Virus record (IMG/VR): IMGVR_UViG_3300012001_000020
Span: 1-42,474 of that record
DNA length: 42,474 bases
From: a virus
Reading direction: 5' to 3' (one strand)
This document shows positions 1 through 42,474 of the stretch, one piece after another (the stretch's first letter is position 1; every line of letters begins with the position of its first letter). The position numbers and the translations under genes are program-made. The notes under the pieces are model-generated. The model saw only the letters and a program-made list of their open reading frames with translations. It was not told the origin of the DNA and searched no databases.

Positions 1-1
1 G

Positions 2-415
2 AGCTACGCCGACCTGCGCTCCGCCGACCTGAGCTACGCCGACCTGAGCTACGCCAACCTGCGCTACGCCGACCTGAGCTACGCCAAAAATTCCGAACTC
101 GCGATTGCGATGACCCGCATCTTACCAGATGGCGATTTAGTTGGTTGGAAAAAGTGCGCGCAAGGCGTGATCGTAAAGCTTCTCATTCCGTTTGCTGCGA
201 AGCGTTCACACGCTTTCGGTCGCAAGTGCCGCGCTGAATACGTGCAGGTTATCGAAGTGATCGGTGCAGAAGTCGCGATATCGCTGCACGACAATAAAAC
301 CGAATACCGCGCTGGCGCAATCATCAAGCCGGACAGTTTCGATGAAAGCTGGATGGAAGAATGCTCAAACGGAATTCATTTCTATATCAGCCGAATTGAA
401 GCTGAAAACTATTAG
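2..415 (+). CDS. Pentapeptide-repeat protein with DUF5758-like C-terminus (5' end missing)
   Basis: The reading frame is open from base 2 and ends with TAG at 413-415. The first 28 codons are pentapeptide repeats of the pattern A(D/N)LxY, such as YADLSYANLRYADLS, encoded by a 15-bp DNA repeat. The rest contains GWKKC, KLLIP, AFGRKCRA and GIHFYISRIEAENY, the pattern of the DUF5758 domain that often follows pentapeptide repeats in phage proteins. The repeats should fold as a right-handed quadrilateral beta-helix; function is unknown. The gene enters from outside the window, so its start and the number of repeats are not visible. An internal ATG at 110 is unlikely to be the start because the repeat frame runs through it. 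Confidence 0.85.
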   Translation, partial: SYADLRSADLSYADLSYANLRYADLSYAKNSELAIAMTRILPDGDLVGWKKCAQGVIVKLLIPFAAKRSHAFGRKCRAEYVQVIEVIGAEVAISLHDNKTEYRAGAIIKPDSFDESWMEECSNGIHFYISRIEAENY

Positions 416-458
416 GCCACACTCTTATACGGCAAAACCAATGCCAAGGATGGACGCC

Positions 459-548
459 ATGACCAATCGGCAGTTTTACGGGTTCACCGTTCTCATCTCG
501 CTGCTCGCGGCTCCGTATGTCGCCGTTCTCAGCTTCTTGGTGTGGTGA
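459..548 (+). CDS. Small membrane protein (29 aa)
   Basis: A short ORF beginning MTNRQFYGF, with one predicted transmembrane helix (about residues 8-28, hydrophobic and ending SFLVW). AAGGA lies about 8 bases upstream of the ATG at 459, which is why this start is preferred over the in-frame ATGs at 441 and 450. Its TGA stop overlaps the ATG of the next gene (TGATG), typical of coupled phage genes. No family recognised; a single-pass inner-membrane peptide of unknown role. Confidence 0.45.
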   Translation: MTNRQFYGFTVLISLLAAPYVAVLSFLVW

Positions 549-775
549 TGAGTAAGATATCCCACAGCTATTTCGTCGTGATGGAAGATTTTGGCAAACG
601 CGGAATGGAGGCTGTCGTTACTCCAGAAACGACTCGCCGCGCTGTCGTCCAGTTCATTGCGCACGGCAATTACCGAAACATCGTTTTCATCCATCATGTT
701 GACGGTCTCTATATTGAGGACGTGACAGCCGAGCTTTTGAATGAAGCCGAAGCGTTGGCGCGGGAGTTTGCATGA
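548..775 (+). CDS. Hypothetical early protein (75 aa)
   Basis: Begins MSKISHSYFVVMEDFGKRG and ends in an acidic/Ala-rich helix. Start chosen at ATG 548, which overlaps the previous stop (TGATG); a GTG at 542 is in frame but less likely. No recognised domain. It precedes the ERF/YqaJ recombination genes in one operon, with coupled ends on both sides, so it is probably an early accessory protein. Confidence 0.6.
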   Translation: MSKISHSYFVVMEDFGKRGMEAVVTPETTRRAVVQFIAHGNYRNIVFIHHVDGLYIEDVTAELLNEAEALAREFA

Positions 776-972
776 TGTCAGACGCTAAATTCAAACTAGC
801 CGTGAAGCGCAGCGAGTCACTGTTAAATTTTTACACTGCAGAACGTCGTGCTGGTGCTGATCCGCTAACGGCCAACGAGCGCATGCATGAATTTGCGAAG
901 CGCCTTGATGCGCGCTCACCCTTCGATATTGAACAAGAAAAAGTCCGTCAGATCATGGAGTCATCGTCGTGA
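772..972 (+). CDS. Hypothetical early protein (66 aa)
   Basis: A basic N-terminal half (FKLAVKRSESLLNFYTAERR) and a helical C-terminal half. ATGs at 772 and 775 are both possible; 775 would overlap the previous TGA. Its stop overlaps the GTG start of the ERF gene (GTGA). No family recognised. The predicted all-helical fold and position directly upstream of ERF suggest an accessory role in the recombination operon, but that is inference. Confidence 0.6.
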   Translation: MMSDAKFKLAVKRSESLLNFYTAERRAGADPLTANERMHEFAKRLDARSPFDIEQEKVRQIMESSS

Positions 973-1721
973 ACACCAAACCATTAGAGCGCGTCAATAT
1001 CATCCCGGAGAATGAGCCTACTGCGCTGGCTGTCTCAACGCCAATGTCGATGATTGATCGCGCCATCGCTGGCGGGGCCTCCATCGAGGTTATTGAAAAA
1101 CTGATGGCATTACAGGAGCGCTGGGACGCTAACCAGTCGCGCAAACTATTCGATGAGGCATTAGCAAACGCGCAAGGCGAAATGCCTGCATTGGCGAAAA
1201 ACCGTCTCGTCAACTACCCCAGCCAGAAATCACCCACGGGGTTTGTTACCTATCGCCATGAAGATTTGGCCGAGGTAATTGAAACCGTGAAGCCAGTCCT
1301 GAAGAAGTTCGGCCTCGCCCATCGGTTCCGCACCACGCAGGAAGGCGACAAGATCACAGTAACCTGCATCATCACCGGCCACGGCCATCGCGAGGAAAAC
1401 TCGCTTAGCGCTGGAAGGGACACGTCAGGCGGCAAGAATAACCATCAGGAGATTGCTTCGGCGGTTACCTATTTGGAGCGTTACACGCTGAAGGCAGCGC
1501 TTGGCCTCGCGGCGGCTCATGATGACGACGCCGGAAAGGCTGAGTCCGCTGACGCTATCACCCTGGAACAAGTTGAGGAGCTTATCGCGCTTGCCGATGA
1601 TGTCGGAGCCGATAAGGAAGCATTCTGCCGCTACTTCAAGGTAGATGGCTTCGCTCATATTTCGACCAAGGATTTTCCCCGCGCCATTGCCGCGCTCAAC
1701 AAAAAGAGGGCTGCGAAATGA
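969..1721 (+). CDS. erf: ERF-family single-strand DNA annealing protein
   Basis: A 250-residue protein matching the ERF (essential recombination function) superfamily: an N-terminal helical segment (IEVIEKLMALQERWDANQ), the core FDEALANAQGEMPAL, then YRHEDLAEVIETVKPVLKKFGL at about residues 95-117 and ASAVTYLERYTLKAALGL at about 162-180. ERF proteins form rings that anneal complementary single strands and allow genome circularisation and recombination independent of RecA. Starts with GTG overlapping the previous stop, and its own stop overlaps the ATG of the YqaJ exonuclease, giving the usual annealase plus exonuclease pair. The C-terminal 50 residues form a separate small helical region. Confidence 0.93.
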   Translation: MNTKPLERVNIIPENEPTALAVSTPMSMIDRAIAGGASIEVIEKLMALQERWDANQSRKLFDEALANAQGEMPALAKNRLVNYPSQKSPTGFVTYRHEDLAEVIETVKPVLKKFGLAHRFRTTQEGDKITVTCIITGHGHREENSLSAGRDTSGGKNNHQEIASAVTYLERYTLKAALGLAAAHDDDAGKAESADAITLEQVEELIALADDVGADKEAFCRYFKVDGFAHISTKDFPRAIAALNKKRAAK

Positions 1722-2353
1722 GCGATATAATCCAAGGCTCCGACGAATGGAAAGCCCTCCGTCTCGGCAAGGTAACGGCATCCCGCGTATCTGACGTAGT
1801 TGCCAAGACCAAGAGCGGATTCAGCACCAGTCGAGCTAACTATGCTGCTCAACTAATTGCTGAGCGTCTGACTGGAACTGTTGCGGAATCATTCACCAAT
1901 GCAGCGATGCAACACGGAACGGAGACAGAGCCGGAAGCCCGTTCGGCATACGAGTTCTATCAAGGGGTCACGGTTGCGGAAATTGCGTTTGTTCCCCATC
2001 CCAAGATTGACCAAGCAGGCTGTTCCCCTGATGGCTTAGTTGATGCTGACGGACTGGTCGAGATCAAGTGCCCGAATACGGCAACGCATTTGGAAACACT
2101 TCTAGGTCAGGCAGTTCCCGGAAAATACATCGCACAAATGCAATTCCAGATGGCCTGTACGGAGCGCCAATGGTGCGACTTCGTTTCCTATGATCCGCGG
2201 ATGCCGGAAAACATGCGTTTGTTTATCAAGCGCGTGATGCGCGACCAGGCACGCATTGCCGACTTGGAAACTGAAGTCGCCGCGTTTCTGCTGGAAATGG
2301 CCGTCAAGCTTTCGCAACTCAATAGCCTGTACGGCTTGGAGAAAGCCGCCTGA
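1718..2353 (+). CDS. YqaJ-family viral recombinase (lambda Exo-like exonuclease)
   Basis: A 211-residue protein starting with QGSDEWKALRLGKVTAS, the typical N-terminus of YqaJ nucleases. The PD-(D/E)XK active site is visible as SPDGLVDADGLVEIKCP, with Asp105, Glu115 and Lys117 as likely metal and catalytic residues, and an upstream acidic helix (HGTETEPEAR, about 66-75). A later segment (KYIAQMQFQMACTERQW) matches the conserved substrate-channel helix. It degrades the 5' strand of duplex DNA to expose 3' tails for the ERF protein encoded just upstream, with which it is translationally coupled. Length is normal for the family. Confidence 0.93.
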   Translation: MSDIIQGSDEWKALRLGKVTASRVSDVVAKTKSGFSTSRANYAAQLIAERLTGTVAESFTNAAMQHGTETEPEARSAYEFYQGVTVAEIAFVPHPKIDQAGCSPDGLVDADGLVEIKCPNTATHLETLLGQAVPGKYIAQMQFQMACTERQWCDFVSYDPRMPENMRLFIKRVMRDQARIADLETEVAAFLLEMAVKLSQLNSLYGLEKAA

Positions 2354-2610
2354 TGCACCTCGCCAAGCAATGCATCAAATGCAACTGGCCGTTTCATTGT
2401 CCGGTGGAAAAACGGTTTCGCGTGATGTGCAGAGCTTGTGAGTCACAGATCATAGACAAAATCGATATCACCGAAGCGCTCCGGTTATACCACGTCTGGC
2501 GTAGCTGGCGTGAAGTCGCTTGCCGGATGGTCCGCAAGAATGGGATGCAGTTCGCAACGGATGCCGTTCAGCACGCTGTTCGCCGCCACGACCTACAGGA
2601 TGCGACATGA
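2353..2610 (+). CDS. Small Cys-rich protein, possible zinc ribbon (85 aa)
   Basis: Contains CIKC at residues 8-11, a further Cys at 16 and CRAC at about 26-29, a spacing compatible with one four-Cys zinc site. The C-terminal half is basic and helical (WRSWREVACRMVRKNG). Starts at ATG overlapping the previous TGA (TGATG) and ends in ATGA with the next gene. No family recognised. It lies in the recombination operon, so a nucleic-acid-binding role is plausible but unproven. Confidence 0.7.
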   Translation: MHLAKQCIKCNWPFHCPVEKRFRVMCRACESQIIDKIDITEALRLYHVWRSWREVACRMVRKNGMQFATDAVQHAVRRHDLQDAT

Positions 2611-3203
2611 CACCCGCCGACCTCGCCCGCGCCAATGCGATCACGTTCGAAGCGAAAAAGGATTCGCTTCGCCAAACGCAGGACGGCACATGGAAAATCG
2701 CATTCACCGTGCAAGGCATCGATATGGACGAACGCCTGACCAAAGCATTTCCGGGAACGCGATATGTTGCGGTGTTGGTTGAGGTCGGATCAGATGAATT
2801 ACCAGTTTCAGGAGCCGCAACGTCGGCGGCAGGCCGCTCTACGGCGATTGAAAGTGAGCGGAGCAACGAAACCAAAGGAGGACGCTATGCGCTAACCCCA
2901 AATGCATTATCCCCTGTCAAAGAGGCTTCTCAGGATGAACCTGAGCCTGAGAAGCCTCGCAGGGATTGGCGCGATCTGCAGCCAGCGCAACAGGCCGGAA
3001 TCCGCTGCAATGAAATGACGTTTATTGCCTTTCTGAAAGAGCAATATCCCGACGATTGGCATGAGGCCCAAGAAGTTGCCGAATGCGTGAGGCTGATTTG
3101 CAATGTCGAATCCCGCACAGAGCTTAACACTAAGCACCGCGCAACGGTCCTCTGGCATCAACTGGATTCGACTTATCAGGCATGGAAGCTGGTGAGCGCA
3201 TGA
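2607..3203 (+). CDS. Hypothetical phage protein of the recombination operon (198 aa)
   Basis: Start taken at ATG 2607 because it overlaps the previous stop (ATGA); longer in-frame starts would overlap the upstream gene by about 90 bases. The N-terminal 60 residues look like a compact alpha/beta domain (TWKIAFTVQGIDMDERLTKA), followed by a low-complexity linker, then a helical C-terminal domain with QQAGIRCNEMTFIAFLKEQY and ending WHQLDSTYQAWKL. This C-terminal pattern recurs in phage proteins of unknown function. Coupled downstream to the HNH-type gene. Confidence 0.7.
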   Translation: MTPADLARANAITFEAKKDSLRQTQDGTWKIAFTVQGIDMDERLTKAFPGTRYVAVLVEVGSDELPVSGAATSAAGRSTAIESERSNETKGGRYALTPNALSPVKEASQDEPEPEKPRRDWRDLQPAQQAGIRCNEMTFIAFLKEQYPDDWHEAQEVAECVRLICNVESRTELNTKHRATVLWHQLDSTYQAWKLVSA

Positions 3204-3505
3204 CCGAACTTCGCCAACGCCTTCCTCGCGAACGAGATGAAAAACACCTTCAATATATTAGAAGTTTGCCCTGTTGCGTTTGTGGAGACAACACAAGCAC
3301 AGAGGCCGCCCATGTCAGGACATCCGAACTTGGTTACGGCAAGGAACATACCGGCTGGGGAAAGCCATCAGATTTGTGGGTGACGCCTCTATGTGGTCGC
3401 TGCCATCGTGAGCAACATGCGTTCGGCGAAGGAGAACTAGCTTGGTGGGCGTCTAAACAAATAGACCCTTTTATATTGGCAATAACTCTTAGATCTGAGA
3501 AATGA
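3200..3505 (+). CDS. HNH/DUF968-like zinc-binding nuclease-type protein
   Basis: A 101-residue protein with CCVCG at about residues 25-29, EAAHVR at about 35-40 and PLCGRCHREQH at about 63-73. Two CxxC pairs with His/HxxxH spacing match small HNH-type (DUF968-like) proteins found in phage recombination operons beside ERF or YqaJ genes. The His of AAHV and the CHREQH segment would form the beta-beta-alpha-metal active site. Start at 3200 overlaps the previous stop (ATGA). Activity as a junction or structure-specific nuclease is inferred from family and context. Confidence 0.75.
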   Translation: MTELRQRLPRERDEKHLQYIRSLPCCVCGDNTSTEAAHVRTSELGYGKEHTGWGKPSDLWVTPLCGRCHREQHAFGEGELAWWASKQIDPFILAITLRSEK

Positions 3506-3738
3506 CCGAAACAAAAAACTGCGAGAAATGCGGAAAGTCATTTTCCCGCAATATCGTTCCAAAAATTTCGGACGATTTGCGCAGACGACTTGCATATAAG
3601 TACGCGCACATCGGATGTCCGGCCGCGCGTTACGACGATAACTGCCATCATCCTGACTGTTGCGCCAACAATGGTCGATGCATCGACCTTGGACCAAATC
3701 CATTCAATAGAAACCCCGCACCGAAGTTTGGCGCATGA
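3502..3738 (+). CDS. Small Cys-rich zinc-finger-like protein (78 aa)
   Basis: Begins with CEKCGKSFSRN, like a C2H2 or zinc-ribbon first half, and later has CHHPDCCANNGRC, giving seven Cys and two His in 78 residues. Start ATG overlaps the previous TGA (ATGA). No named family recognised. It is one of several tiny metal-binding candidates encoded in a row here. Confidence 0.65.
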   Translation: MTETKNCEKCGKSFSRNIVPKISDDLRRRLAYKYAHIGCPAARYDDNCHHPDCCANNGRCIDLGPNPFNRNPAPKFGA

Positions 3739-3739
3739 A

Positions 3740-3913
3740 ATGACCGATAATAACGAGTTATTCAAACAACCGCGTGTATGCCTGCTTTGCGAGGAAACGT
3801 TCACGCTGGGCGAAATGTACATTGGCAAACGCTACATCGACACAATGCGCTGTCCGTATTGTCACAGCTATGACACGGTGGCGCTTTTGGCTGCGCCGCA
3901 GCCAAAACAATGA
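3740..3913 (+). CDS. Small zinc-ribbon-like protein (57 aa)
   Basis: Start taken at ATG 3740, one base after the previous stop. The protein has CLLCEETFTLGE and CPYCHSYD, a two-CxxC zinc ribbon with a 23-25 residue loop. A longer in-frame ORF from 3590 would overlap the previous gene almost fully and is rejected. The stop overlaps the next small ORF (ATGA). DNA- or RNA-binding is possible; no family assigned. Confidence 0.55.
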   Translation: MTDNNELFKQPRVCLLCEETFTLGEMYIGKRYIDTMRCPYCHSYDTVALLAAPQPKQ

Positions 3914-3996
3914 CAGGAAAAACCAACGACACAACATCTAGGGCCGCGTGTCTAAACCGGATAAGCATGATAGATTTAACGAAGGACACCCCATGA
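3910..3996 (+). CDS. Micro-ORF (28 aa), possible coupling peptide
   Basis: An ORF starting MTGKTNDTTSRAACL that overlaps both the upstream stop and the downstream start by ATGA. It bridges an otherwise untranslated 80-base gap, so it may mainly carry ribosomes into the next gene. Its first bases (ATGACAGGA) match the start of the junction repeat at 4734 and 5026. No SD is evident. Confidence 0.35.
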   Translation: MTGKTNDTTSRAACLNRISMIDLTKDTP

Positions 3997-4190
3997 ACCC
4001 CACCCTCACCGCCGCGCTCTTGCTCGCAATGACCGCCAGCGCATCTGCACAGAATCAAAGCCAGCGTGGCATGGCGCATCCAAAGGAACCAACTATCGAG
4101 GCCCGTGTGCAGCGGCTGGAACGCATTGAAGCTGAACGCGCTCAGACTGAACGCGATGCCCGCGAAGCTATTGCACGAAGGAGCCGGTGA
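3993..4190 (+). CDS. Small secreted/periplasmic protein with coiled coil (65 aa)
   Basis: Starts MNPTLTAALLLAMTASASAQ, a clear short signal peptide with a cleavage site after ASA. The mature part is a charged helix (RVQRLERIEAERAQTERDAR) likely to form a coiled coil. Start 3993 is supported by AAGGA about 7 bases upstream and by the ATGA overlap; a GTG at 3948 is rejected because it would bury the signal peptide. Role unknown; unusual in an otherwise cytoplasmic early operon. Confidence 0.65.
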   Translation: MNPTLTAALLLAMTASASAQNQSQRGMAHPKEPTIEARVQRLERIEAERAQTERDAREAIARRSR

Positions 4191-4558
4191 TGGCTGGGTC
4201 CTCTCCTGTGACCCCGACGCGCGAGGAATTGCTTGGATGGGCAAGCGAAGCTCAAGCCCTCATCGACAACGAGGAGTTTGATCCGTCTGATATTCGAAAA
4301 GCCAACGCAACAGTCGCGGCCCTGCGGAGTCTTGCCCAACAACCAATTTCGTTCCCTCACGATGGGCCTTGTTTTTATTGCGGAGAACATACGAGCAGCA
4401 TAGCTGGAAATCCAGGTAAATGGCCTCTGGTTTTTTGTCAGCCGGATGGAACCGGAATTGTCAAATATCATCACACTAGCTGCGTCGTTGATCGACTGCC
4501 GGGTTTTGCCCAACAACCGGGTCACATCGAGCACACCACTGATGGGGATCGATCGTGA
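4190..4558 (+). CDS. Hypothetical Cys-containing phage protein (122 aa)
   Basis: AAGGAG lies about 6 bases upstream of ATG 4190, favouring it over GTG 4187. N-terminal helices (TREELLGWASEAQALIDN) are followed by CFYCGEH and HHTSCVVD, a possible zinc site of CxxC plus H/C. The motif AQQPxxF/H occurs twice and is encoded by a 13-bp direct repeat (TTGCCCAACAACC). No family recognised. GTGA coupling to the next gene. Confidence 0.65.
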   Translation: MAGSSPVTPTREELLGWASEAQALIDNEEFDPSDIRKANATVAALRSLAQQPISFPHDGPCFYCGEHTSSIAGNPGKWPLVFCQPDGTGIVKYHHTSCVVDRLPGFAQQPGHIEHTTDGDRS

Positions 4559-4737
4559 ACCAGCAGCAAGGCAACCTCTATAATGGCGACTTCGCACCAG
4601 AATTTATGGAGCAGGTTTGGGATGGATGCGTCTCGCGCGACTGCCTTCCAAATTGTAACACGCTGGAAGGCCACTGCGAGCGCCTAAAGCTCGAATACGA
4701 GGAATGGCTGCGACAGTCGCCCCGTTTCGCGCCATGA
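4555..4737 (+). CDS. Hypothetical protein (60 aa)
   Basis: GTG start overlapping the previous stop. The sequence has paired Cys (GCVSRDCLPNCNTLEGHC, four Cys in 18 residues) followed by an acidic helix (ERLKLEYEEWL). The stop lies in the first junction repeat (CCATGACAGG). Function unknown; a small Cys-rich protein like its neighbours. Confidence 0.6.
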   Translation: MNQQQGNLYNGDFAPEFMEQVWDGCVSRDCLPNCNTLEGHCERLKLEYEEWLRQSPRFAP

Positions 4738-4753
4738 CAGGAATTGACGCACA
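4734..4753 (+). repeat. Gene-junction repeat, copy 1
   Basis: The 20-mer ATGACAGGAATTGACGCACA covers the stop of one gene and the start of the next. It is identical to 5026-5045 and followed in both cases by ATGAGC (after one extra G here). It encodes MTGIDAQ in the ATG frame. Confidence 0.9.
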
Positions 4754-5039
4754 GATGAGCGAACTAACTCAGCATGAGCTTAGCGAGATGCCCGAAATGT
4801 TGGTGCCGAGGCGCTATATTCCGCCGTGGCCGGATCTTCCGCGATATCACTGGATTCGTCGCTTTCGTGGCGGCCCGGCTATCCCGCTTTTCTGGAATGC
4901 GACGTGGCACGCAAACGGCGCAGACGGTTGGGGCAAGTGGTCGCAGCCCGATCGCGAAGATCAGTGGGAATATTGCGGGCCGTGTCCGTCGCCGGATCAG
5001 ATCAACCACAACGCGGTGACTTCGCATGACAGGAATTGA
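4734..5039 (+). CDS. Hypothetical Trp/Pro-rich protein (101 aa)
   Basis: Two starts are possible: ATG 4734, overlapping the previous stop and reading MTGIDAQMSEL, or ATG 4755 (MSELTQHEL), directly after the junction repeat. By analogy with the second repeat copy, where the gene starts right after the repeat, 4755 is credible. The protein has many aromatics (PPWPDLPRYHWIRRF, GGWGKWSQPDREDQWEY-like region). The stop at 5037-5039 lies inside the second copy of the repeat. No family recognised. Confidence 0.6.
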   Translation: MTGIDAQMSELTQHELSEMPEMLVPRRYIPPWPDLPRYHWIRRFRGGPAIPLFWNATWHANGADGWGKWSQPDREDQWEYCGPCPSPDQINHNAVTSHDRN

Positions 5040-5045
5040 CGCACA
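5026..5045 (+). repeat. Gene-junction repeat, copy 2, with 7-codon mini-ORF
   Basis: Identical 20-mer to copy 1, 292 bases downstream. Here the ATG frame makes a complete mini-ORF (MTGIDAQ, 5026-5049) whose TGA overlaps the ATG of the next gene at 5046, while the stop of the upstream gene lies inside the repeat. AGGA about 11 bases before ATG 5046 may serve as the ribosome site. Confidence 0.9.
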
Positions 5046-5309
5046 ATGAGCATGACTGAGATCGATCGCGCGGATGAGGCTGCATGTAAGCTGGACGGCA
5101 TGTTCCGCGATATCTTTAACCAAGAAGAACGGCGCGACCTTATTTATGTGATTATCACGGCCAGCGATGCTCATCGCGCCGAAGAGAAGAGCAAGAATTG
5201 CAAGCACCTGAGAAAGACTGGCGGCGGCAAAAGCGGCTCATGGGATTACTGGCATTGCCAGGATTGCGGGGCATCCTATGACAGCCGCACCCCGGTTTCT
5301 TCGCAATGA
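5046..5309 (+). CDS. Small zinc-ribbon-like protein (87 aa)
   Basis: Starts at ATG 5046, directly after the second junction repeat. An N-terminal helical region (DRADEAACKLDGMFRDIFNQ) is followed by a C-terminal metal-site candidate: C-KHL, then HCQDCGASYDSR. The C-terminal part resembles a zinc ribbon with Cys/His ligands. The stop overlaps the third junction repeat. Function unknown. Confidence 0.65.
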   Translation: MSMTEIDRADEAACKLDGMFRDIFNQEERRDLIYVIITASDAHRAEEKSKNCKHLRKTGGGKSGSWDYWHCQDCGASYDSRTPVSSQ

Positions 5310-5325
5310 CTGATTTTGACGCACA
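5306..5325 (+). repeat. Gene-junction repeat, copy 3 (diverged)
   Basis: ATGACTGATTTTGACGCACA matches 16 of 20 bases of copies 1 and 2. It opens a 10-codon mini-ORF (MTDFDAQKEA, 5306-5338) that overlaps the upstream stop and ends in TAG just before the ATG at 5339; the mini-ORF contains the AAGGAGG ribosome site of that gene. Part of the block (5312-5325) recurs inverted at 5849-5862, and the core TTGACGCAC recurs at 5884. Confidence 0.75.
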
Positions 5326-5338
5326 AAAGGAGGCGTAG

Positions 5339-5554
5339 ATGGGGCTTACAGACAAATCGTTTTATACGGCCATTGAGGAGTTAATCGAGGCTCACCTTGT
5401 CTTAGACAAACTCGGCGCACCGCGCGTGATCGAAGGAGATAATGGGTTCGTCCACGAATACCTTATAGCCGAGCGCCTTGAGGATTCGGCGCGTGGCGCC
5501 GCGGTACTCAGTCTTGTGGGACAGCCCCAGGCAAGCGGTGTGGAGGAGGATTAG
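5339..5554 (+). CDS. Hypothetical protein (71 aa)
   Basis: A strong ribosome site (AAGGAGG) lies about 7 bases upstream of ATG 5339. A helical acidic protein (IEELIEAHLVLDKLGAP, LIAERLEDSARG) with no recognised domain. It is followed without a gap by the gene at 5555 (TAGATG). Confidence 0.6.
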   Translation: MGLTDKSFYTAIEELIEAHLVLDKLGAPRVIEGDNGFVHEYLIAERLEDSARGAAVLSLVGQPQASGVEED

Positions 5555-5887
5555 ATGGACAGTTCAACGCTAAATGTAATGCAAAGAGTTCTTGCCGCCT
5601 ACGGCTCGCAGCGAGACGACATCAACGATTCCGATCTCGATGACGAGCAACCGCTGGCATTGACTGTGCATCTTACCCTTGGGGACATCCGAAGGTCGCG
5701 CATGATGGTCAGCATGAATGGCAATTACCCTGCGGACTTCCCTGTGCGCGGCGTACCTGTCTCTCCGAATAAATGCGCAACGTGCGGCGGACGCGGCTAT
5801 GTCGTTCATGATTCCGAGTGGGAACCTTACGCAGTCCAATGCCCCAACTGTGCGTCAAAATCGGTCTCTCCGGCAATCCGGGATTGA
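5555..5887 (+). CDS. Zinc-finger-like hypothetical protein (110 aa)
   Basis: The C-terminal half has CATCGGRGYV and CPNC, a DnaJ-type or zinc-ribbon pair of CxxC knuckles with a conserved GGRGY turn. The N-terminal half has helix plus beta segments (ALTVHLTLGDIRRSRMMVSM). ATG 5555 follows directly on the previous stop; GTGGAGGAGG upstream serves as ribosome site. The inverted copy of the junction repeat lies in codons for CASK near the end, and the stop lies in the fourth direct copy. Confidence 0.65.
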   Translation: MDSSTLNVMQRVLAAYGSQRDDINDSDLDDEQPLALTVHLTLGDIRRSRMMVSMNGNYPADFPVRGVPVSPNKCATCGGRGYVVHDSEWEPYAVQCPNCASKSVSPAIRD

Positions 5888-5893
5888 CGCACG

Positions 5894-6169
5894 ATGAACA
5901 GCCCGACGATCGATCAGCCGCTCTATGATCTGCCGGACGCTGCTGTGAAGCTCGGCAACTGTAGCCGCTCGACGCTTTATCGGCTGATCGGCGAGGGCAA
6001 GCTCGTGCGGGTGAACATAGGCACCAAGGCCGTGATAACCGGAAAGTCGCTGGCGGCATTTATTGAGAATCTACCCGTGATCCTACCCGTGATTAAGAGC
6101 CGGAACGGGCAAAAACGGCAAGACACAGTAGGGCACACCAAATTGAAAGCGATTCAAAAAACCCGATGA
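5894..6169 (+). CDS. Excisionase/AlpA-like helix-turn-helix protein (91 aa)
   Basis: DLPDAAVKLGNCSRSTLYRLIGEGKLVRVNIGTKAVI (about residues 13-49) is a winged helix-turn-helix of the excisionase/MerR (HTH_17) class: an AA-LG turn, a recognition helix STLYRLI and a wing with GTK. Such proteins act as recombination directionality factors or small regulators. The C-terminus is basic (KSRNGQKRQDTVGHTK). The segment encoding LPVILPVIK is made of two 12-bp repeats. No integrase gene lies nearby, so the excisionase role is not confirmed. Confidence 0.75.
   Translation: MNSPTIDQPLYDLPDAAVKLGNCSRSTLYRLIGEGKLVRVNIGTKAVITGKSLAAFIENLPVILPVIKSRNGQKRQDTVGHTKLKAIQKTR
6071..6094 (+). repeat. 12-bp tandem repeat pair, first site
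   Basis: CTACCCGTGATC followed by CTACCCGTGATT, inside the 3' part of the excisionase-like gene. A second pair with the consensus CTACCCNTRATY lies about 200 bases downstream at 6279. Confidence 0.75.
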
Positions 6170-6267
6170 AAACCGGACTCGTTTGGAACATGCAGACACA
6201 GCCTGAAACATACCCTATCGGAGATGGCGTCCTACAAATAGCGTTGAAATCGTTTGTGTTTTCGTAA
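6166..6267 (+). CDS. Micro-ORF (33 aa)
   Basis: Begins MKTGLVWNMQTQPETYPIGD and overlaps the previous stop by ATGA, as most genuine junctions here do. It has no recognised domain and no clear ribosome site of its own. It fills most of the otherwise empty gap between the excisionase-like gene and 6317. Confidence 0.35.
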   Translation: MKTGLVWNMQTQPETYPIGDGVLQIALKSFVFS

Positions 6268-6278
6268 TTTCAGGAGTT

Positions 6279-6302
6279 CTACCCATGATTCTACCCCTAA
6301 TC
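6279..6302 (+). repeat. 12-bp tandem repeat pair, second site
   Basis: CTACCCATGATT followed by CTACCCCTAATC, related to the pair at 6071-6094. The ATG of the leader ORF at 6285 lies within the first unit. Candidate protein-binding iterons, or a duplicated gene fragment. Confidence 0.7.
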
Positions 6303-6317
6303 GGAAAAGGCCGATAA
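6285..6317 (+). CDS. Leader mini-ORF MILPLIGKGR (10 aa)
   Basis: A ten-codon ORF with a strong ribosome site (CAGGAG, about 8 bases upstream) whose TAA overlaps the ATG of the next gene (TAATG). The peptide resembles the VILPVIKSR segment at the end of the excisionase-like protein. Good initiation signals and perfect coupling make translation likely; a regulatory leader role is inference. Confidence 0.45.
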   Translation: MILPLIGKGR

Positions 6318-6487
6318 TGCAAATCGAAATAACCGAGAAGATGTGCATGGCGGCTCTTGAGGCATATTGGGGCAAAAGGCCATATGTTCCCTACAAGCGC
6401 CAGAAATGGACCGACAAGGAACTTGAGGGAATGCATGACGCAATCAAAGCGGCGCTTAGCACTGTCAGTGCAGGGGATAAAGAATGA
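6317..6487 (+). CDS. Hypothetical protein (56 aa)
   Basis: Start at ATG 6317 overlapping the leader stop (TAATG); the longer frame from 6254 is rejected. Reads MQIEITEKMCMAALEAYWGK and has a helical C-terminus (LEGMHDAIKAALSTV), typical of small phage early proteins. Ends in ATGA with the next gene. No named family. Confidence 0.6.
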   Translation: MQIEITEKMCMAALEAYWGKRPYVPYKRQKWTDKELEGMHDAIKAALSTVSAGDKE

Positions 6488-6720
6488 CAGACGACGAAGT
6501 TCTGAAGGACGGGATAGCATTCGCGATTGCACATGCCGACAACTGCGAAATCCCGGAGAACTATGCGGGGACGAATGGCTATGACGACTGGATGAGCGAT
6601 TGGGCAGCTTATTTGGCGGACGCCGTTTTAGCTGAATTGCAGTCGCGCGGGTTCAAAATCTACAGACCAGCGACAATAGATGCGATCTACAATGATGCCC
6701 CTGTCAATGCAGATAAATAG
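6484..6720 (+). CDS. Hypothetical acidic protein (78 aa)
   Basis: Acidic throughout, with several Trp (DDWMSDWAAYLADAVLAEL). Starts in ATGA overlap with the previous gene. The end, encoding PVNADK, is part of a DNA block repeated at the end of the 6733 gene. No recognised domain. Confidence 0.6.
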   Translation: MTDDEVLKDGIAFAIAHADNCEIPENYAGTNGYDDWMSDWAAYLADAVLAELQSRGFKIYRPATIDAIYNDAPVNADK

Positions 6721-6732
6721 GAGAAAGCGATT

Positions 6733-7011
6733 ATGGGATGCGAGTGGCAGCCGATTGCGACAGCACCGAAGAATGACACACTTCTGCTTTGCACCGGCAG
6801 CGGAGAGATCATTATAGGATGGTGGGAGACCGGCAGAGAATTTCCAGGATCGGATCATTTCAATGATTGGTCGTCAGGATCGCTTGGCGAAGGTTCGGGA
6901 TACGATTGCGGATTCAAACGTGTCTTACATCCATCCCACTGGATGCCGCTTCCCGATCCGCCGGATAGTTGTGCGTCAAAACCTGCTAATGCAGACAACA
7001 GGAGTGAATGA
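6733..7011 (+). CDS. DUF551-like protein (92 aa)
   Basis: EWQPIATAPKNDTLLLCTG at the N-terminus and HWMPLPDPP near the C-terminus are the hallmark ends of DUF551, a family common in phage early operons; WW at about residues 34-35 is also typical. AGGAG about 9 bases upstream supports ATG 6733. Molecular function is unknown. Confidence 0.8.
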   Translation: MGCEWQPIATAPKNDTLLLCTGSGEIIIGWWETGREFPGSDHFNDWSSGSLGEGSGYDCGFKRVLHPSHWMPLPDPPDSCASKPANADNRSE

Positions 7012-7190
7012 TGGCAATCGATCAAAAGGCATTCTTTGCGGAATCGAAGCGTCTACAGGACGAATTTGGCATGACGCGGGATCAGGCCGACATGCTGGCA
7101 GCCGTCAAGTTTTGGGAGGGCGCCGTTGACGAGAAGATGCAGCCGACCCAAAGCGAGATCATCAGTCGTCGTCCGCCCGGTCATCAGTAG
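7011..7190 (+). CDS. Hypothetical helical protein (59 aa)
   Basis: ATG 7011 sits 6 bases after AGGAG; ATG 7008 is too close to it. The protein reads MAIDQKAFFAESKRLQDEFG, a helix-turn-helix-like small fold with TRDQADMLAAVKFWEGA, but no DNA-binding family can be named. Confidence 0.6.
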   Translation: MAIDQKAFFAESKRLQDEFGMTRDQADMLAAVKFWEGAVDEKMQPTQSEIISRRPPGHQ

Positions 7191-7199
7191 AGTCGGAGC

Positions 7200-7379
7200 A
7201 TGGAAATAATCGACCGGGAATATTGGGAGGGGATGCTTTGCGATGCCCATCTTGAGATTGCGCGGCTTAGAAAAGTCGTCACCGAACTTGCCAACGCCAG
7301 CCAGTCAGAGGCGACTTCACGCTTGCGGCAGATGGCTAAAGTGGCGCTCGATGGGGTGTCGAATGGAGACAGGGAATGA
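7200..7379 (+). CDS. Small coiled-coil protein (59 aa)
   Basis: ATG 7200 preceded by GGAG. The protein (MEIIDREYWEGMLCDAHLEI onward) is almost fully helical with a heptad-like stretch ARLRKVVTELANASQSEATS. It is the last plausible gene of the rightward operon, 30 bases before the convergent end of the giant GH5 gene. An 8-codon ORF (7376-7399) overlaps its stop. No clear terminator separates the two operons. Confidence 0.5.
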   Translation: MEIIDREYWEGMLCDAHLEIARLRKVVTELANASQSEATSRLRQMAKVALDGVSNGDRE

Positions 7380-7409
7380 GGCCGGAGCAGATACGGGGAT
7401 AGCAAATGG

Positions 7410-10400
7410 TCAGAAGGTATTTGCTAGATTGGCTTCCAGAGCCGGAAGCTGCGGAGGATCGCCTCCGCTACCATGATAATTCGCTCCCATATAATAAGTG
7501 TAGTAGATACCAAGGTTGCCGCCGGCAAACCATGTCCAACCGAGATAAACATCAGCGTTGGTGGTGAAGTAGGCCGGGATCGTCGGTCCTACGCCGCTCA
7601 TGCAGGTTACATCGTTGCCATAGGCAAATTCAGTGACCAAGGTTTTGAAGCCATTGGTTCTCAGCCATGCGGTGTAAGTGTCGAAGTATGATCCCACGGA
7701 ATTAGAAGAACAGGTCTCCAACGATCCAAATCCACCATCGAAGTACTGATGGGTATCCATCAGGAATGGGCCACCAACAGGATCGGTATACCCAGCCCAC
7801 TCGGTATATTTGAATGAGAAAACATTTGGGACGGTAGGTATAATGTAGGTGACCGTGGAACTGATTGGCCTAATTTTCGCCGTTACCGCCGCCATCATTG
7901 CAGGCGAATGGCCCGTCGTATTCCAGTTAGGTTCATTTTGGATTCCAAGCAAAATATTTGGATAATTCAGGAAGTAAGAGAGCATCCGCGCCCAGGCGTC
8001 ACCAAATCCTTCTTTCGGAACTCTGACATCATAACCCCACACGGGGAAGGAATAGGTTCCACCGTACGCCTGACTAACCTCGTCAACAGTGCCGACCGGG
8101 AACGGATTTATAGTGCCCCCGTAAGAGTGGTCATCCAGAATGACATATTGTCCGTTCGCGCGAGCCTGTTCGACGCAGGACTGCAACGCCAAGATATGAG
8201 CGGAATTGAAATTGGCAAATAGCTGCGATATTACGCCGGGCGCAACTACCGCAGAACCTACTTGCTGCATATGACTGAACAGGAATGAGACACGCAGGGT
8301 GTTCAGACCTTTTGACGCGGCCCACGTATAGAAGTTAGACTCGTTGGGATAGGCGGGAGATGTCCAGTTATCGCCCCCGCCTAAATCGAAGCCTTTGTAA
8401 TGCCGGGGAAGCGTACCGGCAGTGGCAACCGGCGTAAACGGCGTCGGCATTGCCTCGGCTGCGATATTGGTGATGGTATTCGAAGCGCTCGCTGTCAACC
8501 CAACGCTGTTGGTGACGGTCAGCGCAAAGGTCGTCGTGGTGCCTACCGTCGTAGTCGTTGGAAGCCACAGTAGATTACGCAGTGCTCGCGTGAGCTTTGC
8601 AGGCGTCATCGCTGCAAATGTGTATGGACCTGTGCCAGACGGTGCTAGCGTGGCATCCCATGGATCGGTGAGGGGCTGGCCTACTACTCCGAGATGCGAA
8701 AGCGTTCCGGCAGAGCCAGAAACCGCAATCGAGGCGCTGACGAGTGGCGACGGATTAGCATCGGTAACGCTAACTTTCCAGAGCGCCGGCGCGCCTTGAG
8801 TTTCGGAAACGTTCGGTCCAACCATCCCGGATATCACCGGGGCAACTGCGGTCGAGATGGTAACGGTCGGATTTGCGCTGCAAGTCAACGCGGTCGAGCT
8901 AGTCACCACCATTGCAACGTCGGTGACCGCGCCGCTCGCTCCAGTCGTCGTAAACTGGAGTGCCTGCATATTGGTGTTGATATTGGCGACAGTATCGCTG
9001 GTCAGCGTATAGGGGCCGGTGCCAGTAAGGCCGGTGCCAGACAGGGTTGCAGCATTGCCGGTCAGGGTAAAGACGATACTATCGGAAGTACTAGCCACAT
9101 CCTGAAGTACAAAGGCGGAAAATGGCGTCCCGGCGACGCCGGAAGTGGCGTTACCGTTGGAAACTTTGGTCAGGATCGGCGGCAGCGTGTCAGGCAGCGG
9201 CGTCGAATAGTGCGTCGTCTCGTAACCAAGACGTGTCGTTTGCTGGCCTGAAGTCAGCGACACGCCGGGGATGAACCATAGATCCTGCTCCTGCCCGTTC
9301 CAGTTACCGCTGCCGAATTGGCGATCACCAAAAAATACTTCCTGCGTACTGAAAGCAGCATTGAGCGTGTAAGTACAGGTCGCTGTCGAGAATTGCGTTC
9401 CATCCTTATATGAGATCAGCCCATTGGTAACGCCTGACGAATAAGTAACGGAATAATCGTGATACGCGCCGGAGACGATCCCAGTAGCAACGAAAACAGT
9501 TGGATTGCCCTCGCCCCCGACATGGGTGCCTCCGACAAAGCCGGTATTATAGATTTCAAAGGATGTCGGTCCCCAGATAATCGGTCCGGTGTACCAATCC
9601 ATTGCGAACAGGCCTTGCCCGACACTGGCGCCTTGGTTAATACGAGCGCCAACCGTCATTTGTGTTCGGCCGTTGACCGCGAAATTAAAAGTACCATTCG
9701 CTGTAGTATGATTTATTTCTGGATAACCAGCCGCATTTTGCAACGTCAACGTCGGTAACGTGCCAGCGAATGTCCTGTTAAAACCAGCCGCACTTTGATC
9801 ATATGATATCAATACCGGAATGCCGGACTGCTGCCCGGCCCACGCCTGGATAGCTACGCGGTCAAGGTTGTCGCCTTTGGTGAACGACCAGTTTTGAATT
9901 GCACCGGTGGTCGGATGCTTCAACTGATAAGCAGTACCGATAAACGGCGTATAGCTGCGGTACAAACTAAACAGCGGCGAAGGTGTTTCTCCGATAGCCG
10001 TCCATGCATCCGCCTGCGTCGATACTACCAGCGCGGGCGGATCGGTCCAGCCTTGGTTATTGGTTGTTGAAATCAGGAGGGTGTCGACGACAGCCGGGGT
10101 ATAGGTGAATGTCGCAAGCGCGTTTTCGCCGGGCGTCAAGGTAATCGAAGACGGCGTAAAGGTACCACCAGCCGAAGTCACGCCATCGGACAGGTATGCG
10201 TGAGGAGTGATTACGGCACCTGAAGAAACGATGCCTCCATAGATGATGGTGAACGGATCGGTCGCGATGCCCGAAGTGCCGTAATAGTTGGTACTGATAA
10301 TTGGATTTTCTGGATCGCCAGACGAAGTAATTGTGACCGGCGGCCGTAATGCGTAGGCCGTAGGCTGTGGTTGCGGATTGGTGATATAGTGATTGATGAA

Positions 10401-12515
10401 CCCGGCCACCAGCACCGACTGCACACCCGTCGCCGTAAAGTCGGCCGCTCCCGTCGCTGGGTTATACGGCGCTGGGCAGAACGGATAACCATATGGACCA
10501 GCACCAAATCCAGGTCCTGCCCCCCACAGCATGATAGGTATATTATTTGCCTGGCAGAGATCGCCGGTGTTCCTGCCGATAGTGAGCCAAGCTGGATAGT
10601 TGTTATTACCGCCCTTATAAATCGGATCGGTGCTGATGCCGAATTCGCCGAGCGCTCCTTTAACGTTGTGCGTAACGAGCCAAGGCATGTACTCCCTCGA
10701 CATGCGTGTGAGGCCAATGGTTGGATTGGTATCGATACCAGGAGGCGAGACGCCCGCGGTAACAGATTCGATTGAATAGGAAAAATTAGAGCCGCTTGAG
10801 TCACGATCGAAATAGGAGTGAGACGGGAATACCAGATTATTGAGCGGATCAACGACTTGATAAAGATTAGCATTGTTGAACGGCTGGCCTTGCCCGGTTA
10901 CGTAATTCCACGATCCGGTGAAGTTGGTGCCATCACAATGGATTTGGCCGGTGAAGTTGATAGGAGAAGCCCGCAGTGCGGCGGTACACTGGTTGCACCA
11001 GTCCATGATCACCGATACATCAAAGCCATTGACCGGCTCGTTCATCAACTCGATCGCGTACAGCGATGCCCTTGAAGCGTAACGGGCGCCAACCTTGCTC
11101 CAAAAGTCGACCATAGCGGAAACTGGCAGTCCGGGCGATCCGACCGCAAGCCCGCCGGGACCACCGCCGAACTGATGGCAGTCAAGCATGATATTTACGC
11201 CGAGCGAATCGGCGAGATCAAAGACATCGTCCAACGCCTGAACATAGCCCGCAATGGTCGGCTTGTACGGAAGAGGCGCCGATCCGACGTTGACCTGGGC
11301 CTCGGAGAATAAAATGTTGATTGAAAGGTTGCTGCTGCTGCCGCCGAATGGTGTAATTTGTGCCCAGACTTGCGCCGTGGATAGATTGGCCGTCGTCGAG
11401 GCAAATTGCCACGAATTTGTCAGGGTCAAGGTTTGGATAACGATTTCACCGCCCTGATAGAAATTCATCTGGAAGGTTTTGCCAATGTCACCTGGCGTCC
11501 CCGCCATGTAGCCGAGCCCCCACGTATTGAGACCTGTCCAACCATAGGGACCAGCCTCAAAAACCTGATAGGTCGTGCCATCTGGGCGCACTGCGGAGAG
11601 CAAATGCGCGGGGAATCCGTTAGAATCGGTAGCGACATTAGGCGTGACGGTCATTGATCCAGACGGTGCGTAAGTCGACCATGGCGCAGCGGTTGGCAGA
11701 TCCGAATTGAAAAGTCGATTAGTGCCCTGCAATGGGTAATGGGTGGCGGTGGTATCGAGCGGACCATAAGCGATGGGCTGGATGCCGGTCGTTCCGAAAG
11801 TCAGATTCGCCTGCGACCAACTGAATGGAAATCGGTAATACTTGATTCCGCGCACTGCCCAATAGGTCAGTTCGGTTGGGCTGACAAATACCGGATACCC
11901 GTCCTCCGCACCGGAAATGTTCAGAGCTAAGTAGAAATCAGGAGGCGGAATCCGACCGGCTACCGTGTTGACGGCAATCGTTGCGATATTACTGCCTGCC
12001 GACACCAAGCCGGAAGCGTCGGAATAAACCGCTCCGCTCGTTCCATCGTTGGCCAATATCTGAATATCAGCGGTCGCGATGGTGCTCAGAGATGGCGTAA
12101 AAATGGCGGTGAAATGAGTCGTATCAACTTGCGTCAGTGAACCAATGGTTCCACTTGTCACCGAAAAAGCAGGTAGAGTAAAATTGATAACTGCATCGTT
12201 CCATGTGATGGAAATTAGAGCAGTCTGGCCAGCAAAAACAGTGGTTGGAGTGGACGAAATTGTTGATGTTAAAGGTGGTGGTGGCGGAGGTGGAATTGGA
12301 AAGCCACCGATATATTCCAGCACAAACTGTTGAGGGATTGAAATTCCAGTTGCGATAAGGCTTATCGTATAAATACCATTTTGTGTGATGGTATTCGCCT
12401 CAACCATACTGTTCCCGTTGATGTTAAAATACTGACCTGGATTGCTGGTAATCGTGAACGTAGCTCTGCCGACACCGGATTCAGATAGCGTACCGACTAG
12501 ATCTCCTATCGCCAT
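7410..12515 (-). CDS. Giant secreted/virion protein with two GH5 cellulase-like domains (1701 aa)
   Basis: One uninterrupted frame. Residues 1-72 form a beta-rich cadherin-like domain, then a run of seven prolines (75-81) and an Ig-like domain (about 84-185). The first GH5 domain (about 190-710) has LDCH (His447), MNEP with Glu493 as acid/base, His566 in SHSYFD, GEFG with Glu624 as nucleophile and MLWG with Trp664. A LamG/AbfB-like jelly roll follows (about 835-1105), then cadherin-like repeats (about 1110-1355). A second GH5 domain (1371-1701) has DDHS (His1463), IQNEP with Glu1528, THQYFD (His1589), TEFAYG with Glu1629 and GWTWF (Trp1660). Both domains keep the catalytic pair, so both may cut beta-glucan or related exopolysaccharide. 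No clear signal peptide. It lies downstream of the late operon, suggesting a virion-attached or released depolymerase; substrate unknown. Confidence 0.85.
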   Translation of the reverse strand: MAIGDLVGTLSESGVGRATFTITSNPGQYFNINGNSMVEANTITQNGIYTISLIATGISIPQQFVLEYIGGFPIPPPPPPPLTSTISSTPTTVFAGQTALISITWNDAVINFTLPAFSVTSGTIGSLTQVDTTHFTAIFTPSLSTIATADIQILANDGTSGAVYSDASGLVSAGSNIATIAVNTVAGRIPPPDFYLALNISGAEDGYPVFVSPTELTYWAVRGIKYYRFPFSWSQANLTFGTTGIQPIAYGPLDTTATHYPLQGTNRLFNSDLPTAAPWSTYAPSGSMTVTPNVATDSNGFPAHLLSAVRPDGTTYQVFEAGPYGWTGLNTWGLGYMAGTPGDIGKTFQMNFYQGGEIVIQTLTLTNSWQFASTTANLSTAQVWAQITPFGGSSSNLSINILFSEAQVNVGSAPLPYKPTIAGYVQALDDVFDLADSLGVNIMLDCHQFGGGPGGLAVGSPGLPVSAMVDFWSKVGARYASRASLYAIELMNEPVNGFDVSVIMDWCNQCTAALRASPINFTGQIHCDGTNFTGSWNYVTGQGQPFNNANLYQVVDPLNNLVFPSHSYFDRDSSGSNFSYSIESVTAGVSPPGIDTNPTIGLTRMSREYMPWLVTHNVKGALGEFGISTDPIYKGGNNNYPAWLTIGRNTGDLCQANNIPIMLWGAGPGFGAGPYGYPFCPAPYNPATGAADFTATGVQSVLVAGFINHYITNPQPQPTAYALRPPVTITSSGDPENPIISTNYYGTSGIATDPFTIIYGGIVSSGAVITPHAYLSDGVTSAGGTFTPSSITLTPGENALATFTYTPAVVDTLLISTTNNQGWTDPPALVVSTQADAWTAIGETPSPLFSLYRSYTPFIGTAYQLKHPTTGAIQNWSFTKGDNLDRVAIQAWAGQQSGIPVLISYDQSAAGFNRTFAGTLPTLTLQNAAGYPEINHTTANGTFNFAVNGRTQMTVGARINQGASVGQGLFAMDWYTGPIIWGPTSFEIYNTGFVGGTHVGGEGNPTVFVATGIVSGAYHDYSVTYSSGVTNGLISYKDGTQFSTATCTYTLNAAFSTQEVFFGDRQFGSGNWNGQEQDLWFIPGVSLTSGQQTTRLGYETTHYSTPLPDTLPPILTKVSNGNATSGVAGTPFSAFVLQDVASTSDSIVFTLTGNAATLSGTGLTGTGPYTLTSDTVANINTNMQALQFTTTGASGAVTDVAMVVTSSTALTCSANPTVTISTAVAPVISGMVGPNVSETQGAPALWKVSVTDANPSPLVSASIAVSGSAGTLSHLGVVGQPLTDPWDATLAPSGTGPYTFAAMTPAKLTRALRNLLWLPTTTTVGTTTTFALTVTNSVGLTASASNTITNIAAEAMPTPFTPVATAGTLPRHYKGFDLGGGDNWTSPAYPNESNFYTWAASKGLNTLRVSFLFSHMQQVGSAVVAPGVISQLFANFNSAHILALQSCVEQARANGQYVILDDHSYGGTINPFPVGTVDEVSQAYGGTYSFPVWGYDVRVPKEGFGDAWARMLSYFLNYPNILLGIQNEPNWNTTGHSPAMMAAVTAKIRPISSTVTYIIPTVPNVFSFKYTEWAGYTDPVGGPFLMDTHQYFDGGFGSLETCSSNSVGSYFDTYTAWLRTNGFKTLVTEFAYGNDVTCMSGVGPTIPAYFTTNADVYLGWTWFAGGNLGIYYTYYMGANYHGSGGDPPQLPALEANLANTF

Positions 12516-12529
12516 TCAAATTTTCCATG

Positions 12530-12551
12530 AAAAAGCCGCCCGGAGGCGGCT
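12530..12551 (-). terminator. Intrinsic terminator upstream of the giant gene
   Basis: Read on the minus strand: AGCCGCC, loop TCCG, GGCGGCT, then TTTTT. It would stop leftward transcription just 15 bases before the start of the GH5 gene, which then needs read-through or its own promoter. Confidence 0.75.
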
Positions 12552-12624
12552 GGATGGTGACTCCCCCTTGAGGGAGCGGGGATGGCGCCTATTGCGCCAC
12601 GGTAGGTTGCCGGGATACATAAAC

Positions 12625-12645
12625 TGCCAGGCGCCGCGCCTGGCA
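12625..12645. promoter_or_regulatory. Perfect 9-bp hairpin before the methyltransferase gene
   Basis: TGCCAGGCG, loop CCG, CGCCTGGCA: a perfect inverted repeat without a T-tract, about 16 bases before ATG 12662 and just before the GAGGGGG ribosome site. It may be an RNA stem controlling translation or mRNA stability, or a protein-binding site between the divergent genes. The rest of 12516-12661 holds only the terminator and short GC-rich hairpins. Confidence 0.6.
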
Positions 12646-12661
12646 CGAGGGGGATTTTACG

Positions 12662-13411
12662 ATGGATCTTGAGGTAGACAATATTTTCTCAGATCTCTTC
12701 TCCAGGTCAGATATAATTAGCCGATCTGGGAAGCGTCTTAGTACATACAACGGCATCTCAAAAGACGAAGTCGAGATGATATATGATACGATAGCGAAAG
12801 ATGAAACGGTCTTAAAAACGCTTGAGGTAGGTTGCGCGATCGGCTTCTCTTCGCTTGCAATAACAAGCGCGCTAAAGGGACGCCCGAACGCTCACCATAC
12901 CATCATCGATCCTTTTCAGATTTCCATGTTTGACCGCGCCGGCATTGATTTGCTGGAAAGCAAAGGCATAAAACATTTTGATTTGATAGAGAACGGATCT
13001 CAAATCGCACTGCCGAACCTGTTGGATAAATCAGAGATATTCGATTTAATCCTGATTGATGGTTTTCACTCTTTTGAGCAGGCCATGTTGGACATTTTTT
13101 ATTCTACGCGGTTATTAAGGCAGGGAGGCTATCTGGTCGTTGACGATTCCTCATGGCCCGCCGTAGCAAAGTCTGTTGCCTATTACGAAAACCAACCATG
13201 GCTGAAACTGCACGACAGACCAAAGCCGATCGACCCGGTGAGCGCGGCGATCTGGAAAATTCTAGGAACGAGAGTTCTAAGAAAGATCGCGGTACGCGTG
13301 CTTCCTAACAAGCTCATGCATACCCTGAACGTAAAGCGTTTCGGCACGATGGTGATACTGAAAATGGTTTCTATTGTTGATCAAGAATATTACAGATATC
13401 ATTTCTTTTGA
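12662..13411 (+). CDS. Class I SAM-dependent methyltransferase (249 aa)
   Basis: TLEVGCAIGFSSLAITSAL (about residues 57-75) is the SAM-binding motif I, followed by HHTIIDPFQ with the acidic residue of motif II, and FDLILIDGFHSFEQAMLDIF plus GGYLVVDDSSW, the pattern of Methyltransf_24 enzymes acting on sugars or small molecules. The gene is clearly richer in A+T than its neighbours and is the only plus-strand gene between 7.4 and 21 kb, both signs of a recently acquired moron. GAGGGGG precedes the ATG. Substrate unknown; LPS or exopolysaccharide modification is possible, given the glycan-related genes around it. Confidence 0.8.
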   Translation: MDLEVDNIFSDLFSRSDIISRSGKRLSTYNGISKDEVEMIYDTIAKDETVLKTLEVGCAIGFSSLAITSALKGRPNAHHTIIDPFQISMFDRAGIDLLESKGIKHFDLIENGSQIALPNLLDKSEIFDLILIDGFHSFEQAMLDIFYSTRLLRQGGYLVVDDSSWPAVAKSVAYYENQPWLKLHDRPKPIDPVSAAIWKILGTRVLRKIAVRVLPNKLMHTLNVKRFGTMVILKMVSIVDQEYYRYHFF

Positions 13412-13476
13412 TTTTTAATCGCTTATTCGCTAGACGAAAAAGGAATCCGCTCAGTAAAGTCAGACGCCCTTAGAAT

Positions 13477-14358
13477 CTACCACCGCGCCGCTAGGTAGGC
13501 ATCCAGCGACGTTTTGTCAGCAGAGCTGAGAGCTTGGTTATAGATGATGATCTCCGAGGCATTTCCATTAAACCTTGTTCCTGTTGTGAGGTTATTGGAG
13601 ATTGATGAGCCTATTGCTATTCGGCCTGCCGTGATGCTTGCGTTGGCGTTGGCCGTTGATGTACCTGCCACATTGTTTAGATAGCTAGTACCCTGTGTTC
13701 CATCGTTGACGTATCCTCCCCTAAATGGGGTAGCTAACCCTGCAGCCGTGGTCGCGCCAGAAAGCACGTTACCTTTTCCCCCGAGGAATGCGGTGGTAGT
13801 CGCATTAGCCAAGATGAAATATGTACCTCCGGTACTACCTGGTGAACCCGAAGGCGGGGCGTACGAAACGACTACGTCGTAATTGCCAATTGATGCCCAT
13901 TGCATTTCGGCAAAGCCAGAAATAACGCTGCCGGAGCCCATCGCCACCCCTGCGGCTGTATACAGATATTGATTCTGTGCGCCGTTAACAAAGGTTACGG
14001 TAGGTTTACTATGAAGACCCGTTAAAGAATAGGTAGGGAGATTAGCCCCAGCGGTGATGGCGTGATAACCATTCCCGCTTTTATCTTTCCAGCAGCCAAT
14101 GGTGCCTGTGTTGGTTGTTTGTGGGGTAGTACAGCCCGTATCTGAAAATATATTAGTGTTGTCATTGTCGGCCTTGTACCAGGCAATCAATCCAGCCGGT
14201 GTTTTCGGGGTCCATGCGGGCGGCGTCACCGTTCCGCTTCTTCCCTTGGCCCCAAGTTTTCCGAATCGATCGCCTTCGCCTAATCCAAACGCACTTGCCG
14301 CAGCTATCGAAGCTGCAAACAATAGAATTGCGATTGCCCGCGCGGTTAAGCGATACAT
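13477..14358 (-). CDS. Secreted LamG/concanavalin-like protein (293 aa)
   Basis: Starts with a signal-peptide-like stretch (LTARAIAILLFAASIAAASA), then a linker and a LamG-type jelly roll: PAGLIAWYKADNDNTNIFSD, GCWKDKSGNGYHA, YLNNVAGTS, ASEIIIYNQALSSADK and a final LDAYLAARW. These LamG hallmarks bind glycans or proteins. Having a signal peptide, it is probably exported by the host rather than packed in virions, perhaps a lysogenic-conversion surface protein; alternatively a virion appendage with a hydrophobic N-terminus. A terminator lies just upstream. Confidence 0.7.
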   Translation of the reverse strand: MYRLTARAIAILLFAASIAAASAFGLGEGDRFGKLGAKGRSGTVTPPAWTPKTPAGLIAWYKADNDNTNIFSDTGCTTPQTTNTGTIGCWKDKSGNGYHAITAGANLPTYSLTGLHSKPTVTFVNGAQNQYLYTAAGVAMGSGSVISGFAEMQWASIGNYDVVVSYAPPSGSPGSTGGTYFILANATTTAFLGGKGNVLSGATTAAGLATPFRGGYVNDGTQGTSYLNNVAGTSTANANASITAGRIAIGSSISNNLTTGTRFNGNASEIIIYNQALSSADKTSLDAYLAARW

Positions 14359-14382
14359 ATGATGATTCCGATGATGTTGGAT

Positions 14383-14415
14383 AAAAAGAACCCGATGGCC
14401 GTTAAGCCACCGGGC
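14383..14415 (-). terminator. Intrinsic terminator after the Gp49-like gene
   Basis: On the minus strand a 9-bp stem (CCCGGTGGC / GCCATCGGG, with one G-U pair that is a mismatch on the other strand) is followed by TTCTTTTT. This fixes the orientation as leftward. Confidence 0.8.
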
Positions 14416-14454
14416 TAAGTTTGGGAGGACGCACGATACCCGGTGCTGACGGGA

Positions 14455-14760
14455 TTAGGCGGCTAGTTTCGACCGCAGGAGATATCCTTCCAGCGCCCAA
14501 ATCTTATTGCGGGCATTATCGCGCGCAATCTTTCGTCCGATTTCCTCATTGAAGTTTTCCGGTGATGCGGCAGCACTCTCACCGATTACCTGAAAACCGT
14601 TTCGCAGGGTGAGCGCGCAAACCGTCATAGTTGTGCCGGGGAAAACGTAGTAGGCTTCGGATTTGATCGTGTCGTCTATATGCTGCGGATTGAGGCGCGG
14701 CGCATTCAGACCCTTCGCCTGAATTTCCTTCTCAATTGCCTGTTCATCGTGGTTAGCCAT
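14455..14760 (-). CDS. Gp49-like phage protein (101 aa)
   Basis: IDDTIKSEAYYVFPGTTMTVCALTLRNG followed by GESAAASPENFNEEIGRKIA and a final KIWALEGYLL match the Gp49 family (PF13876), a widespread phage family of unknown function usually encoded near lysis or tail genes. Full length. A terminator follows. Confidence 0.8.
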   Translation of the reverse strand: MANHDEQAIEKEIQAKGLNAPRLNPQHIDDTIKSEAYYVFPGTTMTVCALTLRNGFQVIGESAAASPENFNEEIGRKIARDNARNKIWALEGYLLRSKLAA

Positions 14761-14806
14761 CGTGGTTCTTCCTCTACGGGATGTACCGGAATCCGTCCGG
14801 CGCGGA

Positions 14807-14998
14807 TTACTTAAGACAGCGTTTGGCTTTGTCGATTTGAGATTCGCTCATACCCTTAGCCCGCGCCAAACTGATCATTGCGGCTTCGCCGTAGCTCTCG
14901 ACTGCTTTTCTGACGACAAAACACTCGATAGCTGTCGGTTTATCTGCGGCCACGGCTGGCACGGTGAGCAGCAGCAGGACGGGGATGGCTTTCAGCAT
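14807..14998 (-). CDS. Small periplasmic protein with signal peptide (63 aa)
   Basis: Start taken at ATG 14998, giving MLKAIPVLLLLTVPAVAADK, a clean signal peptide. The longer frame from 15091 would bury it. The mature part (KPTAIECFVVRKAVESYGEA and a Cys near the C-terminus) may hold one disulfide. Unknown family; its place in the lysis region suggests a cell-envelope role. Confidence 0.6.
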   Translation of the reverse strand: MLKAIPVLLLLTVPAVAADKPTAIECFVVRKAVESYGEAAMISLARAKGMSESQIDKAKRCLK

Positions 14999-15094
14999 CC
15001 ACGGCAGATGCTTGGCGTGTGCGGATCGGCCGGTGGCAACTCGGGTTGTTCTGACGCCCTTGGGTAAGGGCAATCGTTCAGGTCCGGACAAAGC

Positions 15095-15325
15095 CTATCG
15101 CTGGAGGTGAAAGGGATTGATGCCAGCGCTCCCACCCCCGCTGCCGGCTAGTAACGTCAGTGCGAATATAAGGCAGAGGATCAGTACGATCACCCACACC
15201 AGTTGCTCGATACGTCCGGGGATGGGAACGAACAGCTTGATTGCGTAGAGCAAAAGCCAGATGCAACCGCATACACAGATGATTCCAATGGCTAACCAAA
15301 GGATCGAGATCGCAAGTCCAACCAT
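15095..15325 (-). CDS. Small membrane protein, Thivi_2564-like (76 aa)
   Basis: Two long hydrophobic helices (about 3-32 and 41-61) around KLFVPIPGRIEQLVWVIVLI, a pattern seen in the small Thivi_2564-type membrane proteins frequent in prophages. A holin-like or envelope role is possible. Start at ATG 15325 with AGGAGAATAG upstream. Confidence 0.65.
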   Translation of the reverse strand: MVGLAISILWLAIGIICVCGCIWLLLYAIKLFVPIPGRIEQLVWVIVLILCLIFALTLLAGSGGGSAGINPFHLQR

Positions 15326-15335
15326 AGCTATTCTC

Positions 15336-15740
15336 CTATTTGCTGTCGATCTTTCTACCTAGTTCCTTGATGTCGGTCACGATCTCCATCCGCATCTCCT
15401 TGATGTCCTTTCGAACATTGGCTACGTCATCCTTGAGCGCGTAGTTGTCGCGGCCCCAAATCTCGACCTCATGAACCTTCTTTTCGATTTGTTCTATGAA
15501 GCGCCTCAAGGAAAGTCCGACCTCTCCGAAATTGTGATTCTGCTCGTCCTGCGTCTCATCAAACTTTGCCATTGCATGTTGGATGGCCACGGTTCTTTGA
15601 ACGCGCTCATCATTTATGTGTTCAATGGTGCTTTGCCTGACTTTGGAGACGGCCCAAACACAAGCGGCAATCACACCACCGACCGTAACCAGGAAACCGG
15701 CGGCTGATATGGACACCATCGTCCATTCGAAAGTGGTCAT
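15336..15740 (-). CDS. N-terminal TM plus coiled-coil protein, i-spanin-like (134 aa)
   Basis: One transmembrane helix (about residues 8-30) followed by a long coiled coil (HINDERVQRTVAIQHAMAKF through KDIKEMRMEIVTDIKEL). The architecture equals that of Rz-type inner-membrane spanins, and the gene lies in the lysis region beside a lipoprotein gene. Sequence similarity to known Rz proteins is not evident, so this is a topology-based inference. Confidence 0.6.
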   Translation of the reverse strand: MTTFEWTMVSISAAGFLVTVGGVIAACVWAVSKVRQSTIEHINDERVQRTVAIQHAMAKFDETQDEQNHNFGEVGLSLRRFIEQIEKKVHEVEIWGRDNYALKDDVANVRKDIKEMRMEIVTDIKELGRKIDSK

Positions 15741-15754
15741 TTCAGCCTTCTAAG

Positions 15755-15922
15755 TCAGGCAGCGGGTTTTGGCGGAGCGGCATTGATCACCGCCCTAGCA
15801 CCGTCCGTCGCCATCTCTTGTAATTTTTCGTTCGCGATTGCCCATCCATAACCGCTGGCATCAGCGTCCTTGCGCAGCACTTTGAAAAGCGCGTCGATCT
15901 GTGGCTGTGTTGGTGTCGTCAT
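15755..15922 (-). CDS. Hypothetical protein (55 aa)
   Basis: Start taken at ATG 15922 (MTTPTQPQIDALFKVLRKDA), after the stop of the upstream gene at 15934; the longer frame from 15988 overlaps that gene by 55 bases. A small helical protein (GYGWAIANEKLQEMATDGAR) with a Pro-rich tail. No family recognised. Confidence 0.6.
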   Translation of the reverse strand: MTTPTQPQIDALFKVLRKDADASGYGWAIANEKLQEMATDGARAVINAAPPKPAA

Positions 15923-15933
15923 AGCTTCATCTC

Positions 15934-16245
15934 TCACTGCACGCCGCCCGGCGCATCCGGGTCGATCTGGGCCTGCACCTTCGTCCATTCCGCGTCGACC
16001 TGGGCATCGAGTGACTGTAACGCCGTAATCTGATCCGCTGACGGCGCCCCGGAGTTTTTCAGTTGGTCTATAATGTTCTTCACCCCGGTATACACCGTGC
16101 TGATCTCATCGATGATGTATGGCAGCAGCGAAGTAAGCGCAGCGATGATGTTTTCGACTATCGTAACCGTTGCCGAGGACGTGCCAAGAATAGGAAGAAA
16201 CGATTCGATCATGGCCAGTACGGCCAGAATGGTGGACGAAATCAT
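15934..16245 (-). CDS. Membrane-associated hypothetical protein (103 aa)
   Basis: The N-terminal 45 residues are hydrophobic (SSTILAVLAMIESFLPILG, then IVENIIAALTSLLPYII) and the C-terminal half is an amphipathic helix rich in Gln/Asp. It may be membrane-bound. The gene directly follows the lipoprotein gene (one-base gap), so they probably act together in the envelope. Confidence 0.6.
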   Translation of the reverse strand: MISSTILAVLAMIESFLPILGTSSATVTIVENIIAALTSLLPYIIDEISTVYTGVKNIIDQLKNSGAPSADQITALQSLDAQVDAEWTKVQAQIDPDAPGGVQ

Positions 16246-16246
16246 A

Positions 16247-16627
16247 TTACGACCCTTTCACGGTGTTGATGGGAGATGCGTTGAGATTTTTCACAGCCGC
16301 GATCAGAATGTTGTAGACCGTCGATAACGCAGGCTGACCGGTGTTCATCGACGATTCAAGCTGGATGCGCGCCGAAGCTCCGGAATTCACGGCCTTGATC
16401 ACCAATCGCCGATTTGCTGCGGAGCAGACCGGCTTGGGGTAATTCTGATTGATGCAATAGTTCCCATAGTTGCTTGCCGTGGCCTTAAGGATATCGAAGG
16501 AATTGGCCGCGAGGACCACATCACTTGACGGCACCGTGGATGTAGTCGCAAGAGCATATTCGCCCTTCAGTTGGGCGCAAGCGCCCAGACTAAGAGCGAG
16601 TGCCGCGATCGATAACAGCTTTTTCAT
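16247..16627 (-). CDS. Phage lipoprotein (126 aa)
   Basis: KKLLSIAALALSLGACAQ is a type II signal peptide with lipobox LGAC (Cys17), predicting a lipid-anchored mature protein, probably in the outer membrane. The mature domain has two Cys (GNYCINQNYPKPVC) that may form a disulfide. Located between holin and i-spanin candidates, it could be the outer spanin partner, though it lacks the Pro-rich character of classical Rz1. Confidence 0.75.
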   Translation of the reverse strand: MKKLLSIAALALSLGACAQLKGEYALATTSTVPSSDVVLAANSFDILKATASNYGNYCINQNYPKPVCSAANRRLVIKAVNSGASARIQLESSMNTGQPALSTVYNILIAAVKNLNASPINTVKGS

Positions 16628-16641
16628 TTTGAATATTCCTT

Positions 16642-16968
16642 TTATGTGGTCTTCGGTTTTGATGTAACATTGGACGATAGTTGGTCAGCGAGCGCCTTTT
16701 CCTGCGAGGGCAGGATGATCTGCGGCGCTGGTACACCTGGCTCGACGGGCTTGGAAGCCGCTGTAATGATCGACTTGCGGGTGTTGGCGAAGAAAGACCA
16801 TGTCGCAACAATCACGTAAGAGATGGGGGCGATCGAGGCGAGCGCGGCCTGTTCCCAGCTTCCGGCAGCAGTTGAATTTACGCCGAAGGCAGTAGCAGCG
16901 GTGGCGACTGCGGGAATCAGGATGCGCAACTGTGCCATGACCTGATCTTGCGAAGGTGCTAAGTTCAT
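16642..16968 (-). CDS. Holin candidate (108 aa)
   Basis: ATG 16968 is preceded by GCAGGA at about 9 bases; ATG 16986 lies in the same frame with a weaker site. Two hydrophobic segments (RILIPAVATAATAFGVNS and ASIAPISYVIVATWSFFA) are followed by a charged tail, the topology of two-TM phage holins. It lies three short ORFs downstream of the endolysin gene. Two in-frame starts 18 bases apart recall dual-start holin/antiholin genes. Confidence 0.65.
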   Translation of the reverse strand: MNLAPSQDQVMAQLRILIPAVATAATAFGVNSTAAGSWEQAALASIAPISYVIVATWSFFANTRKSIITAASKPVEPGVPAPQIILPSQEKALADQLSSNVTSKPKTT

Positions 16969-16992
16969 TTCAATATTCCTGCTCATTATTAT

Positions 16993-17079
16993 TCATGGTC
17001 TTGTCCCTCCCCATGTTGCTATCGCGTAAAGGAGGCAAACAGCGAAGATAAGAAATCCGAGTGGGACTAGAATATTCAC
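16993..17079 (-). CDS. Micro membrane protein (28 aa)
   Basis: GTG-initiated ORF (NILVPLGFLIFAVCLLYAIA, then TWGGTRP) consisting almost only of one transmembrane helix. Its start overlaps the previous stop and its stop overlaps the ATG of an 8-codon ORF (16970-16996) leading into the holin gene. Perfect coupling suggests it is translated; a holin-modulating peptide is possible. Confidence 0.45.
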   Translation of the reverse strand: MNILVPLGFLIFAVCLLYAIATWGGTRP

Positions 17080-17246
17080 GTTCGCCACTCCGGTTTACGA
17101 TGTGCCGGATGGTGTTTGCGTGGCGCAACCGCTCCATTCTCGCAAATCCCCGTGGCACAATCGCATACAAAGCCCATGCGATAGCATGTGCGGTCGTAGG
17201 CTACGGCGGGCGCGAGCAGGATGGCGAGAATGAAGGCTGTCTTCAC
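17076..17246 (-). CDS. Small secreted Cys-rich protein (56 aa)
   Basis: GTG start overlapping the endolysin stop, with GGAG about 10 bases upstream. KTAFILAILLAPAVAYDR is a signal peptide; the mature part has four Cys (TCYRMGFVCDCATGIC) and a basic His-rich tail. A periplasmic disulfide protein of the lysis cassette; no known family. Confidence 0.5.
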   Translation of the reverse strand: MKTAFILAILLAPAVAYDRTCYRMGFVCDCATGICENGAVAPRKHHPAHRKPEWRT

Positions 17247-17821
17247 GTCTTCCACTCCTGCGGAATAGTAGTGTCGATCAGGGACATTCTTGACAGAAGT
17301 GCGGCGCAGCCCAATTGATGGTCGATAGCATTAGGATCGTAATGCCCATCGGCTATATATTTGCCGCTGTGATATCGATCAGTTGATGCCCAGACGTATG
17401 GCGATGGGCGCCTCATGTTGGCGTATCCCAGCCCGTTATACTGCTCAAGCAACGTCAGCGCGCCGCCGATCGACCAGTCTTTCCATGCGGCAGCATGTGG
17501 TGGACAGATAACCAGGGCATCTTCGGCCGCGGCTTCCCATGACGGGAATGGACCGCGGTGGCGCGGAACGTGGATCGAAGGCCGGCTCCACGGGTCTCCC
17601 TGGGCCAGCGATGCCAGCCAGCTCTGCGAGGATTCGCGCTCATGGATGACGGCGATGACAGGCCAGGGCACAGTAGTTTTCAAGGCAACGGTGACATAGC
17701 GCTGCTTGGCGGATACGAGCCTATGGGAAACGCCGTCTACCAGAGGGATCAGGCTATGGGTTACTGAAGCTGCGTTCCATCGCGACAGATTGGCTGCGGT
17801 AAGCTTTGCCAAGTCGATCAT
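17243..17821 (-). CDS. Endolysin, lysozyme-family muramidase-type (192 aa)
   Basis: VIAVIHERESSQSW places the likely catalytic Glu in HERES, followed by LAQGDPWSRPSIHVPRHRGP, ALTLLEQYNGLGYA, SPYVWASTDRYHSGKY and IDHQLGCAALL. This motif order is that of the COG5526 lysozyme family of rhizobial prophages. It would cleave peptidoglycan glycan strands. No signal peptide, so export depends on the holin. ATG 17821 has CAGGA at 7 bases; GTG 17845 has no ribosome site. Coupled to the secreted micro-protein gene (GTGA). Confidence 0.85.
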   Translation of the reverse strand: MIDLAKLTAANLSRWNAASVTHSLIPLVDGVSHRLVSAKQRYVTVALKTTVPWPVIAVIHERESSQSWLASLAQGDPWSRPSIHVPRHRGPFPSWEAAAEDALVICPPHAAAWKDWSIGGALTLLEQYNGLGYANMRRPSPYVWASTDRYHSGKYIADGHYDPNAIDHQLGCAALLSRMSLIDTTIPQEWKT

Positions 17822-17860
17822 TTGATGATCCTGATTTTCGGACACGCGTCAAAGCTTTGC

Positions 17861-19717
17861 CTAGCTATCTTGCGTGATGTCGATCTTTGTGACGCTGCCG
17901 GTAACGGTGTTTTTGCCTAAGCCACTGTCTTGCGTCGCAAAGATGGTCACGACGTTCGTTTCCGCCAGCATCACCACATCATCGATCGCAAAGGTTTGGG
18001 CGGCCAATCCTCCGGCATACAAGGTGACGACGCGGCTCGCGACGCCGTTGACGTAAATGCTGATCGTCACGGTGTTGCCGAGAGTCAAGGAGGCGATCTG
18101 CACCGCCGCGGCAATCTTGTAGCGGGCGGCTATCGGAGCCGTGAACGCGGATGCCGAAAACGCTGCGTGCGTGTCGATGCTGTCAGTCCCAAACGTGATT
18201 TGCGTCGCGGTTCCTGCGACGGAAGTCGCAACGCTGGCAAACGCCACGACACAAACCTTGTTGCCATCGACGATCGAATTGGCGCTGGTCCCCACGTCGA
18301 GACCAGAATAGCGCACCATCCCTGACGAGTTTTGGCTGACGCCATCGCGAAATCCGGCGTCGCTGTTGAGGAACCGATTGCGCAGCACTGAGGTAGATGC
18401 CGTGGTCATGATGTAGGCATAGACTGCGGCCGTGGTAGGTCCAGCGCCGGTCACCGTGCGGTGATAGTTGCTGTCGAATGTCGTGTTCCAGACTTCCTTG
18501 GTGCCGCCGTCGCCGAGTACTACATGGTTCTGCGGCCGCATGAACGCCGATCCGGATGTCAGTGTCGGGCCAGTGGTGCTGTTATAGGTCTGCGACAAAA
18601 AGCGGTTCTGCGCGATGCGGTGATTCCGGCATCGCAGCATCCATATGTGATAATTGAAGTTGGTATCGAACTCGTTGCGCTCGATGGTGGCGTTGAAGCT
18701 GACGCCCTCGACCGATGCGTCTATCAACATGCCTCCGGCGGCGCTATAGGTACCGTTAGCCACCACCAGATTGTCGGTGAACATGAACTGCCCGGTGGTG
18801 TCATAGATACCGCCGCCGGCATTGTTGGCGATGGTCGCAAACTGCATTTGCCATAGGCCAGGGGATTGGCCGCCGGCAAAATTGACGCCCCACAGTGTGC
18901 AGTTGGTGAACGCGCACTGTTGAAAATTCAGCGAGAAACACTGCCAGTAATCCGAAACGGCGGCATAAATATCGGAACGATAGGGCACGTAGACGCCATT
19001 GCCAGACATGAACTCCACCCATACATCGGTGAAGCGGACATTCCATGCCGCCGTCAGCCGGATGCCGTCGCCGCCGGTAACGCCAGCGGCCTGCGTGATT
19101 AACATGCCGGTAACCGAAGAATCGCGGGTATATTTGCCGGCCGTCGCGCTTGTGCCGTTTGGCACGTAACCTACGTCCCACAGCAGCGCCGCGCCATTGT
19201 TGGCGGTCAGTACGATGTTGGTGCTGCGCCCCTGACCGACCAGATTCATGCCGTTGACAAACTCGGCGGTGGCGCTGGTCAGTCGCTTGATGCCTGTGGT
19301 TCGGAACGTGCCCGACGGAAAATGCAGATTGGCGCCGTTGGCGGCCACGACTGCGGCGTTGATATCTGCCGTTGCGTCGTATGTCGTAGTTCCATTGGTG
19401 ATGGCAGCATGCTGCGCGGCTGGAATGAAATCGAACACGTTGTACTGGTCGGCAAGTTTGTCCGCGAGGTTACGGGTGTTGCCGCCGAGCCACGTTGGCG
19501 TATAATTGATGTTGGCGGGATCGGTCGGCCCCGCCGGCCCCGTTGGCCCGGCCGGCCCCGTTAGCCCCGTTGCCCCCGTTGGCCCAGCCGGACCGACAGG
19601 GAGTGCGTTGATATCTAAACTGAACGCATATAGAAGTCCGGTTTTTGCCAACAGCAAAGGACTTGCGACGGTAACTACAGCGGGAAACTGCGTTCTGATT
19701 TTTAACTTTATCGCCAT
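17861..19717 (-). CDS. Tailspike with collagen-like and beta-helix domains (618 aa)
   Basis: A short N-terminal beta domain is followed by a collagen-like stretch of GPxGPx triplets (about residues 42-65), then TPTWLGGNTRNLADKLADQY, a junction typical of podovirus tailspikes. A long right-handed parallel beta-helix follows (about 110-480: VVAANGANLHFPSGTFRTTG, NNAGGGIYDTTGQF and similar rungs), and a C-terminal C1q/jelly-roll-like domain (about 490-618) that probably trimerises. It binds and probably cuts host surface polysaccharide; catalytic residues cannot be assigned by eye. Confidence 0.85.
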   Translation of the reverse strand: MAIKLKIRTQFPAVVTVASPLLLAKTGLLYAFSLDINALPVGPAGPTGATGLTGPAGPTGPAGPTDPANINYTPTWLGGNTRNLADKLADQYNVFDFIPAAQHAAITNGTTTYDATADINAAVVAANGANLHFPSGTFRTTGIKRLTSATAEFVNGMNLVGQGRSTNIVLTANNGAALLWDVGYVPNGTSATAGKYTRDSSVTGMLITQAAGVTGGDGIRLTAAWNVRFTDVWVEFMSGNGVYVPYRSDIYAAVSDYWQCFSLNFQQCAFTNCTLWGVNFAGGQSPGLWQMQFATIANNAGGGIYDTTGQFMFTDNLVVANGTYSAAGGMLIDASVEGVSFNATIERNEFDTNFNYHIWMLRCRNHRIAQNRFLSQTYNSTTGPTLTSGSAFMRPQNHVVLGDGGTKEVWNTTFDSNYHRTVTGAGPTTAAVYAYIMTTASTSVLRNRFLNSDAGFRDGVSQNSSGMVRYSGLDVGTSANSIVDGNKVCVVAFASVATSVAGTATQITFGTDSIDTHAAFSASAFTAPIAARYKIAAAVQIASLTLGNTVTISIYVNGVASRVVTLYAGGLAAQTFAIDDVVMLAETNVVTIFATQDSGLGKNTVTGSVTKIDITQDS

Positions 19718-19718
19718 G

Positions 19719-20138
19719 TCAGTTTCCCTCGATCACGGCAATCGTTCCGTCGATCAGATCGTTTACAAATCCGTTGATCGTGACCTTCGCCCCGATGCGA
19801 TAAGTTCCGGCGCATAGATAGGCGAGGTCCGCAACTTCGAACTGCCATTGAAATCCAGGGCCTGGTATTGTGACCTTGCCGTTTGCGATTGATGCAGTAG
19901 CTAGAATACATCCACTCGAATTGAGCAATCCATACCCGCCGTCGATGTCCCTGATGGTGACTACGATATCGAACACCTGACCTGTTGAACTGACGATGGA
20001 CCAGCCAGGGGCGAGTTGTATATTGATCGCCGGATTAGTCAGGTCGGTTGTAGTCCCATCTGTATCGTCCACTAGTTCGTAAGTGTCACTCTGCCATGTG
20101 GCGCGATTGCTGATGACGGCTATTTGTCCTGTGAACAT
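19719..20138 (-). CDS. Hypothetical tail-associated beta-rich protein (139 aa)
   Basis: Starts MFTGQIAVISNRATWQSDTY and is rich in beta strands with Gly/Asp turns (GPGFQWQFEVADLAYLCAGT). It sits with 1-2 base gaps between the tailspike and the collar-domain protein, so it is probably a tail adaptor or chaperone. No family recognised. Confidence 0.65.
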   Translation of the reverse strand: MFTGQIAVISNRATWQSDTYELVDDTDGTTTDLTNPAINIQLAPGWSIVSSTGQVFDIVVTIRDIDGGYGLLNSSGCILATASIANGKVTIPGPGFQWQFEVADLAYLCAGTYRIGAKVTINGFVNDLIDGTIAVIEGN

Positions 20139-20140
20139 GA

Positions 20141-21076
20141 TCAGAGCTTCAAATATGTCGTTACGAATATGGTAGGCTGGATAATTGGATGCGCGAGCCC
20201 TCCAGTATTGGTGGAAGTCAAATTTCCGCTAGGGGATAATCCAGTCGAACTTAGCGCTCCACTCCCGTTTCCTGCACTGATTGCAGTGCCACCGACTCCA
20301 AACGAGAAATTACCTAGAGACCCGCGAACAATATCAGAATATGCACCAGAAGAAGTTATCCCAGCCGGCACCTGAGCAAGCGTAAGTGCATACGTCTGCG
20401 CGCCTCCGGCGCCACCAATCCCGAACCCGGACATGCCTGACGTGGGGGTCAATCTTCCCGCCGCGCTGTTGCCCATGTCATCAAACCCGGCGAGAACGCG
20501 GCCGCGGAAATCGGGCAATGCAATGGTCTTGGGAGCAGCCCAGTCAGCCGCCGCTGATATGCCGCGACCACCTGAAACGGCCAAGCCAGCGTCTACATTC
20601 CAGAGAAACGCGAACAGTGCAGAGGTATCCGAATTTGCCCGTTCAGTCGCGCCCGAGGTGGCTGATCCGATCGTCCTTGCATTGGCGCGAACAAATCCGG
20701 TAATAACCCCCGTTCCATAGACGGCCTTGATATCGCCGGTTGTCAGGATAGTGGTCGGATCGATCGATGCGCCTCCACCTCCACCGCCCGAACTTGGCCC
20801 CGTTACCGGAATATTGTCATGATTGAATATCTGAACGCCGGTTGAGTCAGTCATCCTGACCTTGATATAGCCGTCCGCAAAGTAGACCTGCGGCATCCGG
20901 CCATCGGCTAGAAGCGTGTACGGGTTAGGCCAGGGCAGCGTTAAGCCCAAGTCCTGAAAGGCATTTTGAGGCGTAGCGACGGTTCCGGCCTGAATGAAAT
21001 ATACCAAGGCTCCGCTATATGGAGATCCCGAGGGGGCAAATTGCTGGGCAAGCGAAAGGGTGATACTACCAGCCAT
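20141..21076 (-). CDS. Tail fibre/collar-domain protein (311 aa)
   Basis: The N-terminal domain (SLAQQFAPSGSPYSGALVYF to about 95) looks like a tail-attachment domain, followed by a Gly-rich linker. IALPDFRGRVLAGFDDMGNS (about 190-210) and the end HPIIQPTIFVTTYLKL match the phage Tail_Collar fold of short tail fibres. It would contact the host receptor together with the tailspike. Confidence 0.8.
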   Translation of the reverse strand: MAGSITLSLAQQFAPSGSPYSGALVYFIQAGTVATPQNAFQDLGLTLPWPNPYTLLADGRMPQVYFADGYIKVRMTDSTGVQIFNHDNIPVTGPSSGGGGGGASIDPTTILTTGDIKAVYGTGVITGFVRANARTIGSATSGATERANSDTSALFAFLWNVDAGLAVSGGRGISAAADWAAPKTIALPDFRGRVLAGFDDMGNSAAGRLTPTSGMSGFGIGGAGGAQTYALTLAQVPAGITSSGAYSDIVRGSLGNFSFGVGGTAISAGNGSGALSSTGLSPSGNLTSTNTGGLAHPIIQPTIFVTTYLKL

Positions 21077-21463
21077 ATGGAAGCCTCGAATGCAAAAAGC
21101 CGCCCCAAAGGACGGCTTCGAAATTCAGTTGAATTTGTTGTGGCGTTAGCTTTGATCGCGAGTGGTGTTCTGCTGCTGATCGCTTGGGAGCATCCAATTT
21201 CCGTTATATGGACGAACCCGGCAGAGATATTCTGGAGCACTGATATCCGCAGTCACGAAGGCGGCGGAAGATTTTGGTGGATTGGCCCCATGCTTATTGC
21301 TGCTGGGGCGCTCTGGATTGCGGAAGACTGGTTTGGCCTTGGTTATTCAATAAATTCCGGGTCGCCATCCGAAAAGAGGCCAACCTTGCCGGCGTATGAC
21401 CATGATCTGCCAAAACTGCCGCCCGTGTCCATTTTGCAATCGAAGACGCCCCCGCAGGCTTAG
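21077..21463 (+). CDS. Two-TM membrane protein on the opposite strand (128 aa), uncertain
   Basis: ATG 21077 directly abuts the start codon of the divergent collar gene. The frame holds two well-formed transmembrane helices, FVVALALIASGVLLLIAW and WWIGPMLIAAGALWIAEDW, and a hydrophilic Pro-rich tail. It overlaps the 3' end of the ejection-protein gene on the other strand by 170 bases and contains the minus-strand terminator. No good ribosome site is seen, so it may be fortuitous; but it explains the 217-base gap between two virion genes. Confidence 0.35.
   Translation: MEASNAKSRPKGRLRNSVEFVVALALIASGVLLLIAWEHPISVIWTNPAEIFWSTDIRSHEGGGRFWWIGPMLIAAGALWIAEDWFGLGYSINSGSPSEKRPTLPAYDHDLPKLPPVSILQSKTPPQA
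21094..21117 (-). terminator. Intrinsic terminator after the ejection-protein genes
   Basis: Read leftward: AAGCCGTCC, loop TTTG, GGGCGGCTT, then TTT. One pair is G-U on the minus strand but a C-A mismatch on the plus strand, which fixes its direction. It precedes the collar gene by 17 bases. Confidence 0.75.
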
Positions 21464-22988
21464 CAAGTTGGCGAGCAAACATAAGACCGCCTCCGGCCGC
21501 TCCTAGTCCCTTTAGCAATAGAGAAACGTCGCCGTATGACAATGCCGCCACCGCAGCGGCGCCGCTCGTTATCAACTTACCCCAAGCGGCCGCGCCGGCC
21601 GTGTTAGACGTATTGGCGAATTTGTCGGCATCCTTCAAATGCCTGCCGAGCGCCGCGATGTCATCCAAGGAAGTCTTGTGCTCGGGGGAGAACATCACGC
21701 TCTTTGCTCGATCGCCAAGCTTATCCCACTTGGTAGCAAACTGGTTTAAGCTGAATCTGCTGGTAGAATTATTATGACCAAGTTCGGCAAGAGCCTGTCC
21801 GGAGATTTGCTCAAAATCCTCTTTCGGCATGCCCTGCTTGAGTTGTGCCAGCATCTTCACATTGCCGGTTTTGTCTTGCGATGACCGGATCAACGTGCCA
21901 ACCAAACTTTCATCTGACTTGATTCCTGTCAGGCGTTGGAGCGTCTTATTGGATTCGATAATTGGAGCGGCAGTTGCGTTAGCATCCCTAAGCGCTTGCA
22001 CCGCTGCCTGCGGTTCTACTCCATCTTTAGCGCTCTGAGACGCTACACTCTCCATGTCCTTCGACATGCCAGCATAGACACGCTTCAGATCACCGGCATT
22101 AAACCCCGGATTTGCTTCGCCGAAGTTTAGCGTATTCCCGACATCAGAGCGCGCCCGCTGCAATCCGTCAAAGGTCGCGCCTTTGTCAACTAGATTGTGC
22201 ACATCCTCAAGACCGGACTTCGGGTTAAGATGGCCGGCTGCTTCTCGATCGGAAACGATCTGCTTTAGAATCTTCTCTGTTACAGGAAGTTCAGTCGGAG
22301 ACGATTGATCCAACATCTTACGAAGCGAAGAGAACGCATCGTCTATGCGCGAATTATTGCCTTCGATTACGCCTTTGAGGGAAGGACGAAGGATAGCGCC
22401 AGCAGAAGCACGATCCGAAACACCGCCAGATAATTCATCAGCGATATTTCCGACATGTTCTCCAGCAGCCCCCACCGTTTTTGCGGCCTGTTCAGTGATC
22501 TTTGGACCGACTAGAGGTAATTGCTGAGCCGCCTTGGTCGCAGCCTGAAGCGCTTTGCTATCACTCGCCAATCCAACCGGAAGCGGAGCCCCCAAATCAA
22601 CCGCCGTCTGGGCTGCACCTATCGCAGGAGATGCTTCTGACTTCGGGAGCATAGCCACACCCGCAACGCCTTCCCCTCCTCTTAGGGCGGCACTCCCCGG
22701 CGTAAGGATAAGCGACGCACCCCGCGCCCTGTCTAATTCTTCATTGCTACCTGGTGCCACGCGACCGGCGTAGACATCGCCGGGAAGCGTTACAGCGCTA
22801 TAGACATCCTTCGCCAGATGCCCCCATGAAGTTTCGCCAAGCTTATCGGTGAAGCTCTTTCCCGAGGACTCAATGCCTTTATCAGACGTGCCCCAATCCA
22901 TTTCCCACGGCGCTTTCTCCGCAGGTGCAGCACTTGACACAGGTGCGGCACTAGTCTGTCCCCAATCCATTTCCCAGGGATCTGGCAT
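21294..22988 (-). CDS. Internal virion/ejection-type protein (564 aa)
   Basis: ATG 22988 overlaps the previous stop (TAATG). The N-terminus repeats PWEMDWG twice, encoded by an 18-bp DNA repeat, similar to WE-rich motifs at the start of other phage ejection proteins. A large helical region follows (about 120-430), then a hydrophobic Ala/Gly-rich segment (SGAAAVAALSYGDVSLLLKGLGAAGGG) suited to membrane insertion. Third in a row of ejection-type proteins as in P22 (gp7, gp20, gp16), so it is likely the gp16-like member; homology itself is not shown. Confidence 0.7.
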   Translation of the reverse strand: MPDPWEMDWGQTSAAPVSSAAPAEKAPWEMDWGTSDKGIESSGKSFTDKLGETSWGHLAKDVYSAVTLPGDVYAGRVAPGSNEELDRARGASLILTPGSAALRGGEGVAGVAMLPKSEASPAIGAAQTAVDLGAPLPVGLASDSKALQAATKAAQQLPLVGPKITEQAAKTVGAAGEHVGNIADELSGGVSDRASAGAILRPSLKGVIEGNNSRIDDAFSSLRKMLDQSSPTELPVTEKILKQIVSDREAAGHLNPKSGLEDVHNLVDKGATFDGLQRARSDVGNTLNFGEANPGFNAGDLKRVYAGMSKDMESVASQSAKDGVEPQAAVQALRDANATAAPIIESNKTLQRLTGIKSDESLVGTLIRSSQDKTGNVKMLAQLKQGMPKEDFEQISGQALAELGHNNSTSRFSLNQFATKWDKLGDRAKSVMFSPEHKTSLDDIAALGRHLKDADKFANTSNTAGAAAWGKLITSGAAAVAALSYGDVSLLLKGLGAAGGGLMFARQLAKPAGASSIAKWTRAAVLADHGHTPARLASFRMATRNLLNNQGQTSLPQSRAPQQQ

Positions 22989-24616
22989 TAGCTGCGCAAT
23001 TCCCAATTTGCCTTATTATTTGGGTTTCCGCCTTTGTAGGTATGTCCGTTTACTACGGTTTTTCCTGGTTCAAGAGATGGAGCGGAAGACTTCGTCTTAG
23101 TGGGACTTGGCGCAATCACCGAATCTGTCGTTATTACTTTTCCCGTGGTCGGGTCTTTGATCGGATTTTGCTTGTCGTATTGCTGGACAACACTATCCCA
23201 ATTTTCCCAATTATCTCGATTTTGGCGCGCGAGCCTGCCGAGATCAACATCACGCTTGGCAAGTTCAGAATAAATTCCAATGACGCGCTGGTTTCCGGCC
23301 TTGTCGAGAGAGAGACCGGGATTATTACCCAAGAACGTCTTAAACTCGAACTGCGCTGGACGTGGGCTGATGGACTTGGTGGATTCGGCGGCAAGGACAG
23401 AATTCAATTTTTGAATAGCCTGGGCACCGGATAGGTCTCCGGTATCGACGCCAATTTGCTTCAAGGCCATTTTAACTTTGAGGGCGGTATCGGCTCCAAA
23501 TCCCAAGGTGAGATTAGGATCGTTGTTGATGATATTGCCGATGGAATTGAGGGTAATCAGGCGGTCAGATGCTTTCTTTCCTTGGGTGACATAATCTCCC
23601 TGTTCTTTGACATCGGCAGTTGCCACTCCCGTTGCGCGGGCTTCGTCTGCCTTCATCTGCGCCGCCCGCTCGTCTATCTTCGGGTTGGCCTGCGCTGCAT
23701 TGTAGTCCCGCTGCGTTGCAGTCAATTCGGTCGCCTTATCGATCGCATTAACCTGCGACTGCATCATTTCCTGAGCCGGCCCCTTGGGAAGTGCCGCGGC
23801 ACGATACTTCAAGCCGGCAACATAACGGTTAGGATCGACGCCGGGCGGGATCAGGCCAGCCGCAACGGCGTTTGCAAAAGGTGATGGCTGCGCCTGCGTA
23901 GCTTGCTGCGGAGCTTGCTGTGGTGCCTGCGCCATCTGCGGTTGCGGCTGTTGACCGGATTGCTGCGGCGCTGGTGCGCCCTGCGGGGTATTGTCACCCG
24001 GCTGCCCCGGCTGCACTTGACCAACGCCTTTGAGGCGCTGCAATACAGGAGCTATCTTGGCAGCGATAGCAGGATCGTCCGGATTGAACTGCTGGTCAGG
24101 AGCAATGCCGCCGTTTGGTAGGCGTTTGAAAGCAGCCAGCGCTACTTCCATATTATATCCGGATTGGATCCCATTCTTTTGCAGAAAGGCTGCTGGGGTT
24201 ATGCCGCCCTGGGGCGGCCCATTTCCGCCCTTGTTCAGTGCAGGCGCAACCGTGGCCGTCGCTGAGCGATTGGCGCTAGGCGGACTAACAATGTCTGATT
24301 GCCCATCTCTGCCAGTCGCTGCGAAATTCGCCCCTTCCCGGTTCTGTTGAAGATTCTGCTGCTGTAAACCAAGATTTGAGGCCGAGACGCCCTGATCAAG
24401 GCCACCCTTCTGGAACAGCGTCTTTGCCATGGCGCTGAAGTCAGGGGAACCGTCCTGAAGAGTAGGAACGCCACCCTGGAACGCATCTCGTAGGTCGGTC
24501 TTGGCCTTCTCGTCGCGGCCCTTATAGAAGGAATCCAGAATGCCATTGAAGCCGGAGAAATCGGCGCGCGAACTTGCGCCTGCACCGCCCGCTATGATCT
24601 GGTCAATATCGGCCAT
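22988..24616 (-). CDS. Internal virion/ejection-type protein (542 aa)
   Basis: Low-complexity Gln/Pro/Ala-rich middle (PQQSGQQPQPQMAQAPQQAP at about 220-240) between helical ends; a C-terminal helical domain of about 200 residues ending NNKANWELRS. Size, composition and position match the second ejection protein (P22 gp20-like). Starts by overlapping the stop of the 24616 gene. Such proteins leave the virion with the DNA to form a channel through the periplasm. Confidence 0.7.
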   Translation of the reverse strand: MADIDQIIAGGAGASSRADFSGFNGILDSFYKGRDEKAKTDLRDAFQGGVPTLQDGSPDFSAMAKTLFQKGGLDQGVSASNLGLQQQNLQQNREGANFAATGRDGQSDIVSPPSANRSATATVAPALNKGGNGPPQGGITPAAFLQKNGIQSGYNMEVALAAFKRLPNGGIAPDQQFNPDDPAIAAKIAPVLQRLKGVGQVQPGQPGDNTPQGAPAPQQSGQQPQPQMAQAPQQAPQQATQAQPSPFANAVAAGLIPPGVDPNRYVAGLKYRAAALPKGPAQEMMQSQVNAIDKATELTATQRDYNAAQANPKIDERAAQMKADEARATGVATADVKEQGDYVTQGKKASDRLITLNSIGNIINNDPNLTLGFGADTALKVKMALKQIGVDTGDLSGAQAIQKLNSVLAAESTKSISPRPAQFEFKTFLGNNPGLSLDKAGNQRVIGIYSELAKRDVDLGRLARQNRDNWENWDSVVQQYDKQNPIKDPTTGKVITTDSVIAPSPTKTKSSAPSLEPGKTVVNGHTYKGGNPNNKANWELRS

Positions 24617-25287
24617 CAGGCGAAGGCTCCAAACAAGCCGCCCGCGAGCTTCGCACCACTAGTGAGCGCATTCAATTGGTTTTGGCCGACATTATAGTTG
24701 TTCATCGTCGCCGCCGCGTTGGACGCTCCCTGTGCCGTCTGATTGGTATTCGCAGCGTTGCCTTGTGAAACATCCGTCGCTGCCAGTGCAGTTCCTTGTC
24801 CTGTTGCAACACCTGCGCCACCAGCAACGGCATTTGCATTAGCGCCGAGATAAGGTTGCAATCCGCTAACGTAATTCTGCCATGTATTTCCAGCTAAGCC
24901 AGTTGTAAATTTTGCTGCATCAGTATCGGCATTGCCACTATTTAGATTACCAGCAGCGGCGTGGGTTCGATCGATCGCTTGCAATCCTTGATCGTTAGCA
25001 AAATTGAACCCGCCATAAGCACCTGAGTTTTTGAAGGCATCATATGCTCTCGCGGTACCGGCAGAACCATTTGCCCCGGATGCATCACCATAGGCGCCAG
25101 CACCCGCACCCGTAGACGCCATGAGAGGCTGGTAATATCCGGTGGCTGTGTTCGCGCCGGTGTTGATTGCGCCGCGGGCTTGATCGTACTGGCCCGAGAG
25201 ATCCTGATAGCCCTGCTGCAAACCTTGATTGCGCTGCGCGGCGGCGGTATTGGCGGTATCATTCGAGAATAGATCAAATAATCCCAT
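24616..25287 (-). CDS. Ejection-type protein, gp7-like (223 aa)
   Basis: ATG 25287 (MGLFDLFSNDTANTAAAQRN) overlaps the previous stop (TGATG); the longer frame from 25302 is rejected. Ala/Gly/Asn-rich and helical, without Cys, ending in an amphipathic Gly-rich helix (KLAGGLFGAFA). Position, size and composition equal those of the P22 gp7 ejection protein. Confidence 0.7.
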   Translation of the reverse strand: MGLFDLFSNDTANTAAAQRNQGLQQGYQDLSGQYDQARGAINTGANTATGYYQPLMASTGAGAGAYGDASGANGSAGTARAYDAFKNSGAYGGFNFANDQGLQAIDRTHAAAGNLNSGNADTDAAKFTTGLAGNTWQNYVSGLQPYLGANANAVAGGAGVATGQGTALAATDVSQGNAANTNQTAQGASNAAATMNNYNVGQNQLNALTSGAKLAGGLFGAFA

Positions 25288-25478
25288 CAGCTTGGTGTCC
25301 ATAGTTTGGTGGCTGCGACGTATTTCAGCACTTGCGTATCGAGCGGAGCGGTCGTTGACACATCAGGCAACTGGACAAGCTTTTGATGAAACATCAGGTA
25401 GTCGTACCAAACCTGCGTCATCAGCCCGGTTTGTATGTCAACAACTGGAGTGTCCCGACCTGGAAATGGAATTGCCAT
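25287..25478 (-). CDS. Small virion-associated protein (63 aa)
   Basis: Reads DIQTGLMTQVWYDYLMFHQK and ends KYVAATKLWTPS. Small proteins of this sort are common between the gp10-like and ejection genes in related phages. Starts and stops overlap the neighbours (ATGG/TGATG). Role unknown. Confidence 0.65.
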   Translation of the reverse strand: MAIPFPGRDTPVVDIQTGLMTQVWYDYLMFHQKLVQLPDVSTTAPLDTQVLKYVAATKLWTPS

Positions 25479-26923
25479 CAGTGATTCCTCAACTGCGTAT
25501 TTTGGCTGGCCCCGAGGAAAGCTACATAGATCGGATCAGATACCGTAAGGCGCCAACGTCTGCCCATATCGCCGGTCATTCCCGATCTAAGCACCGTGAT
25601 ACGATGCTGCGTCGCTTGCCGACCCAACTTGCGGATATACGGATTGCTCCAAGTGATCCCACCATCATCGGACCATGAAATCCCGACGCTTGGATCGGTT
25701 GCGATCGGGTCTTGTCCCGTGGCAATACCAACGCCGGTCACGAAATCAAAATCAGCCCGCGCAACCCTTGTCCGGTTCGGGAAGTTCTGAACTGGTCCGC
25801 TTTCAAGTTGGAATACAAGCGGGCTTCCAACCTCGTCATAGGCGGCTGAATTGACATATAGAAGCTGACCAAGCTGGGTATCGCCGACGATCCAGTTTCC
25901 GAATGCATTAATTCCACCAATCGAGCGGCGCCGCGTCTGCTGGTAGCTTTGCCCCTCGTTCCACTTTTGAGAGCCTAGATCAAACTCCCACGTAAACGTG
26001 GGGCAGGAAATCACCCATTTGGGATGCCCTTGAGAGATATAGACCGAGGCTTCTAATGTTGTTTTGTTCGAAACGCCTGCGATCAATCGGTCAAGATCGG
26101 GGGAGGAAATCTTCAGCGGGTTTGGACTTCCATTAGCCTGAACCACACTGTTATCATCGGCCACCCAGATCAGCGCAGAACCGAACCCGTCTTCAAACCC
26201 TGATATCGCATAGGGGCTAAGCAAGCCGCGCTGGAGCACATAGGAGCGCGTAAACGGAAACCCTGTTGGATTGGCCGTATCCGAATAGACCTCACCGAAG
26301 TTAGGTCCCATGGCGTAATACTGGCCGTTAAACGGCACACCTCTTGTGAGCCCTCCCGGCTTGGATTGTGCTGTCGTCTTATTGAGCGTGTTTATTGTCG
26401 TTGCGTTCTGGTCGGAAGCCTGGATCGTTCCGTCGCCATAGGTGAGCAGGAAATAGCTATCCATGAAACATACGCTATTAGGTGCACCCGCTGCGGACCA
26501 TGACGATACCGCAGAACTCGTTGCGATAAAGCCGCCAGTTGCAGGCGCCACACAAACAACATCAGGCGTTGACTTGTTATTCCTCGCCCAAAATACCTTT
26601 TCAGTGCCGTTGAGCGTTCCCGTTAGCAGCGTCTCGACACCTACAGATGTAAAGGTTGAGGCCTTTCCTGACCATGCCGCATAGATTGTACTTCCGACCA
26701 GCAGAGCTTCACGAAACCCTGTCTGACCTGAGGCCGCGAATAACGAAAGTCCCGGTGACTTGCGCCAAACCGCAGGAGGGGGAGTGAAGCCTTTCTTGGC
26801 CTCGACATCCTTGCCAAGAGGCTCGGCATAACAGTTTATAAGTCGACCAGCGCTCTCTTGTGGGTTATCGCCAGGAGCGGATGAAAGCGGGAACGGGATG
26901 GGGATTGGCTTCGCGGCTGGCAT
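25478..26923 (-). CDS. Packaged-DNA stabilisation protein, P22 gp10-like (481 aa)
   Basis: Begins PIPFPLSSAPGDNPQESAGR with LINCYAEPL, the characteristic N-terminus of gp10-family head-closure proteins, followed by a beta-propeller-like body (WVADDNSVVQANGSPNPLKI, FTWEFDLGSQKWNEGQSYQQ) and the end ISWSDDGGITWSNP. In P22, gp10 hexamers close the portal after packaging and connect to the tail needle. Length is similar to gp10 (472 aa). Confidence 0.88.
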   Translation of the reverse strand: MPAAKPIPIPFPLSSAPGDNPQESAGRLINCYAEPLGKDVEAKKGFTPPPAVWRKSPGLSLFAASGQTGFREALLVGSTIYAAWSGKASTFTSVGVETLLTGTLNGTEKVFWARNNKSTPDVVCVAPATGGFIATSSAVSSWSAAGAPNSVCFMDSYFLLTYGDGTIQASDQNATTINTLNKTTAQSKPGGLTRGVPFNGQYYAMGPNFGEVYSDTANPTGFPFTRSYVLQRGLLSPYAISGFEDGFGSALIWVADDNSVVQANGSPNPLKISSPDLDRLIAGVSNKTTLEASVYISQGHPKWVISCPTFTWEFDLGSQKWNEGQSYQQTRRRSIGGINAFGNWIVGDTQLGQLLYVNSAAYDEVGSPLVFQLESGPVQNFPNRTRVARADFDFVTGVGIATGQDPIATDPSVGISWSDDGGITWSNPYIRKLGRQATQHRITVLRSGMTGDMGRRWRLTVSDPIYVAFLGASQNTQLRNH

Positions 26924-27189
26924 TAGATTGGTTCTGGCGGTAGCGTAGAAGTACGCGAAACTTGCACATCATATGGATGGATATTATTTCTATCTTTTCC
27001 TCCCCACGTCTGGCCGGGATCAATCGTCGGCATGAACGCGCGAGGGTCTCGCTGCTGTTGTTGCTTGGCAAACATTTGAGACAGAAGATCACTACCAACT
27101 TGAGGATTGAATAGGGGTTGCTCCAATCCCTGCCAGAGCGACTGAGGCTGCTGTGCTGGCGCCATCAGGTTTTCATAAAGGCCTGGCAC
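26923..27189 (-). CDS. Hypothetical Gln/Pro-rich virion protein (88 aa)
   Basis: Rich in Gln and Pro with short hydrophobic turns (QQPQSLWQGLEQPLFNPQ). Sits directly between the gp4-like and gp10-like genes, overlapping the latter by one base, and is probably a minor head-tail protein. No family recognised. Confidence 0.6.
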   Translation of the reverse strand: MPGLYENLMAPAQQPQSLWQGLEQPLFNPQVGSDLLSQMFAKQQQQRDPRAFMPTIDPGQTWGGKDRNNIHPYDVQVSRTSTLPPEPI

Positions 27190-27528
27190 CTAGAAATAAT
27201 CCACAACCTGAGGACCATACCCCGGCGTCGGTCGCTTGATGACGCGAATCCGGTTACGGTATTGCTGGGCCATTTTCTCGTTTGACTGGCCGCCATACTC
27301 TTCCGCGGCCGCGTTCGCTACCAGCTTACAAAAAGTCGTGAATATTCCATCGTCCAAATCGTTTGGATCGTTGATATAGGTTGTACCATCTGCATTGATC
27401 TCGTCGACCTCGGAGTCGATATATCCATCTATGTTCGCTTGATCTTCATTCGATGGCTCAGCGCCAATGTCCCCGCCAACAAGGATCGCTATTACTTTGA
27501 ACTGGATCTGTTGGCGGGTTTTTGACAT
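27190..27528 (-). CDS. Head-tail adaptor, P22 gp4-like (112 aa)
   Basis: A small helical protein: EPSNEDQANIDGYIDSEVDE, FTTFCKLVANAAAEEYGGQS, YRNRIRVIKRPTP. The size, helical pattern and position just before the gp10-like gene fit a gp4-type portal adaptor. The family call rests on pattern and synteny. Confidence 0.6.
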   Translation of the reverse strand: MSKTRQQIQFKVIAILVGGDIGAEPSNEDQANIDGYIDSEVDEINADGTTYINDPNDLDDGIFTTFCKLVANAAAEEYGGQSNEKMAQQYRNRIRVIKRPTPGYGPQVVDYF

Positions 27529-27531
27529 CGG

Positions 27532-28014
27532 TTATACGATCGGCTTTGGTTCAGGCGTGAGAGCAGCCTGACCGGGCTGATTGCTGAGTTGCGCCGCCTG
27601 CTGACCAGCAGGAGAGAACGGAGACTGTAGAGCAGTCGGCTTTACATCAGCCTTAGCCTCAGCAGTCGGCTTTACGTCCGCCTTGGTCGTCGCTTCCACG
27701 TTTTTCTTCGCTTCAGCGGCCCTATCAGTTGCGACCTTCGCGGCCTTATCGGCCTCGTCAGCTTCAGCCTTGGCGGCGGCGATGTCGGCATTGGACGGCC
27801 GGCCGCGCTTTACTTTAGGACGAGTGGGAGAATTTTCGTCCTCCTTGCCGACTTCGATATCGAAATGCTGGTTAGTTTTCAGCTTTTCGAAGATGTGAGG
27901 ATGATCATGGGAGTTGATCTCGACGGGCTTGCCGTCAAAGAACGTTACGCCTCCCATCTCCACTACTTTGTTGTCACCCAGCGGGGCAACATACGTCACA
28001 GTTGCTTTTTGCAT
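27532..28014 (-). CDS. Head protein with AT-hook-like motif and Ala/Lys repeats (160 aa)
   Basis: The N-terminal 50 residues are beta-rich (VEMGGVTFFDGKPVEINS). The middle has VKRGRPSNAD, an AT-hook core (RGRP), followed by an Ala/Lys helix (ADEADKAAKVATDRAAEAKK) and two KADVKPTA repeats. It may bind packaged DNA or be a decoration or neck protein. Confidence 0.6.
   Translation of the reverse strand: MQKATVTYVAPLGDNKVVEMGGVTFFDGKPVEINSHDHPHIFEKLKTNQHFDIEVGKEDENSPTRPKVKRGRPSNADIAAAKAEADEADKAAKVATDRAAEAKKNVEATTKADVKPTAEAKADVKPTALQSPFSPAGQQAAQLSNQPGQAALTPEPKPIV
27631..27684 (-). repeat. Tandem repeat encoding KADVKPTA
   Basis: Two 24-base units (22 of 24 identical) at a 30-base period, giving KADVKPTAEAKADVKPTA in the minus-strand protein. 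Expanded or contracted by slippage. Confidence 0.8.
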
Positions 28015-28026
28015 GTTCGGTTTCCT

Positions 28027-28440
28027 TTACTGGGCAATGAAGCCGGTGAGATACAGGGCGATAGTGCCAGCCACGGACGCCGCTCCCTGCAACGTACAGG
28101 TAACGAGGATTTCCGTGTCAACGGTATTGAGGAACAGAAGTCCGCCCCCCAGTGTCGTAACAGTAGTTGCCGCCTGGCCCATGGTGGAAGCGTTTAGGTA
28201 GCGCGTTCCGCTCGCAGCATCGCCGACGCTGATAGTAAGAGCCGCGCCAGAGTCCATGTCGGTTGGTACCGCGATGATACCCGTGACGCAGAAGCCGGCC
28301 GGGACTTTGAAAGCCCCCACCGTGTTGCCGGTAACGAGATCGGCAGCGGCCAACGTAACGACGCGGCCGATAGTCTTTGAGGTATCAATGGCACCGATCT
28401 GGCCGGCTTGCGGCTGACCCCAGTCTTTTCGATAAGTCAT
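28027..28440 (-). CDS. Putative head decoration protein (137 aa)
   Basis: A beta-rich Gly/Ala/Thr protein (VVTLAAADLVTGNTVGAFKV, VPTDMDSGAALTISVGDAAS). The immediate downstream neighbour of the coat gene; in this place phages often encode a capsid decoration or fibre protein. Preceded by a strong terminator, so high expression may come from its own promoter or from antitermination. Confidence 0.6.
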   Translation of the reverse strand: MTYRKDWGQPQAGQIGAIDTSKTIGRVVTLAAADLVTGNTVGAFKVPAGFCVTGIIAVPTDMDSGAALTISVGDAASGTRYLNASTMGQAATTVTTLGGGLLFLNTVDTEILVTCTLQGAASVAGTIALYLTGFIAQ

Positions 28441-28467
28441 GTTTGTTTTCCTTATGAAAATGAAAGA

Positions 28468-28491
28468 GAAAAGCCGCCCCGAAGGGCGGCT
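28468..28491 (-). terminator. Intrinsic terminator after the coat gene
   Basis: Leftward AGCCGCCC, loop TTCG, GGGCGGCT, then TTTCTCTTT: a perfect 8-bp stem with the stable UUCG loop, 9 bases beyond the coat stop codon. Confidence 0.9.
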
Positions 28492-28499
28492 ATGATGGA

Positions 28500-29690
28500 T
28501 TAGGCGTTTGCAACGCCGGAAACGAATCCTGTCACCATGCCCCAGTCAACGAGCGCGTTGCTGGAATCGCCCATGGAGATTTTTGCGATCTTGCCAATAC
28601 CGTACTGGGCTTCGATGCCCATGCCGGTAATGAAGTCGTAATCGCCGTCTTCAAGGGTAGTCGGGCGCGGCATCTGGCCTAGTGCGTAGGCAAGAGCGCC
28701 CTGACCGCACAGGAACACAGGTTCAACCGCGATCGAACCGTTGCCGACGCCGGACAGAAGAAGACGCTGGGTGATTTCCGGGATTTCCAGATAGATCACG
28801 CCATCATAGATCAGGCCGCCGCCCGTAAAGATCGGGTTAACCTTCGTCGGGTCGGCACCCTCACGCTCCCGTGCGTCACGGTTGGCCGCTGTCATGACAG
28901 TATCGGCCTTCAGATCGCGCATTGCCCGCGAGCCGAGGAAGCACACATACCATTCCTGGTCCGTGCTCTTCATCTGGAACGGGGTTATCTTCGGCAGGCC
29001 GTTGTAAACGCCGGGATTGCTGGCGGAAACGCCGGTCTGCTGAGCCACGTTCTTCATCAACGAACCAACCGCCGCCGTCATCTTGTCGTTGGTGGAATCG
29101 ACGTTAGCTACCGCAGTTGCGAACGTGGTGGTATAGTTCGCAATCACCGATCCGAACACGACGCGATCGGCATTGGCAGTCACCCAGGTATTCTTCTGGG
29201 CAGCGGTCGCAGCGGACCATTTGATACCATTGACGCGATTGCCTGGCGTAGTCAGGCGGTTAGCCTGGACAGCCGCGGTCGGGATCGAAAGGAGCGCATC
29301 AATGATATCATCGCGGACGATACGCCGTGACCAGCCCGAAAGCAGGGAACGAGCGGTCGAGCGGATCGAGAACGACGATTCCTTGTTCACCGCGCGGTTA
29401 TTGGCTACCGCGTTACGAGCCCAATCGGCCCAAACCGGGAAGCCGTAGCTGTCGATCTGCTCTTCATTGCCCCTCAAGATACCAGCACCAACGCCTGAAC
29501 CCGTCATCTGGGTAACAAGCGGAATGTTGATTTCCTTGCCGTCTCCCACAAGATCGGACATGCGGACGATGACGGAGGTCGAATCCGATCCCATGAAGGG
29601 ATCGAAGCGGGATTTGCGGAGGAAGTCGATTGCCGCCGTTCGGCGGAATTTGATGAGTTCGTTATTTACATGATTGGAAGTGAGGGCCAT
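28500..29690 (-). CDS. Major coat protein (DUF4043/HK97-fold type, 396 aa)
   Basis: VNNELIKFRRTAAIDFLRKS at the N-terminus, then LVGDGKEINIPLVTQMTGSG, GNEEQIDSYGFPVWADWARN, ending KISMGDSSNALVDWG: the pattern of the phage capsid family DUF4043. It follows the scaffold gene and precedes a decoration-like gene. Terminators on both sides suggest a monocistronic high-level message. Length is close to the 430 aa of P22 coat. Confidence 0.85.
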   Translation of the reverse strand: MALTSNHVNNELIKFRRTAAIDFLRKSRFDPFMGSDSTSVIVRMSDLVGDGKEINIPLVTQMTGSGVGAGILRGNEEQIDSYGFPVWADWARNAVANNRAVNKESSFSIRSTARSLLSGWSRRIVRDDIIDALLSIPTAAVQANRLTTPGNRVNGIKWSAATAAQKNTWVTANADRVVFGSVIANYTTTFATAVANVDSTNDKMTAAVGSLMKNVAQQTGVSASNPGVYNGLPKITPFQMKSTDQEWYVCFLGSRAMRDLKADTVMTAANRDAREREGADPTKVNPIFTGGGLIYDGVIYLEIPEITQRLLLSGVGNGSIAVEPVFLCGQGALAYALGQMPRPTTLEDGDYDFITGMGIEAQYGIGKIAKISMGDSSNALVDWGMVTGFVSGVANA

Positions 29691-29723
29691 TGGCCAAAAT
29701 CCTTTCTAAATGACCGGCCCAAT

Positions 29724-29747
29724 AAAAAACCCGCCGTTAAGGCGGGT
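29724..29747 (-). terminator. Intrinsic terminator between scaffold and coat genes
   Basis: Leftward ACCCGCC, loop TTAAC, GGCGGGT, then TTTTTAT. Located 24 bases after the scaffold stop. With the one at 28468 it brackets the coat gene. Confidence 0.85.
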
Positions 29748-29771
29748 GGTTTTACTGAAATTTAAGAGATA

Positions 29772-30572
29772 TCAGCCGGTGGTTTGGTTAAACAATTCAG
29801 CGTCGTCAACATCATCGTTCATCGCGGAACGAAGCGCTGCGTTGGAACGGCTTGCGCCATTCAGGGATGGGGGTAGATCAATTCGGGGACGACCATTGTT
29901 CTGAGGTACTTCGGCTTTCCATGCTTCCATTGCTGCTTTTCGAAACTCCGGGTCTTTCAGAGCTTCGTCACGCAGCTTTGCCTTGTATGCGGTAAGGTCA
30001 GTGCCTACTTCGGCCTTGGCCTTTTCCTCACGGTGCCACTGGATCAGGGTTTCTCCGGGGTCACGTGACTGCTGCATTCGAGCCCTTAGCGCGGGATCGA
30101 CTTTCTTCTGTGCAGCCGCGTAAGCCTGTTCAAACTCTTCCTTGTAGACTTTGTGAGCCGTTTGCAGACTGTTCTCACGACGGTCTGAAAGCATCTCCTG
30201 CCGGACTTCCTCGCGGACGGCGGCAGCATAGCCTTCAGGGTCAAGCAGGGGATCCGGCCGTGCAGCCTTTTCATCTTTCGTCTCGGCCTTTGGCTGCTGT
30301 CGCTGCCAGTTCTGCCGTTCTGCCAACAAGGCGTCACGTTCGGCAACCGCCGCGCGCTTTTCCTCGTTGATCTCCCGAACCCGCCATGACGGTACTTGCG
30401 GCGCATTGTCGTCAACCGCTGGCTTTTCAACCTCGGCTTCCGGCTTCGCAACAGCTTCCGGTTCAGGCTTTTCAGGTACGATTTCCGGCGCTTCCTGTTC
30501 CGTAACAGGCTCATCGGAAACGGCATCATTGAACAGTGCAGACTCGTCTAGTTCCTCGTTCTCAATGGTCAT
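29772..30572 (-). CDS. Scaffolding protein (266 aa)
   Basis: Highly acidic N-terminus (EELDESALFNDAVSDEPVTE), a central coiled coil (REINEEKRAAVAERDALLAE and REEVRQEMLSDRR) and a C-terminal helical tail (DEALKDPEFRKAAMEAWKAE), between portal and coat genes: the standard composition and place of P22-type scaffolding. AAGGA precedes the ATG. It would guide coat assembly and leave the procapsid before packaging. Confidence 0.8.
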   Translation of the reverse strand: MTIENEELDESALFNDAVSDEPVTEQEAPEIVPEKPEPEAVAKPEAEVEKPAVDDNAPQVPSWRVREINEEKRAAVAERDALLAERQNWQRQQPKAETKDEKAARPDPLLDPEGYAAAVREEVRQEMLSDRRENSLQTAHKVYKEEFEQAYAAAQKKVDPALRARMQQSRDPGETLIQWHREEKAKAEVGTDLTAYKAKLRDEALKDPEFRKAAMEAWKAEVPQNNGRPRIDLPPSLNGASRSNAALRSAMNDDVDDAELFNQTTG

Positions 30573-30658
30573 TGTTCGTCCTTCTGGCGTTTCGTGCCAC
30601 TACGTTTTCCCTCTATCGCTCGGGAGTGCGGGTTGCCCTTTATCGTGCAGGCGAACGA

Positions 30659-30748
30659 TTAGTTTAGCACCAATAGATCGAAAGCCATGAGCAAGCCGAA
30701 AACAGCTATTGCTCCCATCACCGCGATAGCGATGATTTTATCATCCAT
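30659..30748 (-). CDS. Micro membrane protein (29 aa)
   Basis: MDDKIIAIAVMGAIAVFGLL and on: one transmembrane helix. Its ATG overlaps the stop of the upstream gene (TAATG). The remaining 86 bases up to the scaffold gene hold no other ORF. Function unknown; unusual inside a head operon. Confidence 0.5.
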   Translation of the reverse strand: MDDKIIAIAVMGAIAVFGLLMAFDLLVLN

Positions 30749-31026
30749 TAGGTGTTCGTGATGGCAGATATCTTGCTGCCGGGCTGAACGATCTTGTATT
30801 CGATGTTTTCGGCCGGGGAACGTGCATCGGTCGTTGCCGCGTTCGTCCCCGTGAAACTCATGGAGCAAATCGAGTCGTTTTGCAGCCTCACATAACGGGT
30901 CTGGGCGCCAAGCGTGATACTGGCAACTCCTGACGTATAATCGATGATCTGGGTTGCCACCGGCGGTTCCTGGGCCATCTGTGAGGATGGAATGACACCG
31001 TATTCCGAGACATAAACCTTCGTCAT
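30748..31026 (-). CDS. Small beta-rich virion-type protein (92 aa)
   Basis: TQIIDYTSGVASITLGAQTR, VRLQNDSICSMSFTGTNAAT and ENIEYKIVQPGSKISAITNT point to a small beta-sandwich, often found near portal genes as a head or decoration protein. ATGA overlap with the portal stop. Confidence 0.6.
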   Translation of the reverse strand: MTKVYVSEYGVIPSSQMAQEPPVATQIIDYTSGVASITLGAQTRYVRLQNDSICSMSFTGTNAATTDARSPAENIEYKIVQPGSKISAITNT

Positions 31027-33047
31027 GCCGCTGCCCCTTCAGGCTGGTTTGCCGCTTGAGCGGCTAAAGTCTGCTGTTGCTGCCGGTCCGCATCGTTCTG
31101 CACAGCCTCATGGGCGCGGTCCTGAGCCGATTCATTCTGCTCATGCGCCATCTGTGCAAAGCCAAGGATTGCTTCCAACCTTGCAGCGAGCGATCCGCTG
31201 TCCTGATCCGTTTTGGCGCCGATCCGCGCAACTTCGATCTGGGTAAGCGCCTGCAACTGCGCCTTGCGCCATTCAAGGCTACTATTGGCAGCGTTTTTCT
31301 GCTGCTCGATCGATGCCTTCGCCTGCTCACTCTGGGCCTCGATCTGTGCCTTGGACTGGGCAATCTGGATCGTCGCTTGTACCTTCGGATCAGGCGGCGG
31401 GGGCTGGCTTTGTTTAGCCTTGATCTTATCCAAAGCAGGCTTCTTGATCGAGTTAGCAAGCGGCGAAAGTTCAATTGCGATATCAGGAAACTCTTGCGCG
31501 AACTGCGGCCCTAGCGTTTGCAACACCATCATATTATCGGCCTGCATATTGACCGTATCCGGACCCTCATCGATGATGATATCAACGTCCAGCGACCCAA
31601 TCGCGTTGACGATTGCCGGCCGGCCGTATTGGTCGATTTCCATCTTGTTGATCTGGAAAAACTGAGCAATGTTCTGGTCGTCCGTAACCCTAATCCATCG
31701 CTCCGATGTCCAATGGCGCTGGATAATGTTCCAGATGTCCCGATATACCCGGATTTTCCAGTTCTTGTACGAAGCCAGATAAGGACCAAGCTCGGCAATC
31801 GCCGCCTGTTGAAGCAACTGAATGGCGCGCCCTGACGAATCCTCAAGGCCCTGCCCGATCAAGGAAGGGTTGGGGCCGAAGTTCTCAAGATAGGTCCGGG
31901 ATTCCGTGGCAAGTTCAGCCAGTCCCTGGAACTGGTTTGTTTTGCTTGTAATGTCCTGTTCGATATTTAGACCGGGATTTTTCTCAATTATACCGTCGCC
32001 TTTACCCCATTCCGTTCGCGACCGCTCGATATCGTCAACAGCGCCTTTGTCCATAATCAATCGGTTAGTGTTGATAATATGCGACTTCTTGGAATTGAAG
32101 TGGTTTAGCTGATCCTGTGGGCTCTTCAGGTTCCGGTTAAAGCCGTACCTATCCCCATCATGATCGACTGCAGTTGAGAACATCCTATAACGGCAAAAGC
32201 TCTTGCCCTTCTCATCAACGAACGGGGAAACGCCCTGCATCAGCATGGAATTGCCGACGTAGAGGCACCAACGCCATTTGCCGTCCTTAATATACCAGTG
32301 ATCGACCAACTGTAGTTTACGGCGGTCGTGATCGTTTTCTCCGCTGACCCAGTTCTTATCCCGGTCCTGGCTCATGATGGTCGTCATGTCCACTCCGGTA
32401 TCGGAGAACATGGCGTCAATCTCAGCGGCGCGCTCTGGTACTAGCTCCTTGACCTGATCGGCGTCTACCGGCTTGGAAATCCCCATAAAGCGGGCGTCGG
32501 TGAATCCCTCATCATAAGACCTTGGGTCATAAAAGAACCCGTCGCCATAGACGATATGCATTTCGAGCGACGGATCGCCTTCATCTCCCGGTACAAGATC
32601 ATACTCAATGCCGGAAATCCCATCGATCGCAGCGGACCCCGCAATACGAGATGATTTGGATTTCCAGTCGTTATTATCGAGGACAAATTTAAGGGTAGCC
32701 GTCGCGACCTCGGCACCTTCATCATGGCTCGGGGTTCGAGGATAGGCCTTGGGATCTTGTCGGAGCCGCTCAATCAGCCCGATGACGCCATTGACCTTCT
32801 TAACGATCTGGTTTTCGGTCGTAACCGGCTGTTTACGAGCCCGAAGCTTGCTTAGTTCATGCGCGGTCCATTGGTCGCCGTGGTAATAATGGCGGCTGTC
32901 CACCATTTCTACGGCTTCCGCTGTCTTCGCGGCAGCATAGTCCTGGTACATCCTCTTGAGGCGTACCACATCGTAATAGTCGTCATCCTTCCCCTGGTCG
33001 ATAACAGTCGGTGATTGCTGGGGTCGGACAGCGGGAAGGCCAGCCAT
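31023..33047 (-). CDS. Portal protein, P22-like (674 aa)
   Basis: KRMYQDYAAAKTAEAVEMVD, DSRHYYHGDQWTAHELSKLR, NQIVKKVNGVIGLIERLRQD, then HIVYGDGFFYDPRS and GPNPSLIGQGLEDSSGRAIQ are the hallmarks of the P22_portal family. A long Gln/Ala-rich coiled coil (last 120 residues, PPPPDPKVQATIQIAQSKAQ on) corresponds to the barrel helix of P22 portals. A dodecamer at the unique vertex, it docks TerL during packaging and the gp4/gp10-like proteins after it. Confidence 0.93.
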   Translation of the reverse strand: MAGLPAVRPQQSPTVIDQGKDDDYYDVVRLKRMYQDYAAAKTAEAVEMVDSRHYYHGDQWTAHELSKLRARKQPVTTENQIVKKVNGVIGLIERLRQDPKAYPRTPSHDEGAEVATATLKFVLDNNDWKSKSSRIAGSAAIDGISGIEYDLVPGDEGDPSLEMHIVYGDGFFYDPRSYDEGFTDARFMGISKPVDADQVKELVPERAAEIDAMFSDTGVDMTTIMSQDRDKNWVSGENDHDRRKLQLVDHWYIKDGKWRWCLYVGNSMLMQGVSPFVDEKGKSFCRYRMFSTAVDHDGDRYGFNRNLKSPQDQLNHFNSKKSHIINTNRLIMDKGAVDDIERSRTEWGKGDGIIEKNPGLNIEQDITSKTNQFQGLAELATESRTYLENFGPNPSLIGQGLEDSSGRAIQLLQQAAIAELGPYLASYKNWKIRVYRDIWNIIQRHWTSERWIRVTDDQNIAQFFQINKMEIDQYGRPAIVNAIGSLDVDIIIDEGPDTVNMQADNMMVLQTLGPQFAQEFPDIAIELSPLANSIKKPALDKIKAKQSQPPPPDPKVQATIQIAQSKAQIEAQSEQAKASIEQQKNAANSSLEWRKAQLQALTQIEVARIGAKTDQDSGSLAARLEAILGFAQMAHEQNESAQDRAHEAVQNDADRQQQQTLAAQAANQPEGAAA

Positions 33048-33051
33048 CTAT

Positions 33052-33300
33052 CTAAGCCGACCCTATTGCTTTTGACATGCGCGAAATCTGCTCTTCAGTC
33101 CATTGCGTGCCATAATAGAATTTGACATCCTTGACCCATTCCAAAGCGTCTGCGAAAATCTGATCCAGATCATTGCCAATGAAGCCATTTCGGAGTTCAT
33201 GGATCTCAACGCAAACGGTATATTTGCTGAAGAGAAATCCATCGCTACCCCGTGGTAAGATAATGATATTTGCGCCAGCCGCTAATATTTCATGCATCAT
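33052..33300 (-). CDS. Hypothetical small protein (82 aa)
   Basis: Begins MMHEILAAGANIIILPRGSD; the second half ends DVKFYYGTQWTEEQISRMSK. Its ATG overlaps the stop of the tiny gene before it. It lies between TerL and portal, but no packaging family is recognised. Confidence 0.6.
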   Translation of the reverse strand: MMHEILAAGANIIILPRGSDGFLFSKYTVCVEIHELRNGFIGNDLDQIFADALEWVKDVKFYYGTQWTEEQISRMSKAIGSA

Positions 33301-33392
33301 CTCGGTTTCCCCGGCCGGCCATTATACCAACCATAATCATACGGGCTCGGCGGCGGATTCGGGTTGTAGGGCGTTGGATTGTAAGGTCTCAT
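33297..33392 (-). CDS. Pro/Tyr/Asn-rich microprotein (31 aa)
   Basis: MRPYNPTPYNPNPPPSPYDY and on to GRPGKPR, a disordered Pro/Tyr/Asn-rich peptide. ATG 33392 lies two bases after the TerL stop, and its stop overlaps the ATG of the next gene, so it fills the gap exactly. Function unknown. Confidence 0.5.
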   Translation of the reverse strand: MRPYNPTPYNPNPPPSPYDYGWYNGRPGKPR

Positions 33393-33394
33393 GG

Positions 33395-34849
33395 TCACCA
33401 TACCTTATAACTCTCGCCGCCAGTATTCATCGCAGACTTGTAGCCGCTGATGTTTGCGGGAGCCTCTGGCTTTGGCGGATGCTTACCGGATGTCATTTTG
33501 TCGAGTAGTTGTCCCACGAGGCCGAGCGCGTCAACCTGATCGTCATGTTTTCCTGCGGGGAACGACAATAACTCAGCTCGTAACTCGGGATACCATTCAG
33601 CGTTGATAGGGACGTACAGTCCTTCAAGCGCCATCCGTCCTCTAATAGATTGCGCTCGAATTGCCTTATCGCCTCTAGTGGGGAACTGGTCTCTAAAGAC
33701 ATATGCCTTGCGCTCCCTCATGCGTCGATCGAGGAAAGGCCCGATACCTGAGCGGATTTGCCCTTGTTCTTCCGCCCAGCCGATTGGCTTCCAGTCTCGT
33801 ACAAGATCGCAGAGAGATTCGATCCAGCCGTCTGAAGCTGTCTGACCGCGCCACAGGTCGAGCAGGTACATCCGTCCTTCGGGATCAAGTCCGACGACAG
33901 CGTGGACAGTGTAGTCTCCCCCATCCGCCGTAACTGCGTAATCTGACCCGCCATAAACTCGCATTGTTTTACGGTCTGGGACATGATCATACGGTTTCAA
34001 CCACTCTGACTTGAAGTAGTCGCCTTCTTCAGGCGCGGGTCGCTGCTGGTAAAGCGCTGACCATGTTCTTGCAGGAGTACTCTTACGAAGCTCCTGTAGC
34101 TGCTCTCCATAGCCGTAGGAGTCGTCGTCCCAAAGAGGCTCGCCAACCTCACGCCCTAGTTGGTCATTGGCCTCAGCGATCGCCGGAAGAGATATGACGT
34201 GCCATTTGGAGTGATTGAGTGCTCGTCCTGCGAGGTCATCTTCATGCCACCTCGTCTGGATCAGGATTTCCGCCGCTCCAGGAACCAGGCGAGTCCGGAA
34301 GTCGTTAATGTACCAATCCCAAATCCTATCACGAATAAGCTCACTATCAGCATCTTGACGCGAACGGATGGGATCATCGATAAGACCAAACTTAGCACGA
34401 AAGCCTGCAATGCCAGTACCGACACCTGCAGCGTAATATTCAGCACCAGTCGTCGTTGCCCATCTTCCTGCGGCTTGGCTATCTGCGGAGGGCGTAATTC
34501 CGAGTTCAATGGCGTGCTCGTTGACGAGGTTTCTGACACGGCGACCCCATTTCTCTGCCAATTCAGTCGTATGCGATGCAGCCAGCAGATTAGCGTTTGG
34601 TTGCCTCTGCATCAACCATGGCGGAAACAATATACTCGCGTAAGTCGATTTGGCCGAACCAGGCGGCATGAAAACCGCGAGCTTTCGAATATCTCCCTCT
34701 TCAACGGCTTCCAAGGCCTCGATAAGCACCTTGTGGTGGCGCGCCGGCTCAAAGCCGCACAGACGGCACCAATCAATTAAGCTGCGTCGGATCGATCGGC
34801 GCCGGATTAGTTCCTTCGCCGCTTCCGACCGCGATATCTGCAAGTTCAT
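33395..34849 (-). CDS. terL: Terminase large subunit (484 aa)
   Basis: ATPase: Walker A PGSAKST (63-69), Walker B FGLIDD (154-159) and coupling motif ILIQTRWHEDDL (195-206). Nuclease: GGSDYAV (Asp303), AEEQ (Glu360/361) and KHDDQVDALG (Asp436/437/440), a full RNase H-like metal site. It cuts and pumps concatemeric DNA into the procapsid via the portal. The gene overlaps the TerS gene by 77 bases and is followed by small genes and portal. Confidence 0.95.
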   Translation of the reverse strand: MNLQISRSEAAKELIRRRSIRRSLIDWCRLCGFEPARHHKVLIEALEAVEEGDIRKLAVFMPPGSAKSTYASILFPPWLMQRQPNANLLAASHTTELAEKWGRRVRNLVNEHAIELGITPSADSQAAGRWATTTGAEYYAAGVGTGIAGFRAKFGLIDDPIRSRQDADSELIRDRIWDWYINDFRTRLVPGAAEILIQTRWHEDDLAGRALNHSKWHVISLPAIAEANDQLGREVGEPLWDDDSYGYGEQLQELRKSTPARTWSALYQQRPAPEEGDYFKSEWLKPYDHVPDRKTMRVYGGSDYAVTADGGDYTVHAVVGLDPEGRMYLLDLWRGQTASDGWIESLCDLVRDWKPIGWAEEQGQIRSGIGPFLDRRMRERKAYVFRDQFPTRGDKAIRAQSIRGRMALEGLYVPINAEWYPELRAELLSFPAGKHDDQVDALGLVGQLLDKMTSGKHPPKPEAPANISGYKSAMNTGGESYKVW

Positions 34850-35060
34850 CGTCGGGGATTTCTCGCGCGGATATGTTCCGCATTGTCACTTCAGCCACCT
34901 GAACAGCTTTGCCCCAACCACGATCAAGCAATGCATTTGCTGCCATGACACGCGCCGCCGGAGGCGCTGTTGGCTCTCTCATGATGTGAGCAAGCGTTTT
35001 CATCGCGGATGCGGTATATTTACGCGCGATTGACCTGATTTCGGTAGGAGGCTTAGACAT
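34773..35060 (-). CDS. terS: Terminase small subunit candidate (95 aa)
   Basis: EIRSIARKYTASAMKTLAHI, then PPAARVMAANALLDRGWGKA, a helical pattern seen in proteins directly upstream of TerL genes in many proteobacterial prophages; the C-terminus is acidic. Assigned by position and helical DNA-binding appearance. Confidence 0.7.
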   Translation of the reverse strand: MSKPPTEIRSIARKYTASAMKTLAHIMREPTAPPAARVMAANALLDRGWGKAVQVAEVTMRNISAREIPDDELADIAVGSGEGTNPAPIDPTQLN

Positions 35061-35450
35061 TTAACATTTCAATGGTTATTCCTAATCAACGCTCTAGTTT
35101 CAACTAATCCCAATGCCCATCAACAAGGTCGAAAGCGACGCGGAATTCATCTACGAGGTCGGAATGAAGTTCATGCTGTTCATGCTGTTCATGAAATCTC
35201 GCGGGATCATGCCCAACCCTGCACCGCAACGGAACAGGTTCCACAAGAATAAGCCTGAGCCTGAGCGAAAAAAACGCAGAGATGCACTCTTGAGGAAAAC
35301 ATAAGCCGGGCGCGACATCCCCGTTAAGGGCGGCTCGCACTTCTAGGTTTTTATTCAATTTAAGTATATAATTCCCGTCTCGTTGCCCGAATGGGCGCAA
35401 ATCAGGAGCCTGACTGATTTGGGGTGATTTGTGACGGAGTGTCAAGCGGG
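35061..35450. other. 390-base intergenic region before the terminase genes
   Basis: No convincing gene. It contains a 9-bp direct repeat TTCATGCTG (35170-35193), a 12-bp palindrome TCAGGAGCCTGA (35402-35413), an AT-rich tract with TATAAT on the plus strand (35367-35372) but a poor -35, and TTGACA on the minus strand (35440-35445) without a good -10. By position it should hold the late promoter, antitermination site or the pac site; none can be proven from sequence alone. Confidence 0.5.
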
Positions 35451-35996
35451 TCATCCAATGCCCCACATACTCGCCAACGTTCGCCCGCTTCCCCGTAATA
35501 TGCTCTCGGCGTTATCCCGCGCGCTTGTCCGCGAATTATACCCGATCGACCAGCCGGCGACCTCTAGCGAAGTCTCGGCACATACGACGTTATCAACAAT
35601 AATCCCCGGTTTATGGCCGAGCTCATCCCGAGCTAACCGATATTGCTGCCGATGATGCGCCTGTTTCTCAGTCTTTGCCATGCCTGACATCGAACCTGGA
35701 TCGGATGCGAATATCCGGTTTAGATCCGCAGACTCTAGAGCTGATTGAAGGCCGGCGGCAAACCAATGGTTCCGGTATTTCATGAGCGCGGTATACTCCC
35801 GACGAAGTTTTTTCTCCTGATGGGTTCCCGCGCGCCTCGTCAACCTGCTGTAGAGCCTGTCTAGAGGGCTGTCGCAAAAATGGTATACCCGGACGCCTTG
35901 TCTATCATCGCCAATGTGGAAGTGCCCTGAAGCCATGGCGAGTCGTTCTGCGGTTGGTCCGTTGCGTTCGATGATTCGTTTTGCTATTTGCGCCAA
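35451..35996 (-). CDS. Hypothetical protein (181 aa), candidate late-gene regulator
   Basis: N-terminal region with AERLAMASGHFHIGDDRQGV, a basic middle (LTRRAGTHQEKKLRREYTAL) and a C-terminal domain with YRLARDELGHKPGIIVDNVV and ILRGSGRTLASMWG, vaguely like DUF6456 proteins of Alphaproteobacteria. It is the last gene of the leftward early operon and directly precedes the large gap before the late genes, the usual place of a late activator or antiterminator. The function is inferred from position only. Confidence 0.55.
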   Translation of the reverse strand: MAQIAKRIIERNGPTAERLAMASGHFHIGDDRQGVRVYHFCDSPLDRLYSRLTRRAGTHQEKKLRREYTALMKYRNHWFAAGLQSALESADLNRIFASDPGSMSGMAKTEKQAHHRQQYRLARDELGHKPGIIVDNVVCAETSLEVAGWSIGYNSRTSARDNAESILRGSGRTLASMWGIG

Positions 35997-36029
35997 CGTC
36001 TATGCCCCTTGAGAATGGATGGAAGGCGG

Positions 36030-36233
36030 TTACCGTTTCGTTGTGCCGAGATGATCTGAAATCGACGTATTTCCCATAACTTTCAATTCTCTGGCGCTGA
36101 TTTCTATGATGCCACCAGGTTCACGAGCCTCAGCAAGCTTTGCTCTCAACGTGAGGCGGGCGGCTTCGTCGAGTTGGCGTTCAGTCAGTTTCCGACGTTC
36201 CCACCAATGGTAAATAGTTTTGATGGAGTTCAT
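36030..36233 (-). CDS. Hypothetical small basic protein (67 aa)
   Basis: MNSIKTIYHWWERRKLTERQ, then LRAKLAEAREPGGIIEISAR: helices with a basic surface, possibly DNA-binding. AGGA is 7 bases before the ATG. No family recognised. The 48 bases upstream hold nothing further. Confidence 0.6.
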   Translation of the reverse strand: MNSIKTIYHWWERRKLTERQLDEAARLTLRAKLAEAREPGGIIEISARELKVMGNTSISDHLGTTKR

Positions 36234-36281
36234 GAAATTTCCTGCTTCGAAGCGAAATAGTCTTTCAGCCAGTCCCGCGAT

Positions 36282-36671
36282 TTAATCTGTCGAAGTAGAC
36301 GGCCCAATTCCGCGCTCTAACTGGATCTTCAGCTTGGAAAATCCTTCCGAAATTCTGTGTTCTGCTTGCGGATCGCGCGCCGGTTCGGGTAATTGCTTGC
36401 GGTTTGCCCGAGCAATGCGATCTTGTTCTGTGTAAAATTCTTCGGCCCATTCATCCAATAGCTTCTTGAACTTCGCCAAATTTGGATACTGGACCATCGC
36501 CGCCACGCCCCGAGAAGGACTAACCGCGCGTTCGAGAACCTGTCGCGGATAACTCGACAAGATTTCCACGAGGCCCGCGGCGAACGCCTTCGGGTCCATC
36601 GCCGGGATCGTATCGTAAAATCCCAGTATCTGCTTCGCCGCCGCTGCCGCTGATAAATTTACCGATGTCAT
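36282..36671 (-). CDS. Replication-operon protein, possible helicase-loader partner (129 aa)
   Basis: Start at ATG 36671 with GGGAG 8 bases upstream; longer frames lack support. It reads AKQILGFYDTIPAMDPKAFA, ILSSYPRQVLERAVSPSRGV, YPNLAKFKKLLDEWAEEFYT and is all-helical, resembling small proteins that follow lambda O-like genes. It overlaps the upstream initiator-like gene by 152 bases in another frame. A loader or primosome role is inference. Confidence 0.65.
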   Translation of the reverse strand: MTSVNLSAAAAAKQILGFYDTIPAMDPKAFAAGLVEILSSYPRQVLERAVSPSRGVAAMVQYPNLAKFKKLLDEWAEEFYTEQDRIARANRKQLPEPARDPQAEHRISEGFSKLKIQLERGIGPSTSTD

Positions 36672-37311
36672 CGAGTATCTCCCTTCCCGTCTGTCGTTCC
36701 TGCTGATGCGCCGTATTCGGGCGAACCGCCGGCGGACCCCGACAAATAGCCGCGACATATTCGATCGGGTTTTGTTTTTGGGATGCTTCCTCAAGGGCAG
36801 ATCTCGCCAAAGCAACGTTTTTACCCTTGGCCTTCAGAAGGTTTGCAATCATCGCTCCCGACTTGTTGCCGAGAACTTCCCTTCCTCGAAGGAAATATTC
36901 GCGTTCGGGAATCGACGGATCGAGCGGCGCCGCGCTAGCGGTCGCCTCTCTCTCTTCCTCTTCTTTCTTCTTCTCTATATTCTCTTTCTCTAGGCAAGCA
37001 TTCTGCTGGCGCTCTGCTAGCACTTCGCTAGCAATGAAAAAACCTGAATCAATCAAGGGCCTTAGCGCTTCTGATAGGTCGCTCTCCGAGATGTGGAGGC
37101 GAAATGCAATTTCCTCGGTGGATGCCGTGATTGCCCCCTCGTCATACTCACTTGCTAGCAGCCAAAGCATTGGCGCTAGCGCCCTGCTAGCAAGCGGCAA
37201 GCGGGTGAATGTGAAATCTGTCAGCAATCCCTTGTGGAGTTTTATCCACGAAGGCGTCCGTTCCTTGTAATGCTGGAACGATTTCCAGTTTTTTGGGGTC
37301 AGGACCATCAT
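36520..37311 (-). CDS. Replication initiator-like protein (lambda O type, 263 aa)
   Basis: WKSFQHYKERTPSWIKLHKG and LLASEYDEGAITASTEEIAF, ISESDLSEALRPLIDSGFF form a winged-helix N-terminal domain as in phage replication proteins of the O/DnaD-like class. A highly charged linker (EKENIEKKKEEEEREA) follows, then a C-terminal helical domain (REYFLRGREVLGNKSGAMIA). It probably binds an origin, maybe inside its own gene as in lambda. The last 50 residues overlap the next gene in another frame. Confidence 0.75.
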   Translation of the reverse strand: MMVLTPKNWKSFQHYKERTPSWIKLHKGLLTDFTFTRLPLASRALAPMLWLLASEYDEGAITASTEEIAFRLHISESDLSEALRPLIDSGFFIASEVLAERQQNACLEKENIEKKKEEEEREATASAAPLDPSIPEREYFLRGREVLGNKSGAMIANLLKAKGKNVALARSALEEASQKQNPIEYVAAICRGPPAVRPNTAHQQERQTGREILDDIGKFISGSGGEADTGILRYDPGDGPEGVRRGPRGNLVELSATGSRTRG

Positions 37312-37547
37312 GCAAGTCCTAATGCAACCATATAGGCGTCAACATCCGCCTCAAGCTCGGCCACCTTTTTGGCATCAGCACGCTGCTTGCGAACGATCAC
37401 GCGGATAGCCTTAGGATTATAGCCGTTCCCCTTGGCTTCGAGATAAATCTCGGCGATGCCTTTGCCGGCTTCCTTCTTTTCGTCCTCCAGCCGGTTGATG
37501 CGTTCGCATATTGCCTTGAGTTGTCCGTTATGCCCCGGTTCGCTCAT
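37308..37547 (-). CDS. gapR: GapR-family (DUF2312) nucleoid-associated protein (79 aa)
   Basis: LKAICERINRLEDEKKEAGK, then IAEIYLEAKGNGYNPKAIRV and VIVRKQRADAKKVAELEADV, ending DAYMVALGLA, match the GapR/DUF2312 family over its full length. Host GapR is a coiled-coil dimer-of-dimers that clamps overtwisted AT-rich DNA ahead of forks and is needed for replication in Caulobacter. The phage copy lies directly upstream of the initiator-like gene (ATGA overlap), pointing to DNA replication or topology control of phage or host DNA. Confidence 0.88.
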   Translation of the reverse strand: MSEPGHNGQLKAICERINRLEDEKKEAGKGIAEIYLEAKGNGYNPKAIRVIVRKQRADAKKVAELEADVDAYMVALGLA

Positions 37548-37732
37548 CTATGACCTCCCGATGCAGCACGGACATATTTGTGATAAGCCGCTATTGCGGC
37601 CTTGGCCTCAGCCTTCTTGATCGGGTGCCAAATCTTGATTGTGTCGGGATGGTCCCATGGTTTCTTGAATACATGGGATTCATAAATTGCCTTCGCGACA
37701 ACTTCACTGATTGTTGGCCGTTTCTCGCTCAT
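37544..37732 (-). CDS. Hypothetical small protein (62 aa)
   Basis: Start ATG 37732 (MSEKRPTISEVVAKAIYESH) has AGGAAGAG just upstream; GTG 37792 has no ribosome site. It contains the WHPIKKAEAKAAIAAYHKYV helix. ATGA overlap with gapR and 29 bases overlap with the preceding gene. Unknown family. Confidence 0.6.
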   Translation of the reverse strand: MSEKRPTISEVVAKAIYESHVFKKPWDHPDTIKIWHPIKKAEAKAAIAAYHKYVRAASGGHR

Positions 37733-37958
37733 CTTCTCTTCCTGTTTTGGTTGTTCCGAGAACGCGGTGGATACCGTCTGAATTTGTTTCACGTGGCAGA
37801 AAGAAAGGTTTGACGGGTTCGCCGGAGCCAGTCCATTCCATCAAAGCCGACCATTCACCGTGGTGTGTGCCATCAAGGCTGGGGTGCCGAGTCCAGCCGA
37901 TACGCTCATAGGCCGGGACCTCATGGTGGCGAACGAAATGAAAGATTTTGTCCGTCAT
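37704..37958 (-). CDS. Hypothetical small protein (84 aa)
   Basis: Reads FHFVRHHEVPAYERIGWTRH, then DGTHHGEWSALMEWTGSGEP, a short alpha/beta fold ending in charged disorder. Similar small 'W-H-G-W' proteins are common among phage early genes. ATGA overlap with the methyltransferase stop. Confidence 0.6.
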   Translation of the reverse strand: MTDKIFHFVRHHEVPAYERIGWTRHPSLDGTHHGEWSALMEWTGSGEPVKPFFLPRETNSDGIHRVLGTTKTGREDERETANNQ

Positions 37959-39109
37959 TCTGCCGCTCCTGCAAACAGAGGCGCATCGCCATCAATGCGT
38001 TTGCGTGCAAGCGCGGCATATTCTGGATTGAGTTCGATCAAAGTCGCATTGCGTTGAAGACGGTCAGCCACGAGTCCGGTTGTGCCAGCGCCACCGAACG
38101 GATCTAGGACGTGGCCGCCAGTCGGACATCCGCCGTTAATGCAGCGCTCGGCTAATTCCGGCGGGAATGTCGCGAAATGCGCATCGCTATAAGCGTGGGT
38201 CGCCATTTCCCAAACTTGAACCGGAGCGGGTTCATAATTGCGTAGCAGTCTGCCATTCTCGGTCTGCTCTTCTTTCGTCATGCCGCCCCAGCGATCGTTG
38301 AAACCCTGATGGCGGCGAGAATGGCCGCGCTGCTTGTCCCCAACTGCCTTCATTGTGCCGTTGGTCTTTGCTCCACCATTGGCCCGCGTGGAACCGGACT
38401 GCGATTCAACATCCTGTGCCCATCGGTCTACAAACGATTGCTTTGGCCGCATCGCAACCGCCTCAGAGTCGTAGAAATACTTTGACGACTTAACGAGCAT
38501 GAATATCTTTTCATGCGCAGTAGACGGGCGATAGCGACCGGAGGAGTCTGGCATTGGGTTAGATTTGCCCCAGATTATTTCCGACCGAACCCACCATCCC
38601 ACCTCTTGCAAGGCGATAGCGAGGCGGTTCGGTATCATGCAGAGGTCTTTAGGCTTCAAAGTACCGCCAGCAAGGATACGACCCGTATGCTGTGCGCTGC
38701 CAACGTCATGGGTGCGTTGTTTACAGTCGCCGCCCCTTCGGTCGCCCTTCTCATGATCAGGAGCGTATATGGCTCCCACGGTCGAGAAAGGCTTATCGCG
38801 GAATGTCCGGTCATCATTTCCTGCGGCTTTCGTATCTGCCGCGCTTCGTCCGTTCGGGGAAGTCGCATAGCAATCGCCGTAATTTAGCCAGAGCGTTGCG
38901 GTAGGTTTCATGACGCGGCGCACTTCGTTGAAAACGTCCACCATTACTTCAAGATGTTCGCCCAAAGTGCGCTCAAGGCCGATCTGACCGACTACTCCAT
39001 AATCGCGGAGTCCCCAATATGGGGGACTCGTAACAACGCAATCGAAATGATCGGCAGGCAAAAGCCGCAACTGTTCGCGAACGTCACCTATGAGAATGCG
39101 AACGCTCAT
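37955..39109 (-). CDS. DNA (adenine/cytosine-N4) methyltransferase, beta class (384 aa)
   Basis: Motif IV TSPPYWGLRDY (27-37) lies near the N-terminus and motif I HVLDPFGGAGTTG (about 333-345) near the C-terminus, the beta-class order shared with CcrM. The TSPPY form fits N4-cytosine or N6-adenine methylation; the middle (about 115-300) holds the target-recognition region. No restriction gene is next to it, so it is an orphan, perhaps protecting phage DNA or altering host epigenetic control. Whether the site is GANTC (CcrM) cannot be read from the sequence. Confidence 0.9.
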   Translation of the reverse strand: MSVRILIGDVREQLRLLPADHFDCVVTSPPYWGLRDYGVVGQIGLERTLGEHLEVMVDVFNEVRRVMKPTATLWLNYGDCYATSPNGRSAADTKAAGNDDRTFRDKPFSTVGAIYAPDHEKGDRRGGDCKQRTHDVGSAQHTGRILAGGTLKPKDLCMIPNRLAIALQEVGWWVRSEIIWGKSNPMPDSSGRYRPSTAHEKIFMLVKSSKYFYDSEAVAMRPKQSFVDRWAQDVESQSGSTRANGGAKTNGTMKAVGDKQRGHSRRHQGFNDRWGGMTKEEQTENGRLLRNYEPAPVQVWEMATHAYSDAHFATFPPELAERCINGGCPTGGHVLDPFGGAGTTGLVADRLQRNATLIELNPEYAALARKRIDGDAPLFAGAAE

Positions 39110-39249
39110 GCGGTCCTATTTTCCTTGCGAAGCTGTCTCACCACAAGATTGACCAGCCTGTTTAAAAGGATGGCCTTGCGCTTGGACCTCGGCTTGCATT
39201 TGCGGCTTTGCTCGAGCGTCTCGAAATATTCCATCGAAATTGTTTTCAT
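39106..39249 (-). CDS. Small basic protein (47 aa)
   Basis: ATG 39249 (MKTISMEYFETLEQSRKCKP) has GGAG 8 bases upstream; the longer frame to 39351 lacks a site. Very basic C-terminal half (RSKRKAILLNRLVNLVVRQL), likely helical and nucleic-acid-binding. ATGA overlaps both neighbours. Confidence 0.5.
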   Translation of the reverse strand: MKTISMEYFETLEQSRKCKPRSKRKAILLNRLVNLVVRQLRKENRTA

Positions 39250-39704
39250 GATAAAATCTCCAGCGCAGCCGTGTTCCGAATTGCCTGCGTCAGCATCGCC
39301 CGCATTTCGTGACGGGTCATTTCTGGAAGTCTTGGCATGTGCTTTCGGCATGCAGGTGATGTGGCCAATGTTCCGGCAGCAAGAAAACGAGCGCGCGTTT
39401 CTTTTTGCTGCATCCTTTTTTCGTAGAATTGTGCAAGTGAAGGATTTTTAGCCCAGCGCTTGGATCGCCTTTGTTCGCCCTGGCGACGATGACGTTCTTG
39501 CGGAGTCGTTCGTATGAAGATGCGCCGGGGCTGCTCCATCTTCAAACGTCGGGCGCGACCAATGCAGGCATTTCGGGTGTAAACCCAGCCATGCTCGGCT
39601 GCCATTGCGCGGGAAATCTGACTATAGGAAAACCCCTTCCCCATAAGGAGTTTTAAGAATTCGTCTTGTTGGATGGTCCAAATCGTATTTTTATTTCCGC
39701 CCAT
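39246..39704 (-). CDS. gcrA: GcrA-family cell-cycle regulator (152 aa)
   Basis: IWTIQQDEFLKLLMGKGFSY with SQISRAMAAEHGWVYTRNAC and IGRARRLKM matches the N-terminal DNA-binding domain of GcrA: W-T start, a first helix, SxSQIA-like turn and the recognition helix TRNAxIGRxxRL. In Caulobacter, GcrA binds methylated GANTC and sigma-70 to activate cell-cycle genes. The basic C-terminal half differs from host GcrA, so its RNA polymerase contact may differ. Encoded next to a DNA methyltransferase gene. Confidence 0.88.
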   Translation of the reverse strand: MGGNKNTIWTIQQDEFLKLLMGKGFSYSQISRAMAAEHGWVYTRNACIGRARRLKMEQPRRIFIRTTPQERHRRQGEQRRSKRWAKNPSLAQFYEKRMQQKETRARFLAAGTLATSPACRKHMPRLPEMTRHEMRAMLTQAIRNTAALEILS

Positions 39705-39720
39705 CTACTTTCCCATCAAT

Positions 39721-40119
39721 TCAGGACTGATTGCCACCGCGAAGCTTTGTAAGATTCCTGAAAGCCAGAGCAATCGCCTGCTCATGAAAATCCTGATCAA
39801 TAACGATAAGGCGCTGACTAAGCGTCGCTTGTCGCTCGGCCGCTTTCCGGTATTCACGCTGGGCTTCGATGACTTCGACGGCTCGGTGTATTTCAAGGGC
39901 TGCCCAGTGCTTGTCACTTAGCTCTCCATAAAACGCGGATTTGATCATGCGGTAAGACAGTTTTGCGGCAGTTAGCCGTTCAACTTTTTCAGGAACGCGG
40001 GCCAGCCAACTCTCTCTAGTGTCATTCCAATCCCTTGGACCTGCTATCAGTGCTATCTCTCGTCTCATCCGACCTACTCCACTCAACAACCCAATTAATT
40101 CTTCGGAAAGGTTTTCCAA
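39721..40119 (-). CDS. Hypothetical regulatory-type helical protein (132 aa)
   Basis: N-terminal acidic helix, then RMRREIALIAGPRDWNDTRE, a central region with RLTAAKLSYRMIKSAFYGEL that could be a helix-turn-helix, and a coiled-coil end. No family recognised. It has its own 118-base upstream gap, so it may be transcribed from a separate promoter together with gcrA. Confidence 0.55.
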   Translation of the reverse strand: MENLSEELIGLLSGVGRMRREIALIAGPRDWNDTRESWLARVPEKVERLTAAKLSYRMIKSAFYGELSDKHWAALEIHRAVEVIEAQREYRKAAERQATLSQRLIVIDQDFHEQAIALAFRNLTKLRGGNQS

Positions 40120-40238
40120 TTCTTAGTTAATTTTAGCGGGTATAACTTGCTTGACGATTTAGAGATCAACGATTGAACCGCATGAGCAACGATAACGAGC
40201 CGACTTGGCTATTGCTCTCTCAAGCGAGCGGGAAGGTA
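40120..40238 (-). promoter_or_regulatory. Possible internal promoter region of the leftward operon
   Basis: An AT-rich gap with no ORF. On the minus strand TTGATC followed after 18 bases by TTATAC (within GTTATACCC) is a moderate promoter match that would drive the 40119 gene, gcrA and beyond. No operator palindrome like those around cI is visible. Confidence 0.4.
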
Positions 40239-40502
40239 CTAAACCGCGTCCTCCCGAATCTTTATGCCGGGAACGAGCAATGCAGTCAGGATCGAGATAT
40301 CGGTCTTGCGTTCGACGAGGGGACGAAAGCGGTAATTCTGCCAAGCGCGCTCCGAGCCGTCGATGTCGATGCAATTCAGACTGTTGGTCAACGAATGAAC
40401 GGTGTAAATTGCACGATGGACCAGCGGGTGATTGCGATGCCAAGGATTGGCCGGCAAGCTTGCATCCACGCAAACCACTTTCTGCCCAACCCGGAATGTC
40501 AT
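40239..40502 (-). CDS. Conserved small phage protein (87 aa)
   Basis: TFRVGQKVVCVDASLPANPW, then REIYTVHSLTN-like region and RFRPLVERKTDISILTALLV: a pattern common to small SH3-like phage early proteins of unknown function. ATGA overlap with the preceding ORF. Confidence 0.7.
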   Translation of the reverse strand: MTFRVGQKVVCVDASLPANPWHRNHPLVHRAIYTVHSLTNSLNCIDIDGSERAWQNYRFRPLVERKTDISILTALLVPGIKIREDAV

Positions 40503-40711
40503 GATGTCACTCCGAAAATCACTCGCAGCAGCGCCTCAAGATCGCGATCCATCATCGGCACCGGCTCCGTCAGGAACAGCGGTAGCGGCTCGTCATTGAA
40601 GGGGTCGGTGGCTGCGTCAGGAGTCAGGGGCGACATCGACACAGCCACCGTTCCCGCGCCGGAAGGCGTTGACGGCGCGGAAATCCACGGGTTTGGCAGT
40701 GCCATGCTCAT
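40499..40711 (-). CDS. Hypothetical acidic Pro-rich protein (70 aa)
   Basis: Start taken at ATG 40711 (MSMALPNPWISAPSTPSGAG), overlapping the stop of the micro membrane ORF (ATGA). A Pro/Ser/Thr-rich N-terminus and an acidic helix (EPVPMMDRDLEALLRVIFGV). No family recognised. Confidence 0.5.
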   Translation of the reverse strand: MSMALPNPWISAPSTPSGAGTVAVSMSPLTPDAATDPFNDEPLPLFLTEPVPMMDRDLEALLRVIFGVTS

Positions 40712-40809
40712 GCGCGCGACCATGGGTAAAGCGCACATACAGCAACGCTGATTGCGAAAAATGCAAAGATGTACGGCGCGGCGTTGTGGATGATTTCTGC
40801 GATGGTCAT
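40708..40809 (-). CDS. Micro membrane protein 3 (33 aa)
   Basis: MTIAEIIHNAAPYIFAFFAI and on to YPWSRA: one transmembrane helix. Starts and stops in ATGA overlap with its neighbours, which supports translation. Confidence 0.45.
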   Translation of the reverse strand: MTIAEIIHNAAPYIFAFFAISVAVCALYPWSRA

Positions 40810-40934
40810 CGCGCGAATCTCCGATGCTTCTGGCGCCGCTCAATCCTGTTGCGGGTCATGAGAAGCAGCCCGAACACGATGCTGATCAGTGTCCATCCGA
40901 TAAGAAACGTCGTGATGTATGTCGCGAGGATCAT
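40806..40934 (-). CDS. Micro membrane protein 2 (42 aa)
   Basis: MILATYITTFLIGWTLISIV, a single transmembrane helix, then a strongly basic cytoplasmic tail (TRNRIERRQKHRRFAR). GGGAGGAAG upstream is a strong ribosome site. ATGA overlap on both sides. Confidence 0.5.
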   Translation of the reverse strand: MILATYITTFLIGWTLISIVFGLLLMTRNRIERRQKHRRFAR

Positions 40935-41026
40935 GCGTGCTTCCTCCCATGCCAAAAGACAAAGCTGATCGCGATCAGAAGAACGATCAGGCCGATGGTG
41001 TCAGGGTCGTTGAGGATTTGCGTCAT
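40931..41026 (-). CDS. Micro membrane protein 1 (31 aa)
   Basis: MTQILNDPDTIGLIVLLIAI then SFVFWHGRKHA: one transmembrane helix with a short acidic N-terminus and basic end. ATGA overlap with the Cro-like gene's stop. Confidence 0.5.
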   Translation of the reverse strand: MTQILNDPDTIGLIVLLIAISFVFWHGRKHA

Positions 41027-41283
41027 GCGGCCGACTCCCGTTCGGAAGTCTCGGCGATCGGCTCATCAGGAAAGGACTGAAAAAACCAGCTATCGTTCCA
41101 GTCCAACTCGCGTTTGATGGCCTCACTGCGAATGCGGTCCATCGCCTTGCGGTTTGGTTCTGAATTTTCCATTTCCGTCTGCTCCCACCGGGAAACAGTC
41201 GGTTGGCTGACGCCGGCAATCACCGCGAAGGGCGCCTGCTCCAGCTTGAAAACCTTGGTTCTGATATATTCGACGGAGTTCAT
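41023..41283 (-). CDS. cro: Cro-like helix-turn-helix repressor (86 aa)
   Basis: Start ATG 41283 or the ATG two codons earlier; the longer frame from 41352 would run through the operators. VFKLEQAPFAVIAGVSQPTV then SRWEQ is the helix-turn-helix (about residues 10-34), with the recognition helix QPTVSRWE. First gene of the leftward operon, divergent from cI. It probably competes with CI at the same operators to commit to lytic growth. Confidence 0.8.
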   Translation of the reverse strand: MNSVEYIRTKVFKLEQAPFAVIAGVSQPTVSRWEQTEMENSEPNRKAMDRIRSEAIKRELDWNDSWFFQSFPDEPIAETSERESAA

Positions 41284-41334
41284 GTGCATATCATGCGCAT
41301 ATGAATATCCGGCTGTCAAGCCCCGTATGCGCTT
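41282..41334. promoter_or_regulatory. Operator cluster between cro and cI
   Basis: Three related 8-mers: ATGTGCAT (41282-41289), the perfect palindrome ATGCGCAT (41293-41300) and ATGCGCTT (41327-41334). The first two centres are 11 bases apart, one helical turn. The central one overlaps the cro promoter's -10 region. Confidence 0.65.
41290..41319 (-). promoter_or_regulatory. Leftward early promoter (cro)
   Basis: On the minus strand TTGACA (41314-41319), an 18-base spacer and CATGAT (41290-41295). The operator palindrome ATGCGCAT starts 13 bases after the -35, exactly as in the rightward promoter at 42044. The transcript would begin at or very near the cro start codon, perhaps leaderless. 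Confidence 0.65.
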
Positions 41335-41374
41335 ACGAATTCGTTTTCGCAATGCGGGAGTGCATACTTTGTGG

Positions 41375-41968
41375 ATGGCAGCAAAAACCGATTACAAGGC
41401 CGTTGTTCAGGCAATTAAGGCCAAAACCGAAAAGACCCAGGCGGAATTATCGGACATGTTCGGGGTTTCACAGGCTTCTGTGTCGCGCTGGCTGGCTGGA
41501 AAACCACCGGAACTTCATCATGCCGTAGCCATTGAACGGATAGCCCGGAATTTACGGCTCGCTAACCGTAAACTCGGCGTTAATATGACAACTGTTCCAA
41601 TAGTGGGCTATGCGGGTCTGGGGGGAACCATCACATTCGATGATGGACAAGGCCCTTTCGGGGAAGCTGATATGCCTCCAAAAGAAGGGGTTCCGGGGCT
41701 CGTAGCGGTCACCGTTCGTGGTGACAGCATGTCGGGAACCTTGGAGGACGGCTGGACCGTCTATTATGACAATCGCCGGGAGCCACCCGACGAATCCCTT
41801 TATGCCAGGCTGTGCATCGTGGGCCTCAGGGACGGCCGGGTATTGATCAAAACGCTCTATCCGGGCCGGAAGCGCGCCCATTACGACCTTCACTCAGTGA
41901 ACGCCCCTGTCCTTTTAGACCAGCCCGTCGATTGGGCGGCTAAAATCGCTTGGATCGCTCCCAAGTAG
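41375..41968 (+). CDS. cI: CI/LexA-type prophage repressor with S24 peptidase domain (197 aa)
   Basis: ATG 41375 gives a helix-turn-helix at about residues 20-41 (TQAELSDMFGVSQASVSRWL), a linker with Ala80-Gly81 (VGYAGLGG) as the likely self-cleavage site, and a C-terminal S24 domain with VRGDSMSGTLEDG (nucleophile Ser118) and GRVLIKTLYP (Lys159). This is the layout of lambda CI: it should repress early promoters and be inactivated by RecA-stimulated cleavage after DNA damage. It diverges from cro and is followed by a terminator. Confidence 0.9.
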   Translation: MAAKTDYKAVVQAIKAKTEKTQAELSDMFGVSQASVSRWLAGKPPELHHAVAIERIARNLRLANRKLGVNMTTVPIVGYAGLGGTITFDDGQGPFGEADMPPKEGVPGLVAVTVRGDSMSGTLEDGWTVYYDNRREPPDESLYARLCIVGLRDGRVLIKTLYPGRKRAHYDLHSVNAPVLLDQPVDWAAKIAWIAPK

Positions 41969-41986
41969 CCCTGCATATCCGCGCAT

Positions 41987-42022
41987 AAAGTTTAGGTCAG
42001 CCAACCTGCCGTAAACTTTTTT
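41987..42022 (+). terminator. Intrinsic terminator after cI
   Basis: AAAGTTT pairs with AAACTTT around an inner AGGT/ACCT stem with a small bulge, followed by TTTTTT. It would end the cI transcript before the rightward early promoter. Confidence 0.65.
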
Positions 42023-42043
42023 CGTCTTTTATGCATATATGTA

Positions 42044-42073
42044 TTGACGCCACCTAATTCACATGCGCATACT
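42044..42073 (+). promoter_or_regulatory. Rightward early promoter with operator
   Basis: TTGACG (42044-42049), 18-base spacer, CATACT (42068-42073). The palindrome ATGCGCAT (42063-42070) overlaps the -10. A related site ATGCATAT is at 42031-42038 upstream. It starts the operon that begins at 42110 and is predicted to be repressed by CI. Confidence 0.7.
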
Positions 42074-42109
42074 AATCCATCGAAGCAGACGCCAGATGGA
42101 GCCGCCAAG

Positions 42110-42274
42110 ATGATCCGAACAGCCACCGCCTACCTGATCGCCCCGGTCCTGATGCTCACCGGCTTCCGTTTCTCCAAGGATTATCGCTGGGGCGTCTCGC
42201 GCTTTCATCGCGCCGTGTACGCGATGGTGAATACGGTTGCCGCGAACAGCATCGCCGGAATGCAGGTGGCGTGA
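42110..42274 (+). CDS. Hypothetical small early protein (54 aa)
   Basis: ATG 42110 with GGAG about 10 bases upstream; the frame from 42044 would start inside the promoter. IRTATAYLIAPVLMLTGFRF could be a membrane segment, followed by a basic region (SKDYRWGVSRFHRAV). First gene of the rightward early operon. No family recognised. Confidence 0.55.
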   Translation: MIRTATAYLIAPVLMLTGFRFSKDYRWGVSRFHRAVYAMVNTVAANSIAGMQVA

Positions 42275-42378
42275 TGCCTTATCGATACGACCGAAACGAA
42301 CGACGAACAGTCAAGTGCTTGGCGATCATGTTCGTGCCCTTCGTGGCGATGTTGATGCTCGCATGGAGTTTTTCCTAA
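42274..42378 (+). CDS. Micro membrane protein (34 aa)
   Basis: A basic N-terminus (PYRYDRNERRTVKC) and one transmembrane helix (LAIMFVPFVAMLMLAWSF). The ATG overlaps the previous TGA and its TAA overlaps the next ATG (TAATG). Confidence 0.5.
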   Translation: MPYRYDRNERRTVKCLAIMFVPFVAMLMLAWSFS

Positions 42379-42474
42379 TGCCTCTGCAAGACGCTACAGC
42401 CGAGAAGATGCTGAACAACGTCGCCGAGTTTATCGCTGCGACGCAGGCGAAGCCTGATCAGCGCGCATGGGATC
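42378..42474 (+). CDS. Hypothetical early protein, cut by the window end
   Basis: The ATG overlaps the previous stop. The visible 32 codons (MPLQDATAEKMLNNVAEFIA and on) are helical. The frame stays open to the end, so the product is longer than seen here. It is not in the frame of the pentapeptide gene at base 2 if the ends are joined directly. Confidence 0.5.
   Translation, partial: MPLQDATAEKMLNNVAEFIAATQAKPDQRAWD

Follow-up and report, generated by a model that had tools for sequence, protein, structure and literature searches.

Introduction

Phage depolymerases of the GH5 family are already known. Infection by the Erwinia phage S6 requires host cellulose, and this phage encodes an active GH5 enzyme, gp095 (PMC9544554). 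Some Klebsiella phages likewise depend on cellulose genes (PMC13412088). In peatland soil, a virus-encoded GH5 enzyme proved to be an active endomannanase (PMC6786970).

The DNA described here, called the window, is the whole 42,474-nt stretch of the IMG/VR record IMGVR_UViG_3300012001_000020. It belongs to a tailed, soil-type phage with terminase, portal and head-closure genes, distantly like the cyanophages Pam1 and Pam5. One of its genes encodes two GH5 domains (D1 and D2) in a single chain. In the literature, of which the coverage was partial so that absence is no proof, no description was found of a single chain that carries two GH5 domains around a conserved spacer, in an arrangement that recurs in unrelated phages and is once fused to a neck protein.

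Organization of the Double-GH5 Protein

The minus-strand frame of the gene is one uninterrupted ORF of 1701 aa, and many stops occur on the plus strand there. The Pfam profile PF00150 recognizes two GH5 stretches in the protein (E 2.2e-35, 122.9 bits; cut-off 23.5). It also recognizes each half separately: scanned alone, the C-terminal part of D1 reached 56.2 bits (4.7e-15) and D2 74.5 bits (1.3e-20), against the same cut-off of 23.5. A preliminary description, made from the DNA letters, had announced a 1701-residue phage protein with two intact GH5 cellulase-like domains, and this assignment stands for both halves.

That description had also placed a hinge of seven prolines and an Ig-like domain in front of D1, and both are found there (Table 1). 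Between the GH5 domains, it had seen a jelly roll and cadherin-like repeats. Two cadherin-like repeats are indeed present; the supposed jelly roll has to be corrected to a beta-sandwich homologous to a module that Pfam names ArabFuran-catal in a relative, L093.

The beginning of the protein is less familiar. Residues 1-72 have no sequence relative among the phage records, the PHROGs and all fetched ORFs. Apart from the Big_12 domain in Pfam, residues 1-190 gave no match in phage records or PHROGs, and no recognisable N-terminal virion-attachment domain was found in them with phage records, PHROGs and Pfam. The protein has no signal peptide.

Table 1. Features of the double-GH5 gene and its product, in window positions.
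Feature	Residues	Position	Strand	Basis
Dual-GH5 protein, whole ORF with stop	1-1701	7410..12515	-	ORF translation, Pfam
Short beta-rich N-terminal domain	1-72	12300..12515	-	structure prediction, sequence searches
Hinge, seven consecutive prolines	73-81	12273..12299	-	translation
Big_12 bacterial Ig-like domain	83-158	12042..12269	-	Pfam
D1, first GH5 domain	192-715	10371..11942	-	Pfam, alignment, fold search
Insertion in the barrel of D1, beta-rich in a low-confidence prediction	236-422	11250..11810	-	structure prediction, profile match split
Glu493, D1 acid/base	493	11037..11039	-	alignment, position check
Glu624, D1 nucleophile	624	10644..10646	-	alignment, position check
Beta-domain with GGTFTPSSITLTPG... 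motif, common to L213 and L228	720-830	10026..10358	-	alignment
Lectin/GH54-like beta-sandwich, homologs in L093, L088, L213 and L228	831-1112	9180..10025	-	alignment
Two cadherin-like repeats	1113-1366	8418..9179	-	translation, comparison with relatives
D2, second GH5 domain	1367-1701	7413..8417	-	Pfam, alignment, fold search
Glu1528, D2 acid/base	1528	7932..7934	-	alignment, position check
Glu1629, D2 nucleophile	1629	7629..7631	-	alignment, position check
Terminator-like hairpin immediately upstream of the GH5 start codon		12534..12551	-	consensus match only

Fold and Active Sites of the GH5 Domains

Among solved structures, the closest sequences are those of GH5 endoglucanases like Xanthomonas CelA and RBcel1, and the same PDB chains are matched by both ends of the protein. 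AlphaFold2 models of D1 and D2 were built from 47-row alignments. Their mean pLDDT is 60 and 56, and only the cores of the GH5 domains are modelled with confidence, with values mostly >90 at residues 431-540 of D1 and of 70-94 across most of the D2 barrel. The top Foldseek matches for both domains are XacCel5A structures (E 4e-16 and 5e-21), with TM-scores over the target of 0.86 for D1 (against 5hnn) and 0.83-0.85 for D2. The core of D1 is modelled as a (beta/alpha)8 barrel, and the predicted folds of both domains match those of GH5 endoglucanases of the XacCel5A/RBcel1 type, in line with the earlier GH5 reading. They are most like GH5 subfamily 5, as judged by the top sequence and fold matches, RBcel1 (GH5_5) and XacCel5A, and not by a subfamily profile.

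In RBcel1, Glu135 is the acid/base, Glu245 the nucleophile and Tyr201 a helper tyrosine (PMC8900817). For the protein of the window, Glu493 and Glu1528 had been named as acid/base and Glu624 and Glu1629 as nucleophile; these positions are exact, and their columns hold Glu in 47/47 aligned GH5 sequences. D1 possesses the complete signature of eight GH5 residues (R228, H447, N492, E493, H566, Y568, E624 and W664). D2 has seven of them (R1408, H1463, N1527, E1528, H1589, Y1591 and E1629), and its beta-8 position, Trp in 46 of the 47 rows, is occupied by Phe1663. Supporting His and Trp residues, said to be kept in both domains, are thus complete in D1; in D2 the His residues are kept but the beta-8 Trp is not. 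D2 is nevertheless placed in GH5 because of its fold and its catalytic Glu pair. Judging from their GH5 homologs, both domains would be endo-beta-1,4-glucanases. GH5 contains many specificities, and the substrate might be another one than cellulose, since the soil-virus GH5 is a mannanase (PMC6786970).

The barrel of D1 is interrupted by an insertion of about 185 residues, which has no sequence relative among the phage records, the PHROGs and all fetched ORFs. D1 and D2 barely recognize each other in BLASTP (E 0.001), and therefore do not result from a recent tandem duplication, as had been concluded from their strong divergence. Such a duplication is also rejected by the comparison with a related contig, L088, in which the corresponding domains are nearer to D1 and D2 than these are to each other.

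Double-GH5 Proteins in Other Viral Contigs

Scans of viral contigs with single sequences (the whole protein, D2 alone and the C-terminal part of D1) gave no close relatives. When IMG/VR was scanned with alignment queries, 25 contigs with GH5 relatives were obtained. A single frame with two GH5 domains is present in five IMG/VR contigs besides the window: L088/L212 (1365 aa), L213 (1296 aa), L217 (1578 aa), L228 (1399 aa) and L233 (801 aa, ended by the contig edge). Two GH5 domains in one phage chain had been called unusual. This is true of the 50,697 phage records, in which tblastn revealed no dual-GH5 counterpart, but at least five viral contigs besides the window have the layout. Neither S6-type proteins nor the endoglucanase of the Klebsiella phages LASTA and SJM3 were detected in this tblastn search of the phage records. 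Its sole match, MT835628, was set aside as an unverified fecal scaffold; its other ORFs are of Bacteroidota outer-membrane and glycan-use type, and it is probably cellular.

A genome scan with an alignment query gave no cellular protein of the window layout, and only one of 147 cellular ORFs (L109) has two GH5 domains. This 776-aa protein of an alphaproteobacterial MAG (9827-12154) is a cellular tandem, made up of two GH5 copies that are nearly equal, and differs from the phage layout.

L088, L213 and L228 share a middle region with the window (E 1e-25 to 1e-30 against the window) and keep the order GH5, beta-domain, beta-sandwich, GH5. A GG-x-FTPSS-x-L-x-PG stretch is found in the window and L213, with a near variant in L228. 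In a FastTree tree of the merged GH5 domain alignment, the D1 domains of these four proteins form one group (local support 0.995). The D2 domains of the window, L088 and L213 cluster with L093 and a Beijerinckiaceae enzyme (support of the wider group 0.94), and that of L228 falls outside. A shared ancestry of these domains is likely and not proven, because the branches are long, including both of those from the window, and an earlier IQ-TREE run gave a warning on them. L217 and L233 are devoid of the shared middle region and may be separate inventions. Directly behind its double-GH5 gene, L088 encodes a third, very divergent GH5-like protein of 429 aa (10877-12163).

The R-H-N-E-H-Y-E set is invariant in the readable columns of the phage GH5 domains examined; the match of L225 stops before the nucleophile position. 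The beta-8 Trp is replaced in four phage domains (window D2, L217_D2, L228_D1 and L234), versus none of the 43 cellular rows, all of which keep it. Split GH5 matches, indicating barrel insertions, also occur in D1 of L088, in both L228 domains and in L235, and in 0/147 cellular ORFs with the same profile, a contrast that is suggestive and not a census, as the cellular set was picked by conserved motifs. In L235 (9551-12769), one GH5 domain is apparently spread over ~870 residues, with two barrel insertions of ~400 and ~160 residues.

Genome Context and Host

The late genes of the window are located on the minus strand. A tail fibre with a beta-helix is encoded at 17861-19717, and its N-terminus is common to relatives. 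The adaptor that opens this tail fibre gene and its relatives is missing in the double-GH5 protein, whose gene lies outside the late block, with an opposite-strand methyltransferase gene and the terminator-like hairpin in between. As none of 50 viral contigs carrying a related endolysin has a GH5 gene, it represents a lineage-specific acquisition and does not belong to the regular gene set of this phage group.

The methyltransferase gene (Methyltransf_24; 12662-13411, plus strand) adjoins the GH5 gene and runs opposite to the late genes. Its G+C content is 0.446 versus about 0.54, and it is probably a recent cargo gene. It is followed by a minus-strand gene (13477-14358), the 293-aa product of which has a lectin-like body, bears a signal peptide and matches a PHROG named "virion structural protein" (E 7.5e-14). 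A tail protein encoded at 20141-21076 on the minus strand has homologs in L002, L020, L021, L029, L031, L045, L047, L060 and L074. Sec-type signal peptides are present on its homologs in many related alphaproteobacterial phage contigs (8/20 under a crude rule, and L002 on visual reading), and the window copy has none. Between tail fibre and endolysin, on the opposite strand, L047 contains an acyltransferase-like gene (7911-9971) and L021 a gene resembling those of polytopic membrane proteins (8681-9952), both read by eye; they are possibly surface-polysaccharide-modifying genes of the seroconversion type.

A rhizobial host had been suggested for this phage. Relatives of its endolysin reach 62% identity and occur in 26/397 genomes of the Hyphomicrobiales, the order of the Beijerinckiaceae MAG that encodes the nearest cellular relative of D2, a secreted enzyme. 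In the order of Gluconacetobacter, they are at most 41% identical and occur in 8/250 genomes. A Hyphomicrobiales host is therefore likely, with relatives both closer and more frequent there; the suggestion holds only at the order level.

Possible Role of the Protein

The clearest indication of a location comes from L213. The N-terminus of its double-GH5 protein is a Phage_tail_terminator_9 domain (PF23961, 39.1 bits, cut-off 27), and the gene is flanked by neck/head genes and tail-sheath genes. Based on this neck-terminator domain and this position, the L213 protein is very probably carried on the virion particle. In L089-L091, a single GH5 domain forms the C-terminus of a fibre-like ORF, which in L089 is situated directly behind the tape measure, distal tail and tail-fibre/J genes. 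The double-GH5 gene of L088 stands among structural and fibre genes, followed by the endolysin. By analogy with these relatives, the protein of the window phage may be a virion protein as well.

On balance, it is probable that this protein is a virion-borne dual endo-beta-1,4-glucanase directed against the exopolysaccharide (a beta-1,4-glucan) of the host, where activity, substrate, virion location and host order are what we infer. The GH5 fold and residues, the layout conserved in L088, L213 and L228, the neck fusion in L213, the gene context in L088 and L089-L091, and the S6 and Klebsiella precedents all argue for it. Against it stand the unmatched N-terminus without a fibre adaptor, the separation from the late operon, the signal peptides at the N-termini of the L093 and L228 relatives, the soil-virus mannanase, Phe1663 and models whose confidence is limited to the GH5 cores.

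It is plausible that the protein acts as a depolymerase. It would be mounted laterally on the neck or tail of the particle, with two retaining GH5 barrels at opposite ends of the chain and the beta-domain, beta-sandwich and cadherin-like repeats between them. The beta-sandwich and Ig/cadherin domains would attach to the polysaccharide that surrounds the host and extend into it, and both barrels would cleave exopolysaccharide with beta-1,4 linkages (bacterial cellulose or a similar glucan), allowing the particle to reach the cell surface. Final recognition would be left to the normal beta-helix tail fibre.

Alternatively, the protein could be a soluble depolymerase, made late and freed at lysis, which is absent from the particle and clears the exopolysaccharide or biofilm of neighbouring cells for the spread of the progeny. 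We regard this as rather unlikely, yet as a real rival, because the protein has neither a recognisable virion adaptor nor a signal peptide; without the latter, release would need lysis. The lack of a domain in common with the tail fibre, the place of the gene outside the late operon and the signal peptides of L093 and L228 fit such a release. The neck-terminator fusion of L213 and the tail-gene context of L089 do not. As homologs of the tail protein of this phage group have signal peptides too, these alone are no argument against a virion role.

It is improbable that the gene is an auxiliary metabolic gene, whose product would degrade plant polymer to feed the infected host or would spread carbohydrate-degrading capacity among hosts. 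Soil viruses do encode glycoside hydrolases, including the active GH5 endomannanase (PMC6786970), the cellular protein closest to D2 is a secreted enzyme, and the spot beside the methyltransferase looks accessory. However, a protein lacking a signal peptide would have no access to plant polymer while infection proceeds, and its 1701-aa length, the phage-specific shared architecture and the fusion to a virion part in a relative point away from metabolism. Finally, Phe1663, the long insertion in the D1 barrel and the long tree branches of both domains would suit a receptor-binding protein whose GH5 domains, one or both, act as binders instead of cutters. D2 would be the likelier of the two to bind, given the substitution at beta-8. 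This reading is improbable, however, given that the Glu pairs and the Arg/His/Asn/His/Tyr residues are kept in every phage GH5 examined except the truncated match of L225.

Returning to the virion-borne glucanase, the double-GH5 layout recurs in several unrelated phages and is once fused to a virion structural part, which suggests that some phages carry a two-enzyme tool against the cellulose-like slime around their hosts. Tentatively, these proteins might constitute an undescribed virion protein family of tailed phages, with two GH5 glucanases on the ends of a conserved lectin-like spacer, gripping and cutting beta-glucan at two points. Such a family would extend across unrelated phages, attached to neck or tail, with repeated insertions of modules into the barrels and a specialised second enzyme with a changed beta-8 residue, which would act on another bond or serve as a grip.

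If the virion-borne reading is right, a dedicated class of virion proteins with two enzymes each would attack the cellulose-type exopolysaccharide of soil and plant-associated bacteria, and the single case of S6 would be widened to several unrelated phages. In plant-associated bacteria, host cellulose could then be tested as a phage receptor or barrier, and naturally paired endoglucanases would be on offer for biofilm work. It also calls for caution against automatically filing phage cellulases as auxiliary metabolic genes.

Comparison with Known Systems

The cellular enzymes XacCel5A (4w7u/5hnn) and RBcel1 (4ee9), a GH5_5 endo-1,4-beta-glucanase (PMC8900817), have the fold and catalytic residues of the window domains. 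Unlike the protein of the window, they are single-domain enzymes of about 320 aa without a long insertion, and they have Trp at the position where D2 has Phe. The soil-virus endomannanase is likewise a virus-encoded GH5 enzyme from environmental metagenomes, but it was read as an auxiliary metabolic gene and acts on mannan (PMC6786970). In the Klebsiella phages LASTA and SJM3, a putative endoglucanase gene adjoins tail-related genes, and exopolysaccharide degradation has been proposed (PMC10052179). In contrast to the window, one putative endoglucanase E1 gene is described in these phages (PMC10052179). In S6, gp095 is a GH5 beta-1,4-glucanase with accessory N-terminal domains, like the window protein, and S6 also has two cellulases per phage, gp095 and its partner gp094 (GH48) (PMC9544554). 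The two S6 enzymes are, however, separate proteins of different families, whereas the phage of the window combines two GH5 domains in one chain.
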